Assembly (NCBI RefSeq): GCF_000308275.2
Contig: NZ_HG529490.1
Span: 771,695 to 835,694 of the forward strand
DNA length: 64,000 nucleotides
Source of the DNA: Levyella massiliensis
GTDB lineage: Bacteria; Bacillota; Clostridia; Tissierellales; Peptoniphilaceae
Direction: 5' to 3'
Part shown: in pieces, positions 1 to 64,000 of the stretch
How the letters are laid out: the number at the start of each line of letters is the position of its first letter
Numbering within the stretch: position 1 is the stretch's first letter
Notes under the pieces: generated by a model
What the model was told of the DNA's origin: nothing
The model's database searches: none
Seen by the model: the letters and a program-made list of their open reading frames with translations, nothing else
Position numbers and translations under genes: made by a program

Positions 1-1118
1 ACAGCGGATTCGGCCTGCAGGAATTTAAGGAAGAACTCACCGGGCCGGAATATGCTCGTCGCTTCATCGATGATGTGAAGGCGTTAGGCATCCCCTATTT
101 GCTCAACACCATGGTGGTGGAACTCAATGAAAAAAAACAGATCCTGGCCATGAATCAAGAGGGCGTGTTGGAAATACAGGCGCGCGCCGTCATTTTAGCC
201 ATGGGTTGTCGAGAACGAAGCGCCGGTGCGGTGGCCATGGGCGGAACACGTCCCGCCGGCATTCTGACCGCAGGAACCGCACAGCGGCTAATCAATATGG
301 AAGGTCTGATGGTAGGCAAAGAGATCGTGATCTACGGCTCGGGCGACATCGGTCTCATCATGGCACGTCGCTTAACGCTTGAAGGCGCACACGTAGCCTG
401 CGTTGTGGAAATCGAACCGCATTCAAGCGGTCTCGCGCGCAATGTGGCCCAATGCCTTGACGATTATGACATTCCCTTATTACTCCAACACAATATCCAT
501 GCCGTGCACGGACATGACCGCGTAACAGGCGTTACCCTCTGTCAGGTTGACGAGCATCGCCAAGAAATTCCCGGTACAGAACAGGACATTCCTTGCGATA
601 CCCTGCTCCTCTCCATTGGTCTTATTCCGGAAAATGAACTGTCAGGCCAAGCACACATTCCACTTCATCCGAAAACGCGCGGCCCTCTGGTCACCTCGCA
701 TTTGGAAACAACGCAGGAAGGCATTTTTGCCTGCGGCAATGTCTTGCATGTACATGACATCGTGGACTATGTCACCCGCGAAAGCCGTGAAGCCGGAAGA
801 AATGCCGCTCACTATCTGCTCGACGGTGCCTTTGCCCACACAACCCTTGAAACCAAAGCCGGCGATGGCATCGCCTATGTACTGCCCTCCACCATTGATA
901 CAGAAGATGCGACGGGTGCCTCTTTATCGTTTCGTCCCACAAAAAAATTTACGCAAGCGGAGCTTGTGCTTTCCTCCGGCGATACCGTCCTTGCTCGTTT
1001 CCCCAGACGCGTCCTTGTACCATCCCAGATGGGCAATCTCCCGGTAAAGCCATCGCTCTTGGCCATGGCGGAGGGGACGCTGACGCTAAGCGTTTGTGAA
1101 AAGGAGGTAAAGGCATGA
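1..1118 (+). CDS. NAD(P)/FAD-dependent oxidoreductase, 5'-truncated by window edge
   Basis: The frame is open from base 3, so the gene begins before the window; a GTG at 75 is internal. The visible part has the second dinucleotide-binding fold (IYGSGDIGLIMARR, GxGxxG type), the loop AVILAMGCRER typical of FAD enzymes of this group, and a C-terminal FAD site (GIFACGNVLHVHD). The first FAD-binding Rossmann motif must lie off-window. This family, followed directly by a DUF1667 protein, is the usual partner of anaerobic glycerol-3-phosphate dehydrogenase (GlpA-type) in Firmicutes, where it probably passes electrons from the dehydrogenase. Its stop overlaps the next start (ATGA), so the two are translationally coupled. 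The exact redox partner is inferred. Confidence 0.85.
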   Translation, partial: SGFGLQEFKEELTGPEYARRFIDDVKALGIPYLLNTMVVELNEKKQILAMNQEGVLEIQARAVILAMGCRERSAGAVAMGGTRPAGILTAGTAQRLINMEGLMVGKEIVIYGSGDIGLIMARRLTLEGAHVACVVEIEPHSSGLARNVAQCLDDYDIPLLLQHNIHAVHGHDRVTGVTLCQVDEHRQEIPGTEQDIPCDTLLLSIGLIPENELSGQAHIPLHPKTRGPLVTSHLETTQEGIFACGNVLHVHDIVDYVTRESREAGRNAAHYLLDGAFAHTTLETKAGDGIAYVLPSTIDTEDATGASLSFRPTKKFTQAELVLSSGDTVLARFPRRVLVPSQMGNLPVKPSLLAMAEGTLTLSVCEKEVKA

Positions 1119-1501
1119 ATACACCGCGAGAAATGCTCTGCATTGTTTGTCCTGTGGGTTGTACTCTGAAGGTCACAAAAAGTGGCGATTCCCTTCATGT
1201 GGAAGGCAATGCCTGTCCGCGCGGCGCACGCTACGCCATGCAGGAATGCATCACTCCGGAAAGAAACATTGCTTCGACGATTCGTGTGCGCCATGGCATT
1301 CGCCCCGTCGTATCGGTCAAAACAGATGCTGCCATTCCAAAAGATAAAATCTTTGAGGCCATGGCTTGCATCAATCACACCGTCGTCGACGCACCGGTGG
1401 CCGCCGGACAAGTGCTGATTCCGAACCTTTTCGGCTCGGATGTGAATATCGTAGCCACCCACGATTTGGAACGAAAGGAGATTGCATGCAAGAAAGAATG
1501 A
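1115..1501 (+). CDS. DUF1667 domain protein, likely metal/Fe-S partner of the upstream flavoprotein
   Basis: This 128-residue protein has an N-terminal cysteine cluster (CIVCPVGC at residues 9-16) and a fourth cysteine in ACPRG (residue 34), the pattern of DUF1667 proteins. Four close cysteines suggest a bound Fe-S cluster or zinc. Members are almost always encoded next to the NAD/FAD oxidoreductase of the glycerol-3-phosphate dehydrogenase operon, as here. The start ATG overlaps the preceding stop by four bases and has GGAGG just upstream inside the flavoprotein gene. The function in electron transfer is inferred from context. Confidence 0.85.
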   Translation: MNTPREMLCIVCPVGCTLKVTKSGDSLHVEGNACPRGARYAMQECITPERNIASTIRVRHGIRPVVSVKTDAAIPKDKIFEAMACINHTVVDAPVAAGQVLIPNLFGSDVNIVATHDLERKEIACKKE

Positions 1502-2358
1502 TTTCGGTACAGAGCTCTGCCGGTTTTCCACTGTCAGCCATGCTTTGTACCCACGACGGTGCGACAGAAAGTCACGGACTTGTACAAATTTTGCATGGTA
1601 TGCAGGAGCATAAGGAACGCTACTTGCCCTTTGCCCGCTTTCTTTGCGACAACGGCTATGATGTCCTCCTGCATGACCATCTCGGCCACGGCAAAAGCGT
1701 CAGTGCCGAACATCCGCTGGGCGATATGGTAACCATGGAGAATGTGCTGGAAGACATTGACCGCGTTCGGCATGCCGTGCCGGAAGCGCCGCGTACCATC
1801 TGCTTTGGGCACAGCATGGGCTCCTTTTTAGCTCGCCTCTATGCCGCACAACGGCCGGTGGATCTTCTCATTGCCTGCGGCACGGGACAAACGCCTACGC
1901 TCATGGCGCGCGTTGTGCAAGCCATTCTCTTCTTCTTCCCCAAACACGCGCCGCTCGGAAGCATACAAAAACTCGTCATGGGCGGCTTTCAAAAACGGAG
2001 CGAAGGCCCCTTGGACTGGCTGTCGGTCAACGAAGAAAATCAGAAGCGCTATGCAGCCGATCCGCTTTGCGGACAGCCCTTCACGCGTGAAGGATACCAT
2101 GCGCTCATGGATATCGTCTGTGCCTTAAATCGCGAGGAAACCTACGAAGCCTGCACCGCCAAAAGGATTTTGCTCATTGCCGGGGAAAAAGATCCCGTCG
2201 GTGCCTACACAAAAGGTGTGGAGCAAGCCGCCCGCCGTTATCGTGCGACCGGAAAAAATGTCACTACGCATTTTTATCCGAACATGGCACATGAAATTTT
2301 AAATGAAAACGGGGCGGACGAGGTCATGCAGGATATATTGGATTTTATGAAAGCATAG
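1486..2358 (+). CDS. Alpha/beta hydrolase (monoacylglycerol-lipase/lysophospholipase-like)
   Basis: A 290-residue cytosolic serine hydrolase of the Hydrolase_4 type. The oxyanion motif LHGMQEH is near residue 37, the nucleophile elbow GHSMGS puts the catalytic serine at residue 110, an aspartate in IAGEKDP is at 236, and the histidine in NMAHE is at 269, giving a complete triad in the right order. The start at 1486 has AAGGAG a few bases upstream and overlaps the end of the DUF1667 gene by 16 bases. A longer frame from 1366 is only a shadow of that gene. The substrate is probably a lipid ester, but this is not shown by the sequence. Confidence 0.88.
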   Translation: MQERMISVQSSAGFPLSAMLCTHDGATESHGLVQILHGMQEHKERYLPFARFLCDNGYDVLLHDHLGHGKSVSAEHPLGDMVTMENVLEDIDRVRHAVPEAPRTICFGHSMGSFLARLYAAQRPVDLLIACGTGQTPTLMARVVQAILFFFPKHAPLGSIQKLVMGGFQKRSEGPLDWLSVNEENQKRYAADPLCGQPFTREGYHALMDIVCALNREETYEACTAKRILLIAGEKDPVGAYTKGVEQAARRYRATGKNVTTHFYPNMAHEILNENGADEVMQDILDFMKA

Positions 2359-2378
2359 CATTGCCCCTAAAAAGAAAT

Positions 2379-2403
2379 GAGACCGCTTTTACAGTGCGGC
2401 CTC
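2379..2403 (-). terminator. Terminator of pdxR
   Basis: A hairpin with arms GAGGCCGC/GCGGTCTC contains the pdxR stop codon and is followed, on the minus strand, by TTTCTTTTT. It also separates pdxR from the converging hydrolase gene. Confidence 0.65.
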
Positions 2404-3786
2404 GTCTAAAATGTGAAAGGCTTCCGAAGCCTTTTGCGGTAACAAATTGGCATATTGAATGAGAAACAAATGGGAGTCGCGCTGCTTGCCCGTTAAATCG
2501 TAGGACGAAACAGGCACCATGCGCACTCCTTTTTTGTGCAATTTTTCTTGTAAGGCCCGATCCGACAGCGATGTGTGTACCTGCAATAAAAAATGTAAAC
2601 CCGATTCATTTTCGAGTATTTCGCTATGCTGTGACAGCGGGCTGGCTGCAAAAGCCTCTAAAATCTGCTGCCGCCGGCGGCGATAAAAGAGACGCATGCG
2701 ATTGATGTGTTTCTCAAAATAGCCGCGACGAATAAATGCGGCGAGCGTGTATTGCTCAAAGTTCGATACCGTGCAAGCATAAAAGGATAATTCTTCATAG
2801 AATTGCTGCGCCAGATCCGGCGGTAAAACCATATAGCTGATACGAATGGTGGGCGTGAGCGATTTGGAGAAGGTGTTCATATAGATGACCTTGCCGTGCG
2901 ATGCCATGCTGAAGAGCGTCGGTAACGGCTTTCCACTGGGGCGAAATTCGCTGTCATAATCATCTTCGACAATCAAGCGACCCGGCTTTTCGGCTGCCCA
3001 AGCCAACATTTCGTACCGTCTTTCCGCCGGCATCGTACGCCCCGTTGGAAAATGATGGTTCGGGCTCAGTTGCACCACATCCGCTCGGGTGCGACGCACA
3101 TCGCGCATGGATATCCCCTGTGCATCCATCGCTGCAAAACGACACGTGCAGCCGAAGCGTCGATAAATCAGAACCGGTTTCCGATACCCCGGATTTTCAA
3201 CACAGTAAATTTTTTCTTTTCCCAATAATTGCACTAACAAGCCATATAAATATTCCGTTCCTGCACCGACGATGATCTGATCGGGATCGACCGGCATCGC
3301 GCAAAACGACGCCAGATGCTCAGCAATGGCCTCGCGCAATTCACGTACGCCACCCGTTTGCGATGCCGTCATCAACGCCTCTTTCCGATGGGATAGCGCC
3401 TCACGCAATAATTTTGCCCACACCGAAAACGGAAAATGCGACGGATCCATACGCGCATCCGAGAGGTCAATGCCCGAAAAAGGGGTCGTTTCCGGCAATG
3501 CAATGGGCTGCATCCGCTTTTTGTCCGGTTTCATTGCCTGCGTGATAACCAGATCCGCCACATAAAAGCCCTGACGCGGCTTTGCGATGACATAACCCTC
3601 GCTCATGAGCTGCTCGTAAGCATTTTGCACCGTAATCGTGCTCACCCCGAGATTGCCCGCAAATGTCCGTTTGGACGGCAATTTTTGCCCCGACGCCAAT
3701 CGACCACGCAGAATGTCTCGTTTGAGCGCGCGATACAGCTGCTCGTAAAGTGGATCGCTGTTTTCTTTTAAGACGTAGGTTAACAT
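2389..3786 (-). CDS. pdxR: MocR/PdxR family regulator (GntR HTH + aminotransferase domain)
   Basis: A 465-residue fusion. Residues 1-75 are a GntR winged helix ([20 protein letters not shown]). Residues about 105-460 are a class I aminotransferase fold with the PLP-binding stretch NTFSKSL (lysine 308) and VEDDYDSEF (around 275). Proteins of this family sense pyridoxal phosphate and control vitamin B6 genes. It is divergent from pdxS-pdxT across 240 bases holding repeats and an inverted repeat, which supports the pdxR name. The start has GGGAGG seven bases upstream. It probably activates pdxST when PLP is low and may repress itself, as known for PdxR of other Gram-positives. Confidence 0.9.
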
Positions 3787-3819
3787 AGTCCTCCCTTAGC
3801 GGCTCGGCGCGACTGCGTG

Positions 3820-3939
3820 GCGCGTTGCTATGGCGCATTGCCATCGTTTCGACGCTGTGGCGCGGAGCTTCGGCGCATCGCCATCGTTTCGACGTCTCAG
3901 CGCGTTGCCATCGTCTTGACGCTTCAGCGCATTGCCATC
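3820..3939. repeat. Degenerate 13/27-bp direct repeats in the pdxR-pdxS intergenic region
   Basis: Units beginning GCGCRTTGCCATCG start at 3833, 3873, 3900 and 3927. The last three are exactly 27 bp apart, and partial 13-14-bp copies lie at 3820 and 3860. The run ends at the predicted operator and promoter of pdxS. It is either a minisatellite or a regulator-binding array. Confidence 0.7.
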
Positions 3940-3985
3940 TGGTATATAAAAATATATCAATTTGATCATTTAAGTATATCCAGAT
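3937..3985. promoter_or_regulatory. Candidate PdxR operator (inverted repeat)
   Basis: ATCTGGTATATA (3937-3948) and TATATCCAGAT (3975-3985) form near-perfect inverted half-sites about 37 bases apart centre to centre in the very A+T-rich stretch 40 bases before the pdxS ribosome binding site. MocR regulators bind paired half-sites between themselves and their target. Binding is inferred; no clean -35/-10 pair is asserted. Confidence 0.45.
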
Positions 3986-4026
3986 CAATTGTAAACTGGG
4001 GAATAAGAAAGCACAAGGAGGGTGAA

Positions 4027-4902
4027 ATGGAAAAAACACAATATGAGCTCAACAAGGGTTTGGCACAAATGCTCAAGGGCGGCGTCATCATGGACGTTAC
4101 GACGCCCGAGCAAGCGAAAATTGCTGAAGAAGCCGGCGCTTGTGCCGTCATGGCACTCGAACGCATTCCTGCGGACATTCGCGCCGCCGGCGGGGTGTCC
4201 CGTATGAGCGATCCGAAAATGATCCGCGGCATTCAGGAAGCTGTCAGCATCCCGGTCATGGCTAAATGTCGTATCGGTCACTTTGTAGAAGCACAGATTC
4301 TCGAAGCCATCGAAATCGACTTTATCGATGAATCCGAAGTGCTCTCGCCGGCAGATGATGTCTATCACATTGATAAAACTAAATTTAAAGCCCCCTTTGT
4401 GTGCGGTGCCCGCGATCTTGGCGAAGCACTCCGCCGCATCAATGAAGGCGCAGCGATGATTCGTACGAAGGGCGAACCGGGTACCGGCGATGTTGTCCAG
4501 GCCGTCCGTCACCTGCGTAAAGTCAACGGCCAGATTCATCAGCTTACCGCCCTGCGCGAAGATGAGCTCTACGAAGCAGCCAAAGAGATGCGTGTCCCCT
4601 ACGATCTGGTAAAATTTGTGCATGACAATGGCAAACTGCCCGTCGTAAACTTTGCCGCAGGCGGCGTTGCCACTCCGGCCGATGCTGCGCTCATGATGCA
4701 GCTTGGTGCCGAAGGCGTATTCGTCGGCTCCGGTATCTTCAAATCCGGCAATCCGTCCAAACGCGCCAATGCCATTGTTAAGGCCGTTACCAATTACAAA
4801 GACGCCAAGATGATTGCCGAACTCTCCGAGGATTTGGGCGAGGCCATGGTCGGCATCAATGCCAATGAAATCAAAGTCATCATGGAGGAAAGAGGCCAAT
4901 AA
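4027..4902 (+). CDS. pdxS: Pyridoxal 5'-phosphate synthase lyase subunit PdxS
   Basis: A 291-residue PdxS, close to the family's usual length. It forms PLP from ribose 5-phosphate, glyceraldehyde 3-phosphate and ammonia in a dodecameric complex with PdxT. The signature stretches [19 protein letters not shown] and [10 protein letters not shown] near the N-terminus and the C-terminal phosphate-binding loop GVFVGSGIF are present. The start at 4027 is fixed by AAGGAGGG five bases upstream; the same frame runs open back to 3817, but that stretch is the intergenic repeat. The stop overlaps the pdxT start by one base (TAATG). Confidence 0.97.
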
Positions 4903-5498
4903 TGAAAATTGGTGTATTAAGTCTCCAAGGTGCCTTCCTCGAACATGAGAAAATGTTGCAACGCCTGGGCATCGACACCGTAGAAGTGCGCCAGCGTAAG
5001 GATCTGGATGCCATCGATGGCATTGTCCTTCCCGGCGGCGAAAGCACGGTACAGGGCCAATTGCTGCGCGAACTCGATATGCTCGAGCCCTTGCGTCAAA
5101 AAATCCAAGCCGGGCTTCCGGTCCTTGCCACCTGCGCCGGCCTCATTCTTCTGGCCGAACACATTGCCGATGACCCCACCACCCATCTCGCGACTCTTCC
5201 CATCACCGTGAAGCGCAACGCCTACGGCCGACAGCTCTCCAGCTTTTCAACCGCTGCGGATGTTGGTCGTTTAAAGGATTTTCCGCTCGTCTTCATTCGC
5301 GCTCCTTATATTGCGGATGTGAACAAAGGCGCAAAGGATGAGACAAGTACCGACGCTGTGCAGGTGCTCGTTCGTGTCGATGGCAAAATCGTCGGTGTGC
5401 GTACGGCCAATCAGATCGGTCTGGCCTTCCATCCCGAATTAACTGACGACACCCGCCTGCATGAGGCTTTTGTAGCAATGGTGAAAAGCAAGAATTAG
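4902..5498 (+). CDS. pdxT: Pyridoxal 5'-phosphate synthase glutaminase subunit PdxT
   Basis: A 198-residue class I-like glutaminase that feeds ammonia to PdxS. It shows the oxyanion loop PGGEST (residues 44-49), the catalytic cysteine in ATCAG (78) and the His-Glu pair in AFHPEL near residue 176. Translation is coupled to pdxS through a one-base stop/start overlap. A strong hairpin with a T-rich tail follows at 5521. Confidence 0.97.
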   Translation: MKIGVLSLQGAFLEHEKMLQRLGIDTVEVRQRKDLDAIDGIVLPGGESTVQGQLLRELDMLEPLRQKIQAGLPVLATCAGLILLAEHIADDPTTHLATLPITVKRNAYGRQLSSFSTAADVGRLKDFPLVFIRAPYIADVNKGAKDETSTDAVQVLVRVDGKIVGVRTANQIGLAFHPELTDDTRLHEAFVAMVKSKN

Positions 5499-5520
5499 TA
5501 ACGTAAAAAAACCAACGAAA

Positions 5521-5550
5521 GGCGGCCCGACGGGCCGCCTTCTGCTTTTA
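5521..5550 (+). terminator. Terminator of pdxST; member of a dispersed G+C hairpin family
   Basis: GGCGGCCCG-A-CGGGCCGCC, a perfect 9-bp stem, is followed by TTCTGCTTTTA. The same stem and tail, continuing into CAACTGTCGG, recur at 7860, and related forms occur at 6052, 7930, 28913 and 29434, so this is also a dispersed repeat. Confidence 0.75.
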
Positions 5551-5635
5551 TCAACTGTCGGGCATTGCGCCAGCTCCTTTCTGGCGTTAGCGTCGACTCC
5601 TTTCTGGCGCTTGCGCCTGCTTCACTTGCCTGTTG

Positions 5636-5984
5636 CCCCAGGTTATTATTGATTTTCGCGTTTAACATGGGGTGCGGCGCTCACCTTTTCGCGCTTTTAT
5701 CCCATGTTATTTTCAAAATCAGTTTTTAACATGGGGCTCGATGCGTACATTTTTTTGCAATTCCCCCATGTTATTTTGAAGTTTCGGGTTTTAACATGGG
5801 GTGGCTCCGTGAGATCTAGCCCATGTTATTTGCAGAATCGCCTTTTAACATGGGGCTTTTCGACGATTTTGTAAAATTTTAACCCCATGTCATTTGCAGA
5901 ATAGCCTTTTAACATGGGGTATTTCATCGATTTTCGAGTTTCAGCACCCCATGTTATTTTCAAAATTCGCATTTTAACATGGGA
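5636..5984. repeat. Palindrome array A1: six 37-38-bp hairpins on a 64-bp period
   Basis: Units start at 5636, 5700, 5764, 5819, 5883 and 5947, spaced 64, 64, 55, 64 and 64. Each is CCCCATGTTA, a loop of about 17 T-rich bases, then TAACATGGGG. Spacers are about 26 bases and not random: each matches a spacer in array A2. With its flanks it fills the otherwise gene-free interval between pdxT and the nuclease-like gene. Short frames through it only read the repeat and are not believed to be genes. Confidence 0.9.
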
Positions 5985-6051
5985 TAAACCGTTGATATCG
6001 AGCATTTTCGCCGTCATTTCAAAAAGGAGCCGCCTCGGCGATAAGAAAGAC

Positions 6052-6080
6052 GGCGGCCCGTCGAGCCGCCTTCTGCTTTT
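6052..6080 (+). repeat. Dispersed G+C hairpin with T-rich tail
   Basis: GGCGGCCCG-T-CGAGCCGCC followed by TTCTGCTTTT, the same element as the pdxT terminator. It lies between array A1 and the 3' end of the nuclease-like gene, pointing towards the gene's end. It may end transcription coming through array A1. Confidence 0.6.
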
Positions 6081-6090
6081 AACCGTTTTT

Positions 6091-6912
6091 CTAGTCGATT
6101 GCACAATACCGCAGATGCTCACGGACTAGCGTTTCAACCTCTTCGATATCCAGAGGTAGGGCTTCCGTCTCCGCAGACACAATCAAATTTTTACCAACGA
6201 TAAAGTTGTGTTTCTGGTAATAGCGAATTTTTTGATGCGCTCGATTCTGATAGTCCGGATTCCCCATCATACCCAGATGCTCCCAATATAGCTCTTCGTC
6301 ATGTATCGCATCAAAGAAGGTAAAATCCGGATGAAAGATACGCGTGCCAACTTGTAATGGACATTCATATTTATAAACAATGTGATTGTCATAAAATAAA
6401 TCTGCCAAAATTTTTTCGCTCTTTGAACGTACGGTTTCTCCGTTTTTTGTACGATAAAAGGTGGCGCCCTGCGCAAAATTTAACGGCGTATAGGGTTTTG
6501 CTAACCATTCTTCCAGCTTTTCCCGTTTTGTACGCGTTATGTGTTGTACCAAAGGCTGCTTCGATACATCCATCATTTCGTAAGTCGCATCAATTTCTTC
6601 ATCGCTAAAATCACGACATAATGGAAGTAATTGCCGTAAACGCTTGCATATCAACCTGCTGATTCGTTGATCATACGATTGCTGTGCCAATCTCCTCGCT
6701 AAATCAAATTGCGACTTATCCAAGTATCTTCGCACCCTTCGATTCGTCTCCTTGTCATACCAGCAATGGTAATATTCCGGCGGATTACGCCGATGATCAA
6801 TTTCCAAATGGCCTTTAATTTTTGGCGACGGTTTCAGTTTTCGCCACAAGTCTTCATACTTTTCTAATAGATTTTGAAATATTGTTAGTGTTTCCACAGA
6901 TTCTTCAACCAT
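6091..6912 (-). CDS. PD-(D/E)XK nuclease-like protein of unknown role
   Basis: 273 residues. The N-terminal half (1-140) is charged and predicted helical, with no family I recognise. The C-terminal half carries an arrangement typical of restriction-endonuclease-like proteins: RSKSEKILAD (glutamate 166), HPDFTFF (aspartate 196) and YWEHLG (glutamate 211), then a basic helix with QKIRYYQKH. This is like the fold of Vsr and related nucleases. The start at 6912 has GGGAGGG six bases upstream. It sits alone between the two copies of the palindrome array. I infer DNA cleavage or nicking, but no substrate is known; inactivity or an RNA target is also possible. Confidence 0.7.
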   Translation of the reverse strand: MVEESVETLTIFQNLLEKYEDLWRKLKPSPKIKGHLEIDHRRNPPEYYHCWYDKETNRRVRRYLDKSQFDLARRLAQQSYDQRISRLICKRLRQLLPLCRDFSDEEIDATYEMMDVSKQPLVQHITRTKREKLEEWLAKPYTPLNFAQGATFYRTKNGETVRSKSEKILADLFYDNHIVYKYECPLQVGTRIFHPDFTFFDAIHDEELYWEHLGMMGNPDYQNRAHQKIRYYQKHNFIVGKNLIVSAETEALPLDIEEVETLVREHLRYCAID

Positions 6913-7101
6913 GCGCCCTCCCTGCGTGTTGCATCATAAACGCTACAAGACTGATTCCTCTCTACTCTTCTATTATTCCAAAGATCGAGAAAGCGCGAAT
7001 TCCATTTTTTGGTCATCACATTCCGTTTTATTGCATCACTATAGAGAACTGCCACATCGGATGCTGTCATATCGGGCGGTGCGCCGTATTTGTAACAAGG
7101 C

Positions 7102-7185
7102 GTGTCGTGGCTGTCTCATGGCGTGTCGTGGCTGTCTCAGGGAGTGTCGTGGCTGGCGCAGGGAGTGTCGTGGCTGGCGCAGCGG
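7102..7185. repeat. Four 21-bp tandem repeats
   Basis: Copies at 7102, 7123, 7144 and 7165 share GTGTCGTGGCTG followed by a variable 9-base end. They lie about 190 bases upstream of the nuclease-like gene. Frames reading through give only a short Val-Ala repeat, so I do not call a gene. The rest of 6913-7260 shows nothing I can name. Confidence 0.85.
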
Positions 7186-7265
7186 CTTTGAAGCGCTTAT
7201 AGCGACGATACCGCAAGATGTTTTGCAACTCGAATACGTTATAGGTGCCGTTTTGAACCGCTTTA

Positions 7266-7730
7266 CCCCATGTTATTTTTGATTTTCGCGTTTAGCATGA
7301 GTGGCGCAGCTGTACTTGACCATGTTATTTGCAGAATTCGCATTTAACATGGGGCGCGATGAATGAATTTTTTGGCTTTTACCCCATGTTATTTTCAAAA
7401 TCAGTTTTTATCATGGGGCTCGATGCGTACATTTTTTTGCAATTCCCCCATGTTATTTTGAAGTTTCGGGTTTTAACATGGGGTGAGGCAACCAAATTTA
7501 GCCCATGGTATTTGCAGAATCGCCTTTTAACATGGGGCTTTTCGACGATTTTGAAAGACTTTAACCCCATGTCATTTGCAGAATCGCCTTTTAACATGGG
7601 GCTTTTCGACGATTTTGAAAGACTTTAACCCCATGTCATTTGCAGAATCGCCTTTTAACATGGGGTATTTCATCGATTTTCGAGTTTCAGCACCCCATGT
7701 TATTTTCAAAATTCGCATTTTAACATGGGA
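7266..7730. repeat. Palindrome array A2: eight hairpins, duplicate of array A1
   Basis: Units start at 7266, 7318, 7382, 7446, 7501, 7565, 7629 and 7693, mostly 64 bp apart with one 55-bp step at the same place as in A1. Arms are CCCCATGTTA/TAACATGGGG with a few single-base changes. Spacers match A1 in order, for example CTCGATGCGTACATTTTTTT, and the shared sequence continues past the last unit to about 7780. A2 has two extra units, one an exact tandem duplication (7565 and 7629). The arrays therefore arose by segmental duplication around the nuclease-like gene, followed by local expansion. Confidence 0.9.
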
Positions 7731-7859
7731 TAAACCGTTGATACAGGGCATTTTCGCCGTCATTTCAAAAAGGAGCCGCCTTCGGCGGCAATTGATACGA
7801 TAAGGTGCGCTGCTTATGTGACGCAGTTTGTAAGCCGCCTTCGGCGATAAAAAAAAGAA

Positions 7860-7888
7860 GGCGGCCCGATGGGCCGTCTTCTGCTTTT
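7860..7888 (+). repeat. Dispersed G+C hairpin with T-rich tail
   Basis: GGCGGCCCG-A-TGGGCCGTC followed by TTCTGCTTTTACCAACTGTCGG, near-identical to the pdxT terminator including 12 bases after the T-rich tail. It lies after array A2. Confidence 0.6.
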
Positions 7889-7929
7889 ACCAACTGTCGG
7901 CCTGCAGCCGACATTTTATGTTTACGAAT

Positions 7930-7944
7930 CGGCCCGTCGGGCCG
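7930..7944 (-). terminator. Hairpin after the TldE-like gene
   Basis: CGGCCCG-T-CGGGCCG, a perfect 7-bp stem, lies eight bases beyond the stop of the leftward TldE-like gene. There is no T-run on the minus strand, so termination is uncertain; it is another member of the dispersed hairpin family. Confidence 0.4.
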
Positions 7945-7952
7945 CCCTCTGC

Positions 7953-9233
7953 TTAATCTTGTTTGCGAATCAAGATGGCTTTCGGGGTGATGGAGTTTTG
8001 ACGATGTTCGCTCTCTTTGCTGAAGATAAAGCGATTCTGGGCTTCGAAGAGATTCTCGGAGATGGAGCCGCCGGTAATGTAGGTGGCTTTGCCATTTTGG
8101 ACGAGCTTGGCCAGGCGATATTCGCCACCGAAGTCACCTTCGACCGGCGAGCTGATGAAAGAGGAGAAGACAACAATTTCGAGATAGTCCTCTTTCAAGA
8201 AATCGTCGTAGGAAGTATCGGAACCTTCAACCACAAAGGGAGTCGGACAGCCGATGTTCTTTTCTCCCATGTAAGAACTGATTTGCTGGGTGGTGCGGAA
8301 ATTTTCTACTACGGAATCGCTATAAAGCGTGTAGGGATGCAAAATCACGCCATCGCGGTCAAGCGGCGCTTTAGAAACGGCATGAGACAGATTGGGCTCC
8401 ATGCGAATGTTGAGGGACTGGAGGGCATCGGGCGCATTAAAGCGCTCGCCGCGTTTCGCACGTGAATAGCGATTGTAGACGGCTTCATCGGTGGCCTGGG
8501 TGATATAGCATTGGAGAAGCTCCTCGACTGCCGCACCGCGCAGAATGATATTAATATTGTCGAGCTTGGGCGCTTTTACAGCGATGCCGCGCGCCTCGGT
8601 GTTGCGAAGCTGCTCTTGCACAATGGAGCGGATCTGGTCGATGTCCAAAATGCCAAAGGTGTAGTCGTTGAAGATTTCGACGCTCTCCTCATTGCCCTGG
8701 CAATCCGTTACCAGCTCGAACATAAAGCGATTCGAAGGAAAGGTCACGTCCGTGCCGGTAGAGGTGACGAGCCGAATGGTGCCGTCCACTGCAAAGATCT
8801 CTACAGAGTTCACTTTGGATTTAGTGCCGTAGTCGGTAAAAATGGCTTCATGCAGCGCATCGTATTGGGATTTCAGGATAGCGATGTTGGAGATCTCTTC
8901 CGGCTTTTCGACATCCTGTGACGCGTTCGTTGCTAAAGGATACCAGCGGTTTTTGACAAAACGAGCGGAGCGAATCACCTGATCCAAGCGGGCTTCAATC
9001 TCAGCAGGAGAATCGCCTGCCGAGATGAGCGCTTCTGCATTACCCTTATAGCGCTCGCCATCTTCTTCAAAGTCCACATAAACAGTCACATGATATTCGT
9101 TGGTTTCACAGAGACGGTTTTGATCCAGCTTGTCTTTCACGAAAAATAATTCTTCGGATTTGGTCTTCTCCTGCTTGAGAATCCAGCCGGCAATGTCTTT
9201 CTGTTTGAGAATTTGAATAATTGTATCGATCAT
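7953..9233 (-). CDS. TldE/PmbA-like subunit of the TldD/TldE protease
   Basis: A 426-residue protein of the PmbA/TldD superfamily without the HExxxH zinc motif, as expected for the TldE-type partner. Its gene begins eight bases after the TldD gene, with AGGAGCGG before the ATG. In known systems the two form a heterodimeric protease that degrades unfolded peptides and trims leader peptides of ribosomally made peptides. Its pairing with the motif-bearing TldD is clear from the order; the natural substrate here is unknown. No peptide-maturation genes are adjacent. Confidence 0.88.
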   Translation of the reverse strand: MIDTIIQILKQKDIAGWILKQEKTKSEELFFVKDKLDQNRLCETNEYHVTVYVDFEEDGERYKGNAEALISAGDSPAEIEARLDQVIRSARFVKNRWYPLATNASQDVEKPEEISNIAILKSQYDALHEAIFTDYGTKSKVNSVEIFAVDGTIRLVTSTGTDVTFPSNRFMFELVTDCQGNEESVEIFNDYTFGILDIDQIRSIVQEQLRNTEARGIAVKAPKLDNINIILRGAAVEELLQCYITQATDEAVYNRYSRAKRGERFNAPDALQSLNIRMEPNLSHAVSKAPLDRDGVILHPYTLYSDSVVENFRTTQQISSYMGEKNIGCPTPFVVEGSDTSYDDFLKEDYLEIVVFSSFISSPVEGDFGGEYRLAKLVQNGKATYITGGSISENLFEAQNRFIFSKESEHRQNSITPKAILIRKQD

Positions 9234-9241
9234 AACCGCTC

Positions 9242-10660
9242 CTAACTTAACATGCCTTTTGCTTTAATATAAGCGCCACCGGTGGAGGTCTTCACCCATT
9301 CCTTCCATCCCTTGCCGCAATAGCCCGTACCGCTCATTTCGACTTCGGGAGAGATCATAGAAATGGATTCCAGAAGGTCCGGTACATAACCGGTTAAATA
9401 AACAGGCGAACAGATCTTGCCGGTGAAGGCGCCGTCCTTAATTTCACGTGCTTTGGCCGCCACGCACTGAATGCCCCAGTTCTTCGGATCCTCCATGCCT
9501 GATTCAAGCCCCTCGAGAAGATAACCGTGCTTGATGGAGGCTATCATGTCCTCCAGAGAATCGGTGCCGCCTTCGAAGAACGTGTTGGTCATGCGGGTGT
9601 AGGCCTTGCGCTTGTAGCTCTCGCGTTTTCCGTTGCCCGTGGGTTCAACGCCCAGCTGAATGGCCGAAAGCGCATCACACATACCGTTTTTGAAGATGCC
9701 GTTACGGATAATCACGGTATCGCTGCCGAGATTTCCTTCATCGTCAAAGGCATAGCTCGAAACCTCATCAATAGCGGTAGCGCCATCATGCATGACAAGC
9801 CTATCCGAAGCCACACGTTTATTGAGGTATTCCTCTCCCTTCGCCCGATGTTTGACGAACATATCCATCTCTGTACCATGGCCGAAAGCTTCATGCGCAA
9901 TGAGACCCGTGAAATCCGGATCACAAAGAATATCGTATTCGCCCGGCACCATGCGCTCGGCAGAAAGCAATTCTACTGCACGATCACAGACGCCAGGTAC
10001 TTCTTTGACCAAGGTGTCCAACAGCTCCGAGCCGCCCAAGAGCGATATGCCCTTGTACTCAGTCTTTGTCTTCTCATCCTTCTCCGCCATCGCTATGGCA
10101 ACGCCGTTCGCATAGCAATAGGATTGATAGAGGTCGCGATGCACGGAAAGGAACATTTTATTAATTTGCGTTACCGAGAGGAACAGACGCAAGAATTTCA
10201 CTTCCTCGTGGCGATCGATAGCACCATCATGCGCTTGTTTGAGCGCCGAAAGGATTTTCCCCGCATCGTCGTTTTCCGGCAAATTCTTAACCTCTCCCAA
10301 GGAATACACCGTGGCCGGTTCATCCTTCGGCGCATGCGCATAAGGGAGATAGCCTTTGCTCAAAAAGCGCTTGCGATCCTCCAGTGCAATTTCACGCACA
10401 CGCGCCACAACTTTGTCCACGTCCACATCATTAAAAGAATATTCGCTGACACCGGTATCCTGGAACACGCGCAACACAAAGCCACGCTCCTGGTCCGAGC
10501 AGGGGCCGATGGATGACTTTGTTGTGGTCACCAAATAATCCGCACCGTCCACATCCGTTCCTAAAATGGATACATAGGAAAATTCCTTGGACAAGCGTGC
10601 GATAATCTCTTTACAGTTCTCTTTCTGCCCGAGCAGATATTGAGACGGATTTAATTTCAT
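9242..10660 (-). CDS. tldD: TldD-type zinc metalloprotease subunit
   Basis: A 472-residue TldD. It holds the zinc motif HEAFGH (residues 256-261) in a conserved context (FTGLIAHEAFGHGTEMD) and the C-terminal region rich in Gly and Cys typical of the family. AGGAGGC precedes the ATG by a few bases. It is followed after eight bases by the TldE-like partner, so both are made from one transcript. It probably acts in the cytosol on unfolded polypeptides. It lies at the end of a long leftward gene run starting near 16,624. Confidence 0.92.
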   Translation of the reverse strand: MKLNPSQYLLGQKENCKEIIARLSKEFSYVSILGTDVDGADYLVTTTKSSIGPCSDQERGFVLRVFQDTGVSEYSFNDVDVDKVVARVREIALEDRKRFLSKGYLPYAHAPKDEPATVYSLGEVKNLPENDDAGKILSALKQAHDGAIDRHEEVKFLRLFLSVTQINKMFLSVHRDLYQSYCYANGVAIAMAEKDEKTKTEYKGISLLGGSELLDTLVKEVPGVCDRAVELLSAERMVPGEYDILCDPDFTGLIAHEAFGHGTEMDMFVKHRAKGEEYLNKRVASDRLVMHDGATAIDEVSSYAFDDEGNLGSDTVIIRNGIFKNGMCDALSAIQLGVEPTGNGKRESYKRKAYTRMTNTFFEGGTDSLEDMIASIKHGYLLEGLESGMEDPKNWGIQCVAAKAREIKDGAFTGKICSPVYLTGYVPDLLESISMISPEVEMSGTGYCGKGWKEWVKTSTGGAYIKAKGMLS

Positions 10661-10700
10661 AGTGCCTCCTCACCGTTCTTGCTTTGGTTTTATCATGATT

Positions 10701-11795
10701 TTACGACAGAATGGATTTTAATACTACCGTGCCACTGCTGCCGATAAGGGCCTGTAAGGCTCCCAACAATTCATTGCGATTCTCCTCCGGCAATTGCATG
10801 AGACCCTTAAACACCGTTTGCGCGCTTTGTAGGGCATCCGTCGCAATTTCATGGAAATCTTCAGACCCTGTGCTTTCCAGCAGCGTAAAGACCGTATCAA
10901 TGATGGAGACCCGACTTTCCTCATCCACTTTTTCCAGCCAATTCCCCATGGCGGATTGCACGAAGCGACTGAATTGGCTGAGTTCTGCAGGGACAAAATG
11001 GCTATCCTCCACCTGCCAGGAAAACAAATCATGCTGTACAATGCCTTTCGCATTGCTCTTAACGACATGATGTTCTCCTTCGTTAAAAAACAATTGTCCG
11101 ATCACAGATGATTCGGGCACGATGGTCAGAATCTTTTCGCGAATGTTCTGATAACCCTCCGAAAAAATCAAGTCTTCATGTAGACCGGGACCATCGTTGT
11201 TATAAACCGTTTGAATGCGCGACTGCAGCGCCGCATCGCAACAGGTTGCCGCCATCATGGCAAAATAGCCGCCCTTGGAATGGCCACCCACCAAAAGATC
11301 ACCTTCAAGTTCTTTTCCCAAATGCTCAAGATAGCGCACCGCAGCATGTGCGCCCGCTGTCTGCGCATGCGTGCTTAAAAGCAGACTTTCCTTCCAGCCC
11401 ACAAGCGTTGTATCCGTACCGCGATAGGCTACAAAGTGCAAATGCGGCGTCAGATGAAATACCATCGCCGCAAACTGCATATTCGTCTCGGCGTCCACAT
11501 CGTTCACATAGTGCGAAACTTTTATATCGCGAAAACGAACGCCTTCTTTCATTGGCAACAACAGTAAAGGTGCGAGCTGCCAAAACACGCCTTCTTTACG
11601 AATCTGCTCCGCACTGTGCTCTGCAAAATAGCGATCTGTCACGTCTCCGATGGATACCATTGTTTCCGTATCGTGAAACACCCCGCCGAAGTCCATGTAT
11701 GCAAGTTCCGACAAGAGACCGTTATCCAGTTCATTAAAAGGCAAATCGGTAAAAGGCACATCCTTCTGTTCCGCTATATAGTCCTCAATATTCAT
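10701..11795 (-). CDS. DUF2974 alpha/beta-hydrolase (Mbeg1-like lipase fold)
   Basis: 364 residues. The middle has a lipase-class-3-like core: HFVAYRGTDTTLVGWKE and the nucleophile elbow GGHSKGG, both hallmarks of DUF2974. No signal peptide is seen, so it is probably cytosolic. I chose the ATG at 11,795 (MNIEDYIAEQ), which has GAGGG just upstream and overlaps the SGNH hydrolase stop by 11 bases; an in-frame start 11 codons earlier would lie deeper in that gene. The substrate is unknown. It is likely co-transcribed with the SGNH hydrolase before it and tldD after it. Confidence 0.82.
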   Translation of the reverse strand: MNIEDYIAEQKDVPFTDLPFNELDNGLLSELAYMDFGGVFHDTETMVSIGDVTDRYFAEHSAEQIRKEGVFWQLAPLLLLPMKEGVRFRDIKVSHYVNDVDAETNMQFAAMVFHLTPHLHFVAYRGTDTTLVGWKESLLLSTHAQTAGAHAAVRYLEHLGKELEGDLLVGGHSKGGYFAMMAATCCDAALQSRIQTVYNNDGPGLHEDLIFSEGYQNIREKILTIVPESSVIGQLFFNEGEHHVVKSNAKGIVQHDLFSWQVEDSHFVPAELSQFSRFVQSAMGNWLEKVDEESRVSIIDTVFTLLESTGSEDFHEIATDALQSAQTVFKGLMQLPEENRNELLGALQALIGSSGTVVLKSILS

Positions 11796-12459
11796 GCTTT
11801 CCCTCTTCTTCGTCGCTTTCTTTTGCATCGATGCATCGGATCTTTTGCGCCACTGCTTCTGCCAGACTCTGATGCGCTTCCGGGGTCAGATGTAAAGAAT
11901 CCCAAGTGCTTGCCGTCGCAACGTTTGCGACATTTAAATAATAGCATTTTTGGGCTTCCGCTATCTTTTGAAATGCAGGCGCAAACGCCTTGGATCGCGT
12001 AATTGCGCTTTCATCAAAAGCAAAACGAAAGGGCGACTCCGAAATAGCCGGTCCGATTTCCGGTGGTGACAACAATAAAATTTTGGGCACAAATCCCTGC
12101 TTCTCAGCCGTAAAGGTTTGGATCGTATCGACTAAAATACTCGCTCCCTTTGCAATGGCTTCCGCCGAGGCATGAAAACACGTCTTTAAATCATTGCTAC
12201 CCAGCATCATGACCACCCAGTCTAAAGGCTTGTGCGAATTAAGACAGGGCTTCAGGTAATCCAAGCCATTCTTCCAGCCTTCCAACGGATCATCATAGAT
12301 CGTAGTACGTCCGTTACACCCCTCGCTGATCACCTGATAGTTTTCCCCCAACAACTTTTGCAATACACCTGTCCAACGAATGGCACGCGGATAACGCATG
12401 CCATTTGTTGGATCATACCCAAAGGTATTGGAATCGCCATAACACATAACGGTTTTCAT
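11785..12459 (-). CDS. SGNH/GDSL hydrolase (esterase)
   Basis: A 224-residue SGNH hydrolase with block I GDSNTFG (serine 10), the block III GSND motif in VMMLGSNDL, and the block V motif DSLHLTPEAH near the C-terminus, giving the Ser-Asp-His triad. There is no signal peptide. Enzymes of this size and pattern are arylesterases or acyl-lipid esterases. The gene is part of the leftward run and overlaps the next gene's start. Confidence 0.9.
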   Translation of the reverse strand: MKTVMCYGDSNTFGYDPTNGMRYPRAIRWTGVLQKLLGENYQVISEGCNGRTTIYDDPLEGWKNGLDYLKPCLNSHKPLDWVVMMLGSNDLKTCFHASAEAIAKGASILVDTIQTFTAEKQGFVPKILLLSPPEIGPAISESPFRFAFDESAITRSKAFAPAFQKIAEAQKCYYLNVANVATASTWDSLHLTPEAHQSLAEAVAQKIRCIDAKESDEEEGKHEY

Positions 12460-12483
12460 CTTGCTCTCCTATTGAGGTCGCCC

Positions 12484-13248
12484 CTAAAAACCCATCTGCT
12501 TTTCCACCCAAAGGACAAAAGAATGCGGGAAAAGCTTCGTCGCCAGATGAATGGCCTTAGCGATGGGACTTGACACCGAAACATCCTTGCCTTGGGAGGA
12601 GCGGCGCAGTGCAGTTTTGACCACGGCTTCAGCTGTTTCAACACCGATGTTTTTAATGCGTGCGCAAGCCCTCGGCGAACCTGCGTGATCAAAAAACTCC
12701 GTTTCCACCGGGTTGGGACACACCGCCGTCACAGTGATGTGGCGTGATTTTAACTCGCGATGCAGGGCACGCGCAAAGGACAACACATAGGCTTTGGATG
12801 CGGCATAAACAGCAAAATTCGGTTGCGGCGAAAAAGCCGCCACCGACGCCAGCTGCAAAATGCGCCCGCCCGTTTCCATATTGGGCAAACACAGCGCCGT
12901 CATGGCCGTTAAGGCATCCACATTTAACGCAAGCATCGCCTGATTGGTAGCAACGCCCAGTTCTTCCACCGTGCCAATCTTGCCGCAGCCCGCCGCATTG
13001 ACAAGCGTATGAATTACCACGTTCTCTTCCGCCAACGCCTTTTTTAGCGTTTCCGAAAATGCCGGATCGGTCAGATCGCCATCCAACAGTCGGCACGGCG
13101 TATTTAACGTTTTTGCAAGTGCTTCCAACCGTTCACGGCGGCGTGCAATGAGCCAGATTTCATCACACTCGTGCAAGGGATCAAGTTCCTTCGCAAATTC
13201 ACGTCCAATACCGGAAGAAGCACCAGTGATGATATCGATGATTTTCAT
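12484..13248 (-). CDS. Short-chain dehydrogenase/reductase
   Basis: A 254-residue classical SDR: cofactor loop GASSGIG near the N-terminus, NAAG (substituted NNAG), and the catalytic YAASK motif. The gene start overlaps the stop of the ABC transporter gene by four bases (ATGA). Family members of this YqjQ-like type reduce carbonyls with NADP; the substrate cannot be read from sequence. Confidence 0.9.
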   Translation of the reverse strand: MKIIDIITGASSGIGREFAKELDPLHECDEIWLIARRRERLEALAKTLNTPCRLLDGDLTDPAFSETLKKALAEENVVIHTLVNAAGCGKIGTVEELGVATNQAMLALNVDALTAMTALCLPNMETGGRILQLASVAAFSPQPNFAVYAASKAYVLSFARALHRELKSRHITVTAVCPNPVETEFFDHAGSPRACARIKNIGVETAEAVVKTALRRSSQGKDVSVSSPIAKAIHLATKLFPHSFVLWVEKQMGF

Positions 13249-15026
13249 ACATGCTCCTTTTTATGCCGACCGCCACCCGTCCAGAGGCGATAATACGTCC
13301 CTTTCTTGGCCAGCAATGCCTCGTGCGTGCCTTCCTCTTCAATGCCTTCCTTGCCCAGCACGACAATGCGATCCGCATTCTGAATGGTCGTTAAGCGATG
13401 CGCAATCGTAAGCGTGGTGCGGCCTTCCGAAAGGGCCTCCAAGCTACGCTCGATGAGAATTTCACTTTCATTATCTAACGCACTGGTGGCCTCATCCAAC
13501 AGGAGAATCGGTGGATTTTTTAAGAACACACGCGCAATGGCAATGCGCTGCTTCTGCCCACCGGAAAGCTTAATTCCGCGCTCACCCACATAGGTCTCGT
13601 AGCCATTGGTCAATTCACGGATAAAGCCGTCTGCTCCGGCTAGCTTTGCTGCCTCGTGAATCTCTTCCAAGCTGGCACCGGGACGCCCGTAAGCAATATT
13701 TTCCGCCACCGTGCCGGAGAAGAGATAGACATCCTGCTGCACAATGCCGATATGCCGACGCAGGCTTTCCTGCTTCAAATCCTTGACATCCTGTCCGTCG
13801 ATGCGCACACTACCCGCCGTCGTATCATAGAAGCGTGGAATGAGTGAAGAGAGCGTGGTTTTCCCGCCGCCGCTCTCCCCGACCAGCGCCAGATTTTCAC
13901 CCGGATGAATGGTAAGGCATAGATCGTGCAACACGCGATTGTGATCATCCGGATACGCGAACGACACATGATCAAAGACGATCTCGCCGCCATGAATTTC
14001 CAATTCCTTCGCATCCGGCGCATCCGTAATATCCGTCGGCGTATCCATAAGTTCAAAGAAACGTTCAATGCCCGTAATGCCCATGGAAAATTGTTCGGCA
14101 AATTCCACAATGCGGCGAATGGTGGCAATTAACGTCGTCACATACAAAACATATGCCACCAGATCCGCCGGTCGGATGGCGCCGTTCACCAAAAACAGGC
14201 CGCCCGCAGCGATGGTCACCGTATACATCAATCCGTCGAAAAGGCGCGTAGACATATTGAAATTCGCCATCGCCCGATAGCGTTCCTTTTTAATGTCCTT
14301 CATGCGTTCATTGCCGTCTGCAAACTTTTCAAGCTCAATATCTTCCGACGTAAACGCTTTGACGACACGTTGGCCCAATAGTGAATCTTCGATGCGTGCA
14401 TTGAGATTGCCCAACTCGATGCGTTGCGTTTTGGTCGCATTGCGGAAACGATGATTGAGGCGAATGGATAAGAACAGCATCAGCGGCAAACAAGCAAAGA
14501 CCAGTATCGTCAAGGGCAATGAGGAAAACGACAAAATAATGAATGAGACGACGATTTTGATCGCCGCAATGAAAAACTCCTCCGGACAGTGATGCGCAAA
14601 TTCCGTCACATCAAAGAGATCGGAGGTAATGCGGCCCATAATGTGTCCGATTTTCGTATTCGAAAAATAGGCATCGCTGAGCGTTTCAAGCTTTCGAAAC
14701 GCATCCATGCGCATATCCGTTTCAATGTATACGCCCATAATATGACCGCGCGAACACATGTAATAATATGCCGCTGCATCAATGAGGCGCAGCACAATAT
14801 AAAGACCTGCCACTTTTCCGATCCAGCCGATGGTAAGTGCCGCCGGCTGATACATGGCGGTATTGGTCAAATGAAACATAATACGCGGCAACACAATATC
14901 GCACAAGGTGGTTAACGCGGCACAAAATAAATCAAACGCCAGCATTTTTTTATAGCGTAATAAATACGGCAGAAAACGATGCAGCAGATCTTTCGTTTTG
15001 TACGTCTTCGTGACCGTTTGTGACAT
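13245..15026 (-). CDS. ABC exporter half-transporter (permease-ATPase fusion)
   Basis: 593 residues: an N-terminal type I exporter transmembrane domain (about 1-330, six hydrophobic segments), then an ATPase domain with Walker A GESGGGKTT, signature LSGGQKQR, Walker B ILLLDEATSALD and the H-loop histidine in TIAHRLTT. It probably works as a homodimer in the cytoplasmic membrane, as no partner half-transporter is adjacent. The substrate is unknown; lipids and drugs are typical. Confidence 0.93.
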   Translation of the reverse strand: MSQTVTKTYKTKDLLHRFLPYLLRYKKMLAFDLFCAALTTLCDIVLPRIMFHLTNTAMYQPAALTIGWIGKVAGLYIVLRLIDAAAYYYMCSRGHIMGVYIETDMRMDAFRKLETLSDAYFSNTKIGHIMGRITSDLFDVTEFAHHCPEEFFIAAIKIVVSFIILSFSSLPLTILVFACLPLMLFLSIRLNHRFRNATKTQRIELGNLNARIEDSLLGQRVVKAFTSEDIELEKFADGNERMKDIKKERYRAMANFNMSTRLFDGLMYTVTIAAGGLFLVNGAIRPADLVAYVLYVTTLIATIRRIVEFAEQFSMGITGIERFFELMDTPTDITDAPDAKELEIHGGEIVFDHVSFAYPDDHNRVLHDLCLTIHPGENLALVGESGGGKTTLSSLIPRFYDTTAGSVRIDGQDVKDLKQESLRRHIGIVQQDVYLFSGTVAENIAYGRPGASLEEIHEAAKLAGADGFIRELTNGYETYVGERGIKLSGGQKQRIAIARVFLKNPPILLLDEATSALDNESEILIERSLEALSEGRTTLTIAHRLTTIQNADRIVVLGKEGIEEEGTHEALLAKKGTYYRLWTGGGRHKKEHV

Positions 15027-15034
15027 AGTTCCTC

Positions 15035-16624
15035 CTATTCTTCTTTTAGCGCAGGAACGCCGTAGAGCCGTTTCTGTGTCTCGATAAGAATCGTGGCCAT
15101 GGGCTCACGACGCATCGCACAGAGCGCCGCATAGGATTGCGAAAGATCCTCTTTCCACGTAGAGAGTAAGGCCTCCGCGACGAAGGGCTCTGTGCCCTCT
15201 CCCTCTTGTTGTGACGGCAGATCCGTCTCCAACAGCAATCGCTCGGCGGGAATCTGTTTCACATACGCACGGCCGCGCTTTGTCGTAAGCATTTCCGGAT
15301 GCACGGAAAGAAAGCCCCCGAGGCGCATCAGACGCGACAATGTATCGCTTGTGCCACGGAAGCGATGCAAGATGGGCACAGCGCAAGTTCCTCCGAGAAT
15401 TTTCTCCCAAAGATCCAGCACGCGTGACTCAGCACGAACCGCATGGATCGAAACCACCGGCTGAAGCGTCGGCTCCTCTTCCATGCGTTCTTTAATACGG
15501 TTCAAAATGTGACAAAAAACGGATTCCTGCAGTCCTGCCTCCGCCTGTTCCAGCGGGCGCGGACTATAATCCAACCCGATTTCCCCGTAAAAACGCGTCG
15601 TTTCGGCGGCACGATCAAAATGGGCGCATTCGCTTTCCGCCTGTTGCGGCGAACGAATGTACCACGGATGAAAGCCAAGAGATAATAATGGCCTGCTCTT
15701 ATCGTCTGCACCGTCAGCGCCATACTCGCTTTGCAGCGCGTCATAGGTGGAAGGCAGCACGGTTTGTGCCACCACCGCCATGCGTTCGCGATGCAATCCT
15801 TCAAGCACCACCTTTCTCGTGTCGGGCGTTAAAAAATCCGGATGGGCATGCGTATCCAATAAAAACGGGCGTTGTCGTACCGGCGTCACCTGAAACGGTT
15901 CGAGTCCCGCCAAACGACGAATCACTTTCCCCGCGAGCATTTGACCCATCACAGGCGGCATATAGCTCATGGAACCGAGCGTATCCGCCTTCTTTGTACT
16001 CACTTTGCGCTCCAAGATAAGCGGAGGCTCTTCCGAATACAAGACCTCGAGTTTTTTTATCCCCCGCCGACGACATTCGCGTCGCATGACTTTCGACAGC
16101 GGGCATTGCGATGTTTTTTCCACGGTGGAAAAACGCAGATACGAGGGATCCAGCTTGTTGGCAGCCCCCATCGCAGAAAGCAGCGGGATCTTCTCCTGTG
16201 CACACCATGCAGCAATGCCCAATTTCTGCGACACCGTATCAATGCAGTCCACGACATAGTCCGGTCGCGGAAACGAAGACAACACCTCGTTCAAATTGTC
16301 CGGCGTTAAAAACACATCTCGCGTTTCTACCCGACAATCCGGATCAATATCCGCAATCATCGCTTGCATTACCTCCACTTTGGATTTTCCCACTGTGGAG
16401 ACAAACGCCAGCGCTTGGCGATTGATATTGCTCTCTTCGACCGTATCACCATCTAAAAGAAGGAGGGTGCCAACCCCTCCTCTTGCTAACGCTTCCGCAC
16501 AGCTGGATCCCACGCCGCCGAGCCCGAGTACGAAAACTCGTGCCTCTGCTAAACGCGCTAGTCCCTCTTTTCCGAGTAACAGCGCGAGCCGTGCAAATCG
16601 CTGCGGAATGTTCTTTTCCGACAT
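15035..16624 (-). CDS. Fusion of TcdA-like E1 enzyme and TatD-like metal hydrolase
   Basis: A 529-residue two-domain protein. Residues 1-250 match TcdA (CsdL), the ATP-dependent dehydratase that cyclises t6A37 in tRNA to ct6A: GLGGVGS at 34-40, DGDTVEESNINRQ, VVDCIDT, and CPLSKVMRRECRRRG. Residues about 254-525 are a TatD-type TIM barrel with all metal ligands: DTHAHPDF (H259, H261), YGEIGLDYS, VSIHA, PILHRF and LLLETDLPS. TatD proteins are Mg-dependent nucleases. Both parts appear intact, with no stop or frameshift between them. Fusing a tRNA-modifying enzyme to a TatD nuclease is unusual. Confidence 0.9.
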   Translation of the reverse strand: MSEKNIPQRFARLALLLGKEGLARLAEARVFVLGLGGVGSSCAEALARGGVGTLLLLDGDTVEESNINRQALAFVSTVGKSKVEVMQAMIADIDPDCRVETRDVFLTPDNLNEVLSSFPRPDYVVDCIDTVSQKLGIAAWCAQEKIPLLSAMGAANKLDPSYLRFSTVEKTSQCPLSKVMRRECRRRGIKKLEVLYSEEPPLILERKVSTKKADTLGSMSYMPPVMGQMLAGKVIRRLAGLEPFQVTPVRQRPFLLDTHAHPDFLTPDTRKVVLEGLHRERMAVVAQTVLPSTYDALQSEYGADGADDKSRPLLSLGFHPWYIRSPQQAESECAHFDRAAETTRFYGEIGLDYSPRPLEQAEAGLQESVFCHILNRIKERMEEEPTLQPVVSIHAVRAESRVLDLWEKILGGTCAVPILHRFRGTSDTLSRLMRLGGFLSVHPEMLTTKRGRAYVKQIPAERLLLETDLPSQQEGEGTEPFVAEALLSTWKEDLSQSYAALCAMRREPMATILIETQKRLYGVPALKEE

Positions 16625-16653
16625 ATATGCCTCCGATCCGTCTTACAACGAAT

Positions 16654-16890
16654 CTATCGCTTACTGCTGATAAAATTGGCAAAGGCCAAAAGAATGACAG
16701 CGCCCAAAATCGAGGGAATGAGCGCCATGCCCGACAGCGATGGTCCCCATGTACCAAAAAGTCCCTGGCCCAGTGCCGAGCCCAGCAGGCCTACCACAAT
16801 ATTCACGAGACAACCTGCTTTTCTTTCACGGTGCATGAAAAAGCCCGCAATGCCACCGATAATCGCACCAACGATTAAACTTCCAATCAT
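16654..16890 (-). CDS. GlsB/YeaQ/YmgE family small membrane protein
   Basis: 78 residues, almost all hydrophobic and glycine-rich, with three predicted membrane segments and the family pattern GAIIGGIAGFFMHR near the N-terminus and VNIVVGLLGSALG in the middle. Family members are stress-associated membrane proteins of unknown mechanism (transglycosylase-associated in older annotation). It stands between the tandem P-II gene and the TcdA-TatD gene, all leftward. Confidence 0.85.
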   Translation of the reverse strand: MIGSLIVGAIIGGIAGFFMHRERKAGCLVNIVVGLLGSALGQGLFGTWGPSLSGMALIPSILGAVILLAFANFISSKR

Positions 16891-16899
16891 AATTTTCCC

Positions 16900-17565
16900 C
16901 TATTCTACCACCACGCCGCGCACATCCGAAACATCCTCTACGAAGAGAATGCCGTTGCCCGGACTCTCAAAATCATGTGCCTCTTCTAGCGCTGCAATCA
17001 CGCGATCGGCCATTGCCGTCGGAACCAGAATTACAATCCATTCTTTTTCCGGTTCAATGGCTATGCCAAAGAGTTTTTCCGTATACGCTGCGCCCGTACC
17101 GCGACCATGCAGAATCGTCCCGCCGCGCGCACCGGCAGCGCGAGCAATATCCATTATATCATCGGCCATGCCCAAATTGACAACTATGGTTAATTTTTTA
17201 AACATCGCGTTGTCCTCCCCTTTTGATTCTCCTTCTTCCTGCGCTGCGGGACACTTCCCCATTGTTGAAACCTGTGCCATATAGGCGATGCCGTGGTTCG
17301 GCTTATGCAGATGCAGCTGATCCGTAAGTGTGTCCAATAACGCCTCGGCTGCGGTATTTTCCATCAGTATATTTACGATCGCGCGATCTTGACTGGTGAT
17401 GCCGAACAGATGCAAATGACGGCTGCTCACCGTGCCTTTACCGCGCATCACCAACATGTTTTGTGCGCCCTCCTTACGAGCAATGGCAATACATTTTTTC
17501 GCATCCGGTATGCTCAAAATCAAAGTCAGTAAGGCAGTCCGGGGCATGCTTCTCATTTCACTCAT
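16900..17565 (-). CDS. Tandem P-II-like signalling protein
   Basis: 221 residues made of two P-II-like ferredoxin-fold domains: residues about 8-105 (ALLTLILSIPDAKK ... MLVMRGKGT) and 125-220 (LTIVVNLGMADDIMDIA ... GGTILHGRGTGA, then GILFVEDV). The second has the conserved GRGT and C-terminal strand of P-II proteins. The linker between them has CPAAQEEGESKG. The ATG at 17,565 overlaps the preceding DUF1538 gene by eight bases; a longer in-frame start lies inside that gene. Single P-II proteins often accompany DUF1538 permeases, probably gating them in response to a nucleotide; here two domains are fused. Confidence 0.82.
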   Translation of the reverse strand: MSEMRSMPRTALLTLILSIPDAKKCIAIARKEGAQNMLVMRGKGTVSSRHLHLFGITSQDRAIVNILMENTAAEALLDTLTDQLHLHKPNHGIAYMAQVSTMGKCPAAQEEGESKGEDNAMFKKLTIVVNLGMADDIMDIARAAGARGGTILHGRGTGAAYTEKLFGIAIEPEKEWIVILVPTAMADRVIAALEEAHDFESPGNGILFVEDVSDVRGVVVE

Positions 17566-18184
17566 GGGCTCCTCCTTCTCTCTGCGCCGACTGAGCCGAT
17601 GTATTTTTCCGCATCTTGGCTTGGTACAGAACGCCCAATAGCTCAATCGCCACAATGGGCACCATCGCCACAATGGCAATCATGCCAAAGCCATCCGTAA
17701 TCACGTCCGCCGTTGGCACCTGAGCGGCAATCCCCTGCACAAATGCCAGAGAAAACGTAGCGGTCATGGGTCCCGAGGCTACGCCACCAGTGTCCATCGC
17801 CATACCGGCAAATAGATCCGAGACGAAAAATGACAACACCACCGCCAGCGCAAAGCCCGGCAACAGATACATCCAGAGAGAAATTCCCGGTACCAGAATG
17901 CGCAGCGCGGATAAGAATATCGCCAACCCTACCGCTACGGATAAAAACATGCATACGAGCACGCGCTTGACCGAGCCACCCGTTACTTCTTCCACCTGAT
18001 GCGTCAGCACATGCACGGCCGGCTCGGCCAATACAGTCGTCACGCCCAGCAAAAAGGCCACCAATAAAGCAGGGATCATGGAGTCCGCTTTCGCCAGCTG
18101 CGTGCCCAGTTCCGTGCCGACGTGCATGAAACCGCCATTGACACCCAGCAGGAAAATCACGAGACCCGCAAAGGTCAGCCCCAC
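17558..18184 (-). CDS. DUF1538 permease, C-terminal half as a separate gene
   Basis: 208 residues with six to seven membrane segments, matching one DUF1538 repeat (VGLTFAGLVIFLLGVNGGF near the start and TDVTTVLAEPAVHVLTHQV-like conserved region). The first codon available is GTG at 18,184 with GAGG only two bases away, which is poor; the frame is open back to a TAA 21 bases earlier. In most relatives both repeats are one protein of roughly 500 residues. The break falls in the cytosolic linker between repeats, after an eight-A run. No single insertion or deletion in that run rejoins the frames, because a stop follows in each. Either a real split pair or recent damage. Confidence 0.75.
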   Translation of the reverse strand: MGLTFAGLVIFLLGVNGGFMHVGTELGTQLAKADSMIPALLVAFLLGVTTVLAEPAVHVLTHQVEEVTGGSVKRVLVCMFLSVAVGLAIFLSALRILVPGISLWMYLLPGFALAVVLSFFVSDLFAGMAMDTGGVASGPMTATFSLAFVQGIAAQVPTADVITDGFGMIAIVAMVPIVAIELLGVLYQAKMRKNTSAQSAQREGGAHE

Positions 18185-18201
18185 ACCTCGTAAAGACGCG
18201 A

Positions 18202-19128
18202 CTATTTATTTTTTTTATGACGCAACGGGCTGATCTGCAGCACCAGATACGTCACTAAAATGGGCAAGAGAGACAGCGCTGATTCTTGCGCCAAAACGCC
18301 AAGGCGTGACAAATACACTTCATGCAACGGCATATTTTCCGCCATACTCTGCGGCAAAGTGCCCTGTAACGGATTCTGCCCAAACAGCAAGCCCACAATG
18401 AGCACGCCCAAAATAGCGCCTGTCGACGAAATACCGATGACACCAAAGCTATCCGCCTCACCTACTTTACTATCTTTTTTCATCGCTGAAATACCGTAGG
18501 CCAAAGACAACATGAACGGTACGGTAATGGCTCCCGTCGTAGCCCCCGACGCATCAAAAGCAATCGCCATAAAATCAAAATTCGAAAACAGTGACAACAC
18601 GAAAATCGTACCATAGGCGGCGGCAAACACATGCCGAACCTTTACGTTATGCAAGATGCGCAGCATTCCGACGGTCATCATCACGCCGATACCTACCGAT
18701 ACTGCCGTCACCATGATCCAGTTATTAAACGCGCCGCCCGTTACTTGATTTACCTGCTTTGCTAAAATATGCAAATCCGGCTCCGCAAAAGAAATGAAAA
18801 AGCCCAGTATCAAACTGGCCGTAATTAAAATCGGATACGAATTGCTGCGCGTAATGACACGCCCTGCAAAGTTACCGATAGGCTCCAGCCCCTGATCAAT
18901 GCCAAATAAAAAGATGGTCAGTCCCGCCACCACCAATAGCGAACCGATCAAAAAGGCATACAATGCCGTCGGATCCAACGGTGCCACCGTTAAATGCAAC
19001 ACCAACACAATGGCCACAATCGGCAACACTGACATCAATACTTCCTTGCACTTCTCCCACAGGATACTCAAGTCACCACCTCGTCTGCTAGCCTTCCAGG
19101 CCCTCTTGCTGACGTTTTCGTCTTTCAT
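18202..19128 (-). CDS. DUF1538 permease, N-terminal half
   Basis: 308 residues as drawn. The conserved part begins LSILWEKCKEVLMSVLPI (residue 20), continues through eight or more hydrophobic helices with AEPDLHILAKQVNQVTGG, the DUF1538 hallmark, and ends in SPLRHKKNK. The ATG at 19,128 lies 41 bases inside the CPBP gene; a TTG at 19,071 preceded by GAGGTGG is a better-placed start that would give 289 residues. With the next gene it forms a likely heteromeric membrane transporter, and the P-II protein after that is the likely regulator. The transported substrate of DUF1538 is not established. Confidence 0.8.
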   Translation of the reverse strand: MKDENVSKRAWKASRRGGDLSILWEKCKEVLMSVLPIVAIVLVLHLTVAPLDPTALYAFLIGSLLVVAGLTIFLFGIDQGLEPIGNFAGRVITRSNSYPILITASLILGFFISFAEPDLHILAKQVNQVTGGAFNNWIMVTAVSVGIGVMMTVGMLRILHNVKVRHVFAAAYGTIFVLSLFSNFDFMAIAFDASGATTGAITVPFMLSLAYGISAMKKDSKVGEADSFGVIGISSTGAILGVLIVGLLFGQNPLQGTLPQSMAENMPLHEVYLSRLGVLAQESALSLLPILVTYLVLQISPLRHKKNK

Positions 19129-19897
19129 GTGCCGTCTTGCTGAACCAAATGCTTATAATCGTCAATAATACAATACCCAAAAGAAATGTACTATCCTCTG
19201 ACAACACCACCATCGATAGCAGCGTATTCGTCAACCCATGTGTCAACGCACACGCCCACACCGATTCGGTCAGATCATATATCGCGCCCAGCCAATAACT
19301 CAGCAGCACGCTCAACACCATAAAAGGAAAAAAAGCCGTCCCCTGATGCGAATTGCCTTTCAGAAACCACAGAGGCACATGCCACAACGCCCAGAGCAAT
19401 CCGACAACAAGTGGCAATAGCAGCCAAGGCACTTTTTCGCGCCACGCCGGTTGTAGCGATCCTCGCCATCCGAGTTCCTCATTGCCTCCCATTAATGCCG
19501 TCGTCAGCAAGAACAGCGTCAACACCGATCCCACCGGATTTCCTGGAAACAGCAACTGCCGCGGTTTCACCGCCGTCCCTACGAACAATAAAATCTCCGC
19601 CAGCATGAAAAGCCCCCACCACAGAAGCCCCTCTTTGCGGAAATGCAGCAAAAAATTACCCACTCCTTTTTTCGTTCGTCTTTGTTTCGAACACAAGAAG
19701 GCCGCGATCGTAGGTCCGAAGCCCCCGAGTAAAAAAAGAATCATTGCAATAGGATTCGCCGGCTCCAATACCCCTAGGTTAAGCAGTACTGCTTCTATCC
19801 ACCAACAACCCCACGTCATTACAAACGTCCAAAGCAAATAGGATTTCGCACCCATTTGCGGCTCTTCCCTCTCGGATCGATACTTATCCTCTGTCAT
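19088..19897 (-). CDS. CPBP family intramembrane glutamic endopeptidase
   Basis: 269 residues with about eight membrane helices. The catalytic motifs of the Abi/CPBP family (Pfam PF02517) are present: GGNEELGWRGSL (E140, E141, R145) and WALWHVPLW (H173), plus a third motif LTHGLTNTL. GGAGG lies nine bases before the ATG. Family members cleave membrane substrates such as prenylated proteins, or protect from bacteriocins. The 3' end overlaps the DUF1538 gene. No bacteriocin gene is near, so the role is open. Confidence 0.88.
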   Translation of the reverse strand: MTEDKYRSEREEPQMGAKSYLLWTFVMTWGCWWIEAVLLNLGVLEPANPIAMILFLLGGFGPTIAAFLCSKQRRTKKGVGNFLLHFRKEGLLWWGLFMLAEILLFVGTAVKPRQLLFPGNPVGSVLTLFLLTTALMGGNEELGWRGSLQPAWREKVPWLLLPLVVGLLWALWHVPLWFLKGNSHQGTAFFPFMVLSVLLSYWLGAIYDLTESVWACALTHGLTNTLLSMVVLSEDSTFLLGIVLLTIISIWFSKTAHERRKRQQEGLEG

Positions 19898-19991
19898 TCC
19901 ATCGCGCCTCCATGCTCACTTCAGAAATACGCAACGCTACATTTATTTTCCCATGAGGTTCTGAAATAAGCAAGCTGCGAGGCAGCAGATG

Positions 19992-22301
19992 TTAGCCATT
20001 CATGACTTTCAGTTCCTTCACCATGTCAATCTTGCGCAGACGGAATCGCTCGAAGAGTTGAACCAGCAGGAAGAGCGCAAAGCCAATAAGGAATAGGATG
20101 GCGTAGCGGGCGGGCGAAACATACACGTGGAGAGTAACGCCCAATTTGGTAAGAGCTGATTGGACACAAAATGTGAACAGTCGGTCAAAAAGTGGCAGCG
20201 TGACGATATAGAAGATGGGCATAGCAAACAGCAGAGAATGCAAATAGATCCTGGCGATTTCGTCGTCGTGATAGCCAAAGACCTTGAGGTAAGTGATGTT
20301 TCGCCGTGATTTATCAAGCACCTGGCGACTCACCGTGGTGACAAGGACAAAGTAGAACACGAGGGCCAAAATGAGAACGGAGACAAAGACGCCGCTGAAG
20401 CCTTCGATAAAATGTTCCATATAATTGTTGATCTTCTCACGATCCATGCGAGTCAGCACATTTTCCGGATCGAAGGATAGCGTGCGGTCGCTGAGATAGG
20501 TATTAAAAAAATTATCCGGTTGTTTTAAGAAGCGATTGAGATTTTTCATAGGCATGAAGAGGCGCTGCTCGCTGACATCATCAAAAACGTCCTTGACGTT
20601 GAAAAGCGTATAATGCGCATCGCTACGCGTCTTAATGGCAATCGCATCCCCTGCGGCAATATGATATTTATCTGCCATGCCGCGCGAAATAATGATTTCG
20701 TTCTCTTTCAGTGCATCCAACCGATCTGCGTGATAGCGGGACCCTTTGTCCAGCGCATAGGTCATAATGGACTTTTTTGCGAAGGCATGTGCACCGGTCG
20801 CCGAATCCTTTTTTGTTTTTTCCTCATCGATACGATAGTCAAGCTCCGTCAGTAACGCCTTTTGTTCGTTGTCATAGGCGGGAACCGGCTGTTTTACGAT
20901 ATACGTATAGTTGTAGAGAATTTGGCTCTTGACGCGTTCTCCATATTCACTAAACATTGTGCGGGCTTCCACGCCGTATAAGAGCAGCATATTACCGATG
21001 AAGAGCCCGAAAAAGAGAGCCAGCACATTAGCGCGATGCTCCCAGAGGACGCGCAGGCGAAATGCCATAAGGAAGGGAACATGACGAAGGCTGCGGTGGG
21101 AGCCCTTGCTTCGTTTGCTGATGTCGCTGCGTAAAAAACGCAATGGCGAAAGGCGCAGATAATAGAGCAAAATAAAAACATTGAGAATTGTCACAATGCA
21201 AAGCGGTACCAGGGTCGTGAGGCAGAAGGAATGCAGGGTCAGAAGGGGTTTAAATTTGGGCAAGGCATAGGATTCATAATAAAGATCGGCATAGAGCTTA
21301 TAACCGCCTGCATAGGCAATAAGATTGCCGAATACCGCTGCCAATAGGGTCATCGTAAAAGGCAACAAGGTGTAATGCACCAAGAGACTTTTACGCGAAT
21401 AACCGGAGGCCAGAAGTGTACCCATCACAGGCGCTTCTTCATGGACTAGGCCACGCGTTTGCGTCGTAGTCATGAAGGCCAGGGCCAGGAACATAAAGAC
21501 CATAATCAGACGCATCATCGGTACATCGCCACCCATATCATCAATGAAAAAGCGGATTGCCGGATTATCGTAGCGATTCATCGCAGAGAGGATGGTTCCT
21601 TCGTGCGCAGCGCGCGTCAGAGCATCTTGAAAAAGATCACGCGCTTCTTCCTCCGTATGCGTATCATGCAGGCGATAGCTGTAGAGATAGTTGGTTTTGG
21701 TGCCACGGATGGCATCAAAACCGGCATCTGTGACAAAGCCCAGCCCAAAATACTTCGCATCCATCACCAAATCCGTCGGATTTTTCAGGACGGTGGAATA
21801 ATCCGGCGTAGATACAAAGCCGACCAGTGTCCAATCACGATCTCCCACGCGCAGACGATGTCCTATTTTATAGTCGTTCACCAAAGCGAGATTGGCATTG
21901 ACCGCCATCTCGTCGTTTTTTTCCGGTAGCCGACCTTCACTGATCATGGCAAGGTTAATCGCACGACGATTCTTAAAAATACGCAGCATATTCGAATCGT
22001 TATGCGTATCGTCGCCAAAATTCTGCTCTTTATAGAAATTTTCATACAGCGACAACGCATCCGCCTCCACCGCTTTTTTGCTTGTATCGGAGAGCGGCTC
22101 CATCATCAGGATTTGACCGTCTTCCACTTTCCCTTCTTCCAACTGCTGATAGTAAAGGGGCTCGATCGAGTTCTGCGCGATAAAAAAGGCTGAGAGAAAC
22201 GTCGTAGAAAACAGAAACATCAGAAAGAGTGGCAAATAGGTGCCAGGCTTATGCCAAAGCAAGCGAAAAATGCGCTTATGTAGAGGATTTCTCATCACCA
22301 A
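19992..22301 (-). CDS. ABC transporter permease, FtsX/MacB type
   Basis: 769 residues. One N-terminal membrane helix is followed by a large extracytoplasmic domain (about 45-270), then FtsX-like helices (about 275-405), a second helix and outside domain (about 430-640), and a final group of three helices. This is the duplicated topology of FtsX/LolE-type permeases. The charged C-terminus IDMVKELKVMNG is typical. The ATPase gene overlaps its start by seven bases. These transporters move no small substrate but use ATP mechanically to extract lipids or peptides or drive a cell-wall process. Confidence 0.88.
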   Translation of the reverse strand: MVMRNPLHKRIFRLLWHKPGTYLPLFLMFLFSTTFLSAFFIAQNSIEPLYYQQLEEGKVEDGQILMMEPLSDTSKKAVEADALSLYENFYKEQNFGDDTHNDSNMLRIFKNRRAINLAMISEGRLPEKNDEMAVNANLALVNDYKIGHRLRVGDRDWTLVGFVSTPDYSTVLKNPTDLVMDAKYFGLGFVTDAGFDAIRGTKTNYLYSYRLHDTHTEEEARDLFQDALTRAAHEGTILSAMNRYDNPAIRFFIDDMGGDVPMMRLIMVFMFLALAFMTTTQTRGLVHEEAPVMGTLLASGYSRKSLLVHYTLLPFTMTLLAAVFGNLIAYAGGYKLYADLYYESYALPKFKPLLTLHSFCLTTLVPLCIVTILNVFILLYYLRLSPLRFLRSDISKRSKGSHRSLRHVPFLMAFRLRVLWEHRANVLALFFGLFIGNMLLLYGVEARTMFSEYGERVKSQILYNYTYIVKQPVPAYDNEQKALLTELDYRIDEEKTKKDSATGAHAFAKKSIMTYALDKGSRYHADRLDALKENEIIISRGMADKYHIAAGDAIAIKTRSDAHYTLFNVKDVFDDVSEQRLFMPMKNLNRFLKQPDNFFNTYLSDRTLSFDPENVLTRMDREKINNYMEHFIEGFSGVFVSVLILALVFYFVLVTTVSRQVLDKSRRNITYLKVFGYHDDEIARIYLHSLLFAMPIFYIVTLPLFDRLFTFCVQSALTKLGVTLHVYVSPARYAILFLIGFALFLLVQLFERFRLRKIDMVKELKVMNG

Positions 22302-22990
22302 GTTACCTCCTCTGCGGAAATTTTATGTTCGTTTTCGCGCACATTCTTCAATCTGCCGTCGTGCAGTTCCACGACGGTATCACACATTTTAGCAATCTGC
22401 TGATTGTGGCTGGCTAAAAGCACACTGATGCCGTATTCCTGATTCAGATATTCAATGAGTTCGAGCACGCTTTTCGCACTTTCATAATCCAGCGCACCCG
22501 TCGGTTCGTCACAGAGAAGAAGTGCCGGACGCTTGATCATCGCGCGAGCAATGGAGGTGCGCTGTGCCTGTCCGCCGGAAAGTTCATTTGGGAATTTTCC
22601 AAGTTGATCGGCAATACCCAAGTGTTCGCTCACCTCGTCCACATTTAAAGGTTCATCGGACAAATACGCCCCTACCTCGATATTCTCGCGCACAGTAAGA
22701 TTGCTTACCAAATTGTAAAACTGAAACACAAAACCGATATTCTTGCGACGATAATTCTCCAAGGCGCGCTTATTTTTTCCATTGAGCGTAAAATGATCCA
22801 CCGTTACCGTTCCTTCGTCGATGGTTTCAATCCCGCCCAAAATGTTCAAAAGCGTCGATTTCCCGCTGCCAGACGGTCCCAGGATACACGTAATGCTGCC
22901 TTGTGGGAGGGACAAGTCAATGCCCTTCAAAACAGCTTGCCGGTTTTCTCCGCGCCCATAATATTTTTTGAGACTTTGAATTTGAATCAT
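22295..22990 (-). CDS. ABC transporter ATPase, MacB/LolD type
   Basis: 231 residues with Walker A GPSGSGKST, a Q-loop in IGFVFQFYNLVSNLT, signature LSGGQAQR, Walker B LLLCDEPTGALD and H-loop SHN. The LTVRENIE context is diagnostic of the LolD/MacB family that pairs with FtsX-like permeases, and the next gene is one. The start at 22,990 has GTGAGGA upstream; the frame extends further but without a better start. Confidence 0.92.
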   Translation of the reverse strand: MIQIQSLKKYYGRGENRQAVLKGIDLSLPQGSITCILGPSGSGKSTLLNILGGIETIDEGTVTVDHFTLNGKNKRALENYRRKNIGFVFQFYNLVSNLTVRENIEVGAYLSDEPLNVDEVSEHLGIADQLGKFPNELSGGQAQRTSIARAMIKRPALLLCDEPTGALDYESAKSVLELIEYLNQEYGISVLLASHNQQIAKMCDTVVELHDGRLKNVRENEHKISAEEVTW

Positions 22991-23135
22991 AAGAATTTCC
23001 TCACCCGATTTTCCAGCCGATGGCTTCCTCACGGGAAGCCACAAAACGACGATAGATGCCCACATCAGTACAAATGCCACGCAATCTTCTGTTAGCTAAT
23101 ATTAACATTTTCGACAATACCGTGGCAATAGAGCA

Positions 23136-23141
23136 TGCGTT
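23136..23141 (+). promoter_or_regulatory. -10 element upstream of the rightward dehydrogenase gene
   Basis: A TATAAT hexamer in GCGTTATAATGG lies about 35-40 bases before the start of the SDR gene, in the 188-base divergent interval shared with the leftward ABC genes. No convincing -35 is seen, so the call rests on one box; the position may be off by a few bases. Confidence 0.4.
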
Positions 23142-23178
23142 ATAATGGATACGTAAAAAAACACATAAGGAGCGTGCT

Positions 23179-23919
23179 ATGAAATTACAAAACAAAGTCG
23201 TATTGGTCACCGGATCCACCTCCGGCATCGGGAAACATTGTGCCCTTCTGTTCGCAAAAGAAGGCGCCAAGGTCGTGATTAACGGCCGCAATAAAGAGCG
23301 CGGCACTGCCGTGCTCGAGGAAATTAAAGCCCATGGTGGCGAAGCCATCTTCGTCCCCGGTGATGTGATGAAAGAAGAAGATCTTCAGCATCTGGTGGAT
23401 GAAACCATTCAAACGTATGGCAAACTGGACGTTCTCGTCAATAACGCCGGCATCTTTAAACTGCTCTCTCTCGAGGAAATGAGTGAAGAGGACTTTAACC
23501 GTATCATCGATACGAATCTAAAGTCCGTCTTCCTGCTCACAAAGAAAGCCATGCCTCACATTCTAAAGAGTCATGGCAATATCCTGAACATCAGCTCTGT
23601 TGCGAGTCTCAAGCCCTCCATCGGCGGCTACGCCTACAACACCTCCAAAGCTGCGCTCAATATGCTGACGCAAGTTCTGGCCAAAAACTATGCCGCCCAA
23701 GGCATCCGCGTCAACGGTATCTGCCCCGGCATCATCGAAACCCCGATTCTGCCCGTCAGTGACAAAGAATCGCTGGAAAAACTTGCCCAAGTGGTACCGA
23801 TGAAAAAGAACGGTGAGCCGGACGACATCGCGTATGCGGCACTGTTCCTCATTTCCGATGAGGCCAAATATATTACAGCCGTCAATCTGCCCGTTGATGG
23901 CGGCTTCCCTCGCATCTGA
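23179..23919 (+). CDS. SDR family oxidoreductase (FabG/glucose-dehydrogenase-like)
   Basis: 246 residues with a complete classical SDR set: TGSTSGIG cofactor loop, NNAG in LVNNAGIF, catalytic serine in NISSVAS, YNTSK with the Tyr-Lys pair, and the C-terminal VDGGFPRI typical of FabG-like enzymes. AAGGAG lies seven bases before the ATG. FabG itself is usually with fatty-acid genes, which are absent, so an oxidoreductase of unknown substrate is the safer call. Confidence 0.9.
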   Translation: MKLQNKVVLVTGSTSGIGKHCALLFAKEGAKVVINGRNKERGTAVLEEIKAHGGEAIFVPGDVMKEEDLQHLVDETIQTYGKLDVLVNNAGIFKLLSLEEMSEEDFNRIIDTNLKSVFLLTKKAMPHILKSHGNILNISSVASLKPSIGGYAYNTSKAALNMLTQVLAKNYAAQGIRVNGICPGIIETPILPVSDKESLEKLAQVVPMKKNGEPDDIAYAALFLISDEAKYITAVNLPVDGGFPRI

Positions 23920-23941
23920 CGCAAAGGAGAAAGGGGGATCC

Positions 23942-24172
23942 ATGGTCAATTTTGGGCCATCGCTACGCACCTACACCTCCCAGCGTGAGGTCGTTTACGC
24001 CCGCCGCGGCATGGTTTGCACCACCCAGCCCCTAGCATCACAGGCGGGCCTTGCCATGTTAAAAAAGGGCGGCAATGCCATGGGCCGCGGCCAAATCATT
24101 TGGCGCAAACAAAACGGCGTTCTCGTCGGTGGCACTGAAAAACGCGCCGACGGTGCCATTGCCTGCTGGTAG
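23942..24172 (+). pseudogene. Gamma-glutamyltransferase remnant with in-frame internal deletion
   Basis: A 76-codon frame with a good ribosome binding site (AAGGAGAAAGGGGG). The first part, SQREVVYARRGMVCTTQPLA then AGLAMLKKGGNA, is the start of bacterial gamma-glutamyltransferases. The last part, MGRGQIIWRKQNGVLVGGTE then RADGAIACW, is their C-terminal end. Roughly 450 residues, including the catalytic threonine, are missing at the NA/MGRGQ junction, yet the frame is kept. It cannot be an active enzyme. A long hairpin starts inside its last codons. It is either decay or a retained mini-protein. Confidence 0.8.
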
Positions 24173-24200
24173 GCAGAAATGGCACCATCGGCGCGTTTCT
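24137..24200. terminator. Long hairpin between converging genes
   Basis: Arms of 23-24 bases, GAAAAACGCGCCGACGGTGC onward and its complement ending GGCGCGTTTCT, differ at about two positions and enclose a second small stem GCCT/AGGC. One arm encodes the last residues of the GGT remnant; the other is its inverted copy. It ends eight bases before the stop of the leftward XRE gene, so it probably stops transcription from both sides. Confidence 0.7.
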
Positions 24201-24207
24201 ATCGGAC

Positions 24208-25503
24208 TCAGCCGCGCTGCAAAATCTCGAGCGTGCTGCTCATGGAGAGCTGCTCCACGGACTTGCCCTTCACGCGACCGATGACCACATCGCCACAGCC
24301 TCGAATGACCACCTCGGAATCATCAACGACAAGACCGCGGGCATCCACATCGCCGCTGCCTCTGAGAGAACAGCGAAACTCGGATACTTCACCTTGGTCC
24401 ACTTTGAAGTCGCCGGAGCCGCTTAAATCCACGTGCAGGACACCATAAATTTGATGAATGCAGGCGTCGGCGGAGCCGGCCATACGAATTGAGGCACCGG
24501 AACACGTTTCGACGTCCACATCGCCGGAACCGGCCATATTCAGTTCGAGATTTTCTACTCTTGCTAAATTGACATCGGAAGAACCTGCGGTTCGAATCGA
24601 AGCCCTCTGAAAAGAAACCGAAGCATCCACATCGCTCGAACCTGCGGTGCGCAGGCGCAATTCCTCCAAAGTATCGCTCGGGCAATCGATCGTAATGGTG
24701 TTGTTGTCCTTTCCAAAAATTGGATTATTGAAAATGCGCAGGGAATGCGCATTTTCTTTTGGATCTATCGTCAGGCGCAAGCAATGATTTTCTTGTGTGG
24801 CTTGGATCGAGCGAAGAAAGGATTGACTGCCTTCCGCACGCCAGGAAAATTGCGAAGCTGTCGTCTTGCGAATCTGCACTTTGCAGCTGCCATGCAACTC
24901 CAGATTTAAGCGCGAAATTTCTTCCGCATTGCCCAAATTCGATGCTTCTTTTGCTTCCTTTGCCGCCTCTCGGCGAATCTCCTCAAGAAACACAATCTCA
25001 ATCCGACTGCGGTCGTGATTCACCACGACATTTTCCGACAAATCCGCTTCCGAGCCGTTCTCAAAATACAAATGTTCCCCATCGCGATGCGAAAGTGGTA
25101 CATTGCTATAACAAGCGCGATTGCGAAAACTGGCCACAAAAGTTAAACCGTGGTAGGTTTCTGGAAACGCCGATGCCGATTCCGCATACGAGGTGGCATT
25201 TCCGTCGTGTTCGTCTTGCGTCGCCTCTTCGGCGTGGTCTGCCGCCTTGGCGGCTCCGCCATCGCCATAGGAAGGCGCATCGTCGAACTCCACCGATGCC
25301 AACCCGAAAAGCTGATCCATACTCAGGTGCAAAATGTTACCAATTTCCGGCAGCAGCGAAATATCCGGGCTGCCCATCCCATTTTCCCATTTTGACACCG
25401 CTTGCGGCGATATCCCGAGCTGTCCCGCCAATTCCGTCTGCGTCATGCCCAATGTTTTCCGTCTTTCTTGAATGATTTGTCCGATTTGTGCATTTTGAAA
25501 CAT
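24208..25503 (-). CDS. XRE-type regulator fused to a DUF2807/GIN beta-solenoid domain
   Basis: 431 residues. Residues 1-65 are an XRE helix-turn-helix (LGMTQTELAGQLGISPQAV then SKWENG). Residues about 66-190 are a polar, alanine-rich linker. From about 220 to the end is a DUF2807 head-GIN adhesin-type domain with repeated strands: TAGSSDVDA, TAGSSDVNL, MAGSGDVDV, MAGSADACI, LSGSGDFKV, LRGSGDVDA, IRGCGDVVI. DUF2807 domains are usually in exported proteins; here no signal or membrane segment is seen, so the solenoid should be cytosolic. The start at 25,503 follows AGGAGGC. It probably represses transcription with the solenoid as a sensor or oligomeriser; the target is unknown. Confidence 0.85.
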   Translation of the reverse strand: MFQNAQIGQIIQERRKTLGMTQTELAGQLGISPQAVSKWENGMGSPDISLLPEIGNILHLSMDQLFGLASVEFDDAPSYGDGGAAKAADHAEEATQDEHDGNATSYAESASAFPETYHGLTFVASFRNRACYSNVPLSHRDGEHLYFENGSEADLSENVVVNHDRSRIEIVFLEEIRREAAKEAKEASNLGNAEEISRLNLELHGSCKVQIRKTTASQFSWRAEGSQSFLRSIQATQENHCLRLTIDPKENAHSLRIFNNPIFGKDNNTITIDCPSDTLEELRLRTAGSSDVDASVSFQRASIRTAGSSDVNLARVENLELNMAGSGDVDVETCSGASIRMAGSADACIHQIYGVLHVDLSGSGDFKVDQGEVSEFRCSLRGSGDVDARGLVVDDSEVVIRGCGDVVIGRVKGKSVEQLSMSSTLEILQRG

Positions 25504-25638
25504 AGTTGCCTCCTTTGCTCCCTTTCTGTCCTCATCGTAGCGGTCGGTTGATTCCACTTCCACATACGGATGGTTGAAAAAGGGCTTTTCCCCGGCAACG
25601 CTTTGTTGTACAACTCTCCGTTGTATATTATTAAGCTC

Positions 25639-25812
25639 TCAGAGCCCGACTTTTTCCTTTAATAAAGCAACAAATTGCTTTTCATCTGCTGCTTCGCCGG
25701 CGTTAGACCATGTGGCGGCGCACTGTTCAAACTGCAAAAGATGGTTACGTACTTTTGCTGAAGACTCTTTCTTGGCTAGAGAGAGAACAAAAGCAGTACG
25801 GGTTTTGCGCAT
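25639..25812 (-). CDS. Possible small protein, 57 residues
   Basis: The frame begins MRKTRTAFVLSLAKKESSAK and ends KQFVALLKEKVGL. It has a protein-like mixture of charged and hydrophobic residues but no recognised domain, and the ribosome binding site is weak. A start in another frame 26 bases upstream has a better site (AAGGGGG), so a frameshifted remnant is possible. It occupies the otherwise empty 350 bases between the XRE-GIN gene and the thioesterase; nothing else is seen there. Confidence 0.3.
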   Translation of the reverse strand: MRKTRTAFVLSLAKKESSAKVRNHLLQFEQCAATWSNAGEAADEKQFVALLKEKVGL

Positions 25813-25855
25813 GGCGCAAGGCCGGTGAGGTTTCCGCCATCTGTCCCCCTTAACG

Positions 25856-26344
25856 TTACATCGTATCTTTTACTGCCACAGCCACCATCTTCGCTTTCGC
25901 ACGCACTTCGCCCTTTACTTCCATTTCCATACGCACAATGGCTTTTCTTTCGCCAAGTTCTTCCAGATACGAGCGAATCGTAATCTCTTGCTCCATGGGT
26001 ACCGGTTTCTTAAAATCCACTTCCAAATGCGCGGTAATAAAACGTCCGATCACCGTTTCCGGCGTGAGCGTCAGCCCCTTCTTATGATGAGCAAACCACG
26101 CTGCCGACGCCGTCCCATGGCAATCGAAGACCATTGCTATCATACCGCCGAAAAGATTCGCCGGCACCCCGCCCGTATACTGCGCATCCGGCGTAAAATG
26201 ACATACACACATTTCCCCATCATCGCTCGGATACGAATGCAGATGCATACCCATCTTATTTTTCGGTCCGCATCCCCAGCAATGTTGGAAACGCTCCCCG
26301 TAGCAATCCTGAATGGCAATGGATGTATGGTTGTTTTCTGTCAT
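25856..26344 (-). CDS. Hotdog-fold thioesterase (PaaI/4HBT-like)
   Basis: 162 residues. Pattern GGVPANLFGGMIAMVFDCHG is the central hotdog helix with the conserved Gly and Asp, followed by beta strands in TAHLEVDFKKPVP and RKAIVRMEMEV. An N-terminal HCWGCGPKNKMGMHL motif with paired cysteines is common in this subgroup. AAGGAG lies eight bases before the ATG. Likely hydrolyses acyl-CoA in the cytosol. It follows directly after the enoate-reductase-like gene's 3' end on the same strand, in line with an acyl-CoA related role, but the substrate is not known. Confidence 0.82.
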   Translation of the reverse strand: MTENNHTSIAIQDCYGERFQHCWGCGPKNKMGMHLHSYPSDDGEMCVCHFTPDAQYTGGVPANLFGGMIAMVFDCHGTASAAWFAHHKKGLTLTPETVIGRFITAHLEVDFKKPVPMEQEITIRSYLEELGERKAIVRMEMEVKGEVRAKAKMVAVAVKDTM

Positions 26345-26401
26345 GATAAGCTCCTTTTTGATTGTATTCGGTCGCAACCGACCACGTTCTATTCTGCCAC
26401 A

Positions 26402-28693
26402 TTAAATTTGCATGGCCGTTTCATACGCTTGCCACACCGCCGTTTGAATATTGCCGACGCTATTGCAATCGCCAATCCAATAGGTATTGGTGCGTGTCCC
26501 CTTCGCGATGAGCGGTTTTGGCACGTAGCCGACAGCGGAGATAGCCGAATCGCAGGGCAGTTCATGGCTCTCGCCCGACTGATCCTTGTATACGATGCAA
26601 CCGTCCTTCACCTCGGTTAAGGCTGCATTGAGATACACCGGTACGTTCTTCCAAGCAAACCATTCGCGCAAATACGACGAATTGGCTAGGCACACGCCCG
26701 GAGTGGCGATCAGGTCTTCCTTCATTTCAATAATAAAGGGCTTCTTCCCCTCCAACGCCAATTCATACGCAATTTCACAGCCCGTCAGACTGCCGCCGAT
26801 AACGGCCACCGTTTCGCCAACTTGTTTACCCATTAAAAAATCCGTGGCTTCCACCGTCTTCTCAAAGCCCGATACTTTTTTCAGCATAATGGGCGTTGCT
26901 CCCGTAGCAATGATCACAGGATCGTCTCCAAAGCTTTCATCGGCGCTTATCGTATCTTTTAATTGTACGGTAATGTCAAGTCGCTTCATTTCGCCGCGAT
27001 ACCAATCTAAGAGATCGCGCATGGGCTTTTTATACGACTCGGCACCGCCCGGAATCACCACGCCGCCCAGAGCATCGCTCTTTTCATGAATCACCGGCTC
27101 ATGGCCTCGCAGCTTCAACACGCGCGCTGCCTCCATGCCGCCCACGCCGCCACCAATGATATGCACCGTTTTTTTCTGTGTCGTTTTTTCAATATGGTGT
27201 TTATCCCATTGCATGGTTTCCGCATTGACTGCACAGCGTGCCAAATGCAGCGAATCCTCCATCTCCTGCATATTCGGCGTACCTTCCCATTTGCTCATAT
27301 TAAAGCACGCATTGTGGCAAAGGATGCACGGGCGAATTTCATCGCGACGTCCTTCTTTGAGCTTCGTCACCCATTCCTGATCCGCCAAAAAAGCACGCGC
27401 AAAGCCCACACCATCCAGCGTTCCCTCTGCCACTTCCTTGGCCCCCTGCTCGGGCGTCATGCGGCCTGCGCACACCACAGGAATATCCACCGCCTTTTTG
27501 ATCTCCTTGACTTCGGCCAAATTGCAATTCTCCGGCATGTAAATCGGCGGATGGCACCAATACCACGCATCATAGGTCCCATTGTCGCAGTTAAGCATAT
27601 CATAGCCCGCTTCCTGCAGATAGCGTGCCGCCCATCGCGACTCTTCCATATCCCGTCCGACTTCCGTATATGCCTCTCCCGGCAATGCTCCCTGTCGAAA
27701 TCCTTTTGTCTTCGATTCCACCGAATACCGCAGCGATACCGGAAAATCTTCTCCGCACACTCTTTTAATTTCTTTGACAATCTCCACTGCAAAGCGATAG
27801 CGATTCTCCGCACATCCTCCGTAGGCATCGCTTCTCTTGTTCACATACTTCAACGTAAACTGATCCAGCAAATATCCTTCATGAACGGCATGTACCTCCA
27901 CGCCATCCACGCCGGCCTCCTGCAACAATTTCGCCGACTTTCCGAACGCCTCCACCATTTCATGAATCTCATCCTCACGCATGGCTCGCGATGGCACCTT
28001 GTCCGACCAGCGATTTGGCGCTTCCGACGCTGACGCCGTAATTCGATCCAGATTCAGCACCGGCTTTGCGAAAAAGCGCAACATCGGATTCGTATACAGC
28101 TTCTCCATCATCGGCGAAATCGTAAACGACCGCCCGAATCCCGCCGTCAGCTGTACAAACAACTTGGCCCCCGTCTTATGGAAATCCACCAGCCACTTAG
28201 CCAAATCTCGATACATCTTTTTATTCTTATACAGCCACTGCCCAAACATCGGATTCAGCACCGGCTGGCATCCCGGCAGAACCAATCCCACATTATTCTC
28301 CGCCACCGTTTGAATAAAATGCGCCCCCATTTCATCAAAATGATTCTTCTCCATCCATCCCAGCAAATTCGTTCCCCCCATCGATGTCATCACGATGCGG
28401 TTCTTAATCGTCACCTTCCCAATCTGCCACTGTGTAAACAGCGCTGACAAATCCTCTCCCTCGACCGGATTTTTTTGCAGCGATGCGAGAGCTTTCGGAT
28501 CAGGCTCCGTATCTTGCGGTATTTCAGGGGCTGGTTTGGCCGTGGAGTGGACTTCCGGCGTTGGTGTTGCGGGTTGGGCTTCCGACGCGGGGTTCTGCGT
28601 GGCAAGGCGAGCTGCCGTTGTGGGTGCTGCTGCAGTTTGCGCTCCTGGCGCGGCTACGCGAGCTTCTTTTAATAATTCCGATACAGTTTTCAT
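26402..28693 (-). CDS. Old-yellow-enzyme type NADH:flavin oxidoreductase/2,4-dienoyl-CoA reductase-like
   Basis: 763 residues. Residues 1-85 are an unusual low-complexity extension rich in Ala, Pro and Thr. The FMN TIM barrel follows (KVTIKNRIVMTSMGG, then HAVHEGYLLDQF with catalytic residues). The Fe-S cluster cysteines sit in PCILCHNACFN plus a later cysteine. The C-terminal FAD/NAD part has IIGGGVGGMEAARVLKLRGH and AVIGGSLTGCEIAYELALEG. This is the FadH/enoate reductase layout, with electron flow NADH to FAD to 4Fe-4S to FMN to an alkene. AGGAGGC precedes the ATG at 28,693. The substrate is unknown; the following thioesterase hints at CoA chemistry. Confidence 0.88.
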   Translation of the reverse strand: MKTVSELLKEARVAAPGAQTAAAPTTAARLATQNPASEAQPATPTPEVHSTAKPAPEIPQDTEPDPKALASLQKNPVEGEDLSALFTQWQIGKVTIKNRIVMTSMGGTNLLGWMEKNHFDEMGAHFIQTVAENNVGLVLPGCQPVLNPMFGQWLYKNKKMYRDLAKWLVDFHKTGAKLFVQLTAGFGRSFTISPMMEKLYTNPMLRFFAKPVLNLDRITASASEAPNRWSDKVPSRAMREDEIHEMVEAFGKSAKLLQEAGVDGVEVHAVHEGYLLDQFTLKYVNKRSDAYGGCAENRYRFAVEIVKEIKRVCGEDFPVSLRYSVESKTKGFRQGALPGEAYTEVGRDMEESRWAARYLQEAGYDMLNCDNGTYDAWYWCHPPIYMPENCNLAEVKEIKKAVDIPVVCAGRMTPEQGAKEVAEGTLDGVGFARAFLADQEWVTKLKEGRRDEIRPCILCHNACFNMSKWEGTPNMQEMEDSLHLARCAVNAETMQWDKHHIEKTTQKKTVHIIGGGVGGMEAARVLKLRGHEPVIHEKSDALGGVVIPGGAESYKKPMRDLLDWYRGEMKRLDITVQLKDTISADESFGDDPVIIATGATPIMLKKVSGFEKTVEATDFLMGKQVGETVAVIGGSLTGCEIAYELALEGKKPFIIEMKEDLIATPGVCLANSSYLREWFAWKNVPVYLNAALTEVKDGCIVYKDQSGESHELPCDSAISAVGYVPKPLIAKGTRTNTYWIGDCNSVGNIQTAVWQAYETAMQI

Positions 28694-28705
28694 AATGCCT
28701 CCTAT

Positions 28706-28743
28706 GCCGCTTTGAAAACGACTCCCGACGTTTTCAAAGCGGC
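28706..28743. promoter_or_regulatory. Perfect 15-bp inverted repeat in the leader of the reductase gene
   Basis: GCCGCTTTGAAAACG and its exact complement are separated by eight bases (ACTCCCGA) and end about five bases before the ribosome binding site of the reductase gene. It could be an operator for a dimeric repressor or an RNA hairpin controlling access to the ribosome site. There is no T-run, so it is not a terminator. Confidence 0.6.
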
Positions 28744-28912
28744 CTCCTTCACTACTTCCAATCGATAAAACCAAAATATGTGCTTATCAATAGGAAAGCT
28801 TTTCACTCCTAATTTACCCTGTTGAGCAAAAAATTTGCGATAATACGGAATATCTCGCGATGTGGCAAGGCAAAAATTCTCTTTTTAGCCGAGCTTTCTG
28901 ATTAATACGGCA

Positions 28913-28966
28913 GGCGGCTCATCGAACCGCCTTCACTTGTGTCAAACTGCGCCGCGTGAGCGGCGC
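28913..28966. repeat. Paired G+C hairpins at left flank of array B
   Basis: Two hairpins, GGCGGcTC/GAaCCGCC (28913-28931) and GCGCCGC-GTGA-GCGGCGC (28949-28966), joined by TTCACTTGTGTCAAACT. The same pair recurs after the array at 29434-29488. The first belongs to the family that ends pdxT. Confidence 0.65.
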
Positions 28967-28999
28967 TGCTTCTGGACAATGCGACGCAACGACGTGTAG

Positions 29000-29358
29000 C
29001 GGCTAGGTATTTTTTGATATACGGTTTTTACCTAGCCGACAATCGCAGTCGATCGCCGTGCGGCGGCTAGGTATTTTCCCATATACGGTTTTTACCTAGC
29101 CGAAATACGCCTTGCAACGCCGTGCGGCGGCTAGGTATTTTTCCTTATACGGTTTTTACCTAGTCGGAAATCGCCTTGCTGTGCTATGCGACGGCTAGGT
29201 ATTTTTCTATATACGGTTTTTACCTAGCCGAAACACGCCTTGCAACGCCGTGCGGCGACTAGGTATTTTTCCATATACAGTTTTTACCTAGCCGAAATAC
29301 GCCTTGCAGTGCCATGCGGTGGCTAGGTATTTTCCCGTATTCGGTTTTTACCTAGCCG
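29000..29358. repeat. Palindrome array B: six 39-bp hairpins exactly 64 bp apart
   Basis: Units start at 29000, 29064, 29128, 29192, 29256 and 29320, an exact 64-bp period. Each is CGGCTAGGTA, a 19-base T-rich loop (for example TTTTTCCATATACGGTTTT), then TACCTAGCCG. The 25-base spacers are similar to each other (consensus near AAATACGCCTTGCAACGCCG) but with changes. Arm sequence is unrelated to array A, yet hairpin size, loop length and period are the same. The array fills the gene-free stretch between the reductase gene and the lipoprotein gene. Confidence 0.93.
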
Positions 29359-29433
29359 AATAACGCACACAGGTGCCACAAGTCCATTAATGAAGCCCGG
29401 CTCCGCCGGGCCTTTGTAAATGAAATTAAGGAA

Positions 29434-29488
29434 GGCGGCCCATTGGGCCGCCCTCCACTTGTATCAAACCGCGCCGCGCGAGCGGCGC
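29434..29488. repeat. Paired G+C hairpins at right flank of array B
   Basis: GGCGGCCCA-T-TGGGCCGCC (29434-29452) and GCGCCGC-GCGA-GCGGCGC (29471-29488), joined by CTCCACTTGTATCAAACC, repeat the left-flank pair. One may serve as terminator beyond the leftward lipoprotein gene. Confidence 0.65.
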
Positions 29489-29577
29489 TCCTTATTTTTA
29501 ATCGCCGCCGGAGGCGGCTCTTTCTGCGTCACTCGGACGACTTTCGCGCTTACGTTAAAAACGCAAGGAAAACAAGA

Positions 29578-30279
29578 TTATTGCTGCGAACTCTTTAATT
29601 TGTCGGTATCCCAATCTTCTATGATGTCGCCGGTTTTCGCATGAATATATTGCACATGGACGCGCGTGACTTTATCGCCGGAAAAGATGCCATAAAAAGC
29701 GCCTTGCATTGAAAATTGCATCGTCAGCATGGATTCTTCGAGGTTGAGTTCCGTTGCATTCAAATAGACTTTGTAGTCCGTAAAGGTCGGATTGGATTCA
29801 ATTTTTACAATGCGATGCCCTTTAGAATTAGCGATGATTTTATTGCTATTTTCTTTAAATTGCTCTTGAAAACTTTGGAGGATCGCCTGATGCTTTTGCT
29901 TGGACATATAGAAGGTTTCACTGCCATCGGCATTTCGCTCGATTTTGAATACGCCATCCTCTTGTTCGGCATCCAGGGATGCGTCTTTCTGTACCAATTC
30001 TTTGGGAATCGTAATTTTTACATCAAACCAACCTTTTTCCACCTTCGTTTTACCAATAGCATTGATATCGCTGGCTTCATTTTCCATTTCCGAAGCGGCA
30101 GCATCGCTGTTCGATGGCGATTTCGAAGACGAGGATTCAAGTGCTTCCGAGGATTCATTGTCCGTTTCTGAAGAAGAAACCGCATCACTGCTTTTTGTGG
30201 AAGTCTTGGGCGTTCCACCGCAACCCTGCAAAATAAGGCTCAAACCAATCGCTACGATACATAAGGAAATTTTTTTCAT
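29578..30279 (-). CDS. Predicted lipoprotein of unknown function
   Basis: 233 residues. MKKISLCIVAIGLSLILQGC is a signal peptide with lipobox LQGC, so cysteine 20 should be lipidated and the protein anchored outside the membrane. Residues about 25-70 are a Ser/Glu/Asp-rich spacer. The rest is a compact alpha/beta domain with a pattern seen in other Firmicutes lipoproteins (KVEKGWFDVKITIPKELV, then KSNKIIANSKGHRIVKIE-like region) that I cannot assign. The start at 30,279 follows GAGGGAGCC. The last gene before base composition drops. Confidence 0.8.
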   Translation of the reverse strand: MKKISLCIVAIGLSLILQGCGGTPKTSTKSSDAVSSSETDNESSEALESSSSKSPSNSDAAASEMENEASDINAIGKTKVEKGWFDVKITIPKELVQKDASLDAEQEDGVFKIERNADGSETFYMSKQKHQAILQSFQEQFKENSNKIIANSKGHRIVKIESNPTFTDYKVYLNATELNLEESMLTMQFSMQGAFYGIFSGDKVTRVHVQYIHAKTGDIIEDWDTDKLKSSQQ

Positions 30280-30651
30280 ATGGCTCCCTCTATCTTTCAT
30301 ACTGAAACGCCGATGTTTTGAAGCAAAATATACCCAATCATAATCAGGCTTTGATCATCTTCATCACGCATTCCACATGGCTCGGTTCTCCAATGAACAA
30401 CCTATTCATCACCTACTGTACAAGGGAATGGTGGAACACCAATTTTCGCCTTAAAATGGGTATGTCGAACCGATACGAGTGTTGAGTTGCCCTATTGCTC
30501 GTATAGGCAAATAGGGTAAATGCCTATTACCTAAATTTCAATTTTCGGTGCAATCCAACTGACGGATTAAACTGAAATTTGTTACTCATCTTGGAACGAT
30601 AAATATTTCAATTTTGTGTGTCACTTACCTTTTATAGTTATAATAGTATCA
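30280..30651. other. Boundary region without genes
   Basis: G+C drops from resident to accessory level here. It contains an imperfect hairpin CCCTATT...AATAGGG (about 30491-30517) and an inverted pair AAATTTCA...TGAAATTT (about 30533-30580). I see no gene and no clear element end or direct repeat. Confidence 0.45.
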
Positions 30652-31686
30652 TTAGAATTTTATGCTCTGATTTACTGCATCCACCACAGCCTCTACACCA
30701 AACGGAATGATGCATCTTGGTGTTGCATGACCGATGTTTATATTAGCAACAATCGGAAGTTCTGGATTGTCTATAACCTCTACAATAATCTTTTTATATT
30801 CATCAAAATATAGTTCATCCATTGGCTTGCCACATAACACACCTGAGACCACATCAAAGACTCCTGCCTTTTTTATGGCCTCCACCATCTTTCTATAGTG
30901 TTCAGGATTTGGTTGCTCTTCACTTGTTTCAAGTAGAAGTATTTTTCCTTTCCAATCCTCCAAAGCTGGGAATAGACCATATTTCTCACATAACAAAACA
31001 GTATCAGAATATCTGCTGTCATCAAAAACATCGTACATACTTTCAAGACAACCGCCTAAAATCTTCCCTGAGAACACTGTCTTCCCTTGAAGAAGCTGAA
31101 AGCCTTCATTTTTATGCTTAACTCTTTCAGTACCCACTGCTCTTACAGACCAGTCTGTTCGCTCTTCACACCAAATATCACTTGGCACAATTTCATTAAT
31201 GTGCTCCGTACTAATCAACTCTTCAAAATACTTTTTTGTATATGACAACATATCATCTTCCATTTCGCATATATCTGCCAGGAATGACTGTCCATAAAAT
31301 GTATTAAATCCGAGCTTGTGTAGCATTAGATGATTCATTGTAGTGTCTGAAAATCCAAGAAATATTTTTCCCTTTCCCGCTGCATCAATAGCCTCTTTTA
31401 GCTCACTATTATCAAACAAATATGGAAGTAATCGATATGTATCATCTCCACCGATTGCACAGAGAATCATGTCGACATCCTTATCCCTCATTGCCAAGAG
31501 CAAATCATCAGCTCTCTCTTTTGGATGATTTTTTATATACTCAATTCCTTTCATTGCATGTGGCATAACTTTTACATTTAGGCCAAATTCTTCTAGCCTT
31601 TTAAGTCCTATATTTACTTCATGCTTTACATAGTCTTCACCTATCGTTCCTGCCGATAGGCTAACAAGCGCCACATTTTTTATCAT
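30652..31686 (-). CDS. S66 family peptidase (MccF/LD-carboxypeptidase-like)
   Basis: 344 residues. The S66 fold is shown by LVSLSAGTIG at the start, the nucleophile region ILCAIGGDDTYRLLPYLF and the C-terminal ANINIGHATPRCIIPFG with the catalytic histidine. This subgroup is the MccF-like one that inactivates microcin C-type peptide nucleotides, rather than LdcA acting on cell wall; a self-protection role is plausible but inferred. GGAGGAGG precedes the ATG. The gene is A+T-rich and lies just inside the accessory region. Confidence 0.85.
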   Translation of the reverse strand: MIKNVALVSLSAGTIGEDYVKHEVNIGLKRLEEFGLNVKVMPHAMKGIEYIKNHPKERADDLLLAMRDKDVDMILCAIGGDDTYRLLPYLFDNSELKEAIDAAGKGKIFLGFSDTTMNHLMLHKLGFNTFYGQSFLADICEMEDDMLSYTKKYFEELISTEHINEIVPSDIWCEERTDWSVRAVGTERVKHKNEGFQLLQGKTVFSGKILGGCLESMYDVFDDSRYSDTVLLCEKYGLFPALEDWKGKILLLETSEEQPNPEHYRKMVEAIKKAGVFDVVSGVLCGKPMDELYFDEYKKIIVEVIDNPELPIVANINIGHATPRCIIPFGVEAVVDAVNQSIKF

Positions 31687-31799
31687 GCTATCTCCTCCTC
31701 CATTGTCATGAAAATCAAATTTTCATCCCTACAAATTCAAATTTGTCTATTCCATTAAATTATGATTTGTTATTGTTCACTAAACAGAATTTTATCTCT

Positions 31800-32606
31800 C
31801 TACCGTGGATTCAGATATGTAATCGGATTCTGTGCCGACTGGTTTAACTTCAGTCCGGCTATCGACTTTCCAATGTAGAATGATTCATTCTCATCAAGCG
31901 GAAGTCCCTGTTCATATCCTTCATCCACGAAGAATAATCTATTTTCAGTTTTCGGTGTCAGAACGATATCCTGTCTTGGAAGTCTGTCCTTTGCCTCTTT
32001 ACATACAAACCACTCTGATGGCTTATATACGGCCACAATCAAAGAATTGTAAACACCGAAAACATACTCAACTGTTTTAACCTTTACCTTTGATGCTCTC
32101 CAAACACCACGAACAGCATCATATAATACCTTCTCATCCATACCTCTCTGATAGAGTCTGTTTATTTTGATGACAAGGATTTTGTGCCTGATGTCTTTTT
32201 CTTCAAGCGGGGCGGCACCGTTTATTCTTTCATACTCATCAACTGATAAAGCCTCTGCCGAATGATGTCCGGCAACAATGTTTGTAAGTCCCGCATCACT
32301 AACATAGTTGAATGCATTGATCAGTGATGCCTCTGCAGCAAATGCCTCTTCTTCAGTTAAGTTTGAATTTATAATTATCTTTTCTACTTCAAGTCCGGCA
32401 TCCTTGATATCTGTGATAGTCTTCAGTTTCAACTTCTCACTATCTGGACTACCCAGGCTTTCTTTTTCATGCTCAAACACTCTGTTTTTCGTGCCTTTTC
32501 CAATATAGAAGATTTGCTTTGTGCATGGATCTATGAGTCCGTACACATAATAATCTCCAAGTGAAAGGAGGCTCTTCTCTGAAAATCTATCCGTAGAACT
32601 CACCAC
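31800..32606 (-). CDS. GIY-YIG domain protein
   Basis: 268 residues. The N-terminal GIY-YIG nuclease motif is LGDYYVYGLID followed by IFYIGKGTKNRVFEH (residues 16-51), with the arginine of RVFEHEKES and a glutamate in LTEEEAFAAEASLINAF in the LEM-3-like pattern. The C-terminal half (about 140-265) contains repeated SFYIGKS-like strands and no recognised domain. The start is a GTG just beyond the stop of the small XRE gene, so the two are coupled. A restriction or element-maintenance nuclease is possible. Confidence 0.78.
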   Translation of the reverse strand: MVSSTDRFSEKSLLSLGDYYVYGLIDPCTKQIFYIGKGTKNRVFEHEKESLGSPDSEKLKLKTITDIKDAGLEVEKIIINSNLTEEEAFAAEASLINAFNYVSDAGLTNIVAGHHSAEALSVDEYERINGAAPLEEKDIRHKILVIKINRLYQRGMDEKVLYDAVRGVWRASKVKVKTVEYVFGVYNSLIVAVYKPSEWFVCKEAKDRLPRQDIVLTPKTENRLFFVDEGYEQGLPLDENESFYIGKSIAGLKLNQSAQNPITYLNPR

Positions 32607-32834
32607 CTATTCGTTGCTTGTTTTTATCTGCTCTCCATCCGGGAAGATAAATGACTGCTCAAAGGTTACACCCATGACATCAGCTATCAGCTTTAATTCT
32701 TCCAAAGTCACAGTATCTCGTTTCAGTTTCTTGCCAAAGTTCTGTGGAGTCTGACCTATCCGTCTGGCAAGTTCTGAAAGACTTATATTCTTTTTATTAC
32801 ATAATTCTTTAATCATATCGGATGTCTTCATCAT
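32607..32834 (-). CDS. Small XRE-type helix-turn-helix protein
   Basis: 75 residues: a single HTH_3 domain (NISLSELARRIGQTPQNFGK, residues 16-36, then LELKLIADVMGVTF-like) with a short tail. It immediately precedes the GIY-YIG gene on the same strand and probably regulates it. The second methionine is an equally good start. Confidence 0.8.
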   Translation of the reverse strand: MMKTSDMIKELCNKKNISLSELARRIGQTPQNFGKKLKRDTVTLEELKLIADVMGVTFEQSFIFPDGEQIKTSNE

Positions 32835-32943
32835 AATCCTCCATGTCTAAAACGCACCTCAACTCATTTTATTATAAACCATTTGATTGATATTTTCAAT
32901 CCTGGCACAGTTTTGCTCTGTAAATTATTTATGAATGACAAAA

Positions 32944-32967
32944 ACACCCTGCATCACTGCAAGGTGT
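32944..32967 (-). terminator. Rho-independent terminator, leftward
   Basis: ACACCTTGCA-GTGA-TGCAGGGTGT on the minus strand, followed by TTTTTG. It lies just beyond the recombinase-like tail. Confidence 0.7.
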
Positions 32968-32989
32968 CCGTATCATATTCCATATTCAA

Positions 32990-33063
32990 TTATCTCTTAA
33001 GTTCAAGTGTCATGCCGGATTTGAATTCAAAGATAAGCTTGTCATCAAAGATAGCCAAGATCA
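32990..33063 (-). pseudogene. C-terminal tail resembling a serine recombinase
   Basis: The frame without a start ends IFDDKLIFEFKSGMTLELKR then stop, the kind of strand pair that closes large serine recombinases of integrative elements. It overlaps, in another frame, the end of the methyltransferase stub, so it marks a junction. The family assignment is from a short segment only. Confidence 0.4.
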
Positions 33064-33101
33064 AGACCACCGCAACCACTAAACAAACTAATTACGTTCA
33101 T
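33045..33101 (-). pseudogene. N-terminal stub of a DNA cytosine methyltransferase
   Basis: Eighteen codons, MNVISLFSGCGGLDLGYL then stop. LFSGCGGLDLG is motif I (AdoMet binding) of C5-cytosine methyltransferases of the Dcm family. Its ATG overlaps the TAA of the XRE gene before it (TAATG), and GGAGG lies in that gene's end, so it was the second gene of a regulator-methyltransferase operon. Everything after motif I is lost and replaced by the recombinase-like tail. Confidence 0.7.
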
Positions 33102-33316
33102 TATTTTTCCTCCCATACCTTTGAATCTACTTCAAAGGAAATATCGTTCTTTTCACAAAAATCTTTGATTTTCTTTAATGCCTGATAATTTGGAATTGCC
33201 TTTTCATTTTCCCAACGATTTACTGTTGAAAAAGAGACACCAATCGCATCAGCGAACTCCGTTTGATTCAACAGACATTTTCTTCTAATATCTTTAATCT
33301 CACTGCTTATACTCAT
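33101..33316 (-). CDS. XRE-type regulator, former controller of a methyltransferase gene
   Basis: 71 residues. HTH_3 domain LLNQTEFADAIGVSFSTVN then RWENEKAIPN covers most of the protein, followed by a short tail ISFEVDSKVWEEK. It overlaps the methyltransferase stub, so it was probably a controller protein of a restriction-modification operon. It appears intact and may still bind DNA. Confidence 0.8.
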   Translation of the reverse strand: MSISSEIKDIRRKCLLNQTEFADAIGVSFSTVNRWENEKAIPNYQALKKIKDFCEKNDISFEVDSKVWEEK

Positions 33317-33810
33317 GAGTGACCTCCTTATCCATTTATATATCGTTATTATAGCATATTTAACTCGAAAAGTAAATTGATTTTAGCGTAAATTCCGCAC
33401 TACCAATTAAATAAATATCATAAGACGTGTGCCAAAATACGGACAGCTAAAATCAATATTTTTGTCTTAACAACCCCAAATCAATACTTCTGTCTATCCA
33501 ACTATAAAAATCCGCCTCTCTGCAACTCCCAAAACGTAGAAAATCCGAGGATCTGGATTAACTTCCAAATCCTCGGAAAATCCTTATATTTCAAGCATTT
33601 TTACACTATCAATTATGTACTTTAGTCAACAGAACCACGCTCTCCGCATGTGTCATGACTACCCTGATGATAACCATGCATCAAGAAAAGAGTCTTAACG
33701 CTCGTTGCACGATGGAAGATGGCAAAGGTAATCTTGTTGGAGGGCGCGAATCAAAGGCTGATTAATTAGCATAATTATTCATATAACTTAGGATTTGTTC
33801 GTTGACGACA
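33317..33810. other. Gene-free debris region
   Basis: Nearly 500 bases without an intact gene. It has a hairpin CCGAGGAT...ATCCTCGG at 33545-33576 and, on the minus strand at 33620-33675, a tail reading THAESVVLLTKVHN then stop, resembling the end of RlmD-type 23S rRNA uracil methyltransferases. A short + frame at about 33679-33768 (MHQEKSLNARCTMEDGKG and 11 more) resembles no family I know. Confidence 0.45.
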
Positions 33811-34230
33811 TCAAAACCAATTTACTCTTTCATCTCTAAATTCAGGATCGCTGCTTTGCTGATAAGGGTTGTAGTTACTTCGATTGCATCCATATTCCTT
33901 TAAAAATTTTATCTTATTATCAGCCGTCCATTCAATCAAAGAAACTCCGTCAAATTCTTCTGTTTTTCCTGTATGCATTTCATTTTTGAAATACCATTCA
34001 ACGATAGTCTGATTTTCTTTATGAAAAAATTGCTTAATTTCCCATACCAAAACTTTCCCTCTCGTATTCCACTCTTTAAACCAGTGTTTTACTGTTTGCA
34101 GATCATAATATTGTGGTCCCCAGCTTTCCGTGTAAACCACATTTTCTGAAAAAATATGATCCATACCTAAATCTCGTTGAATTATCCACATCTCAAACCA
34201 CAAACGTATTATTTCTTCTTTTTCTTTCAT
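33811..34230 (-). CDS. NTF2-like (SnoaL-type) protein
   Basis: 139 residues with the cone-shaped NTF2 fold pattern: an N-terminal helix with IIRLWFEMWI, the strand HIFSENVVYTESWGPQYY, then VKHWFKEWNTRGKVLVWEI, and strands TIVEWYFKNEM and FDGVSLIEW. Such proteins include small-ligand isomerases and many of unknown role. It is a single-gene unit of the accessory region with no hint of partners. Confidence 0.8.
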   Translation of the reverse strand: MKEKEEIIRLWFEMWIIQRDLGMDHIFSENVVYTESWGPQYYDLQTVKHWFKEWNTRGKVLVWEIKQFFHKENQTIVEWYFKNEMHTGKTEEFDGVSLIEWTADNKIKFLKEYGCNRSNYNPYQQSSDPEFRDERVNWF

Positions 34231-34401
34231 AAAAACCTCATAAGTTAAATGTTCGTTTCATTAAAATACATGAATCTCAAACTCGTGCTTCATGGATTCT
34301 TCCAGCAACCGTCTATATGCGCCCATAGTGAATACAATATCAATGCTACGAATCGACAATCATTTCATTCCATGTGTAATCTGTAAAGAAGATTGTTTGT
34401 C

Positions 34402-34716
34402 TCATTTAGCTTTCTTGGGTTTCTTTTCGGGCAGTTCCGTATACATACCTTCCAGTAGTTCTTTAATTAAATCCGTATCCTCAAATCTGTCGAATACGTG
34501 CATCAACGTCTTTGAACCTTCATAGGGATAACGCAATTCTGTGCCTGCAAGAAGTCTATCCGATGTAGGCGTTTTCTTCAGAAACAGTTCATTATCGCCA
34601 ATATCACCTATCAGTTTACCGTTAAGGTATACAAGGTATCCGCCCATCATGGATTTTAGGGTAATATCGCCAGCTACGGAAAAACAATCACGAACATATT
34701 CGTTAAATGTATTCAC
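34402..34716 (-). CDS. TfoX N-terminal domain protein
   Basis: 104 residues from a GTG at 34,716 preceded by GGGGGGG; an upstream in-frame GTG has no such site. The sequence MNTFNEYVRDCFSVAGDITL then KSMMGGYLVYLNGKLIGDI matches the TfoX/Sxy N-terminal domain, with a lysine-rich tail KKPKKAK. In Firmicutes it occurs alone, and a competence role is not implied. Confidence 0.82.
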   Translation of the reverse strand: MNTFNEYVRDCFSVAGDITLKSMMGGYLVYLNGKLIGDIGDNELFLKKTPTSDRLLAGTELRYPYEGSKTLMHVFDRFEDTDLIKELLEGMYTELPEKKPKKAK

Positions 34717-34744
34717 TATGATCCCCCCCACAACTTACAATTTG

Positions 34745-35293
34745 TTAACGAAGTTCCAATCTCATCAAAATCAATTCTTGGTAACCCGAGCTTCGCAAAA
34801 CAAAGCCTCTCGGGTTTCTTCCGTACTTAATAAAACCCATTTTTCGGTATAAGGCGATCGCATTTATATTATCTGCGACGACTTCCAACTCCAGCTGCCG
34901 ATACCCCGCTTTTGTTGCACATTCTATGCTCGCTGTCGTAAGCGCACTACCGATACCAAGATGCCAAAAGTCTTTCTCGATGCTAACCCCTAATTCTGCC
35001 CGGTGGCTTATTTTTTCCATTGCTCCAATTGCGCTGACACCTGCAAGGCCTACAATTACATCACCAACCAGAGCACAAAGTTGTACCTCGGCAGCACTTT
35101 CCTCTTTCTGGTTTAGAAAGCTCTTTTCTTCTTCTATACTAAACCCCTTTTCATCCGGATAGGTGAGAAGAAAATTCGTTTCTTCACGAACTTTTTTAAA
35201 GGCCGAAAGAACGTCCTTTGCATCTTGTGCGGTTGCATTTCGTATAAGACATCGTCTTCCGTCTTTAAGTTTGATTGTTTTTTCGTATTTCAT
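34745..35293 (-). CDS. GNAT family N-acetyltransferase
   Basis: 182 residues. GNAT motif A is seen in ELGVSIEKDFWHLGIGSALT (acetyl-CoA pyrophosphate loop), followed by a helix and LELEVVADNINAIALYRKMGF, the motif B region with the conserved NxxAIxLYxKxGF pattern. The substrate is unknown. It lies 28 bases from the TfoX-like gene on the same strand. Confidence 0.88.
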   Translation of the reverse strand: MKYEKTIKLKDGRRCLIRNATAQDAKDVLSAFKKVREETNFLLTYPDEKGFSIEEEKSFLNQKEESAAEVQLCALVGDVIVGLAGVSAIGAMEKISHRAELGVSIEKDFWHLGIGSALTTASIECATKAGYRQLELEVVADNINAIALYRKMGFIKYGRNPRGFVLRSSGYQELILMRLELR

Positions 35294-35321
35294 TATTTCT
35301 CACCTATTATTCAAACCCAAA

Positions 35322-35399
35322 TTATTGAATGTATGTTCCAATCCTCAAGTTCAATCTCCACTCAGGCACTTCACCATCATCCGCCCAATATTCATCCAT
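35322..35399 (-). pseudogene. Short gene fragment
   Basis: A tail reading MDEYWADDGEVPEWRLNLRI and five more residues then stop. It looks like real protein but has no start site of its own and a stop eleven codons upstream in frame. I do not recognise the parent gene. Confidence 0.3.
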
Positions 35400-35484
35400 C
35401 TCGAAGATCAGATCATCTTTTTTTTAATAAAACTGAAAGTATGTATGAGGATGGGTGCCTAAGTCCACTGCAAACTGATATAAT

Positions 35485-36378
35485 TTATTCGCTTTTCATT
35501 GTAACAACAACTATTTCAGGTCTGTTATTGAAGCGAACAGGAATGATACTGTTACCTACTCCACGGCTGACGATCATCGTTGTATTATTTTTGGTATATA
35601 TCCCGGCATCATATTTGGGAAATAATCCCTGATTTGGCGCAACTACACCGCCTATAAACGGCAACCTGAATTGCCCGCCGTGAGCATGTCCACTCAAAAC
35701 CAAATCAATATGTTCCATAACATAAGCCTCAAAAGTCTCCGGACGATGAGACAACAATATGCAATATTCCCCTGATAAGTTCATCTGATTTAGCTTTGTT
35801 TGAAGCATACTTTGTTGAAGCGCAGAGTCTCTGTCTGTAAAATCAGGATCATCTAATCCGGCAATTTGTACCGTCTGACCGCCTTTTTCTAATTTTATCA
35901 CCTGATCATGGAGAATATGAACATTTTCATCAAGAAGCTTTTCTTCCAGTTCAGAAAACTTACTACCGATCCATGCTTCGTGATTGCCGGTTACATAATA
36001 GCATGGCGCAATCTTCATCAGCTTGCTTACCAAGGCTGTGGCTGTATCAATGTTTGTCTTGTTTGAGTCAACCAAGTCTCCGGTTATCGCTATCATATCC
36101 GGATGTTCTTTCTTTATTATTTTTGTTATCTGACTGTTGTCTCTACCAAACTGTGCATTGTGGAGATCTGATACTACGGCAATCTTATAACCATCAAACG
36201 TATCAGGCAGCCGATCACTGGTTATACAATAACGAGTAACACCAACAGTTACATTCCCCCATATAGTCCACAGCACAAGGGCTAACAAAAGCGTCAATGC
36301 TATAACCATCAAGCGCTTCTTTTTTCTATTATAAAAACGATATTCATTGCTATTCTTTCTAAATCTAATCATACACAT
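35485..36378 (-). CDS. Membrane-anchored metallophosphoesterase
   Basis: 297 residues. One N-terminal membrane helix (LMVIALTLLLALVLWTIWG, about 24-42) anchors an outward-facing calcineurin-like phosphoesterase domain: VVSDLHNAQFG, ITGDLVDSN, VTGNHEAW, LLSHRPETF and LSGHAHGGQFRLP give the full two-metal site. It is the YkuE/YaeI-like subgroup, some members of which act on lipid A-type or UDP-sugar substrates. The start overlaps the 3' end of the resistance permease gene by 14 bases, so it may be the last gene of that operon. Confidence 0.87.
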   Translation of the reverse strand: MCMIRFRKNSNEYRFYNRKKKRLMVIALTLLLALVLWTIWGNVTVGVTRYCITSDRLPDTFDGYKIAVVSDLHNAQFGRDNSQITKIIKKEHPDMIAITGDLVDSNKTNIDTATALVSKLMKIAPCYYVTGNHEAWIGSKFSELEEKLLDENVHILHDQVIKLEKGGQTVQIAGLDDPDFTDRDSALQQSMLQTKLNQMNLSGEYCILLSHRPETFEAYVMEHIDLVLSGHAHGGQFRLPFIGGVVAPNQGLFPKYDAGIYTKNNTTMIVSRGVGNSIIPVRFNNRPEIVVVTMKSE

Positions 36379-37099
36379 GAAAATTAATCCTTTTAAGAAG
36401 GGTTAGAGACAAAATTCCACATCCAATAATTACTGCAAGACTATACAGTCTTCCACTGATTGATGCCTCATAATACCCTGCAAGTTGCAGGGCTGCCGTG
36501 ATTGGATAAAAGGTTGTTCCCAAAGGCAAGAGGTTCGCAAACAAACCTGCGAAAGAATATACTTCTGCGAAAACAAGAGCAAGCCAATATCCCTTTTTTA
36601 TTATAGACACAAATGCAATAATCGGTGATATTACTATAAAAATACCAAATCCATTTAGCAGATACACCTTCATCATTATTAGTACACTATTCAACTGTAA
36701 ATCGTTGAAATGAAGCATCGCCTCCACAAAAAATGTTATTGCAAAAAGGAGCAAATAGATAAATAAACTCAGAAGTAATGTAAGCGTTAGTTTGGCTTCT
36801 GTAAGTTTTGATTCATCAACAGGAATCATCCGAAGAGATTTAAGCGTGTCCTCCTGTTCTTCTCGACATATCGTGTAACTGCCTAAAAGAGCAATGATAC
36901 CGGGAAGAACGAAAAAAGTCGCCAGAGAAAGGACAGACTCCATGTACCACCCCACATTATCAATGTAACACTTTCCATAATGTACAGATAACCCTTGTGC
37001 ATATACAACTGCGGCTACCATAAGAGTTGAAAAGATTGCAAGCCAAAGAACCTTTGACCTTCGCAGTTTCCATACTTCTGTTAATAATAAGTTTTTCAT
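36365..37099 (-). CDS. Peptide-resistance ABC permease (LanG/CprC-like)
   Basis: 244 residues with six membrane helices in the ABC-2 pattern: a short cytosolic start MKNLLLTEVWKLRRSKVLW, helix, then CREEQEDTLKSLRMIPV and four more helices. This matches LanE/LanG or Cpr-type permeases that expel lantibiotics from the membrane. It lies seven bases after another permease gene and is clearly in one operon with the ATPase at 37,831-38,754. Confidence 0.82.
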   Translation of the reverse strand: MKNLLLTEVWKLRRSKVLWLAIFSTLMVAAVVYAQGLSVHYGKCYIDNVGWYMESVLSLATFFVLPGIIALLGSYTICREEQEDTLKSLRMIPVDESKLTEAKLTLTLLLSLFIYLLLFAITFFVEAMLHFNDLQLNSVLIMMKVYLLNGFGIFIVISPIIAFVSIIKKGYWLALVFAEVYSFAGLFANLLPLGTTFYPITAALQLAGYYEASISGRLYSLAVIIGCGILSLTLLKRINFHVYD

Positions 37100-37106
37100 T
37101 TTCTTC

Positions 37107-37838
37107 TCACTTTCCTAATTTTAATATTTTATAGGCAAGAAAGACAGAGATTATGTCCCATAATCCTATACAAGAAATCGCCATTGATATATTTAACGAT
37201 TGCCCTAATGTTACACCCGGAATATTTTGTACTATTAAAGCTGCGGCACTTGATAGTGGATGCAGATATGGATTAACCATTAGCAAAAGAAATCCGGAAA
37301 ATGTATAAAGCAATGTGACACATACTGGCAGAATATATCCTTTTTGTATTAAAGCTACTGCAAGTACCGGCATCATTGCCAGCGAAATTACAGAGCCTAT
37401 TTCCAAACTTTTTGAAAGCAAAAAGTTACTGCTTTCCCAGTCAAAATCAAAGTATCCGAAAGCTGTTCCTAACAATCCGGACAGAATAGCGGAAATCAAC
37501 ATAAAACTCATAGAGAATAAAAATAGAACGATAAATTTACTGAAAAAGAATTTTATCTTACTGATTGGTATAATCCAAAGCTGTTTTAACACATCATTTT
37601 GATTCTCCGTATAAATAATCAAAGTAGAAAGCATTCCTAAAATAACCGGTAGTATGATCCATGGAGTGTAACTAAACACCGCCCATTTATAGAATTGAAT
37701 CGCAGAAATTCCAGACGCTACTTCTCTACTGAAATAAATTAGTGCAACAAACGGCATAACTATTGACGAAAGCATCAACAGCCAGACTGTTTTTCTGCGT
37801 TTCAATTTATGAAATTCCAGTTGGAGTAAATTAAGCAA
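37107..37838 (-). CDS. Peptide-resistance ABC permease (LanE/CprB-like)
   Basis: 243 residues from a TTG at 37,838, chosen because AGGAGG stands eight bases before it and the mature start LLNLLQLEFHKLKRRKTVWL is the family's usual N-terminus. The start overlaps the ATPase stop by eight bases. Six membrane helices follow, with IIYTENQNDVLKQLWIIPIS after helix two as in LanE permeases. A longer frame from 37,913 lies wholly in the ATPase gene. Confidence 0.82.
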   Translation of the reverse strand: MLNLLQLEFHKLKRRKTVWLLMLSSIVMPFVALIYFSREVASGISAIQFYKWAVFSYTPWIILPVILGMLSTLIIYTENQNDVLKQLWIIPISKIKFFFSKFIVLFLFSMSFMLISAILSGLLGTAFGYFDFDWESSNFLLSKSLEIGSVISLAMMPVLAVALIQKGYILPVCVTLLYTFSGFLLLMVNPYLHPLSSAAALIVQNIPGVTLGQSLNISMAISCIGLWDIISVFLAYKILKLGK

Positions 37839-38754
37839 TTCCTTCTCCTCCTGTAATTCTTTTAAAATAGTCTTCCAATGTGTCATTGCAAACTTGTGAA
37901 CCCATAACTGCAATATCCTTTAGCATAAATGCTTTATTTATTGCGGCCACATCTAAAGACGTATCATAAATTCGTATTGTTTGTTGGTCTTGAATGGAAT
38001 AATCAGTCAAATGAAACTCTTGTTCTAAAATCAACGCCGCTTTAGAAACATCTGAAACAAGAATAAGAATACACTTCCTATTCTTTTCCTCAAGCTCACG
38101 CATCGAGCTTTCTTCCAGTAAAACCCCGTGATCTATGGTGCCTACATCATCTGCCAAAAGTGCAATTTCTGAAAGAATATGACTTGAGATCAAAATTGTT
38201 TTTCCTTGCTCCATACTCATAGTTTTAATAAACTTACGAACTTCCGCAATACCAATAGGATCAAGACCATTTGTTGGTTCATCCAAAATCAAAAGTTCAG
38301 GATCGTGAAGAATTGCATTTGCAATTCCGAGTCTTTGCTTCATGCCAAGAGAATATTTGCTAAATAGCTTTTTATCCTTGAATGGAAGCCCAACAACATT
38401 CATCGCATGCTCAACTGCATTAGAGGACGCTGTCCCTCTGAGCTTTGCAAATATTTCCAGATTTTCAGTTCCTGTTAGATTAGGATAAAATCCCGGCGTT
38501 TCAATAATTGCTCCAATTCGAGGATAAAGTTCTTTTTCATGTTTCATTATATTTTGTCCAAAAACTTCTATCTCTCCGGATGTAATAGATGTCAATCCAA
38601 GAACGGTTTTCATTATAGTTGTTTTTCCCGCCCCATTACGTCCAAGTAAACCATAAATACGACCACGCTTTACATGAAGATTAACCGCATTAAGTACCGT
38701 TTGATCGCCATAAACTTTTGTAAGTCCTTTTGTTTCGATTACTAAATCTGTCAT
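37831..38754 (-). CDS. Peptide-resistance ABC ATPase (LanF/CprA-like)
   Basis: 307 residues with Walker A GRNGAGKTT, Q-loop region GAIIETPGFYPNLTG, signature YSLGMKQRLG, Walker B LLILDEPTNGLDP and H-loop SHIL. The glutamate-for-glutamine change in the Q-loop context (IETP) is the E-loop that marks lantibiotic-type (LanF, CprA, BceA-related) ATPases. It serves the permeases around it, probably giving resistance to host or competitor peptides. Confidence 0.88.
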   Translation of the reverse strand: MTDLVIETKGLTKVYGDQTVLNAVNLHVKRGRIYGLLGRNGAGKTTIMKTVLGLTSITSGEIEVFGQNIMKHEKELYPRIGAIIETPGFYPNLTGTENLEIFAKLRGTASSNAVEHAMNVVGLPFKDKKLFSKYSLGMKQRLGIANAILHDPELLILDEPTNGLDPIGIAEVRKFIKTMSMEQGKTILISSHILSEIALLADDVGTIDHGVLLEESSMRELEEKNRKCILILVSDVSKAALILEQEFHLTDYSIQDQQTIRIYDTSLDVAAINKAFMLKDIAVMGSQVCNDTLEDYFKRITGGEGIA

Positions 38755-38774
38755 TTTCAAATCTCACTTTCTTT

Positions 38775-39542
38775 TTAATAAGTTCTTTTCTTTAAAACTG
38801 CAATAGAAGCCATCATTGAAACTACGCCAATCAGCAGTAAAGAGCACGCACAAACAAGAGGCGTAATAGTCAATGTAATTCCCTGACCCCAAAACTCAAC
38901 CATTTCAGTTGCAGCAGCAGAAGTCTTTGCATATATGCCCATGGCACTGATTAGTGGATGCACTCCCATAAGATAATTCGGAGCAAGCACAGCTGGAAAA
39001 AGATAAAGCAGCGTAGCTCCAATCGGAAGAACATAGCTTTTAGATACAATCGAAAGAAAAACGATTGGAAGCATGGCTACAGGAATCAAGATTCCACCAG
39101 TCAGAAACAACGTAACAGCTTGCAAAATAGTATGTGAATTGAAATCCGGAAAATTACCAGTAATTGCTCCGCCAATTACACAAAATACGAAGGTAAAAAG
39201 ACATAGACTTACCGATAAAATGATGATTACAATCACTTTTGATATATATATTTGCGTTTTTGAAAGAGGGATAGTAAGAATCTCTTTCCATGTGTTGTTT
39301 TTATGCTCTTCAAAAAACAATGTTGTTGCAATCAATCCAAGCGAAATAGGCAAAAAAAGTCCAGTCAAATTTTTAAAAGCAAGCGTATAAAGATCTCCAA
39401 AGCTATCCATAATAGAACTACTCCTTGATATACTATAAGCCCGCTCGATAGCATATAGCCCCATCAAAAATGCCAAAGTAAATAAGCCCCAGAGCATCTT
39501 GTTTCTTTTCCATTTTTTAAATTCTGCTATTATTAACGTCAT
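38775..39542 (-). CDS. Peptide-resistance ABC permease, third in operon
   Basis: 255 residues with six membrane helices and the family start LIIAEFKKWKRNKMLWGLF. FEEHKNNTWKEILTIPLSKT after helix two is the LanE/LanG pattern. The ATG at 39,542 has AAAGGAG nine bases upstream. A single ATPase with three such permeases is one more than the usual pair, so two alternative heterodimers are possible. It is first in the transporter operon, directly behind the 11-bp repeats. Confidence 0.82.
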   Translation of the reverse strand: MTLIIAEFKKWKRNKMLWGLFTLAFLMGLYAIERAYSISRSSSIMDSFGDLYTLAFKNLTGLFLPISLGLIATTLFFEEHKNNTWKEILTIPLSKTQIYISKVIVIIILSVSLCLFTFVFCVIGGAITGNFPDFNSHTILQAVTLFLTGGILIPVAMLPIVFLSIVSKSYVLPIGATLLYLFPAVLAPNYLMGVHPLISAMGIYAKTSAAATEMVEFWGQGITLTITPLVCACSLLLIGVVSMMASIAVLKKRTY

Positions 39543-39567
39543 ATCATGCAACTCCTTTCTGTTTCAA

Positions 39568-39620
39568 GTATATCAACAGAACCTTGTCGTAACCTTGCCG
39601 CAGTCTTGCTTTTTCCTTGC
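39568..39620 (-). promoter_or_regulatory. Promoter with four 11-bp direct repeats, likely response-regulator operator
   Basis: Four repeats lie end to end at 39577-39587, 39588-39598, 39599-39609 and 39610-39620, ending (on + strand) CCTTGT, CCTTGC, TCTTGC and CCTTGC. On the minus strand they read CAAGG and cover the -35 region, followed by the -10 TATACT (39568-39573). OmpR-family regulators bind direct repeats at 11-bp steps, and the regulator gene lies just upstream. Confidence 0.7.
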
Positions 39621-39628
39621 TTTAAAAG

Positions 39629-39658
39629 AAGAACCCTGTGAAAACTCACAGGGTTCTT
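39629..39658 (-). terminator. Terminator of the two-component operon
   Basis: A perfect 13-bp stem (AAGAACCCTGTGA and complement, loop of four) contains the kinase stop codon and is followed by CTTTTAAAG on the minus strand. It separates the regulator operon from the transporter operon. Confidence 0.7.
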
Positions 39659-40569
39659 GGCAATGTAATAGTAAAAGTTGTCCCATTTCCTGATTTGCTG
39701 GAAGCTCTGATAGTTCCGTTGTGTATTCGAATTAATTCTTTTGTAATTGCAAGCCCAAGACCATTTCCCGTTCCAGTCCGAGAAGAATCCACTTGGTACA
39801 TTCGCTCGAAAATATGAGAAATATGCTCCGGTGAAATTCCTTTTCCGTTATCTCTTATCATTATTACTACTTCATTTGAATCTTCTATAATTGTAAAAAT
39901 AACATGGTTCCCAGCGCTATGAGCAATGGCGTTTTGAAAAAGGTTATTTAATATTCGTGTATATGCGTTTGAATCTATATGTATTATATATTCCTCTTCA
40001 GGAATGGCGATCTCATATTGAAATCTGTGAGCTTCAAGCGTAGGAATCCAGTCTGCGACAATTTCACGAGATATTTCATTTAAGTCTATCTCTTCAAAGT
40101 GAAAAATTTGTTCACCCGCATCCAGTTTTACCCATTCAAATAAAGATTCCACGAATTGTCGTAAATGCTGTGCTTTCCCCGAGGCAATATGAATGTATTC
40201 TTCTTTTTCATCGTTTTCGACCAGTCCGCTTTCGACAGCATCTAAATAGCCAACCAATGACGCCAGAGGTGTTTTCACGTCATGTGAAAGACTGGTCATT
40301 AAACGTTTATATGCTTGTTCAGATTGTTTTTGCTGAATCAGGCGAGTTTGATTATTGATTGCAATTTCATTGATACCATAACAAATTTTTCTGGTTATAT
40401 CGTTATCACGGCTCAGAATACGGCGGTTCATATTTCCTGCCTTTATATCATTTAGAGCAACTATGATAACATCAATCTGATTTCGAATCCGAAACAACTT
40501 ACTTATAAGAAAAATAATTATCAGCAAAGCAAGAATTATAATAAATGTCAGCAAATAGTATAAAGTCAT
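39646..40569 (-). CDS. Sensor histidine kinase of the peptide-resistance system
   Basis: 307 residues. One N-terminal membrane helix (about 4-26) is followed by a HAMP-like helix, the H-box SLSHDVKTPLASL, the N-box NLFQNAIAHS, DNGKGIS, and the G-boxes GNGLGLAI and GNGTTFTITLP. No extracellular sensor loop exists, which is typical of intramembrane-sensing kinases linked to peptide-resistance transporters. It follows the response regulator after one base. Confidence 0.9.
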   Translation of the reverse strand: MTLYYLLTFIIILALLIIIFLISKLFRIRNQIDVIIVALNDIKAGNMNRRILSRDNDITRKICYGINEIAINNQTRLIQQKQSEQAYKRLMTSLSHDVKTPLASLVGYLDAVESGLVENDEKEEYIHIASGKAQHLRQFVESLFEWVKLDAGEQIFHFEEIDLNEISREIVADWIPTLEAHRFQYEIAIPEEEYIIHIDSNAYTRILNNLFQNAIAHSAGNHVIFTIIEDSNEVVIMIRDNGKGISPEHISHIFERMYQVDSSRTGTGNGLGLAITKELIRIHNGTIRASSKSGNGTTFTITLPRTL

Positions 40570-40570
40570 G

Positions 40571-41269
40571 TCATGCCTCCGCGTTAAAGCGATAACCTAC
40601 ACCTCTAACCGTTTGAATATAGTATGGATGTTCAGGATCTAATTCAATCTTTTTTCTTAACTTGCTTATAAAAGACATGATATTGCTGTCGTCAAACGCA
40701 TACTCATTTTCCCAAACCTGTGTATAAATTTGCTTTTTTGTAAAAACACACCCCCTGTTTTCTGCAAAGAATACGAGTAAATCAAACTCTTTTCCCGTTA
40801 GTTCAATAGGTGTATTTGAGATCATAACAGTCCGATTGTTTTTATCAATCCGCATATCATTTAGGACAATTTTATCAATTTCTTTTCCAATTTCTGGATT
40901 TAAGGCGGTATAACGACGAATGAGAGAATTGACCCGAGCCATTAACTCTTTTATGCCAAAAGGCTTTGTTAAATAATCATCCGCACCAAGTCTCAGCCCG
41001 GAAACTTTATCGGTCTCATCACTTTTCGCTGTCAGCATCAATACAGGCACATTGCTCTTCTCTCTGATTTTTTTCAACACTTGAAATCCATCTAATTCCG
41101 GCATCATCACATCAAGTATGACTAATGTGCAATCGTTCATTTCTCTTAAGAGTCGTAGTCCCTCCAGTCCAGTATGGGATACTTTTGCAATAAAATTTTC
41201 TTTTTCAAGACATTTTTTTATAAGTACGCACAATGTTTTATCATCATCAATAACCAATACAGTTCTCAT
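40571..41269 (-). CDS. OmpR-family response regulator of the peptide-resistance system
   Basis: 232 residues: a receiver domain with IDDDKTLC, phosphoacceptor aspartate in LVILDVMMPE and lysine in LTKPFG, then a winged helix with LTGKEFDLLVFFAENRG and TVRGVGYRF. It should bind the 11-bp repeats before the transporter operon. The start overlaps the stop of the small HTH gene by four bases. Confidence 0.93.
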   Translation of the reverse strand: MRTVLVIDDDKTLCVLIKKCLEKENFIAKVSHTGLEGLRLLREMNDCTLVILDVMMPELDGFQVLKKIREKSNVPVLMLTAKSDETDKVSGLRLGADDYLTKPFGIKELMARVNSLIRRYTALNPEIGKEIDKIVLNDMRIDKNNRTVMISNTPIELTGKEFDLLVFFAENRGCVFTKKQIYTQVWENEYAFDDSNIMSFISKLRKKIELDPEHPYYIQTVRGVGYRFNAEA

Positions 41270-41451
41270 GGTTTTTGTTTCCTTCCTTCCTTTGTTCTGT
41301 TATCAATCGGTTTTACTGCATTTTTGGGGATAAGCCAAACCGTCCCCATTTTTACAGCTCCACTAATGCGCTTTGCAGTACAGTAATAATTTATCATACG
41401 GGCGGAAATCCCCAATTTTTCACTTGCTTCTTTCAATGTCATATAATTCAT
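41266..41451 (-). CDS. Small helix-turn-helix protein, first gene of the two-component operon
   Basis: 61 residues from the ATG at 41,451, chosen for the GGAGG upstream. MTLKEASEKLGISARMINYY resembles excisionase/MerR-type DNA-binding domains, ending in a basic tail TKEGRKQKP. Such short genes often precede regulator genes on mobile elements. It may tune the operon; no target is visible. Confidence 0.75.
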   Translation of the reverse strand: MNYMTLKEASEKLGISARMINYYCTAKRISGAVKMGTVWLIPKNAVKPIDNRTKEGRKQKP

Positions 41452-41473
41452 CGTAATTCCTCCAATAGAGTGT

Positions 41474-41502
41474 ATTATACTTCGTCCTCTCGAAATATAC
41501 AA
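41474..41502 (-). promoter_or_regulatory. Promoter of the two-component operon
   Basis: On the minus strand TTGTAT (-35, 41497-41502), 17 bases, then TATAAT (-10, 41474-41479), about 15 bases before the ribosome site of the small HTH gene. A good sigma-A match. Confidence 0.65.
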
Positions 41503-41600
41503 TATAAGTAAGTTATTATAACTCCTTGAAAGATTATTTCTTTGATTTTGCAAATATTAAGAAATGTAATTTATCACTTTTATTGATGTATTAATATAAA

Positions 41601-41636
41601 AAACACGGTGATACCGCATTTGATTCCACCGTGTTT
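41601..41636 (-). terminator. Terminator after the MATE gene
   Basis: Stem AAACACGGTG/CACCGTGTTT with a 16-base loop, followed on the minus strand by further Ts. It closes the MptD-ECF-ABC-MATE operon. Confidence 0.7.
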
Positions 41637-41679
41637 TTGAATCTAATTTTACCTATTTACTATAGTGATGATTAAATAT

Positions 41680-43035
41680 TCATTGATTAGTGGTTTGGTT
41701 TTTACCCATCTTATTAAGTTCTCCAAGCATCATGAAGATACCTACAACAATCATGATGAAATCTACAAGAGGCTGAGTGAACCAAACAGCTTTTACTCCA
41801 AATACCATTGGCAGAAGAATCATTGCAGGAACAAATAGGAAGAGCTGTCTAAGCATGACAATAATTCCTGCTTTCTTTCCGTTCCCGATTGATTGGAAGA
41901 ATGTAATTGTCATTACCATTACTCCATACAGAATAAATACGGAATAGAACAGTCTGAAATTCCCAACTCCCTGTGTTATGATACTTGCTTCTACTCCAAA
42001 TAAGGAAAGTATCTGACTTGATAACAGCAATGATGGAATCCAAAAGACTGCTGCAAGAACAAGTCCTCCGATAGAAAATACCTTCATTGCTTGCCTTACT
42101 CTGTCATATTGCTTTGCTCCGAAGTTTGTTCCGACAACAGGCTGCAATCCTTGACTCATTCCCCAAAGAGGAATGAACGAAAAGGCATATACACGAAGCG
42201 ATGCTGCCATCAAAATTCCGTTTGGATCTCCGCCATACTTAAATGCCATTTTATAAAGCATAGTCTGTTGAATCATGAACAGAAGCTGCATCATCATAGC
42301 TGATGAGCCTACTCCAAACATTTCTTTTTTTATTTCCGCATCAGACTTAATCTTATGAATTTTTACAACCTTGCTCTTTTTCAGGAAGTAGTGCAGCGTT
42401 ACAACTGCTTGAACAAATTGGGCTGTAATAGTAGCAAGTGCGGCACCCTCAATGGCGTATTCACCCATAACTGTCATTAAAATCGGATCAAGAATGATAT
42501 TCAGTAAAGCTCCAAGTCCCATTATCATCATGGCTTTTTTCATTAGACCTTCGCCACGCATAACCATGTTTGCGGACTGTGTAAAATTTACAAAGAGGGA
42601 ACCGATAAAGATTACTCTTAGGTATCTGATACCATAAGCTTTGATCTCACCCGTTGCTCCGACCATATCTAAAAAATGTGGTGCAAGTAGTATTCCGCCA
42701 ACTGTTATGATTGCCGAAAACAAAATCACCCAGAAAATCAGGTTGCCCATGATTTTATCTACGGTTTTCTGATCTCCTTTACCAATCGCTCGTGATAAAA
42801 CAGATGCAGAACCTACGCCAAGAAGTGTAGACACCCCGCTGTTAAAAAAAGTAAGTGGCATCGCAACGCCGCAGGCAGTCATTGCAGTTTGCCCTATGAT
42901 TTTCCCGGCAAATATCCCGTCCATTAACGGATACAAACCGATTACTATCATTCCGATAACCGCCGGAATAGATAGCTGAAAAAGTAAATCTATCGGTCTT
43001 TTTGTTAACAGTTGTTCTTTCATATCTTGCTTCAT
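41680..43035 (-). CDS. MATE family efflux transporter
   Basis: 451 residues with twelve predicted helices, the family length. The duplicated MATE pattern is visible: PAVIGMIVIGLYPLMDGIF at the start and the matching second half around FGVGSSAMMMQLLFMIQQT. It exports cationic or organic molecules with Na+ or H+ exchange. It lies 27 bases after an ABC gene and ends the operon starting at 49,307. In a metallophore setting it could export the ligand or protect from toxic analogues; this is inference. Confidence 0.9.
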   Translation of the reverse strand: MKQDMKEQLLTKRPIDLLFQLSIPAVIGMIVIGLYPLMDGIFAGKIIGQTAMTACGVAMPLTFFNSGVSTLLGVGSASVLSRAIGKGDQKTVDKIMGNLIFWVILFSAIITVGGILLAPHFLDMVGATGEIKAYGIRYLRVIFIGSLFVNFTQSANMVMRGEGLMKKAMMIMGLGALLNIILDPILMTVMGEYAIEGAALATITAQFVQAVVTLHYFLKKSKVVKIHKIKSDAEIKKEMFGVGSSAMMMQLLFMIQQTMLYKMAFKYGGDPNGILMAASLRVYAFSFIPLWGMSQGLQPVVGTNFGAKQYDRVRQAMKVFSIGGLVLAAVFWIPSLLLSSQILSLFGVEASIITQGVGNFRLFYSVFILYGVMVMTITFFQSIGNGKKAGIIVMLRQLFLFVPAMILLPMVFGVKAVWFTQPLVDFIMIVVGIFMMLGELNKMGKNQTTNQ

Positions 43036-43062
43036 TCTAAAGTCCCCCTTCTAAAAATGTTG

Positions 43063-44808
43063 CTATTTGATTTTCCATCCGATTGCTCTTTCCCTTTGAT
43101 AAATAAATCGCTGATAAATTTGTGATTTCTCAAGTAGCTCCCCATGTGTTCCAACACTTTCTACCTTACCTTTATCCATTACAACAATCTGATCTGCACC
43201 TTGAATGGTTTCCAATTTATGTGCAATGACAAGTACAGTTTTACCTTTTAGTAAATTGTGTAAAGCAACCATAAGTTGTTCTTCATTCTCAGGATCTACG
43301 CTTGATGTTGCCTCATCCAAAATCACAATCTTACTTGGTTTAAGCATTGCTCTGGCAATGGAAATTCTTTGACGCTCGCCTCCTGATAAGTTAGAGCCTC
43401 CTTCCTGCAAAACCGTATCATATCCTTGAGGTAGTGCCATAATAAAATCATGGCACTGTGCCTGTTTAGCAACTTCCATAACTTCTTCATCACTTGCATC
43501 AGGATTACCAAACTTAATATTATTCTTTACTGTGTCATCAAACAGGTACACATCTTGAAAAACAAAAGTAAAATTAGACAACAGGTTGTCATATTTAAAA
43601 TCTTTTATATTTTTCCCATCAATCAAGATTTCGCCGCCATCAACATCCCAAAATCGTGATATTAAGTTACAGAGTGTTGTTTTTCCACTTCCTGAACCGC
43701 CTACAATAGCTGTTGTCTCTCCTTCCGATATAGAAAGAGTTATTCCATCAAACAATGATTGTTTTTCATAAGAAAATTTCACGTTATTAACCTCAACTTT
43801 GGCAACATTCAATTCCGTTACATTGCCTTCTGAAATTGTTGGTAGCTCTCGAAGTTTGGATATGGCATCTAAATTTTGTACTGCAACCCCCCTTATATTT
43901 TGCATACTTCCAGCCATCTCAAATCCTGCAAATACAATAAAGCTTGATACTATAAGCATTACCGCTTTATATGGTGGAATCGAAGCAGAACAAAAGCGCA
44001 AAACTGAAGAAAGTATAATTGCGCAAATACCCAGTTTGAAAATAAAAAGGAAAATAAGAGCGGCAGGAGCAACTGTTTTTTCAACATTGATAAATCCTTT
44101 GCGGCTTTCAGAGATATTCCTATCTAATTCTGTTATCATTTCTTTCCCTTTTCCAAAAGACTTGATAACGCTAATTCCTTTTACATATTCTAAAGTGGTT
44201 GCATTCAAGTTGATTTTTAATGATTGTAGTTTCTTCGTCAACTCATCTGCTTTTTTCTGAAAGAGGGCATTACTTAACATCCCCACAAATAAGGTCGCTA
44301 ATATGATAATCCCTGTAACCATATCAAACGGAAGCATAAAAAGTGCCATGATTGCTGTTTGAATCACTCCTACAAAAAGTGTTTCAATAATATTTACACC
44401 TACGGTTTCAAGCTCCCCGATTACTGTCGTTAATCCTCCGGATATATTTCCAAGTCGATTGTTGCTGAAATATCCCATGTTTACTCGTTTTAATTGATCG
44501 CCGATATATAATCTGTTCTCTGCTCCCATGTTATAAGTAGCAATATACTTATTGCGATCTGCCATATAACTACATAGTATTTTTCCTACAACACTTAACA
44601 TTGCCACGCCAAATACAATATATACATCCTGTATAAGTACTTCTCTATGCTCAAAAATATTCTGAAATACTTTGAGTAAAAAAAGCATGATAGCTCCCAG
44701 CGCAACGCCCTCAAAAATACTTTTAAGTACCTCAAATAGAAGCATTCTACTGAGTTTTGACGATTCTTTGCCTGCAATAGCATATAATTTTTTAATTAAA
44801 TCTCTCAT
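43063..44808 (-). CDS. ABC half-transporter, YbtP/YbtQ (IrtAB)-like
   Basis: 581 residues: membrane domain (about 1-320) and ATPase with Walker A GGSGSGKTT, signature LSGGERQR, Walker B IVILDEATSSVDP and H-loop AHKL. It starts directly after the stop of a similar gene (TAAATG), so the two should form a heterodimer. The fold is exporter type, but pairs of this kind next to ECF or siderophore genes (YbtPQ, IrtAB) import metal-ligand complexes. Import is inferred from context. Confidence 0.88.
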   Translation of the reverse strand: MRDLIKKLYAIAGKESSKLSRMLLFEVLKSIFEGVALGAIMLFLLKVFQNIFEHREVLIQDVYIVFGVAMLSVVGKILCSYMADRNKYIATYNMGAENRLYIGDQLKRVNMGYFSNNRLGNISGGLTTVIGELETVGVNIIETLFVGVIQTAIMALFMLPFDMVTGIIILATLFVGMLSNALFQKKADELTKKLQSLKINLNATTLEYVKGISVIKSFGKGKEMITELDRNISESRKGFINVEKTVAPAALIFLFIFKLGICAIILSSVLRFCSASIPPYKAVMLIVSSFIVFAGFEMAGSMQNIRGVAVQNLDAISKLRELPTISEGNVTELNVAKVEVNNVKFSYEKQSLFDGITLSISEGETTAIVGGSGSGKTTLCNLISRFWDVDGGEILIDGKNIKDFKYDNLLSNFTFVFQDVYLFDDTVKNNIKFGNPDASDEEVMEVAKQAQCHDFIMALPQGYDTVLQEGGSNLSGGERQRISIARAMLKPSKIVILDEATSSVDPENEEQLMVALHNLLKGKTVLVIAHKLETIQGADQIVVMDKGKVESVGTHGELLEKSQIYQRFIYQRERAIGWKIK

Positions 44809-46524
44809 TTACTTTACCTCCGCCTGTTGATATACACTAATGTGCGATTTCCACATTTTTGCGTAGGTTTCGCTTTTACCAAGAAGCTCGGAATGTGTTC
44901 CTTCAGCTTCTATTTCTCCATTGGTTACTACAATAATCTTGTTCGCACGAATTATAGTCGAAAGTCTATGAGCTATCATAATAACGGTTTTATTTTTAAC
45001 CAATGCATCTATAGATTTCTGAATTTCTGCCTCATTGTCTGGATCAGAGTAAGCAGTAGCTTCATCCAAAAGAACGATAGGACTATCTTTTAGCAACGCT
45101 CTTGCAATGGTAATTCTTTGACGTTCACCACCCGAAAGATTATTGCCCGCTTCACCAACAATCGTGTTATATCCGTCAGGCAAGCTCATAATAAAGTCAT
45201 GACAACTGGCTTTCTTGCACGCTTGTTCAATTTCTTCAATACTCGCATCAGGCTTAGCCAATTTCATATTTTCTAAAATGGTTTTTTTGAAAAGATAATT
45301 CTCTTGCGAAACATAGGTTACAAGTTCCATATTTTTTTCAAGAGAAATATCTTTTACATTTACATTGCCTATGCAAATTTTTCCATTGTCAGCATTCCAA
45401 TATCCGGCAATTAATTTTGCAATGGTAGATTTTCCGCTGCCTGAATATCCTACAATAGCTGTAAGTTGTTTTTCTTCTGCATGAAAAGACAAATTTTCAA
45501 ATACTTTCTTTTCGTCGTTATAACCAAAACTTACATTTTCAAAGGTTATGCCGTAAGAGCTTATCGTATTACAATTATCTCCTCTTTCAAGCTCCGGCAA
45601 ATTCATTACTGTCTTGATTTCATCAATCACTACTCTTACGTTTGCCATTGTATCCATATGGCTCATTGCTTTAATCAAAGGCTTATAAGATGCATAAGAT
45701 AACAGCACACACATAATGAGAATGCCAACAGAAATGCTCCCTTTCATGTATAGAAACAAAGAAATAGGCAAGACAAACAACATAGTTGAAGGCAGAATTT
45801 CCATTGCAGCAGTCATATAAAAACAAACACTTAAATACCAACTAAGCATACTGTCCCTGTTCTTATTAACGGCATCTACAAATTTTCCATAGGATGACGC
45901 TGATTTATTGAAAGCTTTGATAACCTGAATACCTCTAATATATTCAACCGCAGTAGTATTCATGTTTTTTGCAGCTTGTTGGTAGTTACGAGATTTTTCC
46001 TCGTATCCTCCCATCATTAAAAACGAGAACAATACACCGATTGGAAGAGTTACAAGATTGGCAAGACCTATTCTCCAATCAAGCACAAAAATAATAATAA
46101 CTAACACGATGGGAATAATAACATTTGCGATTACTTCTGGGATTACATGTGCGATTGGCTGTTCCATTTTATCCAAAGTTTCAACCATAAACTGTGTCCA
46201 TTCACCACTGCTCCTTTTCTCAACTTCCCCCATAGATAATCTGCTTATTTTTCTTGCAAGTTTTTTTCTCTCATCTTCAATAATACGAAAAGCAAGATTA
46301 TGAGAAGTTAATGTTGATATTTCATGAAAAATAACACTTCCTAAAAGTCCGCATAAAATTATTAAAATAGGCTCTTTATAAATCATAAAATTTATTTTTC
46401 CAGCAGCTATATGTTCAACGATTTTCGCCATTGCAAAATATGGCAAAACTCCACAAAGCACCCCAAGGACTGCGACAAAAACTGCAAAAATAATTTGTCC
46501 TAAATGCTTCTTTAACACATCCAT
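44809..46524 (-). CDS. ABC half-transporter, YbtP/YbtQ (IrtAB)-like partner
   Basis: 571 residues with six membrane helices and an ATPase domain: Walker A GYSGSGKST, signature LSGGERQR, Walker B IVLLDEATAYSDP (serine where the partner also has serine) and H-loop AHRLST. The start overlaps the ECF ATPase gene by 13 bases. It is the partner of the next half-transporter. Confidence 0.88.
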   Translation of the reverse strand: MDVLKKHLGQIIFAVFVAVLGVLCGVLPYFAMAKIVEHIAAGKINFMIYKEPILIILCGLLGSVIFHEISTLTSHNLAFRIIEDERKKLARKISRLSMGEVEKRSSGEWTQFMVETLDKMEQPIAHVIPEVIANVIIPIVLVIIIFVLDWRIGLANLVTLPIGVLFSFLMMGGYEEKSRNYQQAAKNMNTTAVEYIRGIQVIKAFNKSASSYGKFVDAVNKNRDSMLSWYLSVCFYMTAAMEILPSTMLFVLPISLFLYMKGSISVGILIMCVLLSYASYKPLIKAMSHMDTMANVRVVIDEIKTVMNLPELERGDNCNTISSYGITFENVSFGYNDEKKVFENLSFHAEEKQLTAIVGYSGSGKSTIAKLIAGYWNADNGKICIGNVNVKDISLEKNMELVTYVSQENYLFKKTILENMKLAKPDASIEEIEQACKKASCHDFIMSLPDGYNTIVGEAGNNLSGGERQRITIARALLKDSPIVLLDEATAYSDPDNEAEIQKSIDALVKNKTVIMIAHRLSTIIRANKIIVVTNGEIEAEGTHSELLGKSETYAKMWKSHISVYQQAEVK

Positions 46525-48002
46525 TTTTCCACCTCTTTCGCATTCATTGACTTTAATAAGTCTTGTATATTTTCTAAATAATAATCTTCTGTAATTTCCC
46601 CATCATCAAGTTTTAATATTCTATTGCAAGTTCTTGCAATAAATTCAATGTCATGAGAGATAATCAGAAATTTGGTTCCATTCTTTTGTTGTTCCTTAAT
46701 TAAAACCCTAACTTTTTCCATACTGTTAAAATCTAAACCGGATGTTGGCTCATCCAATATAATCATCGGAGCATTTCTCATCATAGCAACACCTAAAACA
46801 AGCCTTTGCTTTTGTCCACCAGACAAAGTTGCAGGATGTTTATTTTTTAACTCAATCAAGCCTAATTTTCTTAATATATCTTCGGCTTTATCTATGTTTT
46901 TATCAGGATTGTCTAATCCTGTTGTTAATTCGTCTATTAAATCTTCTCCAAAAAGTTGAGAATCTAAATCTTGAGGTATATACCAAATTTTCCCAATGCG
47001 TTGCTTGTATTTTTTTGAGTTTCCATCCACTAAGATTTCACCGGAACTTTCTTTCATTAAGCCTGCAAAAACCTTTCCTAATGTGCTTTTTCCCACACCA
47101 TTTGCACCAACCAAAGCAATAATTTCATTGTTATCGTATTGAAAAGTTATATTTTTAAGCAGCTGGTGGTTCTTAAAATCTTTACTTAAGCCCGTTACCG
47201 ATATTGGATGTGGCGATGTGATTCCGCTCAAATCGGTATTTGGAATAGAAATATCCTCAAAACGCAAAGAACGAAGCCCTTTTTTATTAAGCGCCTCAGA
47301 CTTTTGTTCCTGTATTTCATTTGATGAATATTCTTTAATTATTTTTCCGTTTTCCATAAAAATATATCGGTCAGCAATACCTCTTAAATAAAAAAGTCGA
47401 TGTTCTGCGATAATACTTGTTTTCCCACTGTTTTTTAATCTTTTTATTAAGTCTGCAAGAAGATATGTTGCACTTAAATCAAGATTTGCTGATGGTTCAT
47501 CAAATACGTATACGTCAGGCTCCATTGCTTTTGCCGAACATATTGCTACTTTTTGTCTCATGCCATATGATAAGGAATAGATACTTGTATTGAGTAAATC
47601 TTCAATTCCCATTTCTTTTACAGTTTGATTAACTCGCTTTATTATTTCACTATGTGCAAGTCCCATATTTTCGCATCCAAAAGCAATTTCTCCGGCAACT
47701 TCATTGGAAAAAAACTGACTTCTTGGATCCTGAAAAACATTACCAATCATTTTCCCTATTTCCCAAGATGGTAATTGGTGTATGTCCTTCTCTTTAATAA
47801 AAGTTTTTCCGCTTAACTCTCCTTGAAAGAACGACGGTATAAGCCCGTTGATCACTCTTGTTAATGTGGATTTTCCGCAACCTGAAGCTCCAATGATTGC
47901 AATACATTCCCCTTGTAAGATGTTCAAATTGATGTCATTAAGCTGCATTTCATTTTTATTGTATGAATAGCTTACATGATGAATCTTTACTTCACTTTTC
48001 AT
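46512..48002 (-). CDS. Energy-coupling-factor ATPase, two ATPase domains in one protein
   Basis: 496 residues with two complete ABC domains. The first has GASGCGKST and LSYGMRQK (an odd LSYGM signature), VYVFDEPSANLD. The second has GANGVGKST, LSGGQKQR and IILDEPTSGLD. EcfA and EcfA' are thus fused, as in the MtsB/YkoD-type. It follows EcfT and MptD-type genes, so the set makes a complete ECF transporter. The ATG at 48,002 follows GAGGGGAAATT. Confidence 0.9.
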   Translation of the reverse strand: MKSEVKIHHVSYSYNKNEMQLNDINLNILQGECIAIIGASGCGKSTLTRVINGLIPSFFQGELSGKTFIKEKDIHQLPSWEIGKMIGNVFQDPRSQFFSNEVAGEIAFGCENMGLAHSEIIKRVNQTVKEMGIEDLLNTSIYSLSYGMRQKVAICSAKAMEPDVYVFDEPSANLDLSATYLLADLIKRLKNSGKTSIIAEHRLFYLRGIADRYIFMENGKIIKEYSSNEIQEQKSEALNKKGLRSLRFEDISIPNTDLSGITSPHPISVTGLSKDFKNHQLLKNITFQYDNNEIIALVGANGVGKSTLGKVFAGLMKESSGEILVDGNSKKYKQRIGKIWYIPQDLDSQLFGEDLIDELTTGLDNPDKNIDKAEDILRKLGLIELKNKHPATLSGGQKQRLVLGVAMMRNAPMIILDEPTSGLDFNSMEKVRVLIKEQQKNGTKFLIISHDIEFIARTCNRILKLDDGEITEDYYLENIQDLLKSMNAKEVEKWMC

Positions 48003-48015
48003 CAATTTCCCCTCC

Positions 48016-48701
48016 TCAAATAATGCAAACGATTAGCAATAAAAGACTGATCGTTAAAATCGCAATATCCGTCTTGCTCATTTTCGTTTCATAATAGCTT
48101 TGCTTTTTACCGGTGTTTTCAACACCTCTTACAATAGCCGCTGCAGCAAGTTCATCTCCAACTTTAATTGAACGAAAAATTAAAGGGACTACTACATACT
48201 CAACAGTTCTTAATGGATGAAAAAACACCTTTTTTTACTTCCGGTTAATCCACGCACCATCATTGCTTCTTTTATCGTTTTTATTTCCCCTGATATGGTT
48301 GGAATAAATCTGATCATAATAACCAAAATCAGAAGTATATTTTGTGGCACTGAGCTTTTCTGAAATACAGCAATCAATTTTCCTGATGGTATTTTGAAAG
48401 TTAAATAGGCTGCCATAATAGGAACAATAAATTTATATATCATTCCTAATAACATCGGCGATATTATCATCACTCCTTTTGGAACCATCATTATCAACCA
48501 AAATGTTGTAAATGAATAAAGCAGCACATATTGCACGCTTTGTTTGATAAAACCGAAATATGCAAGTAGCATAGCGAGCCATATCACAAACAAAGCGTGC
48601 ATATAATAGCTTTCAGTAAAAATAGATACCATACAGGCGAGAAATGTTAATAATAGCGTACCTATACCACTTAATTCTCTTAGTCTTTTCTCGCAGCTCA
48701 T
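48016..48701 (-). CDS. ECF transporter T component, in two frames (possible -1 frameshift)
   Basis: Codons 1-163 from 48,701 give an EcfT start (five to six helices and MMVRGLTGSKKR, the coupling-helix region), then stop at 48,210. The remainder, HPLRTVEYVVVPLIFRS with the second coupling motif AAAAIVRGVE and final helix, is in the -1 frame to 48,016. At the crossing stands T-TTT-TTC (48225-48219) in exact slippery-site phase; a -1 slip there joins RCFF to HPLRTVEY and restores an uninterrupted EcfT of about 228 residues. Programmed slippage, a one-base deletion, or a sequencing error in the runs are the options. Confidence 0.78.
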
Positions 48702-48704
48702 TGT

Positions 48705-49307
48705 TTAACTCAAAATTCCGGCTTTTTCAAAGTGTTTTTTGAGAATTTTTTGTGATATAAGCACACCTAATGCAGATAATATTACTGTTATAATTACACC
48801 AATGAGCATCAATTTCGGAGAAGAAACCATATTATACTGAAGCTTCATCGTAGCATCTGCAAAACCACTTGCGAGTGCCTGTTTTTGATAGCTTTCCCAT
48901 GCAACCCAGCAAGGTACGCCAATTCCCAATACCATGCCGATTCCATAGATACTCCAGCCAATCATGTTTCTAACAGGATTTCTATATGTGTTTTTACCAA
49001 TCATCACAATTTCAGAAATAACTGCAACAGCTATAAAATAAGGAACCATAAACATATAACCCATCGCTGCGGTAATAAGTGCATATATCATTACCCAAAC
49101 AAATAAAAGGCCATGCTTATTTACTCTGTTGGCTGCTACCAAGTAAAAAATTGAACCCAAAAACATTTCAATGCCTGCTGTTCCATAAAGGTAAAGAATA
49201 GGGATAGCTACCGTACCCATTCCAACTAAAAATGCTATTGCATAGAACAGAGCCATCATAACGGCAACCGTTACAATATCCTTTACCGTCATTTTTTCTT
49301 TCGTCAT
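48705..49307 (-). CDS. MptD-family ECF transporter substrate-binding (S) component
   Basis: 200 residues with six helices, beginning MTKEKMTVKDIVTVAVMMAL. This is the pattern of MptD family putative ECF S components, with the conserved alanine-rich helix one and AAMGYMFMVPYF. It gives the substrate specificity of the ECF transporter made with the next two genes. The ligand of this family is not settled; the DtxR-like box and companion ABC pair favour a metal chelate. GGAGGCG precedes the ATG. Confidence 0.85.
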   Translation of the reverse strand: MTKEKMTVKDIVTVAVMMALFYAIAFLVGMGTVAIPILYLYGTAGIEMFLGSIFYLVAANRVNKHGLLFVWVMIYALITAAMGYMFMVPYFIAVAVISEIVMIGKNTYRNPVRNMIGWSIYGIGMVLGIGVPCWVAWESYQKQALASGFADATMKLQYNMVSSPKLMLIGVIITVILSALGVLISQKILKKHFEKAGILS

Positions 49308-49323
49308 ATTAAACGCCTCCTTT

Positions 49324-49342
49324 TTAGTTAGATAAAGCTAAC
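49324..49342. promoter_or_regulatory. DtxR/IdeR-like box before the MptD operon
   Basis: TTAGTTAGATAAAGCTAAC contains GTTAG-N6-CTAAC and differs by one base from the site at 57549-57567 before the Feo/ABC operon. It resembles iron-dependent DtxR-family operators (TTAGGTTAG...). It lies immediately before the ribosome site of the MptD gene. Confidence 0.65.
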
Positions 49343-49360
49343 ATCTGTTCGAAAAAAATA

Positions 49361-49380
49361 GGAAGACCGGATGGTCTTCC
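49361..49380 (-). terminator. Terminator of the AraC gene
   Basis: GGAAGACC-GGAT-GGTCTTCC, a perfect 8-bp stem, followed on the minus strand by TATTTTTTT. It separates the AraC gene from the MptD operon behind it. Confidence 0.85.
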
Positions 49381-49469
49381 TGCAACAAATGTCCATCTTC
49401 AGCAACTATGTTACATCAAAATGGATATTTCTCTTATAACCTATTAGACCTTTATTTGCTCCAAACAGG

Positions 49470-50441
49470 TCAAACAGATTTACTCCTATATTGTTGTGGT
49501 GTCTCTCCAAAATGTTTTTTAAAAGCTGAAGAAAACTTGCCTTGATTTAAGTATCCTGCTAAATCCGCTATTTCTCCGATAGACATACTTGACTTATGAA
49601 TTAGTAACTCTGCTGCCGCTTCAAGACAAGTTTTTTTAATGAAACTGCCTATTGAATTTCCGGTTATATAAGCAAAACATCTTTTAAGACTTGATTCAGA
49701 AATTGCATATTTTTTTGCCAGTTCAGAAATAGAATATCTATCAAAAGGATTTTCCATAAGAGCTTTGTAGCATTCTTGAGTTGCTTCGTACACAGGCTCA
49801 GAAAAGGATGGAAGTTTATGTGTGTCTTTACTTTCAACTAAACTCAGAAATAGTAATAGTTCTATTGTTTTAATTATTGAATATGGAAGCTGTATCCTCT
49901 CATCAACCCTATATAATTCACCAATAATATGATTGATTTCATGACGAGAGCGGATAATTAACGCCGCCCCATTTTTGCACACCTTATCCCGCATTTCAAA
50001 CAAATCTATATTTCCATATGGAAAATATTTTGAAATGGACTTTTGTGCTATACTCATATCAATAAAAAGAGAAAGCCCTACATATTTTTTCATGGGAATA
50101 CAAGAGTTTTCAAACGGTACTTTCCCAAGTTCTAAAACACTTAAATCTCCTTTTCCAATAAATGCGCGTTCATTATTTTCCAGCTTAAATTCATAGCACC
50201 CTTCAAGGCAATGATCAATTTGTAAGATTCCTTCTTTAGGTGTTATTTTTTGATGTGTTGTTTTCATATTTAAGTTGTTATAAGATAATTGAATTCCTTC
50301 AAGCAAATCATAACAACGCATTTCTCCTGTACCCGTTTCGTTTCTAAAACGATAAACTTTCGCATTATCAACATTTTTCTTCTCCGAAAAAATATACCCA
50401 TTGTAGGCGTTTTCGATAATACTCTTTCTATTTAACTCCAT
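49470..50441 (-). CDS. AraC family regulator of the MptD-ECF-ABC cassette
   Basis: 323 residues. The C-terminal 100 residues hold two helix-turn-helices: SISELAKKYAISESSLKRCF and SIGEIADLAGYLNQGKFSS, ending GETPQQYR. The N-terminal 200 residues form a ligand domain. YbtA-like regulators with this layout sense siderophores and switch on the matching uptake genes, and this gene lies directly upstream of such a cassette on the same strand. The ligand is inferred. Confidence 0.85.
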   Translation of the reverse strand: MELNRKSIIENAYNGYIFSEKKNVDNAKVYRFRNETGTGEMRCYDLLEGIQLSYNNLNMKTTHQKITPKEGILQIDHCLEGCYEFKLENNERAFIGKGDLSVLELGKVPFENSCIPMKKYVGLSLFIDMSIAQKSISKYFPYGNIDLFEMRDKVCKNGAALIIRSRHEINHIIGELYRVDERIQLPYSIIKTIELLLFLSLVESKDTHKLPSFSEPVYEATQECYKALMENPFDRYSISELAKKYAISESSLKRCFAYITGNSIGSFIKKTCLEAAAELLIHKSSMSIGEIADLAGYLNQGKFSSAFKKHFGETPQQYRSKSV

Positions 50442-50590
50442 ACCTTTTGTCTCGCTTCTTGATAATTTTTTGCTATTTATTTTACTATTATACCATAAAT
50501 ATGAGCCTCCCTCTTCCCATCTCTTATTAAATTTGATATACTGTTTTGAAAATATGCTTAATGCTTGCTTGACTTTTTATGTATTCTTAT

Positions 50591-50722
50591 TTATCGCTCG
50601 CTTTCTTGTTTCCTTGATTTCTCAGTATTCATAAAACCAAAATTTCTTTCAGCAGAAAGGTCATGGCGTAAGTCATAATCCTCCACAAGTAGATAAAGTC
50701 CTACCTTTGGTCTATTCAGTTG
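50591..50722 (-). pseudogene. C-terminal fragment of a conjugative-element protein
   Basis: A 42-codon frame without a start: LYLLVEDYDLRHDLSAERNF then MNTEKSRKQESER and stop. I recall this tail from proteins of clostridial conjugative elements but cannot name the family with certainty. It is cut off by a stop in frame. The rest of 50442-50858 holds only the terminator at 50802-50845. Confidence 0.45.
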
Positions 50723-50801
50723 TCAAGGAACAATTGCCTATTGGCTTTCAGAGAGATTTTCTTTTAAGTAATTCTTGAAAATAATTCTTCAATTAAATTA
50801 A

Positions 50802-50845
50802 GAGGACAGATCTCCCTTCACTTTATAAAAGGAAAATCTGCCCTC
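50802..50845 (-). terminator. Terminator after the sigma-like gene
   Basis: GAGGACAGAT/ATCTGCCCTC arms (one mismatch) around a long A+T loop, 14 bases beyond the stop of the sigma-like gene on the minus strand. The following T-stretch is weak. Confidence 0.5.
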
Positions 50846-50858
50846 ATGCACAAGGCGA

Positions 50859-51275
50859 TTACTTCATAAATTCTTCCAATAGCACCCTTAGTTTTTTAAG
50901 AATGCTATTTTTTCGCCATTGTATAGCTTGATAGCTCACTTTCTTGCCTCTCGCTATGCTTGATAGCGTTTCATCATTGAAATACAAACGCTCTATGATG
51001 TCCCTTTCCTCATCGTTTAGTTTTGATATAGCATTTCTGACTGCCTCAATCATCATCTGTGTTTCAACAATCTTTGCTACATCAACGCTTTCATCAGCGA
51101 TGTTATTTACAAAATTCCCATCATGATCCAAAGAGGAAAAGAAAAGCAGGTGGTTTTTTCTGTCCACCTGCTCTAAATACTTCTCGTGTTCTTTTTCTCG
51201 CCAGTAGACTTTATAAATATCTTCACTGACTTTTACCTTTTGCCCTCTGACATAAAGGTAATACTCTTTTGCCAT
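50859..51275 (-). CDS. Sigma-70 region 4-like protein of an integrative element
   Basis: 138 residues beginning MAKEYYLYVRGQKVKVSEDI. The C-terminal part, ISKLNDEERDIIERLYFND then ETLSSIARGKKVSYQAIQWR, is a sigma-70 region 4 helix-turn-helix. Proteins of this kind occur in Tn916-like and other clostridial conjugative elements, where they help control transfer or excision. Here it is isolated from other transfer genes and probably a relic, though intact. Confidence 0.82.
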   Translation of the reverse strand: MAKEYYLYVRGQKVKVSEDIYKVYWREKEHEKYLEQVDRKNHLLFFSSLDHDGNFVNNIADESVDVAKIVETQMMIEAVRNAISKLNDEERDIIERLYFNDETLSSIARGKKVSYQAIQWRKNSILKKLRVLLEEFMK

Positions 51276-51532
51276 AAAGTTTCCTCCATTTCTTTTTTGT
51301 CTATTTGTTTTTCAGACAAAAAAGGAGGACCCCTGCATCTTGGCATAAGAAGTCCTCTGAAATGAAAGAAACCCGTTCTTTCCTTAACTATATTTAATTG
51401 TTTAGACGAGAATATGGAAAGACAGACAACTGTAAATCTTATAAGAAAAAGGAAGGATTTTGTTTTGAGTTATAGCTTCAAAGAAATATATAGCCTTTTT
51501 CATAGCCTGTCCCTCCATTTATTATCTTTATG

Positions 51533-51775
51533 TCATTCTTTTACAATCCAAATATCCTCTTGGTTAACAACACAATTCGAACATCCAAAACACTGACTTT
51601 GGCATTTATTTGTTTCAGATTTTTTAGTTTTTACCAAATATCCATTATTTTCGAGATATTCAATTTTCATTTTTACACTGTCTAAATCTTCACCTGTCAA
51701 TTCAGCAAGTTCTTGCAAAGTGCAGGTCTTTTTCTTTTTCAATACTTCTAATAGTTGTATAAGCATACTTATCAC
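51533..51775 (-). CDS. FeoC-like winged-helix protein with cysteine cluster
   Basis: 80 residues. The first 50 form a FeoC-like winged helix (LLEVLKKKKTCTLQELAELTG). CQSQCFGCSNC near the C-terminus is a four-cysteine cluster that may bind an Fe-S centre, a feature of FeoC. It follows FeoB after three bases and should modulate FeoB or its turnover. Confidence 0.82.
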   Translation of the reverse strand: MISMLIQLLEVLKKKKTCTLQELAELTGEDLDSVKMKIEYLENNGYLVKTKKSETNKCQSQCFGCSNCVVNQEDIWIVKE

Positions 51776-51778
51776 CCC

Positions 51779-53800
51779 TTAAAAAATCAGTATTCCAATA
51801 TGATATGCAACACAAGATATAATTAGAGCCGATAATATATAATACAGTGCTATTTTTATCGTCCATTTTTTTGAATGTGTTTCTTGTGCGGTAGCTGCAA
51901 GAGCCATCAAACAAGGCATATTGAAGAAAAAGGCAAAAGTAAATGCTAAGGCTTCCGGCTTTGAAATCATTGTCAACATATTATTGCTTAGAATAGCGGT
52001 ATCTACTGTCCCTTTAACCTCAACTGCATGCCATATTCCTGAAGAAGTAAATAATGATGCCATTACTCCTAATGCCGATTCTTTTCCCATTGCAGAAGCA
52101 ACAAAAGCCATAAATAATTGCCATGGTAACCCAAACAATTTTGTTACAGGCTCTATAAATGTTCCTACTTTATAAATAAGGCTGTTAGCTATATTTCCAT
52201 CAGGCGTATAGGAAAGAATCCAAAATATAACAGAAATAAGGATAATGAGACTCAATGCCCTTTTCAGTACATTTCCCATCCTATTCATTACAGAAGAAAG
52301 TAAATTTTTCCAATGTGGCTTGTGATATGGTGGAAGTTCCATAATCATTCCAAAATGTTCACTTCCCTCATAAAGCGATTTTCTAAAAATCCTATATGTG
52401 ATTAGCAAATGTAGAAAAGCAACTGCAAATAGGCTTAATATCACAAATACTGCCTGTTTTCCGAAGAATGTTCCTGTAACAAGCCCGACTACTCCCCATG
52501 TTGACCCGCAAGGGACTACCCAAGATAATGCAATCGTCATAACCCTCTGTCCCCATGAATCAATTACTCTCGTTCCTGTGATTCCACCTATATTACAGCC
52601 GAAACTTAACAAGAACGGCATAATTGCTTTTCCTTGCAATCCTAATTTCGACATAGTGTTGTCAAAGACATAGGAAACTCTTGCCATATATCCTACATCT
52701 TCCAAGAATCCAAATACTAAGCTAATTCCCAATACATAACTTGCCATTTGCAATGCAAAAGTAATTGCAGTCATTACGGCTCCACACAAAAGTGAAATCA
52801 GCCAATTTGATACTCCAATGGCGACAAGCCCCTTTGCCAACAATGTTGATATTTTAGGTATAACAAACCCAAATAACCCCATTAGCGGAAATCCGATGAG
52901 CATAGAAGCAACTAATCCTAAAATGATAACTCCGATAGCCATAGGTTTTCCGAAAGCTTTACTTGTGGCTATACGATCAAATTTGCTTCTCTTAAATACT
53001 CTCTTTTTCTGAATAACATTTGCATTGATAAGTTTATCTATCCAATCGAATTTGCAATTACCGGTTATCAGATTCCCATTTTTGATGCCTCTTAATATAT
53101 CCTCTATTTCTTTAAATTTGTATTCATCAACATTATCTTTTACCAATTCGATTACTTTCACATCTTGATCGAATAATTTCCCGACAATCCATGATTTTGA
53201 AAATACGCCTATCCCTTCATCAGGAATGTAATTTTTCAGCAATTTATATTTATCTCCGGCGACACTTTCATATGCTCTTTCAAAATTATTGTCTGCTAAA
53301 ATCCTTCCAGTGTCTGAACGCTCCAGAAAAGCATAAAACTCTTTGTATTCCTTTTTATCTGCCGCAACGATAGGAATGACAGGTATATTCAAGGATTTTT
53401 GTAACCCCTTTATATTTATATTTTTCCCTTGACTTGTAGCAACATCCATCATGTTCATGATTAAGACAACCGGAATATTTATTCCAATGTAGTCAGAGAG
53501 CATAAATAGACTTCGATTTAATTGTGAAGCATCTGCCATAATAGCAATTAAGTCTGCGTTCCCGGTTTCTATATATTCTCTTGTTATAACTTCTTCCTCT
53601 GAATTTGCTGATAATCCGTAAGTTCCTGGTAAATCCACAATCGTATAATTGGTATCTTTATACGAAAATTCGCCTTCTTTTTTCTCAACGGTTTTACCCG
53701 GCCAATTTCCAACATGTTGATTTGAGCCTGTCAACCCATTAAACAAAGTCGATTTTCCAGAATTAGGCTGCCCCAGCAAAGCAATCGTTATTTTCTTCAT
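51779..53800 (-). CDS. feoB: Ferrous iron transporter FeoB
   Basis: 673 residues. The N-terminal G domain has G1 GQPNSGKST (residues 10-18), G3 DLPGTYG, G4 NMMD and G5-like IPIVAADK. The membrane part follows, with the gate motif VPCGSTWGVVGLVTG and the second gate region SAMGKESALGV. It takes up Fe2+ across the cytoplasmic membrane. FeoA precedes it by three bases and FeoC-like follows. It is co-transcribed with the two ABC half-transporters. Confidence 0.95.
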   Translation of the reverse strand: MKKITIALLGQPNSGKSTLFNGLTGSNQHVGNWPGKTVEKKEGEFSYKDTNYTIVDLPGTYGLSANSEEEVITREYIETGNADLIAIMADASQLNRSLFMLSDYIGINIPVVLIMNMMDVATSQGKNINIKGLQKSLNIPVIPIVAADKKEYKEFYAFLERSDTGRILADNNFERAYESVAGDKYKLLKNYIPDEGIGVFSKSWIVGKLFDQDVKVIELVKDNVDEYKFKEIEDILRGIKNGNLITGNCKFDWIDKLINANVIQKKRVFKRSKFDRIATSKAFGKPMAIGVIILGLVASMLIGFPLMGLFGFVIPKISTLLAKGLVAIGVSNWLISLLCGAVMTAITFALQMASYVLGISLVFGFLEDVGYMARVSYVFDNTMSKLGLQGKAIMPFLLSFGCNIGGITGTRVIDSWGQRVMTIALSWVVPCGSTWGVVGLVTGTFFGKQAVFVILSLFAVAFLHLLITYRIFRKSLYEGSEHFGMIMELPPYHKPHWKNLLSSVMNRMGNVLKRALSLIILISVIFWILSYTPDGNIANSLIYKVGTFIEPVTKLFGLPWQLFMAFVASAMGKESALGVMASLFTSSGIWHAVEVKGTVDTAILSNNMLTMISKPEALAFTFAFFFNMPCLMALAATAQETHSKKWTIKIALYYILSALIISCVAYHIGILIF

Positions 53801-53803
53801 ATC

Positions 53804-54028
53804 TCAAAGCACCTCCATCATTATTTTCTCTGCCTCTATCTTATTGACAGCTATCATCGTATCTCTACAATAAATGAGAATAGGTTGCTTTTTATAATTC
53901 TGGATAACTTCAACATCGCTTCCGACAGTTATTCCGATAGATATTATTCTGCTTTGAAAATGTGTATCACCAATAATTTCAACAACTTTACCTTTTGTCT
54001 TTTCTTTCAAAGTACTAAGCCTCTCCAT
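53804..54028 (-). CDS. feoA: Ferrous iron transport protein FeoA
   Basis: 74 residues forming one SH3-like FeoA domain: KGKVVEIIGDTHFQSRIISI then GSDVEVIQNYKKQPILIYCR and a final strand. It overlaps the end of the ABC half-transporter gene by 14 bases and leads into feoB. Confidence 0.9.
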   Translation of the reverse strand: MERLSTLKEKTKGKVVEIIGDTHFQSRIISIGITVGSDVEVIQNYKKQPILIYCRDTMIAVNKIEAEKIMMEVL

Positions 54029-55769
54029 AACTATTCTCCTTTATCATCCACTTTTTCGCTCTTTCCTGTGTATTTACCATTTCATAGTAATGTCCTTTTT
54101 TTCCATAAAGTTCATTATGATTTCCTTGTTCTTCAATTCTTCCGTTATTTATCAAAATAATTTGATTAGCGTTTTTAATGGTATTCAATCTGTGAGCAAT
54201 AACAAAGACTGTCTTTCCTTGCATTAAATGCTCCAAAGCATTATTGATTTTAGCTTCATTATCAGGATCAAGAGAAGCTGTAGATTCATCCAACAAAAGA
54301 ATTGGTGCATCCTTCAGAATCGCTCTTGCAATAGCAATCCTTTGTCGTTCACCGCCGGATAATGTACTTCCTCCATCTTTTATTTCCGTTTCATATCCAT
54401 CCTTCATTTTCAAAATAAATTCATGGCAACAAGCTAATTTTGCAGCTTGATAAACCTCTTCCTTTGTTGCATTAGGTTTTCCAACCCTGATATTGTTATA
54501 AACAGTATCGGTTAACAGTACATTATCTTGAAAAACCTGACTAACATATTTAAGCAACACATCAGGTTTTATGGATTTTATATTTTTTCCACCAATTATA
54601 ATTTCTCCACTATTTACATCCCAAAATCTTGCAATCAAATTAGCGATTGTAGTTTTTCCTCCACCGGAAGGACCAATTAAAGCTGTAGAAGTTCCTTCTT
54701 TTGCTTCAAAAGAAATATTGTTCAGAATCGTTTTATTTCTATCATAAGAAAAATTTACATTCTTAAATTGAATATCAAAATTTTCTAATTCAACTTCATT
54801 TTCAGAATAAGGCAATGGCTTCGTTTCATAAGCTTTCTCAAGATTACTTGCAGCTAATTTCAAATCTTTCAATAGTCCATAGGAATGTTGAAAGGCAATA
54901 AGAAGTGCAGATAATGCTAAACTCATAAGCATAAAAGCCACAAACTGTTCAGTTCTAACACTACCATTTATAAGCAAATATCCTCCTATAAGAAGAACTA
55001 TCGGAAGCAAAAAGTTAACTGTGATAAAGTACATACTTGTAGGTAACGCCATTTTCTTTTCTGCGTTTACGCTTGTCTTTCTAACATTTTCAAGTGTATT
55101 TATCATTCTTTCAAAATGTTCACTTGTCATATTAGCTGACTTAAACGCTTTCATACCTTGAATGTACTCTAAAATAATAGAAATCATCTTAGAATTTAAA
55201 TTTCTTTTTCTTGCCCCGTATTTTTCTATCAATTTGTTGCCCCATATCAACATAGGATATGCGATAAGCAATACTAAACACTCTAATAATGCGAGCTTCC
55301 AATCGATAAAAAATGTGCCTAATAAAATCAATATTGCTGTAACTGCCGTTTTAATAACCGATGGTAAAGTGTGCGTTATGATCAGTTCAAAACTACTCAA
55401 ATCCTTTGTAAGAGTTGATAATAGATAACCACTACTATTTTTTTGGAAATGACCAAGGCTCAAACTCCTATAATGATTTGCTAAATCCAAACGCATATCT
55501 CCACACATTTCAGCTCCTCTTGAAAAGCTCAAATAGTATGCATGCCTATAAATCAGTATCCTTGCAATCATACTAATGAAACATATTACCGTATATTCTA
55601 TGATTAAGGTTTTAGTTAATGTATTTTGCAATATATTAACAACGGTAAAATAGAGCATTAAATACAAAACAATGCTTCCTATCGAATCAATAACCATTAG
55701 AAAAATCGGTAAATACAATTTTTCTTTTTTATCTTTCAGAAGTGTTCTAATAATCTTAAGCATTTGCAC
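54015..55769 (-). CDS. ABC half-transporter, YbtP/YbtQ-like, of the Feo operon
   Basis: 584 residues: exporter-type membrane domain, then ATPase with Walker A GPSGGGKTT, signature LSGGERQR, Walker B ILLLDESTASLDP and H-loop AHRLNT. The start overlaps the preceding half-transporter gene by 14 bases, so a heterodimer is expected. It lies between that gene and feoA, all on one transcript from 57.5 kb. Confidence 0.88.
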   Translation of the reverse strand: MQMLKIIRTLLKDKKEKLYLPIFLMVIDSIGSIVLYLMLYFTVVNILQNTLTKTLIIEYTVICFISMIARILIYRHAYYLSFSRGAEMCGDMRLDLANHYRSLSLGHFQKNSSGYLLSTLTKDLSSFELIITHTLPSVIKTAVTAILILLGTFFIDWKLALLECLVLLIAYPMLIWGNKLIEKYGARKRNLNSKMISIILEYIQGMKAFKSANMTSEHFERMINTLENVRKTSVNAEKKMALPTSMYFITVNFLLPIVLLIGGYLLINGSVRTEQFVAFMLMSLALSALLIAFQHSYGLLKDLKLAASNLEKAYETKPLPYSENEVELENFDIQFKNVNFSYDRNKTILNNISFEAKEGTSTALIGPSGGGKTTIANLIARFWDVNSGEIIIGGKNIKSIKPDVLLKYVSQVFQDNVLLTDTVYNNIRVGKPNATKEEVYQAAKLACCHEFILKMKDGYETEIKDGGSTLSGGERQRIAIARAILKDAPILLLDESTASLDPDNEAKINNALEHLMQGKTVFVIAHRLNTIKNANQIILINNGRIEEQGNHNELYGKKGHYYEMVNTQERAKKWMIKENSYGEA

Positions 55770-57522
55770 TTACCCCCTCTCCAAAGTAATCTTTTGTGTA
55801 TGTGTTCCACATACTTTCATAGACCCCTTTTCTTTCTAAAAGAGTTTTATGTGTTCCAACCTCTACGACTTCCCCTTCATCAAATACAACAATTTGATCT
55901 GCATTCTTAATAGTATGCAAACGATGAGCAATCATAATGATTGTTTTATTTTTCAACAAGTTTTGAAGTGCTAACTGTATCTGGTACTCATTTTCTATAT
56001 CTGAATAGGAAGTTGCTTCATCAAAAATAATAATTGGAGAATCTTTGAGTATTGCCCTAGCGATTGAGATTCTTTGTTGCTGTCCACCTGACAATTTCAC
56101 CCCTTGATCCCCGATTCTTGTCTGATATCCATTCGGTAAACTCATAATAAAGTCATGAATTTGTGCTGCTTTTGCAGCCTCAATAATCTTATTTTCATCT
56201 GTATCTGTTCCCATACGAATATTCTCATAGAGAGTGTCCTCCAAAAGAAATACATCTTGAAAAACAAATGATGTAATGTCCATCAAATTATCTATTTTTA
56301 ATTCATTGATCGGTATGTCGTTAATTTTAATTGCTCCACTTGTTACATCCCAGTACCTCCCAATCAATTGTGCAGCAGTTGTCTTGCCTGCACCGGAAGG
56401 TCCCACAAAAGCATTTATTGTATTCGGTTTTAAGGATAAATTTATATGTTGTAATGCTTTATTTTTTGTTTCTTCATCGTCATAGCTGAAAGTAACGTCT
56501 TTAAAATCTATTTTCATACACTCATTCTTGTTTATGATTTTTGTTCCGTCTTTCAATTCATCCATATCCATTATTTTTTTTATGTTATCCAATCCGCTTC
56601 CAAGCTCCATAGATTGCATAAAGATTGTTACCATATTTAAGAACGAAACAAAAAAGCACATTGTAAGCATAATAAATAGCAAATAGGATGTTGCTGATAA
56701 AGAATTTCTCAAAAAGAAATATCCTCCGAACGGCAATGTAAATAAGATTGCTGAATCCAAAACCACTAAGGTTATTGATAAAGGATAGCAAGAGCTCATA
56801 CACATCTTTTTCCAACAAGTAATATACGCATTCAATGAGCTTCTATATTGTTCAAATTTTTCTGCTGTTAAATGATACATTTTTATTACAGGCATAGCCT
56901 TTATAAATTCGTTTGCCGAAGCATTTAAATCAGCAATATCTTCGGATAGCTCCGTTGACATATCCGGATAATTTTTCATTAGCATCATAGGAATTCCTAA
57001 TCCCAAAATCATAGGAATAAGCATAACAAGTGCCATCATCCAATTTAATTTCAACATGAAAATGAACATAATAACCGGAACAACTGCTGCCTGAGCTAAT
57101 TCCAAAGTGCTATGAGCCAAAAAATTTTCAACTCTATCTACATCATCAAACAACAATGTTTTAATTTCTCCGGGGGCATGCTCTTGAAAGAATCCCAAAT
57201 TAAATTTTGAAATATGATTTACAACTTTCAGCTTAATTCTGTGTATTGTGTTAAAAGCTGCTGTATGAGATAAAATGCCCGCAAAGGACATTAGTATTGC
57301 TTGCAAAACAGCACTTATAATTCCTATACCTGCCCACATTAAAATTTCTGTATACGAAATGTTTTTCTGGAATATCATTAGTAATATCTTATAAACTACA
57401 AAATAAGGAACTAATGATAAAGCCGCAGAAATGACAGATAAAAACATTCCTAAATGTAGCTTTTTTCTCTCATTTTTTGCTAATTGGAATACATAAGATA
57501 TCCCTGTCTTCTTTTTTTCCAT
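55756..57522 (-). CDS. ABC half-transporter, first gene of the Feo operon
   Basis: 588 residues: six helices in the first 320 residues, ATPase with GPSGAGKTT, signature LSGGQQQR, IIIFDEATSYSDIE as Walker B and AHRLHT. The partner is the next gene. The same kind of pair recurs at 43-46.5 kb, so this region carries two distinct copies. Together with feoAB it suggests uptake of an iron chelate followed by, or in parallel with, Fe2+ uptake. Confidence 0.88.
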   Translation of the reverse strand: MEKKKTGISYVFQLAKNERKKLHLGMFLSVISAALSLVPYFVVYKILLMIFQKNISYTEILMWAGIGIISAVLQAILMSFAGILSHTAAFNTIHRIKLKVVNHISKFNLGFFQEHAPGEIKTLLFDDVDRVENFLAHSTLELAQAAVVPVIMFIFMLKLNWMMALVMLIPMILGLGIPMMLMKNYPDMSTELSEDIADLNASANEFIKAMPVIKMYHLTAEKFEQYRSSLNAYITCWKKMCMSSCYPLSITLVVLDSAILFTLPFGGYFFLRNSLSATSYLLFIMLTMCFFVSFLNMVTIFMQSMELGSGLDNIKKIMDMDELKDGTKIINKNECMKIDFKDVTFSYDDEETKNKALQHINLSLKPNTINAFVGPSGAGKTTAAQLIGRYWDVTSGAIKINDIPINELKIDNLMDITSFVFQDVFLLEDTLYENIRMGTDTDENKIIEAAKAAQIHDFIMSLPNGYQTRIGDQGVKLSGGQQQRISIARAILKDSPIIIFDEATSYSDIENEYQIQLALQNLLKNKTIIMIAHRLHTIKNADQIVVFDEGEVVEVGTHKTLLERKGVYESMWNTYTKDYFGEGVSANA

Positions 57523-57548
57523 TAGTTATTCCATCTCCTTTCCTGACC

Positions 57549-57567
57549 GTTAGCTATATCTAACTAA
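57549..57567. promoter_or_regulatory. DtxR/IdeR-like box before the ABC-Feo operon
   Basis: On the minus strand TTAGTTAGATATAGCTAAC, eight bases downstream of the -10, thus over the start of transcription. One base different from the box at 49324. The placement fits repression when iron is plentiful. Confidence 0.7.
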
Positions 57568-57575
57568 CTACATTT

Positions 57576-57603
57576 ATTATAAAGCTAATTTTTTATAACT
57601 CAA
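57576..57603 (-). promoter_or_regulatory. Promoter of the ABC-Feo operon
   Basis: On the minus strand TTGAGT (57598-57603), 16 bases, TATAAT (57576-57581). The DtxR-like box follows directly. Confidence 0.65.
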
Positions 57604-57681
57604 AATCTAACTATGAATTTTGATATTCCTTGTAATCCCTTTATTTGTAAGCTTTTCATCAGTATTTCTATTTACAATTTT

Positions 57682-57717
57682 ATAAATTTGTGATATAATT
57701 AAATAAATTTGTGATAT
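57682..57717. promoter_or_regulatory. Two 14-15-bp direct repeats, candidate AraC binding site
   Basis: ATAAATTTGTGATAT occurs at 57682 and 57703, 21 bp (two helical turns) apart, ending five bases before the ribosome site of the AraC gene. Direct repeats on one face of the helix suit an AraC protein, probably self-regulating or acting on the divergent ABC-Feo promoter. Confidence 0.5.
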
Positions 57718-57738
57718 TAAAAGAGGTGAGCAGAATTG

Positions 57739-58710
57739 ATGGATAGAACAGTTATTGATTATTTAACAAACTTAGTACATGACGCTCCTTTTATTCCTGT
57801 TCCAACTTTATCAACTGAAAACAAACAAATCTTTCAAATAGATCCCCATTTTGGCAAAGGTACTTTTCGCATACTAAAATTTGACAGCCGTTTAATTCTA
57901 ATTTTAATTGCTAACTTTACTCCAAATGAAACAATGGAGAAAATAACCGAAGTATCTGAAAAGTATTTAGAGATTAGCCAATTTGAAACAGAAAGCAGTT
58001 CATTTAAAGTCGGTGGCAGAAAGTTAAATAATGTAGAAAAAGGTATATATTGTTACTTAAATACAGAAAAGAAAACTTATACCTATTGTGAGGCAAATAA
58101 GCCTGTAAAGTTTACGAAAATAATCCTAACCAAAGAATACTTTGATACTTTCTTAAAATTAAAATATGATGATTTTGAATATGAAAAAGCAAAGATTCTT
58201 AATTCTTATTTGTTAAAAACTCAAAATTCTCCGCAGTTGAATTTTATATTTCAACAGATAAGAGAATCCCAAGCTGAAGGAAAGATTTTGCCTTTATATT
58301 TGGAAAGCAAAGTTATGGAACTATTATCTATCATAATTACAGAGTTAGAAGAAAAGGAAAAAAATATATCTGTTGTCTTAACTAAAAAAGATAAGCAAAA
58401 TCTGAAAAGGGCTGTATCGGCTATGAAAAAAGATTTATCGGTTCATATTGACGGACTTGAACTCTCTAAAATTGCTTTAATGAGTCCTGCACGATTTCAA
58501 TTAGCTTTTCGCAAATACTACGGTGTTCCTCCCTACGAGTACTTAAAAGAATTAAGGCTTAATAAGGCATTATTATTGCTGAAAAATCCTGAGTATAAAA
58601 TATCTACGATAGCAGAAAAAGTTGGCTATACACACACAGGACATTTTGCTAAAATATTCAAATCAACTTATGGTATCACACCAAGTAAATATAGAAGTAC
58701 AATTACTTAA
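57739..58710 (+). CDS. AraC family regulator of the ABC-Feo cassette
   Basis: 323 residues from the ATG at 57,739 (AGAGGTGAG eight bases before). The C-terminal pair of helix-turn-helices reads SKIALMSPARFQLAFRKYYG and STIAEKVGYTHTGHFAKIF, ending TYGITPSKYR. The N-terminal part is a ligand domain. It is divergent from the ABC-Feo operon, the usual place for a siderophore-sensing activator. Confidence 0.87.
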   Translation: MDRTVIDYLTNLVHDAPFIPVPTLSTENKQIFQIDPHFGKGTFRILKFDSRLILILIANFTPNETMEKITEVSEKYLEISQFETESSSFKVGGRKLNNVEKGIYCYLNTEKKTYTYCEANKPVKFTKIILTKEYFDTFLKLKYDDFEYEKAKILNSYLLKTQNSPQLNFIFQQIRESQAEGKILPLYLESKVMELLSIIITELEEKEKNISVVLTKKDKQNLKRAVSAMKKDLSVHIDGLELSKIALMSPARFQLAFRKYYGVPPYEYLKELRLNKALLLLKNPEYKISTIAEKVGYTHTGHFAKIFKSTYGITPSKYRSTIT

Positions 58711-58740
58711 ACTAATATTAGAATTCAATATGTGCTTAAC

Positions 58741-58872
58741 GCTTGCTACCATAATCAGTCTTTTGTAGCAAGCACAGTAAGTGTACGGACACTTACGGAA
58801 AAATTGATGAAGCAGCCCTTTGGGATCTGCTTCTTTTTTTATCAATTTTTAGCTTGTTAGGGAGAACCCTAA
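58741..58872 (+). other. Candidate origin of transfer (oriT)
   Basis: Four stems in 130 bases: GCTTGCTAC/GTAGCAAGC (58741-58773), GTAAGTGT-ACGG-ACACTTAC (58777-58796), an AAGCAG/CTGCTT stem followed by Ts (58810-58840) that may also end the AraC transcript, and TTAGGG-AGAA-CCCTAA (58857-58872). They lie directly before mobC and the relaxase gene, the standard oriT position. The nick site is not identified. Confidence 0.5.
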
Positions 58873-58905
58873 GACCCCGAAATACATTCAAAGGAGGAAC
58901 TAACT

Positions 58906-59262
58906 ATGGAAAATAGAATAAGAAACGAAAGACTTGAAATTAAACTAACTGAAGAAGAAAAGGCTCTTTTTGAAGAGAAAAAAAGACTTGCGAAGTGTAG
59001 AAACATGAGCCATTTCATCCGCAAATGCGTTTTGGAAAAGGAAATTTATCAAGTGGATTTAGAGCCTTTCAGAGATTTACAAGGCTTACTTTCTAATGCA
59101 ACAAACAACATCAATCAGATTGCAAAGCGAGTAAATTCGACAGGTGTAATCTACAAAGAGGACATCGGTGATATAAAAAAAGAGATTGAACATTTCTCAA
59201 AAGAGCTGTGGCAAATTCATTCACTACTTCTGAAAAGAACATCTGAAACGGAAGGTGAATAA
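58906..59262 (+). CDS. mobC: MobC-like relaxosome accessory protein
   Basis: 118 residues. A ribbon-helix-helix-like N-terminal half (RLEIKLTEEEKALFEEKKRL then CRNMSHFIRKCVL) and the MobC signature LQGLLSNATNNINQIAKRVN. It binds oriT and helps the relaxase. AAAGGAGG lies nine bases before the ATG; the relaxase gene starts two bases after its stop. Confidence 0.9.
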   Translation: MENRIRNERLEIKLTEEEKALFEEKKRLAKCRNMSHFIRKCVLEKEIYQVDLEPFRDLQGLLSNATNNINQIAKRVNSTGVIYKEDIGDIKKEIEHFSKELWQIHSLLLKRTSETEGE

Positions 59263-59264
59263 TA

Positions 59265-60596
59265 ATGGCAATTACAAAAATACACCCAATAAAATCGACT
59301 CTTAATCTTGCTATCGACTACATTGTAAATGGAGATAAAACAGATGAACAGCTTTTAGTCAGCACTCATAAATGCCACGAATCAACTGCTCACACTCAGT
59401 TTTTAAGGACACGAAATGACGCAGGAACAAAAGGAACCGTTCTTGCAAGACATCTCATTCAATCATTTTTACCGGGAGAAACTACGCCTGAAATTGCACA
59501 CCAAATAGGTATGGAGCTGTGTAAAAAGATACTCAAAGATGAGTATGAATTTGTCTTATCTACTCACGTAGATAAGGGGCATATCCACAATCACATCATC
59601 TTCAATAATGTAAATATGGTAATAGGTAGGTGCTACCAGTCTAACAAGAAAAGCTACCACCAAATCCGTTATCAGAGTGATAAACTCTGCAAAGAAAATA
59701 GCCTATCTGTCATTGACGAGTTTTACGAAAGCTATAAGAAAAAATATAAGATTAACGGTAAATCTTGGTATGAAAATGAACAGGCAAATCATGGAACTTC
59801 TTGGAAAAGTAAACTTCAATTTGACATTGATAGAATAATAAAACAGTCAAAGGATTGGGACGAATTTTTAAAGAAGATGGCGGATCTTGGCTATGAAATC
59901 AAATACGGTAAGCACATTGCTTTTAAGCCAAAAGATAAGGCGAGATTTACAAGGGCTAAAACAATCGGAGAAGATTATACCGAAGAAAGATTAAAAGAAC
60001 GAATTGCAGAAAGAGAGTTTATCAAGACTCCTGCCGTCAAAAAACGCATCGGCAATGTTATTGACATGAACACCAATGCAAAGGTAAAGGAAAGCAAAGG
60101 CTACGAATATTGGGCAACCAAACATAACCTTCATACAATGGCTGACTCTGTTATTTATATCAGAGAACATGGCATTAAATCCGTTAAACAGCTTGACGAG
60201 TATATTCAAAAAGCAGCCGATGAAAGGCAAAATATACAAGAGAAAATCAAGGCTATCGATAAGGAAATGCAGAATCTTTCCACCACTATGGAGCAAGTTC
60301 ATACCGTTAAAAAATACAGAGCGTGCTACAAGGAATATAAGGCTAATCCGTCTGACAATGCATTTTTTGAAGAGTACAAAGCTCAGATTACCCTATATGA
60401 AAATGCTCTCTCAGAGCTTAAAAAATCCTATTCCAAGCTCCCAAATTCAAAGGATATTTTAGCTGAGCTTGATAAATTACAAGAAAAAAAGAACACCCTT
60501 ATGCAAGAGTATTCTTCCTCAAAATCGACTATGGACGAACTTTATCAAATACGAAAAAACTATGGAATTTACATAGGTAAGGAGATGGAGAGATAA
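59265..60596 (+). CDS. MobA/VirD2-type relaxase
   Basis: 443 residues. The relaxase domain is N-terminal: a catalytic-tyrosine region near IDYIVNGDKT, motif II around RHLIQSFLPGE, and the metal-binding three-histidine motif STHVDKGHIHNHIIFNNVN. The C-terminal 150 residues are charged coiled coil. It nicks oriT and leads the strand into a recipient, using a conjugation machine from elsewhere, as no type IV secretion genes are in the window. Confidence 0.92.
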   Translation: MAITKIHPIKSTLNLAIDYIVNGDKTDEQLLVSTHKCHESTAHTQFLRTRNDAGTKGTVLARHLIQSFLPGETTPEIAHQIGMELCKKILKDEYEFVLSTHVDKGHIHNHIIFNNVNMVIGRCYQSNKKSYHQIRYQSDKLCKENSLSVIDEFYESYKKKYKINGKSWYENEQANHGTSWKSKLQFDIDRIIKQSKDWDEFLKKMADLGYEIKYGKHIAFKPKDKARFTRAKTIGEDYTEERLKERIAEREFIKTPAVKKRIGNVIDMNTNAKVKESKGYEYWATKHNLHTMADSVIYIREHGIKSVKQLDEYIQKAADERQNIQEKIKAIDKEMQNLSTTMEQVHTVKKYRACYKEYKANPSDNAFFEEYKAQITLYENALSELKKSYSKLPNSKDILAELDKLQEKKNTLMQEYSSSKSTMDELYQIRKNYGIYIGKEMER

Positions 60597-60613
60597 TCTT
60601 TTGAGTTTTTCTA

Positions 60614-61444
60614 TTATCTCAACAAAAAATTATGAACAGCGTTTAAAGTCAGTAAATATGATAAAACTGAAAACAATATTACCAAAAAACTGAGAAAAGA
60701 AACCGATTCAAATCGTTTTGTTTTAGAAATAAATTTGCGAATTACTTGTATCGGATTTTTCTTTTTTCTATCAATATAGACACTGAATACACGCAACAAT
60801 AAGGTATAAGATATCATTTGTTGAATTACTCCTATAGATACACCTAAAATTTTATATACTGATATAAAAAATTTTCTTGTATCAACTATTGAAGGACTCA
60901 TTGTTACCACCATTTCCTTAATGTTAAATCCATAATACAATGTTAATGTGGAAACAACTATTGAAACAATAATAAATTTAACGGTAACTTTTTGAACTTC
61001 CTTTCTAAAAGATATAATAAATAAAAATATAATAGATAATATTAAAGGTATAAGCCCAAACCACTTTAAGAACAAAGATATATACTCTACATATTCTTTA
61101 AAAAAATTAACAATTATAGAAGCAATCAATGCTCCTACAATAATAATTCCCCATACATCATTATCACTCGAATTTTGACTGTATACATATTCCTTTTTTC
61201 TTTTTGAAACATAATTATATTCTGGAGAATCGATAAAAGAAGTTTTTGTAGATATTTCTATATTTGTACTAAATATCATTACCATTAAATTTTTAAATTT
61301 GGAATTTAAAAATTTAATTTTCTCAACAAGTATTCTTAGAACTAAAATTAAAAAACCTAATATCAGCGTTTTAATAATATCTTCAGGTATTGCTTTTACC
61401 AATCCCCATAACCAATATATAATTGTATCAGGCATAGTCATCAC
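60614..61444 (-). CDS. Multi-pass membrane protein of unknown function
   Basis: 276 residues with about six membrane helices (around 10-35, 98-115, 122-143, 150-170, 193-215 and 250-268) and one cytosolic or outer loop at 55-95 rich in Ser and Lys. No family recognised. It lies leftward after the frameshifted small gene and the subtilase, with which it may form an operon. As membrane effectors are common partners of defence proteases, that role is possible but unsupported. Confidence 0.65.
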   Translation of the reverse strand: MMTMPDTIIYWLWGLVKAIPEDIIKTLILGFLILVLRILVEKIKFLNSKFKNLMVMIFSTNIEISTKTSFIDSPEYNYVSKRKKEYVYSQNSSDNDVWGIIIVGALIASIIVNFFKEYVEYISLFLKWFGLIPLILSIIFLFIISFRKEVQKVTVKFIIVSIVVSTLTLYYGFNIKEMVVTMSPSIVDTRKFFISVYKILGVSIGVIQQMISYTLLLRVFSVYIDRKKKNPIQVIRKFISKTKRFESVSFLSFLVILFSVLSYLLTLNAVHNFLLR

Positions 61445-61472
61445 TCCCTCTAATCCTTTTCTAATATCATAT

Positions 61473-61777
61473 CTAATAATTATATACTAATGCAGTAATC
61501 CTAAATTTTTCAATGCCTCCATTAGCTTGAATCGGTATGTCGCCAAAATACATTGCTGATGTTTCTTTATAAAATCCCTCACAACAATATAATCTAAATA
61601 AATTAAGCATTGCCAACTCATATTCTTCTTTAGACAAACAAAGATGTTCTCGTACAACATTGCCATCTACGTACGAATTTTTTTATACCTAAGATTATTT
61701 CTATTCTGTATCCTAAGCTTCCCTCCTATACCACAACTGTTAATTTCTATTTCATATATCTTATCTTGATTCTCCAT
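61473..61777 (-). pseudogene. Small gene with a one-base frameshift
   Basis: From the ATG at 61,777 (GAGGTG upstream) 36 codons run to a stop at 61,667 (MENQDKIYEIEINSCGIGG onward). The -strand frame that continues, YVDGNVVREHLCLSKEEYEL then further to LVYNY, ends at 61,473. One extra A in a seven-A run near 61,682 would join them into a protein of about 100 residues. No family recognised. It lies between the subtilase and the membrane-protein gene. A real mutation or a homopolymer sequencing error are both possible. Confidence 0.6.
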
Positions 61778-61862
61778 ATCTCTTCACCTCTTATACTTGC
61801 TATAATTTTTATAAATATTCCATACCATTCCATTTACTGTCGATAGTGCAAAAAAACATATA

Positions 61863-64000
61863 CTATTCCCACTTAATTTCTTCATTAACTTTTTGATGAA
61901 TATCTACTCTATTAACAACATCGATTTCATTTACTAACCAACCATTTAATGTACAACTTCTGATAAATTCATCAATTCTATTAACTCCATTCATTTCTTT
62001 GAGTGTTACAACAACACCAAACCTAACTCCTATACCATCTTGAGGAGCTAATCGGTTATTTGTCTTTACTTCCATACCCCAGTTTTTATTTCTATAAGAG
62101 TCTTTTGGTATCATTCTTTTTGTAGCACTCTCTGCAATATACTTTACATTATCCCATTTTCTAAAATGCTTTCTGGCTTCACCTTCCAAAAGATAATTTC
62201 TTTCTCCATCTAAGGTGTCTTCTGTATTCTGTTTATCCCCTTTAATATCCTTGATTTTTTTATCATCCCCTATTCGTCCAAAATGTAAATTTAATTCCGT
62301 ATTTGTATAATCAACGCCTTGCAATCTATCGCACAATGGAAAATAACACATCGTAGCCTTCGCAATATATGGATACTTATTATCCTTTAGAGGAACTGGA
62401 AAATCATAGTTATAAGTATTCCATTTTTCACTAATATCTGATACCACAAATTTTATTTCATCATCTTTTGTTTGAATAATATCGTTTATATGAATTGGTA
62501 CAACTCCATGCCCATATAAAGCAACTTCCTCAGGCGTCGGTTTTTCATCCCAACCTCTTGCAGCATCAATAATCATGGCTTTTGCAACTTCTCTATTAAG
62601 TCCCAACACATCAATTAAATAAGATAATTTCCTCGCAATCCAAGGTGCAGCATAAGAAGTACCAGCAACATTCACAGCACCTAAAGGTTCACAAACCCTA
62701 ATGTACTCTTCTTCACTGCCACCATAATAGCTCACATCAGGCTTTGCAAAGAAAGATAATACTAATCCTTTACGAGCATATTTAGTAGACAGACCATTCT
62801 TACTAACTGAATTTACAACTATGCTATTAACAGAATCTGCCGGAGAGCCTATTTTTACTATATCTTCACTTGGTTTATTTGTTCCTGCAATAACAAATAT
62901 TACATTGTTTTCAAACTGAATTTTATCTAATATTGCAGCTTCAGCAGAAATAAAATTATCATTAATTTCCTGATTACTACCAAGTGAAATATTCCAGACT
63001 TTTATATCTGAATTATTTATTACAATACTCTTTATTTTCTTTATTATTGAAAAGGAAGAAAATTCAGCACCTACCGCTACTCCAAAATGCCTAACCTTAA
63101 ATCTTCCACAGCCATCGTCTAGCCAAGGATTTAATCTTGCTCCATCAACAATAATGGAAGATACTGCTGTCCCATGATTATAATCTTTTGGTTTTTTTGG
63201 TATATCTTCTGAGACCATGTCATGATATTCAACCCAATCACTAAAATAAACACTTTCATCAAATAAGGTATCTATCACACCAATTGTTGGTTCAATAGTT
63301 GGGGATGATATAGTTACCATTTTTGTTTGATACTCATTTATAAAATCATCAGGTGATAAACTTGACAAATCAACGGTTGCCATTGAAACAAGATAAGGTA
63401 CTTTTTCAAAAAGTAGTTCTACCTGCTTTTCGTCTAAGTAAACAGTTTGATTATCTAAAATTCTGCTACTTAAAATATCTATCCCTAATCTTTCAAATAA
63501 TAATTTTGTATCTTTTCTTACATCATACAAAGTTATAATGCTCTGCTTTACATCTATCGTAGGTAACTCTACCTCAAAAGAATCAATATATGATACATCT
63601 GCAATCACCTGTTTAAATATTGACATACTCACAGAAAAGTCTTTAAAAACTCTTGGATTGACAATATTTTTATCTTCAAATATGCTCTTATTAATCTTTC
63701 CTGCAAATTTTTTAGACAATATATTTGAAGTATCTGTAATCAACTCTATACTTTTAGTCAAATCATACTCATCAAGAAAATATGTGATGATATGTTTGCT
63801 CTTATCTCTATTAAATTTTGCACCAACAATTGCATCATTAGAAGTCGTCCCTTTAAAAAGTCCTGCAATTCGATTACTTTTCGCAACAATTTTATTATAA
63901 TAAACACTAATTAAAACTCCTTCAAATGGCTTTGTTTCTTTATCCCAAAATTCTTTAATTTGGCTTAACTGAGATTTTAACCTTAATAAATGCTCTGTAC
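61863..64000 (-). CDS. Subtilisin-like (S8) peptidase, IetS-like, 5'-truncated by window edge
   Basis: The frame is open to the right edge, so the start is off-window; a TTG at 63,761 is internal. The visible 711 codons have an N-terminal non-catalytic region of about 230 residues and then the S8 domain with the triad: aspartate in IGVIDTLFD, histidine in NHGTAVSSI and serine in GTSYAAPW. A C-terminal beta-rich domain of about 230 residues follows. No signal peptide can be judged. Cytosolic subtilases of this layout are partners of an AAA+ ATPase in the IetAS phage-defence pair; the ATPase gene would lie to the right of the window. Confidence 0.8.
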   Translation of the reverse strand, partial: TEHLLRLKSQLSQIKEFWDKETKPFEGVLISVYYNKIVAKSNRIAGLFKGTTSNDAIVGAKFNRDKSKHIITYFLDEYDLTKSIELITDTSNILSKKFAGKINKSIFEDKNIVNPRVFKDFSVSMSIFKQVIADVSYIDSFEVELPTIDVKQSIITLYDVRKDTKLLFERLGIDILSSRILDNQTVYLDEKQVELLFEKVPYLVSMATVDLSSLSPDDFINEYQTKMVTISSPTIEPTIGVIDTLFDESVYFSDWVEYHDMVSEDIPKKPKDYNHGTAVSSIIVDGARLNPWLDDGCGRFKVRHFGVAVGAEFSSFSIIKKIKSIVINNSDIKVWNISLGSNQEINDNFISAEAAILDKIQFENNVIFVIAGTNKPSEDIVKIGSPADSVNSIVVNSVSKNGLSTKYARKGLVLSFFAKPDVSYYGGSEEEYIRVCEPLGAVNVAGTSYAAPWIARKLSYLIDVLGLNREVAKAMIIDAARGWDEKPTPEEVALYGHGVVPIHINDIIQTKDDEIKFVVSDISEKWNTYNYDFPVPLKDNKYPYIAKATMCYFPLCDRLQGVDYTNTELNLHFGRIGDDKKIKDIKGDKQNTEDTLDGERNYLLEGEARKHFRKWDNVKYIAESATKRMIPKDSYRNKNWGMEVKTNNRLAPQDGIGVRFGVVVTLKEMNGVNRIDEFIRSCTLNGWLVNEIDVVNRVDIHQKVNEEIKWE

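Follow-up and report, generated by a model that had tools for sequence, protein, structure and literature searches.

ToxIN-type type III toxin-antitoxin loci pair a small nuclease gene with an adjacent cognate repeat array, whose repeats are transcribed as the RNA antitoxin and often lie upstream of the toxin gene. In the REP/RAYT system, the cited parts of two accounts describe a REP cluster of matching flavour beside each enzyme gene and propose that one enzyme gene serves many copies in trans (PMC3116915, PMC8266576). The homing endonuclease I-Bth0305I is presented, in the cited part of its description, as a long multidomain protein that binds nearly 60 bp of target as a dimer (PMC3943268). 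The locus considered here lies in a stretch of 64,000 nucleotides from Levyella massiliensis, analysed as a whole and referred to below as the window, in which a gene for a PD-(D/E)XK nuclease-like protein stands between two arrays of palindromic units, A1 and A2 (Table 1).

Table 1. Positions of the arrays and the nuclease-like gene within the window.
Feature	Position	Strand	Description
Array A1	5636..5990 (units span 5638-5982)	.	6 palindromic units
About 50 bases 3' of the last A1 unit	5983..6040	.	Recur after A2
PD-(D/E)XK nuclease-like gene	6091..6912	-	273 aa
Array A2	7260..7735 (units span 7268-7728)	.	A1 copy, longer by one 64-bp unit; first unit decayed
Geneless array, second family	28996..29362	.	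6 units, 64-bp period, arms GGCTAGGTA / TACCTAGCC

The arms of A1 read CCCCATGTTA / TAACATGGGG, with 8-nt core arms 17-18 nt apart and arm starts 39 or 29 bp apart in the spacer order L L S L L, and A2 has seven full units besides its decayed one. The two arrays contain 12 and 14 arms, a number that reached at most 7 in shuffled flanks (n = 224). Direct alignment of A1 with A2 gave 86% over 336 columns (5655-5986 against 7337-7667), and a longer alignment, which takes in the approximately 50 bases 3' of the last unit, gave 80% over 427 columns (5626-6040 against 7372-7787). A preceding sequence-only reading of this DNA had described the arrays as copies of each other, including the bases after the last unit, and these alignments bear it out; a single substantial gene lies between them, as it had also stated. 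Its description of the nuclease as solitary holds locally but fails genome-wide, where five further paralogues are found. The arrangement would have arisen when an array was duplicated next to its cognate nuclease gene or copied into that place. When the 64-kb window was scanned in tiles at an array score of at least 8 (defined below), a single further array was detected (29000-29359), which belongs to another family; its arms are a near-match to those of the paralogue L003 (TACCTAGTCG), which lies on the same contig as the window, approximately 0.79 Mb from this geneless array.

Six members of the nuclease family are encoded in the window genome (G000), each adjoined by an array, with six different arm sequences, and the arms of the window locus (L001) are found beside no other paralogue. 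One further member, L005, is also enclosed by two arrays. The array at L006 consists of two units only; at its orthologue L027 the same arm sequence occurs 15 times, and the L006 orthologues in the sisters Murdochiella massiliensis (G003) and Murdochiella sp. Marseille-P8839 (G004), which are 91-97% identical, likewise adjoin this arm sequence. The family occurs in many gut and vaginal bacteria, and a scan of bacterial and archaeal genomes returned at least 519 relatives, with 80 loci kept, mostly from Lachnospiraceae (Butyrivibrio and others) and relatives of Murdochiella.

Arrays were scored as 10-mers found on both strands within 1.5 kb of the gene. Among 86 homologue loci (those left of 112 after removal of 10 records that were near-duplicates or came from the same locus, and of 16 with less than 1 kb of flank), the score reached at least 8 in 43 and at least 6 in 58. 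The same thresholds were reached by 0 and 4 of 224 shuffled flanks, drawn from all 112 loci, and by 1 and 3 of 71 stretches more than 2.5 kb away. The 43 strong arrays were located upstream of the gene in 30 cases, downstream in eight and on both sides in five, and the bracketing by two arrays from which the sequence-only reading had argued is thus not general. The other 43 loci fell below the array threshold, some of them with short or decayed arrays, and count against a strict gene-array rule. Judged from the counts above, the association of gene and array is not accidental. The earlier suggestion of a RAYT-like link is supported and has gained in scope, being general in the family, specific for each paralogue and accompanied by mobility of the arrays in the manner of RAYT/REP; the search that had been proposed, for further family genes with scoring of nearby arrays, found them beside all six paralogues and half of the homologue loci (43/86), and homologues consistently far from such arrays, which had been named as a sign of accident, did not occur as a rule.

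Arm sequences were common to close relatives in a tree of 105 proteins, from which those under 230 aa were excluded. Protein pairs that were at least 80% identical (seven pairs) matched at a mean of 9.0 out of 10 arm bases, compared to 5.3 for pairs below 40% identity, and arm conservation fell off fast below 80% protein identity. Protein and arm similarity gave a Mantel r of 0.27, which none of 2000 permutations reached. L019 was excluded from this run, since the high-scoring array next to it is one of another family; it forms a discordant close pair with L018, and keeps a diverged array of its own type beside the high-scoring one. With L019 included, six of the seven pairs at 80% identity or above agree. 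An unplanned check was provided by G066, which had been entered as a control in the pattern search and carried a three-unit TAGGCAG array. The 267-aa frame beside this array has 88-90% identity with two nucleases whose arrays carry TAGGCAG arms, L057 and L080, and the array and its neighbouring putative nuclease thus agreed with cognate pairing.

Units of the window family, searched for by the exact pattern CATGTTA-N15-20-TAACATG, numbered 50 in 11 arrays of the window genome and 0 in four sister species, in which the window paralogue was not found either. For a second family, the three sisters carrying the gene gave 41, 10 and 8 pattern matches and the two remaining genomes none; for a third, two gene-bearing genomes gave 87 and 67 matches, and the three gene-free ones none. 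Units and gene consequently agree in 15 of 15 cells (three families by five genomes: 50/0/0/0/0; 0/41/0/10/8; 0/0/0/87/67), with the third-family gene scored as absent in G001 despite a 36-residue remnant there, which is most like L032/L033 and goes with no exact third-family units, and with absences in G002 carrying less weight, as this genome is 87% complete. Reversed control patterns gave 0 matches in these three pattern searches and one match, in G066, in the Butyrivibrio search. According to a simple frame caller, the window-family arrays at nine fetched sites were located between convergent genes in seven cases and tandem genes in two, with none between divergent genes, and the 18 second-family arrays in G003 between convergent, tandem and divergent genes in seven, ten and one cases, respectively. 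The pattern counts and frame calls show that arrays of a given arm sequence sit mostly in putative intergenic DNA, in genomes that have the cognate gene and not in the tested genomes that lack it.

Synteny with the sisters was compared at three of the six family sites in the window genome (the window, L004 and L002 sites), with the neighbouring genes read from translations and taken by us to be pdxT, tldE, dnaX, ldh and a radical SAM gene. The pdxT-tldE interval in G001, G003 and G004 lacks the nuclease gene and holds a geneless array of another family. Similarly, the interval between dnaX and the radical SAM gene is without the nuclease gene in the sisters, where one to three other families are represented in it by arrays, and in G002 it is only 99 bp long. 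The MFS-ldh interval, which contains L002 and its array in G000, measures 25-185 bp in G001, G003 and G004. Intergenic hot spots are thus common to different families. The comparison with sisters that the sequence-only reading had called for thus produced gene-free syntenic sites in sister species, but no event in which the gene was copied.

The clearest signs of movement were found in Butyrivibrio proteoclasticus P18, where arrays with the palindrome of the family gene (L057) were found at another seven sites, which the simple frame caller placed without exception in intergenic DNA, with half-sites approximately 27 bp apart; in three other Butyrivibrio-type genomes, five of eight units were intergenic and three were inside short open frames (97-123 aa). 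Four geneless array copies in P18 have unrelated flanks, and each of the six pairwise alignments (364-429 bp) gives 96.6-98.4% identity, from which it follows that whole arrays were recently copied to new sites and move without the gene. What demonstrably moved is therefore a geneless array of approximately 0.4 kb, and not the 1.6-kb unit including the gene that had been proposed to be mobile. At one end the four copies coincide within a few bases, at the other they differ by as much as one unit; no target duplication was found to abut both ends, with shared words across the ends of 5-6 nt at most. A variable end without visible target duplication fits repair copying better than a classical transposase. 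A clean pre-insertion site of a single array was not found between G003 and G004, nor among the Butyrivibrio genomes, in whose relatives the array flanks are rearranged. L162/L172 was considered as an insertion junction and rejected, as it looks like a deletion in G004.

Across 45 arrays, the modal unit spacing was 42-44, 52-55, 63-65, 73, 81 or 84 bp, and unit spacings clustered near whole helical turns (42, 53, 64, 73, 84 and 94 bp). Of the modal spacings, 44 deviated by no more than 2 bp from a multiple of 10.6, and one (L023, at 81 bp) by more. Same-strand spacings between the classes were nearly absent (three at 46-51, none at 56-61, none at 66-72 and one at 74-80 bp), and arrays with mixed spacing differed by approximately one turn (54/64, 53/63, 73/83 and 84/94 bp). 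The p value against uniform spacing was left unused, because related arrays share 53-54 bp. Within the window family, the long-long-short-long-long order was found in 10 of 11 arrays (not in L195), while the spacer sequence was not kept. Changes in the arms, with the strand read as that of the gene for gene-adjacent arrays and that of the contig for dispersed ones, were single in 281 cases and compensatory in 21. The single changes were strand-symmetric, as 83 gave G.T, 77 gave A.C and 121 gave other mismatches. The 21 compensatory changes exceed the approximately 1.4 expected by a crude independence estimate, so that a weak pairing constraint or arm-to-arm conversion is possible. The near whole-turn phasing and the mostly uncompensated, strand-symmetric arm changes favour a reading of the units as putatively protein-bound duplex DNA over folded hairpins, and on the same grounds disfavour the hairpin substrates that the sequence-only reading had envisaged.

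The protein consists of an N-terminal helix, a three-stranded sheet and a long helix (residues 1-112), followed by the catalytic domain (approximately 150-270) with E166, D196 and E211. Its assignment as PD-(D/E)XK-like stands, with the motif intact: in 109 family proteins of at least 200 aa, of which approximately ten are duplicates or near-duplicates, E166 and D196 are invariant and E211 is kept in 108, with one gap, and the loss of these residues in the family, which had been put forward as an argument against the association, did not occur as a rule. The gene appears to be maintained, since dN/dS values of 0.01-0.23 in 11 of 11 pairs of close relatives point to purifying selection. The AlphaFold model of the window protein is confident (pLDDT 95.5), and a Foldseek search with it returned no solved structure at E < 0.001. 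When the catalytic-domain model was submitted to a second structure aligner, I-Bth0305I was the top match listed (VIA Z 8.5, 93 residues, 3.0 A), and the next matches included Bax1 (Z 7.8) and TnsA (Z 7.4). The modelled catalytic domain thus resembles these three nucleases. Fold searches gave no confident structural match for the N-terminal domain, and its role as a DNA binder is consequently a guess; an integrase-type arm-binding domain was unsupported by these searches, and structural matches of XisI/XisH type were too weak for use.

The window protein was assigned to no family by Pfam, NCBIfam or PHROGs, DUF790 (E 0.008) falling short of its cut-off, and PDB sequence searches gave no credible match. 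Nine matches were obtained among plasmid records, none over 80% of the query and mostly to genes annotated as AAA ATPases or helicases, and three among phage records, all unannotated 'Bacteriophage sp.' contigs (best E 4e-21 over 77% of the query). A scan of viral contigs gave no match, its reach being limited to close relatives by the use of the window protein alone as query. No Pfam transposase was common to the 69 members of the protein set examined, in which there was one stray OrfB_IS605 match (one member, E 0.06). Rfam matches above the gathering score near the loci were to tRNA, SRP and Clostridiales-1 and were located off the gene-adjacent arrays.

The explanation we prefer, and to which we give slightly better than an even chance, is a trans-acting nuclease with cognate mobile geneless arrays, REP/RAYT-like in function and unrelated in enzyme. 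Dimers of the protein would bind each palindromic unit on double-stranded DNA, and the near whole-turn spacing would hold neighbouring units on the same face of the helix to give an ordered nucleoprotein array. The nuclease would then nick or cut, and repair copying from an array would put an array-sized patch into another intergenic site. The wider proposition is that of an undescribed class of mobile repeats, independent of REP/RAYT in origin, in which several PD-(D/E)XK nucleases per genome, each with its own duplex recognition sequence, would assemble on helically phased arrays and spread these in trans through intergenic DNA by cut-and-repair copying, with the specificities of nuclease and array co-evolving and paralogues ignoring each other's arrays. 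This we regard as evenly poised between right and wrong.

Alternatively, the arrays could be chromosomal nucleoprotein sites with a function for the cell, in organisation of the fold or control of supercoiling or transcript ends, with a protein that is mainly a sequence-specific binder; they would be spread by ordinary recombination and kept for their usefulness. The near whole-turn phasing, the six to eight units and the conserved spacer order would all suit such sites, as would the purifying selection on the gene and the placement at gene ends (seven of nine window-family arrays convergent and none divergent; one of 18 divergent in G003). However, a pure binder would have no need of the catalytic residues, which are kept, and several paralogues with different arms per genome, gained and lost among sister species, look selfish rather than housekeeping. 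We consider this explanation unlikely, though the likeliest of the alternatives. The slimmer chance that we allow to homing concerns a nuclease that cuts the geneless arrays of its own family, whereupon repair from the gene-bearing array brings the gene in and leaves an array-gene-array order. The homing-type nuclease suggested by the sequence-only reading is a reasonable comparison by the fold of the catalytic domain, because I-Bth0305I heads the structural matches listed, and the gene is bracketed in L001 and L005 (five of 43 array-positive loci overall). Against homing, each family has a single gene but numerous geneless arrays, so that what spreads is not the gene, and the window arms adjoin only one of the six G000 paralogues.

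An anti-phage or abortive defence, in which the arrays restrain or aim the nuclease, appears improbable to us. The nuclease domain alone does match the C-terminus of the candidate defence helicases PDC-S68 (E 4.7e-29), and arms diversify among paralogues, but, at the three sites compared with the sisters, the neighbouring genes seem ordinary rather than parts of defence islands, and the dispersed geneless arrays would be left unexplained. Least credible of all is that the array is transcribed as a structured RNA, either an antidote like that of type III toxin-antitoxin loci or a guide. Arrays that are cognate to the gene and often upstream of it (30/43) would agree with this, but others are downstream (8/43), on both sides (5/43) or at gene-free sites, and helical phasing has no reason in RNA. 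Moreover, G.T changes are no more frequent in the arms than A.C changes (83 and 77, beside 121 other mismatches), and no Rfam family reached the gathering score over the gene-adjacent arrays at 12 loci, where sub-threshold matches overlap the L004 and L005 arrays.

Compared to described systems, the nuclease has in the EDxHD homing endonuclease I-Bth0305I the best structural match of its modelled catalytic domain (Z 8.5), and the target of nearly 60 bp given in the cited part of that work is close to one unit of 54-64 bp here. In contrast to I-Bth0305I, no intron or intein was recognised at the locus, and it is the geneless arrays that are copied, the gene only rarely. TnsA of Tn7 belongs to the same nuclease superfamily by fold (Z 7.4), but no TnsB/TnsC partner lies beside the window gene, whose neighbours are pdxT- and tldE-like and in conserved order in the sisters, and neither transposon ends nor a target duplication were seen here. 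As in the ToxIN type of type III toxin-antitoxin, a small nuclease gene adjoins repeats that are cognate to it; the signature nevertheless looks like one of DNA rather than RNA, and arrays occur on either side of the gene and dispersed without it. CRISPR arrays consist of same-strand direct repeats with unique spacers, whereas half-sites here alternate in orientation and the spacers of one array may resemble each other (L039, L040). IS elements and MITEs have fixed ends and a target-site duplication; the four recent copies here agree at one end and differ at the other.

By title and opening of the abstract, no nuclease-palindrome-array system of this kind was recognised among the papers listed from open-licence literature, preprints excluded, and an earlier description is possible in subscription papers, which are mostly outside that scope. 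If our reading is true, systems of dispersed palindromic repeats and a dedicated enzyme have two or more independent origins, based on unrelated proteins, and many such array families exist in common gut bacteria. These would offer a ready series of nuclease-site pairs in which to study change of DNA specificity, and a testable answer to how short arrays move without fixed ends or a transposase.

The closest likeness is to REP/BIME sequences with their RAYT (TnpA-REP) enzymes, and to REPINs, which in the cited accounts are likewise dispersed extragenic palindromes of alternating orientation, with a flavour for each enzyme beside its gene. RAYT is, however, a HuH/Y1 tyrosine transposase and the enzyme here is of PD-(D/E)XK type, and the 11 arrays of the window family, the one family read for this feature, have no GTAG or CGTC foot, their arms being mostly bordered by ACC/GGT. 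REPs act as folded single strands, whereas the units here have a phasing that favours duplex DNA and are seen to move as whole arrays of approximately 0.4 kb. With an enzyme other than HuH/Y1, and without a GTAG foot in the window family, the system is not a member of REP/RAYT. Within the open-licence literature searched, we rate it as new by its components and analogous to REP/RAYT by its function.

A broken nuclease copy in a sister-species genome (L036/L140) provided a hint as to which part of the protein may carry arm specificity. Compared with the homologue at locus L018, its N-terminal piece was 66% identical and its C-terminal piece 88%, while the adjoining array had arms GATGGTGG, unlike those of L018, and the sequence comparison thus hints that specificity could reside in the N-terminal part. 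Another copy (L033), from Murdochiella sp. Marseille-P8839, was interrupted by one in-frame TAG, and this genome still held 67 exact units of the corresponding array family; L033 is perhaps a decaying gene with orphaned arrays.

The window also contained a geneless array of a family other than that of its nuclease gene, with arms almost identical to those of the paralogue L003 (G000:C1:12860). At loci L176 and L177, in the two Murdochiella genomes, two related array families, with arms CCCTGAY and CCCTGGCT, were fused into a single mosaic array. The intergenic hot spots of arrays furthermore held other short dispersed palindromic elements in variable tandem number, of the types GGAGCGCCGC..GCGGCGCTCC, GCCGGCC..GGCCGGC and GCCGCCTTCGGCGGC.

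Positions of repeat elements and interrupted nuclease copies
Feature	Location	Details
Geneless array	window 28996-29362	arms GGCTAGGTA/TACCTAGCC; 64-bp period
Direct repeats	window 7096-7181	4 x 21 bp, GGCGTGTCGTGGCTGTCTCA-like; between nuclease gene and A2
Other short palindromic elements	window 5519-5549, 6048-6080, 7774-7950	
Other short palindromic elements	loci L018, L019, L126-L131, L162, L177	
Broken nuclease copy, L036/L140	G001:C1:632522-633249	
Interrupted nuclease copy, L033	G004:C12:4740-5519	

At locus L039, an Rfam Clostridiales-1 RNA match (113.8 bits) and an adjoining, sub-threshold second match (7574-7731 and 7774-7883) lay approximately 3 kb downstream of a nuclease-family member. 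The nuclease domain of the window protein (6091-6912) matched candidate defence helicases at their C-terminal end (PADLOC PDC-S68, E 4.7e-29) as well as portions of plasmid AAA-ATPase genes.
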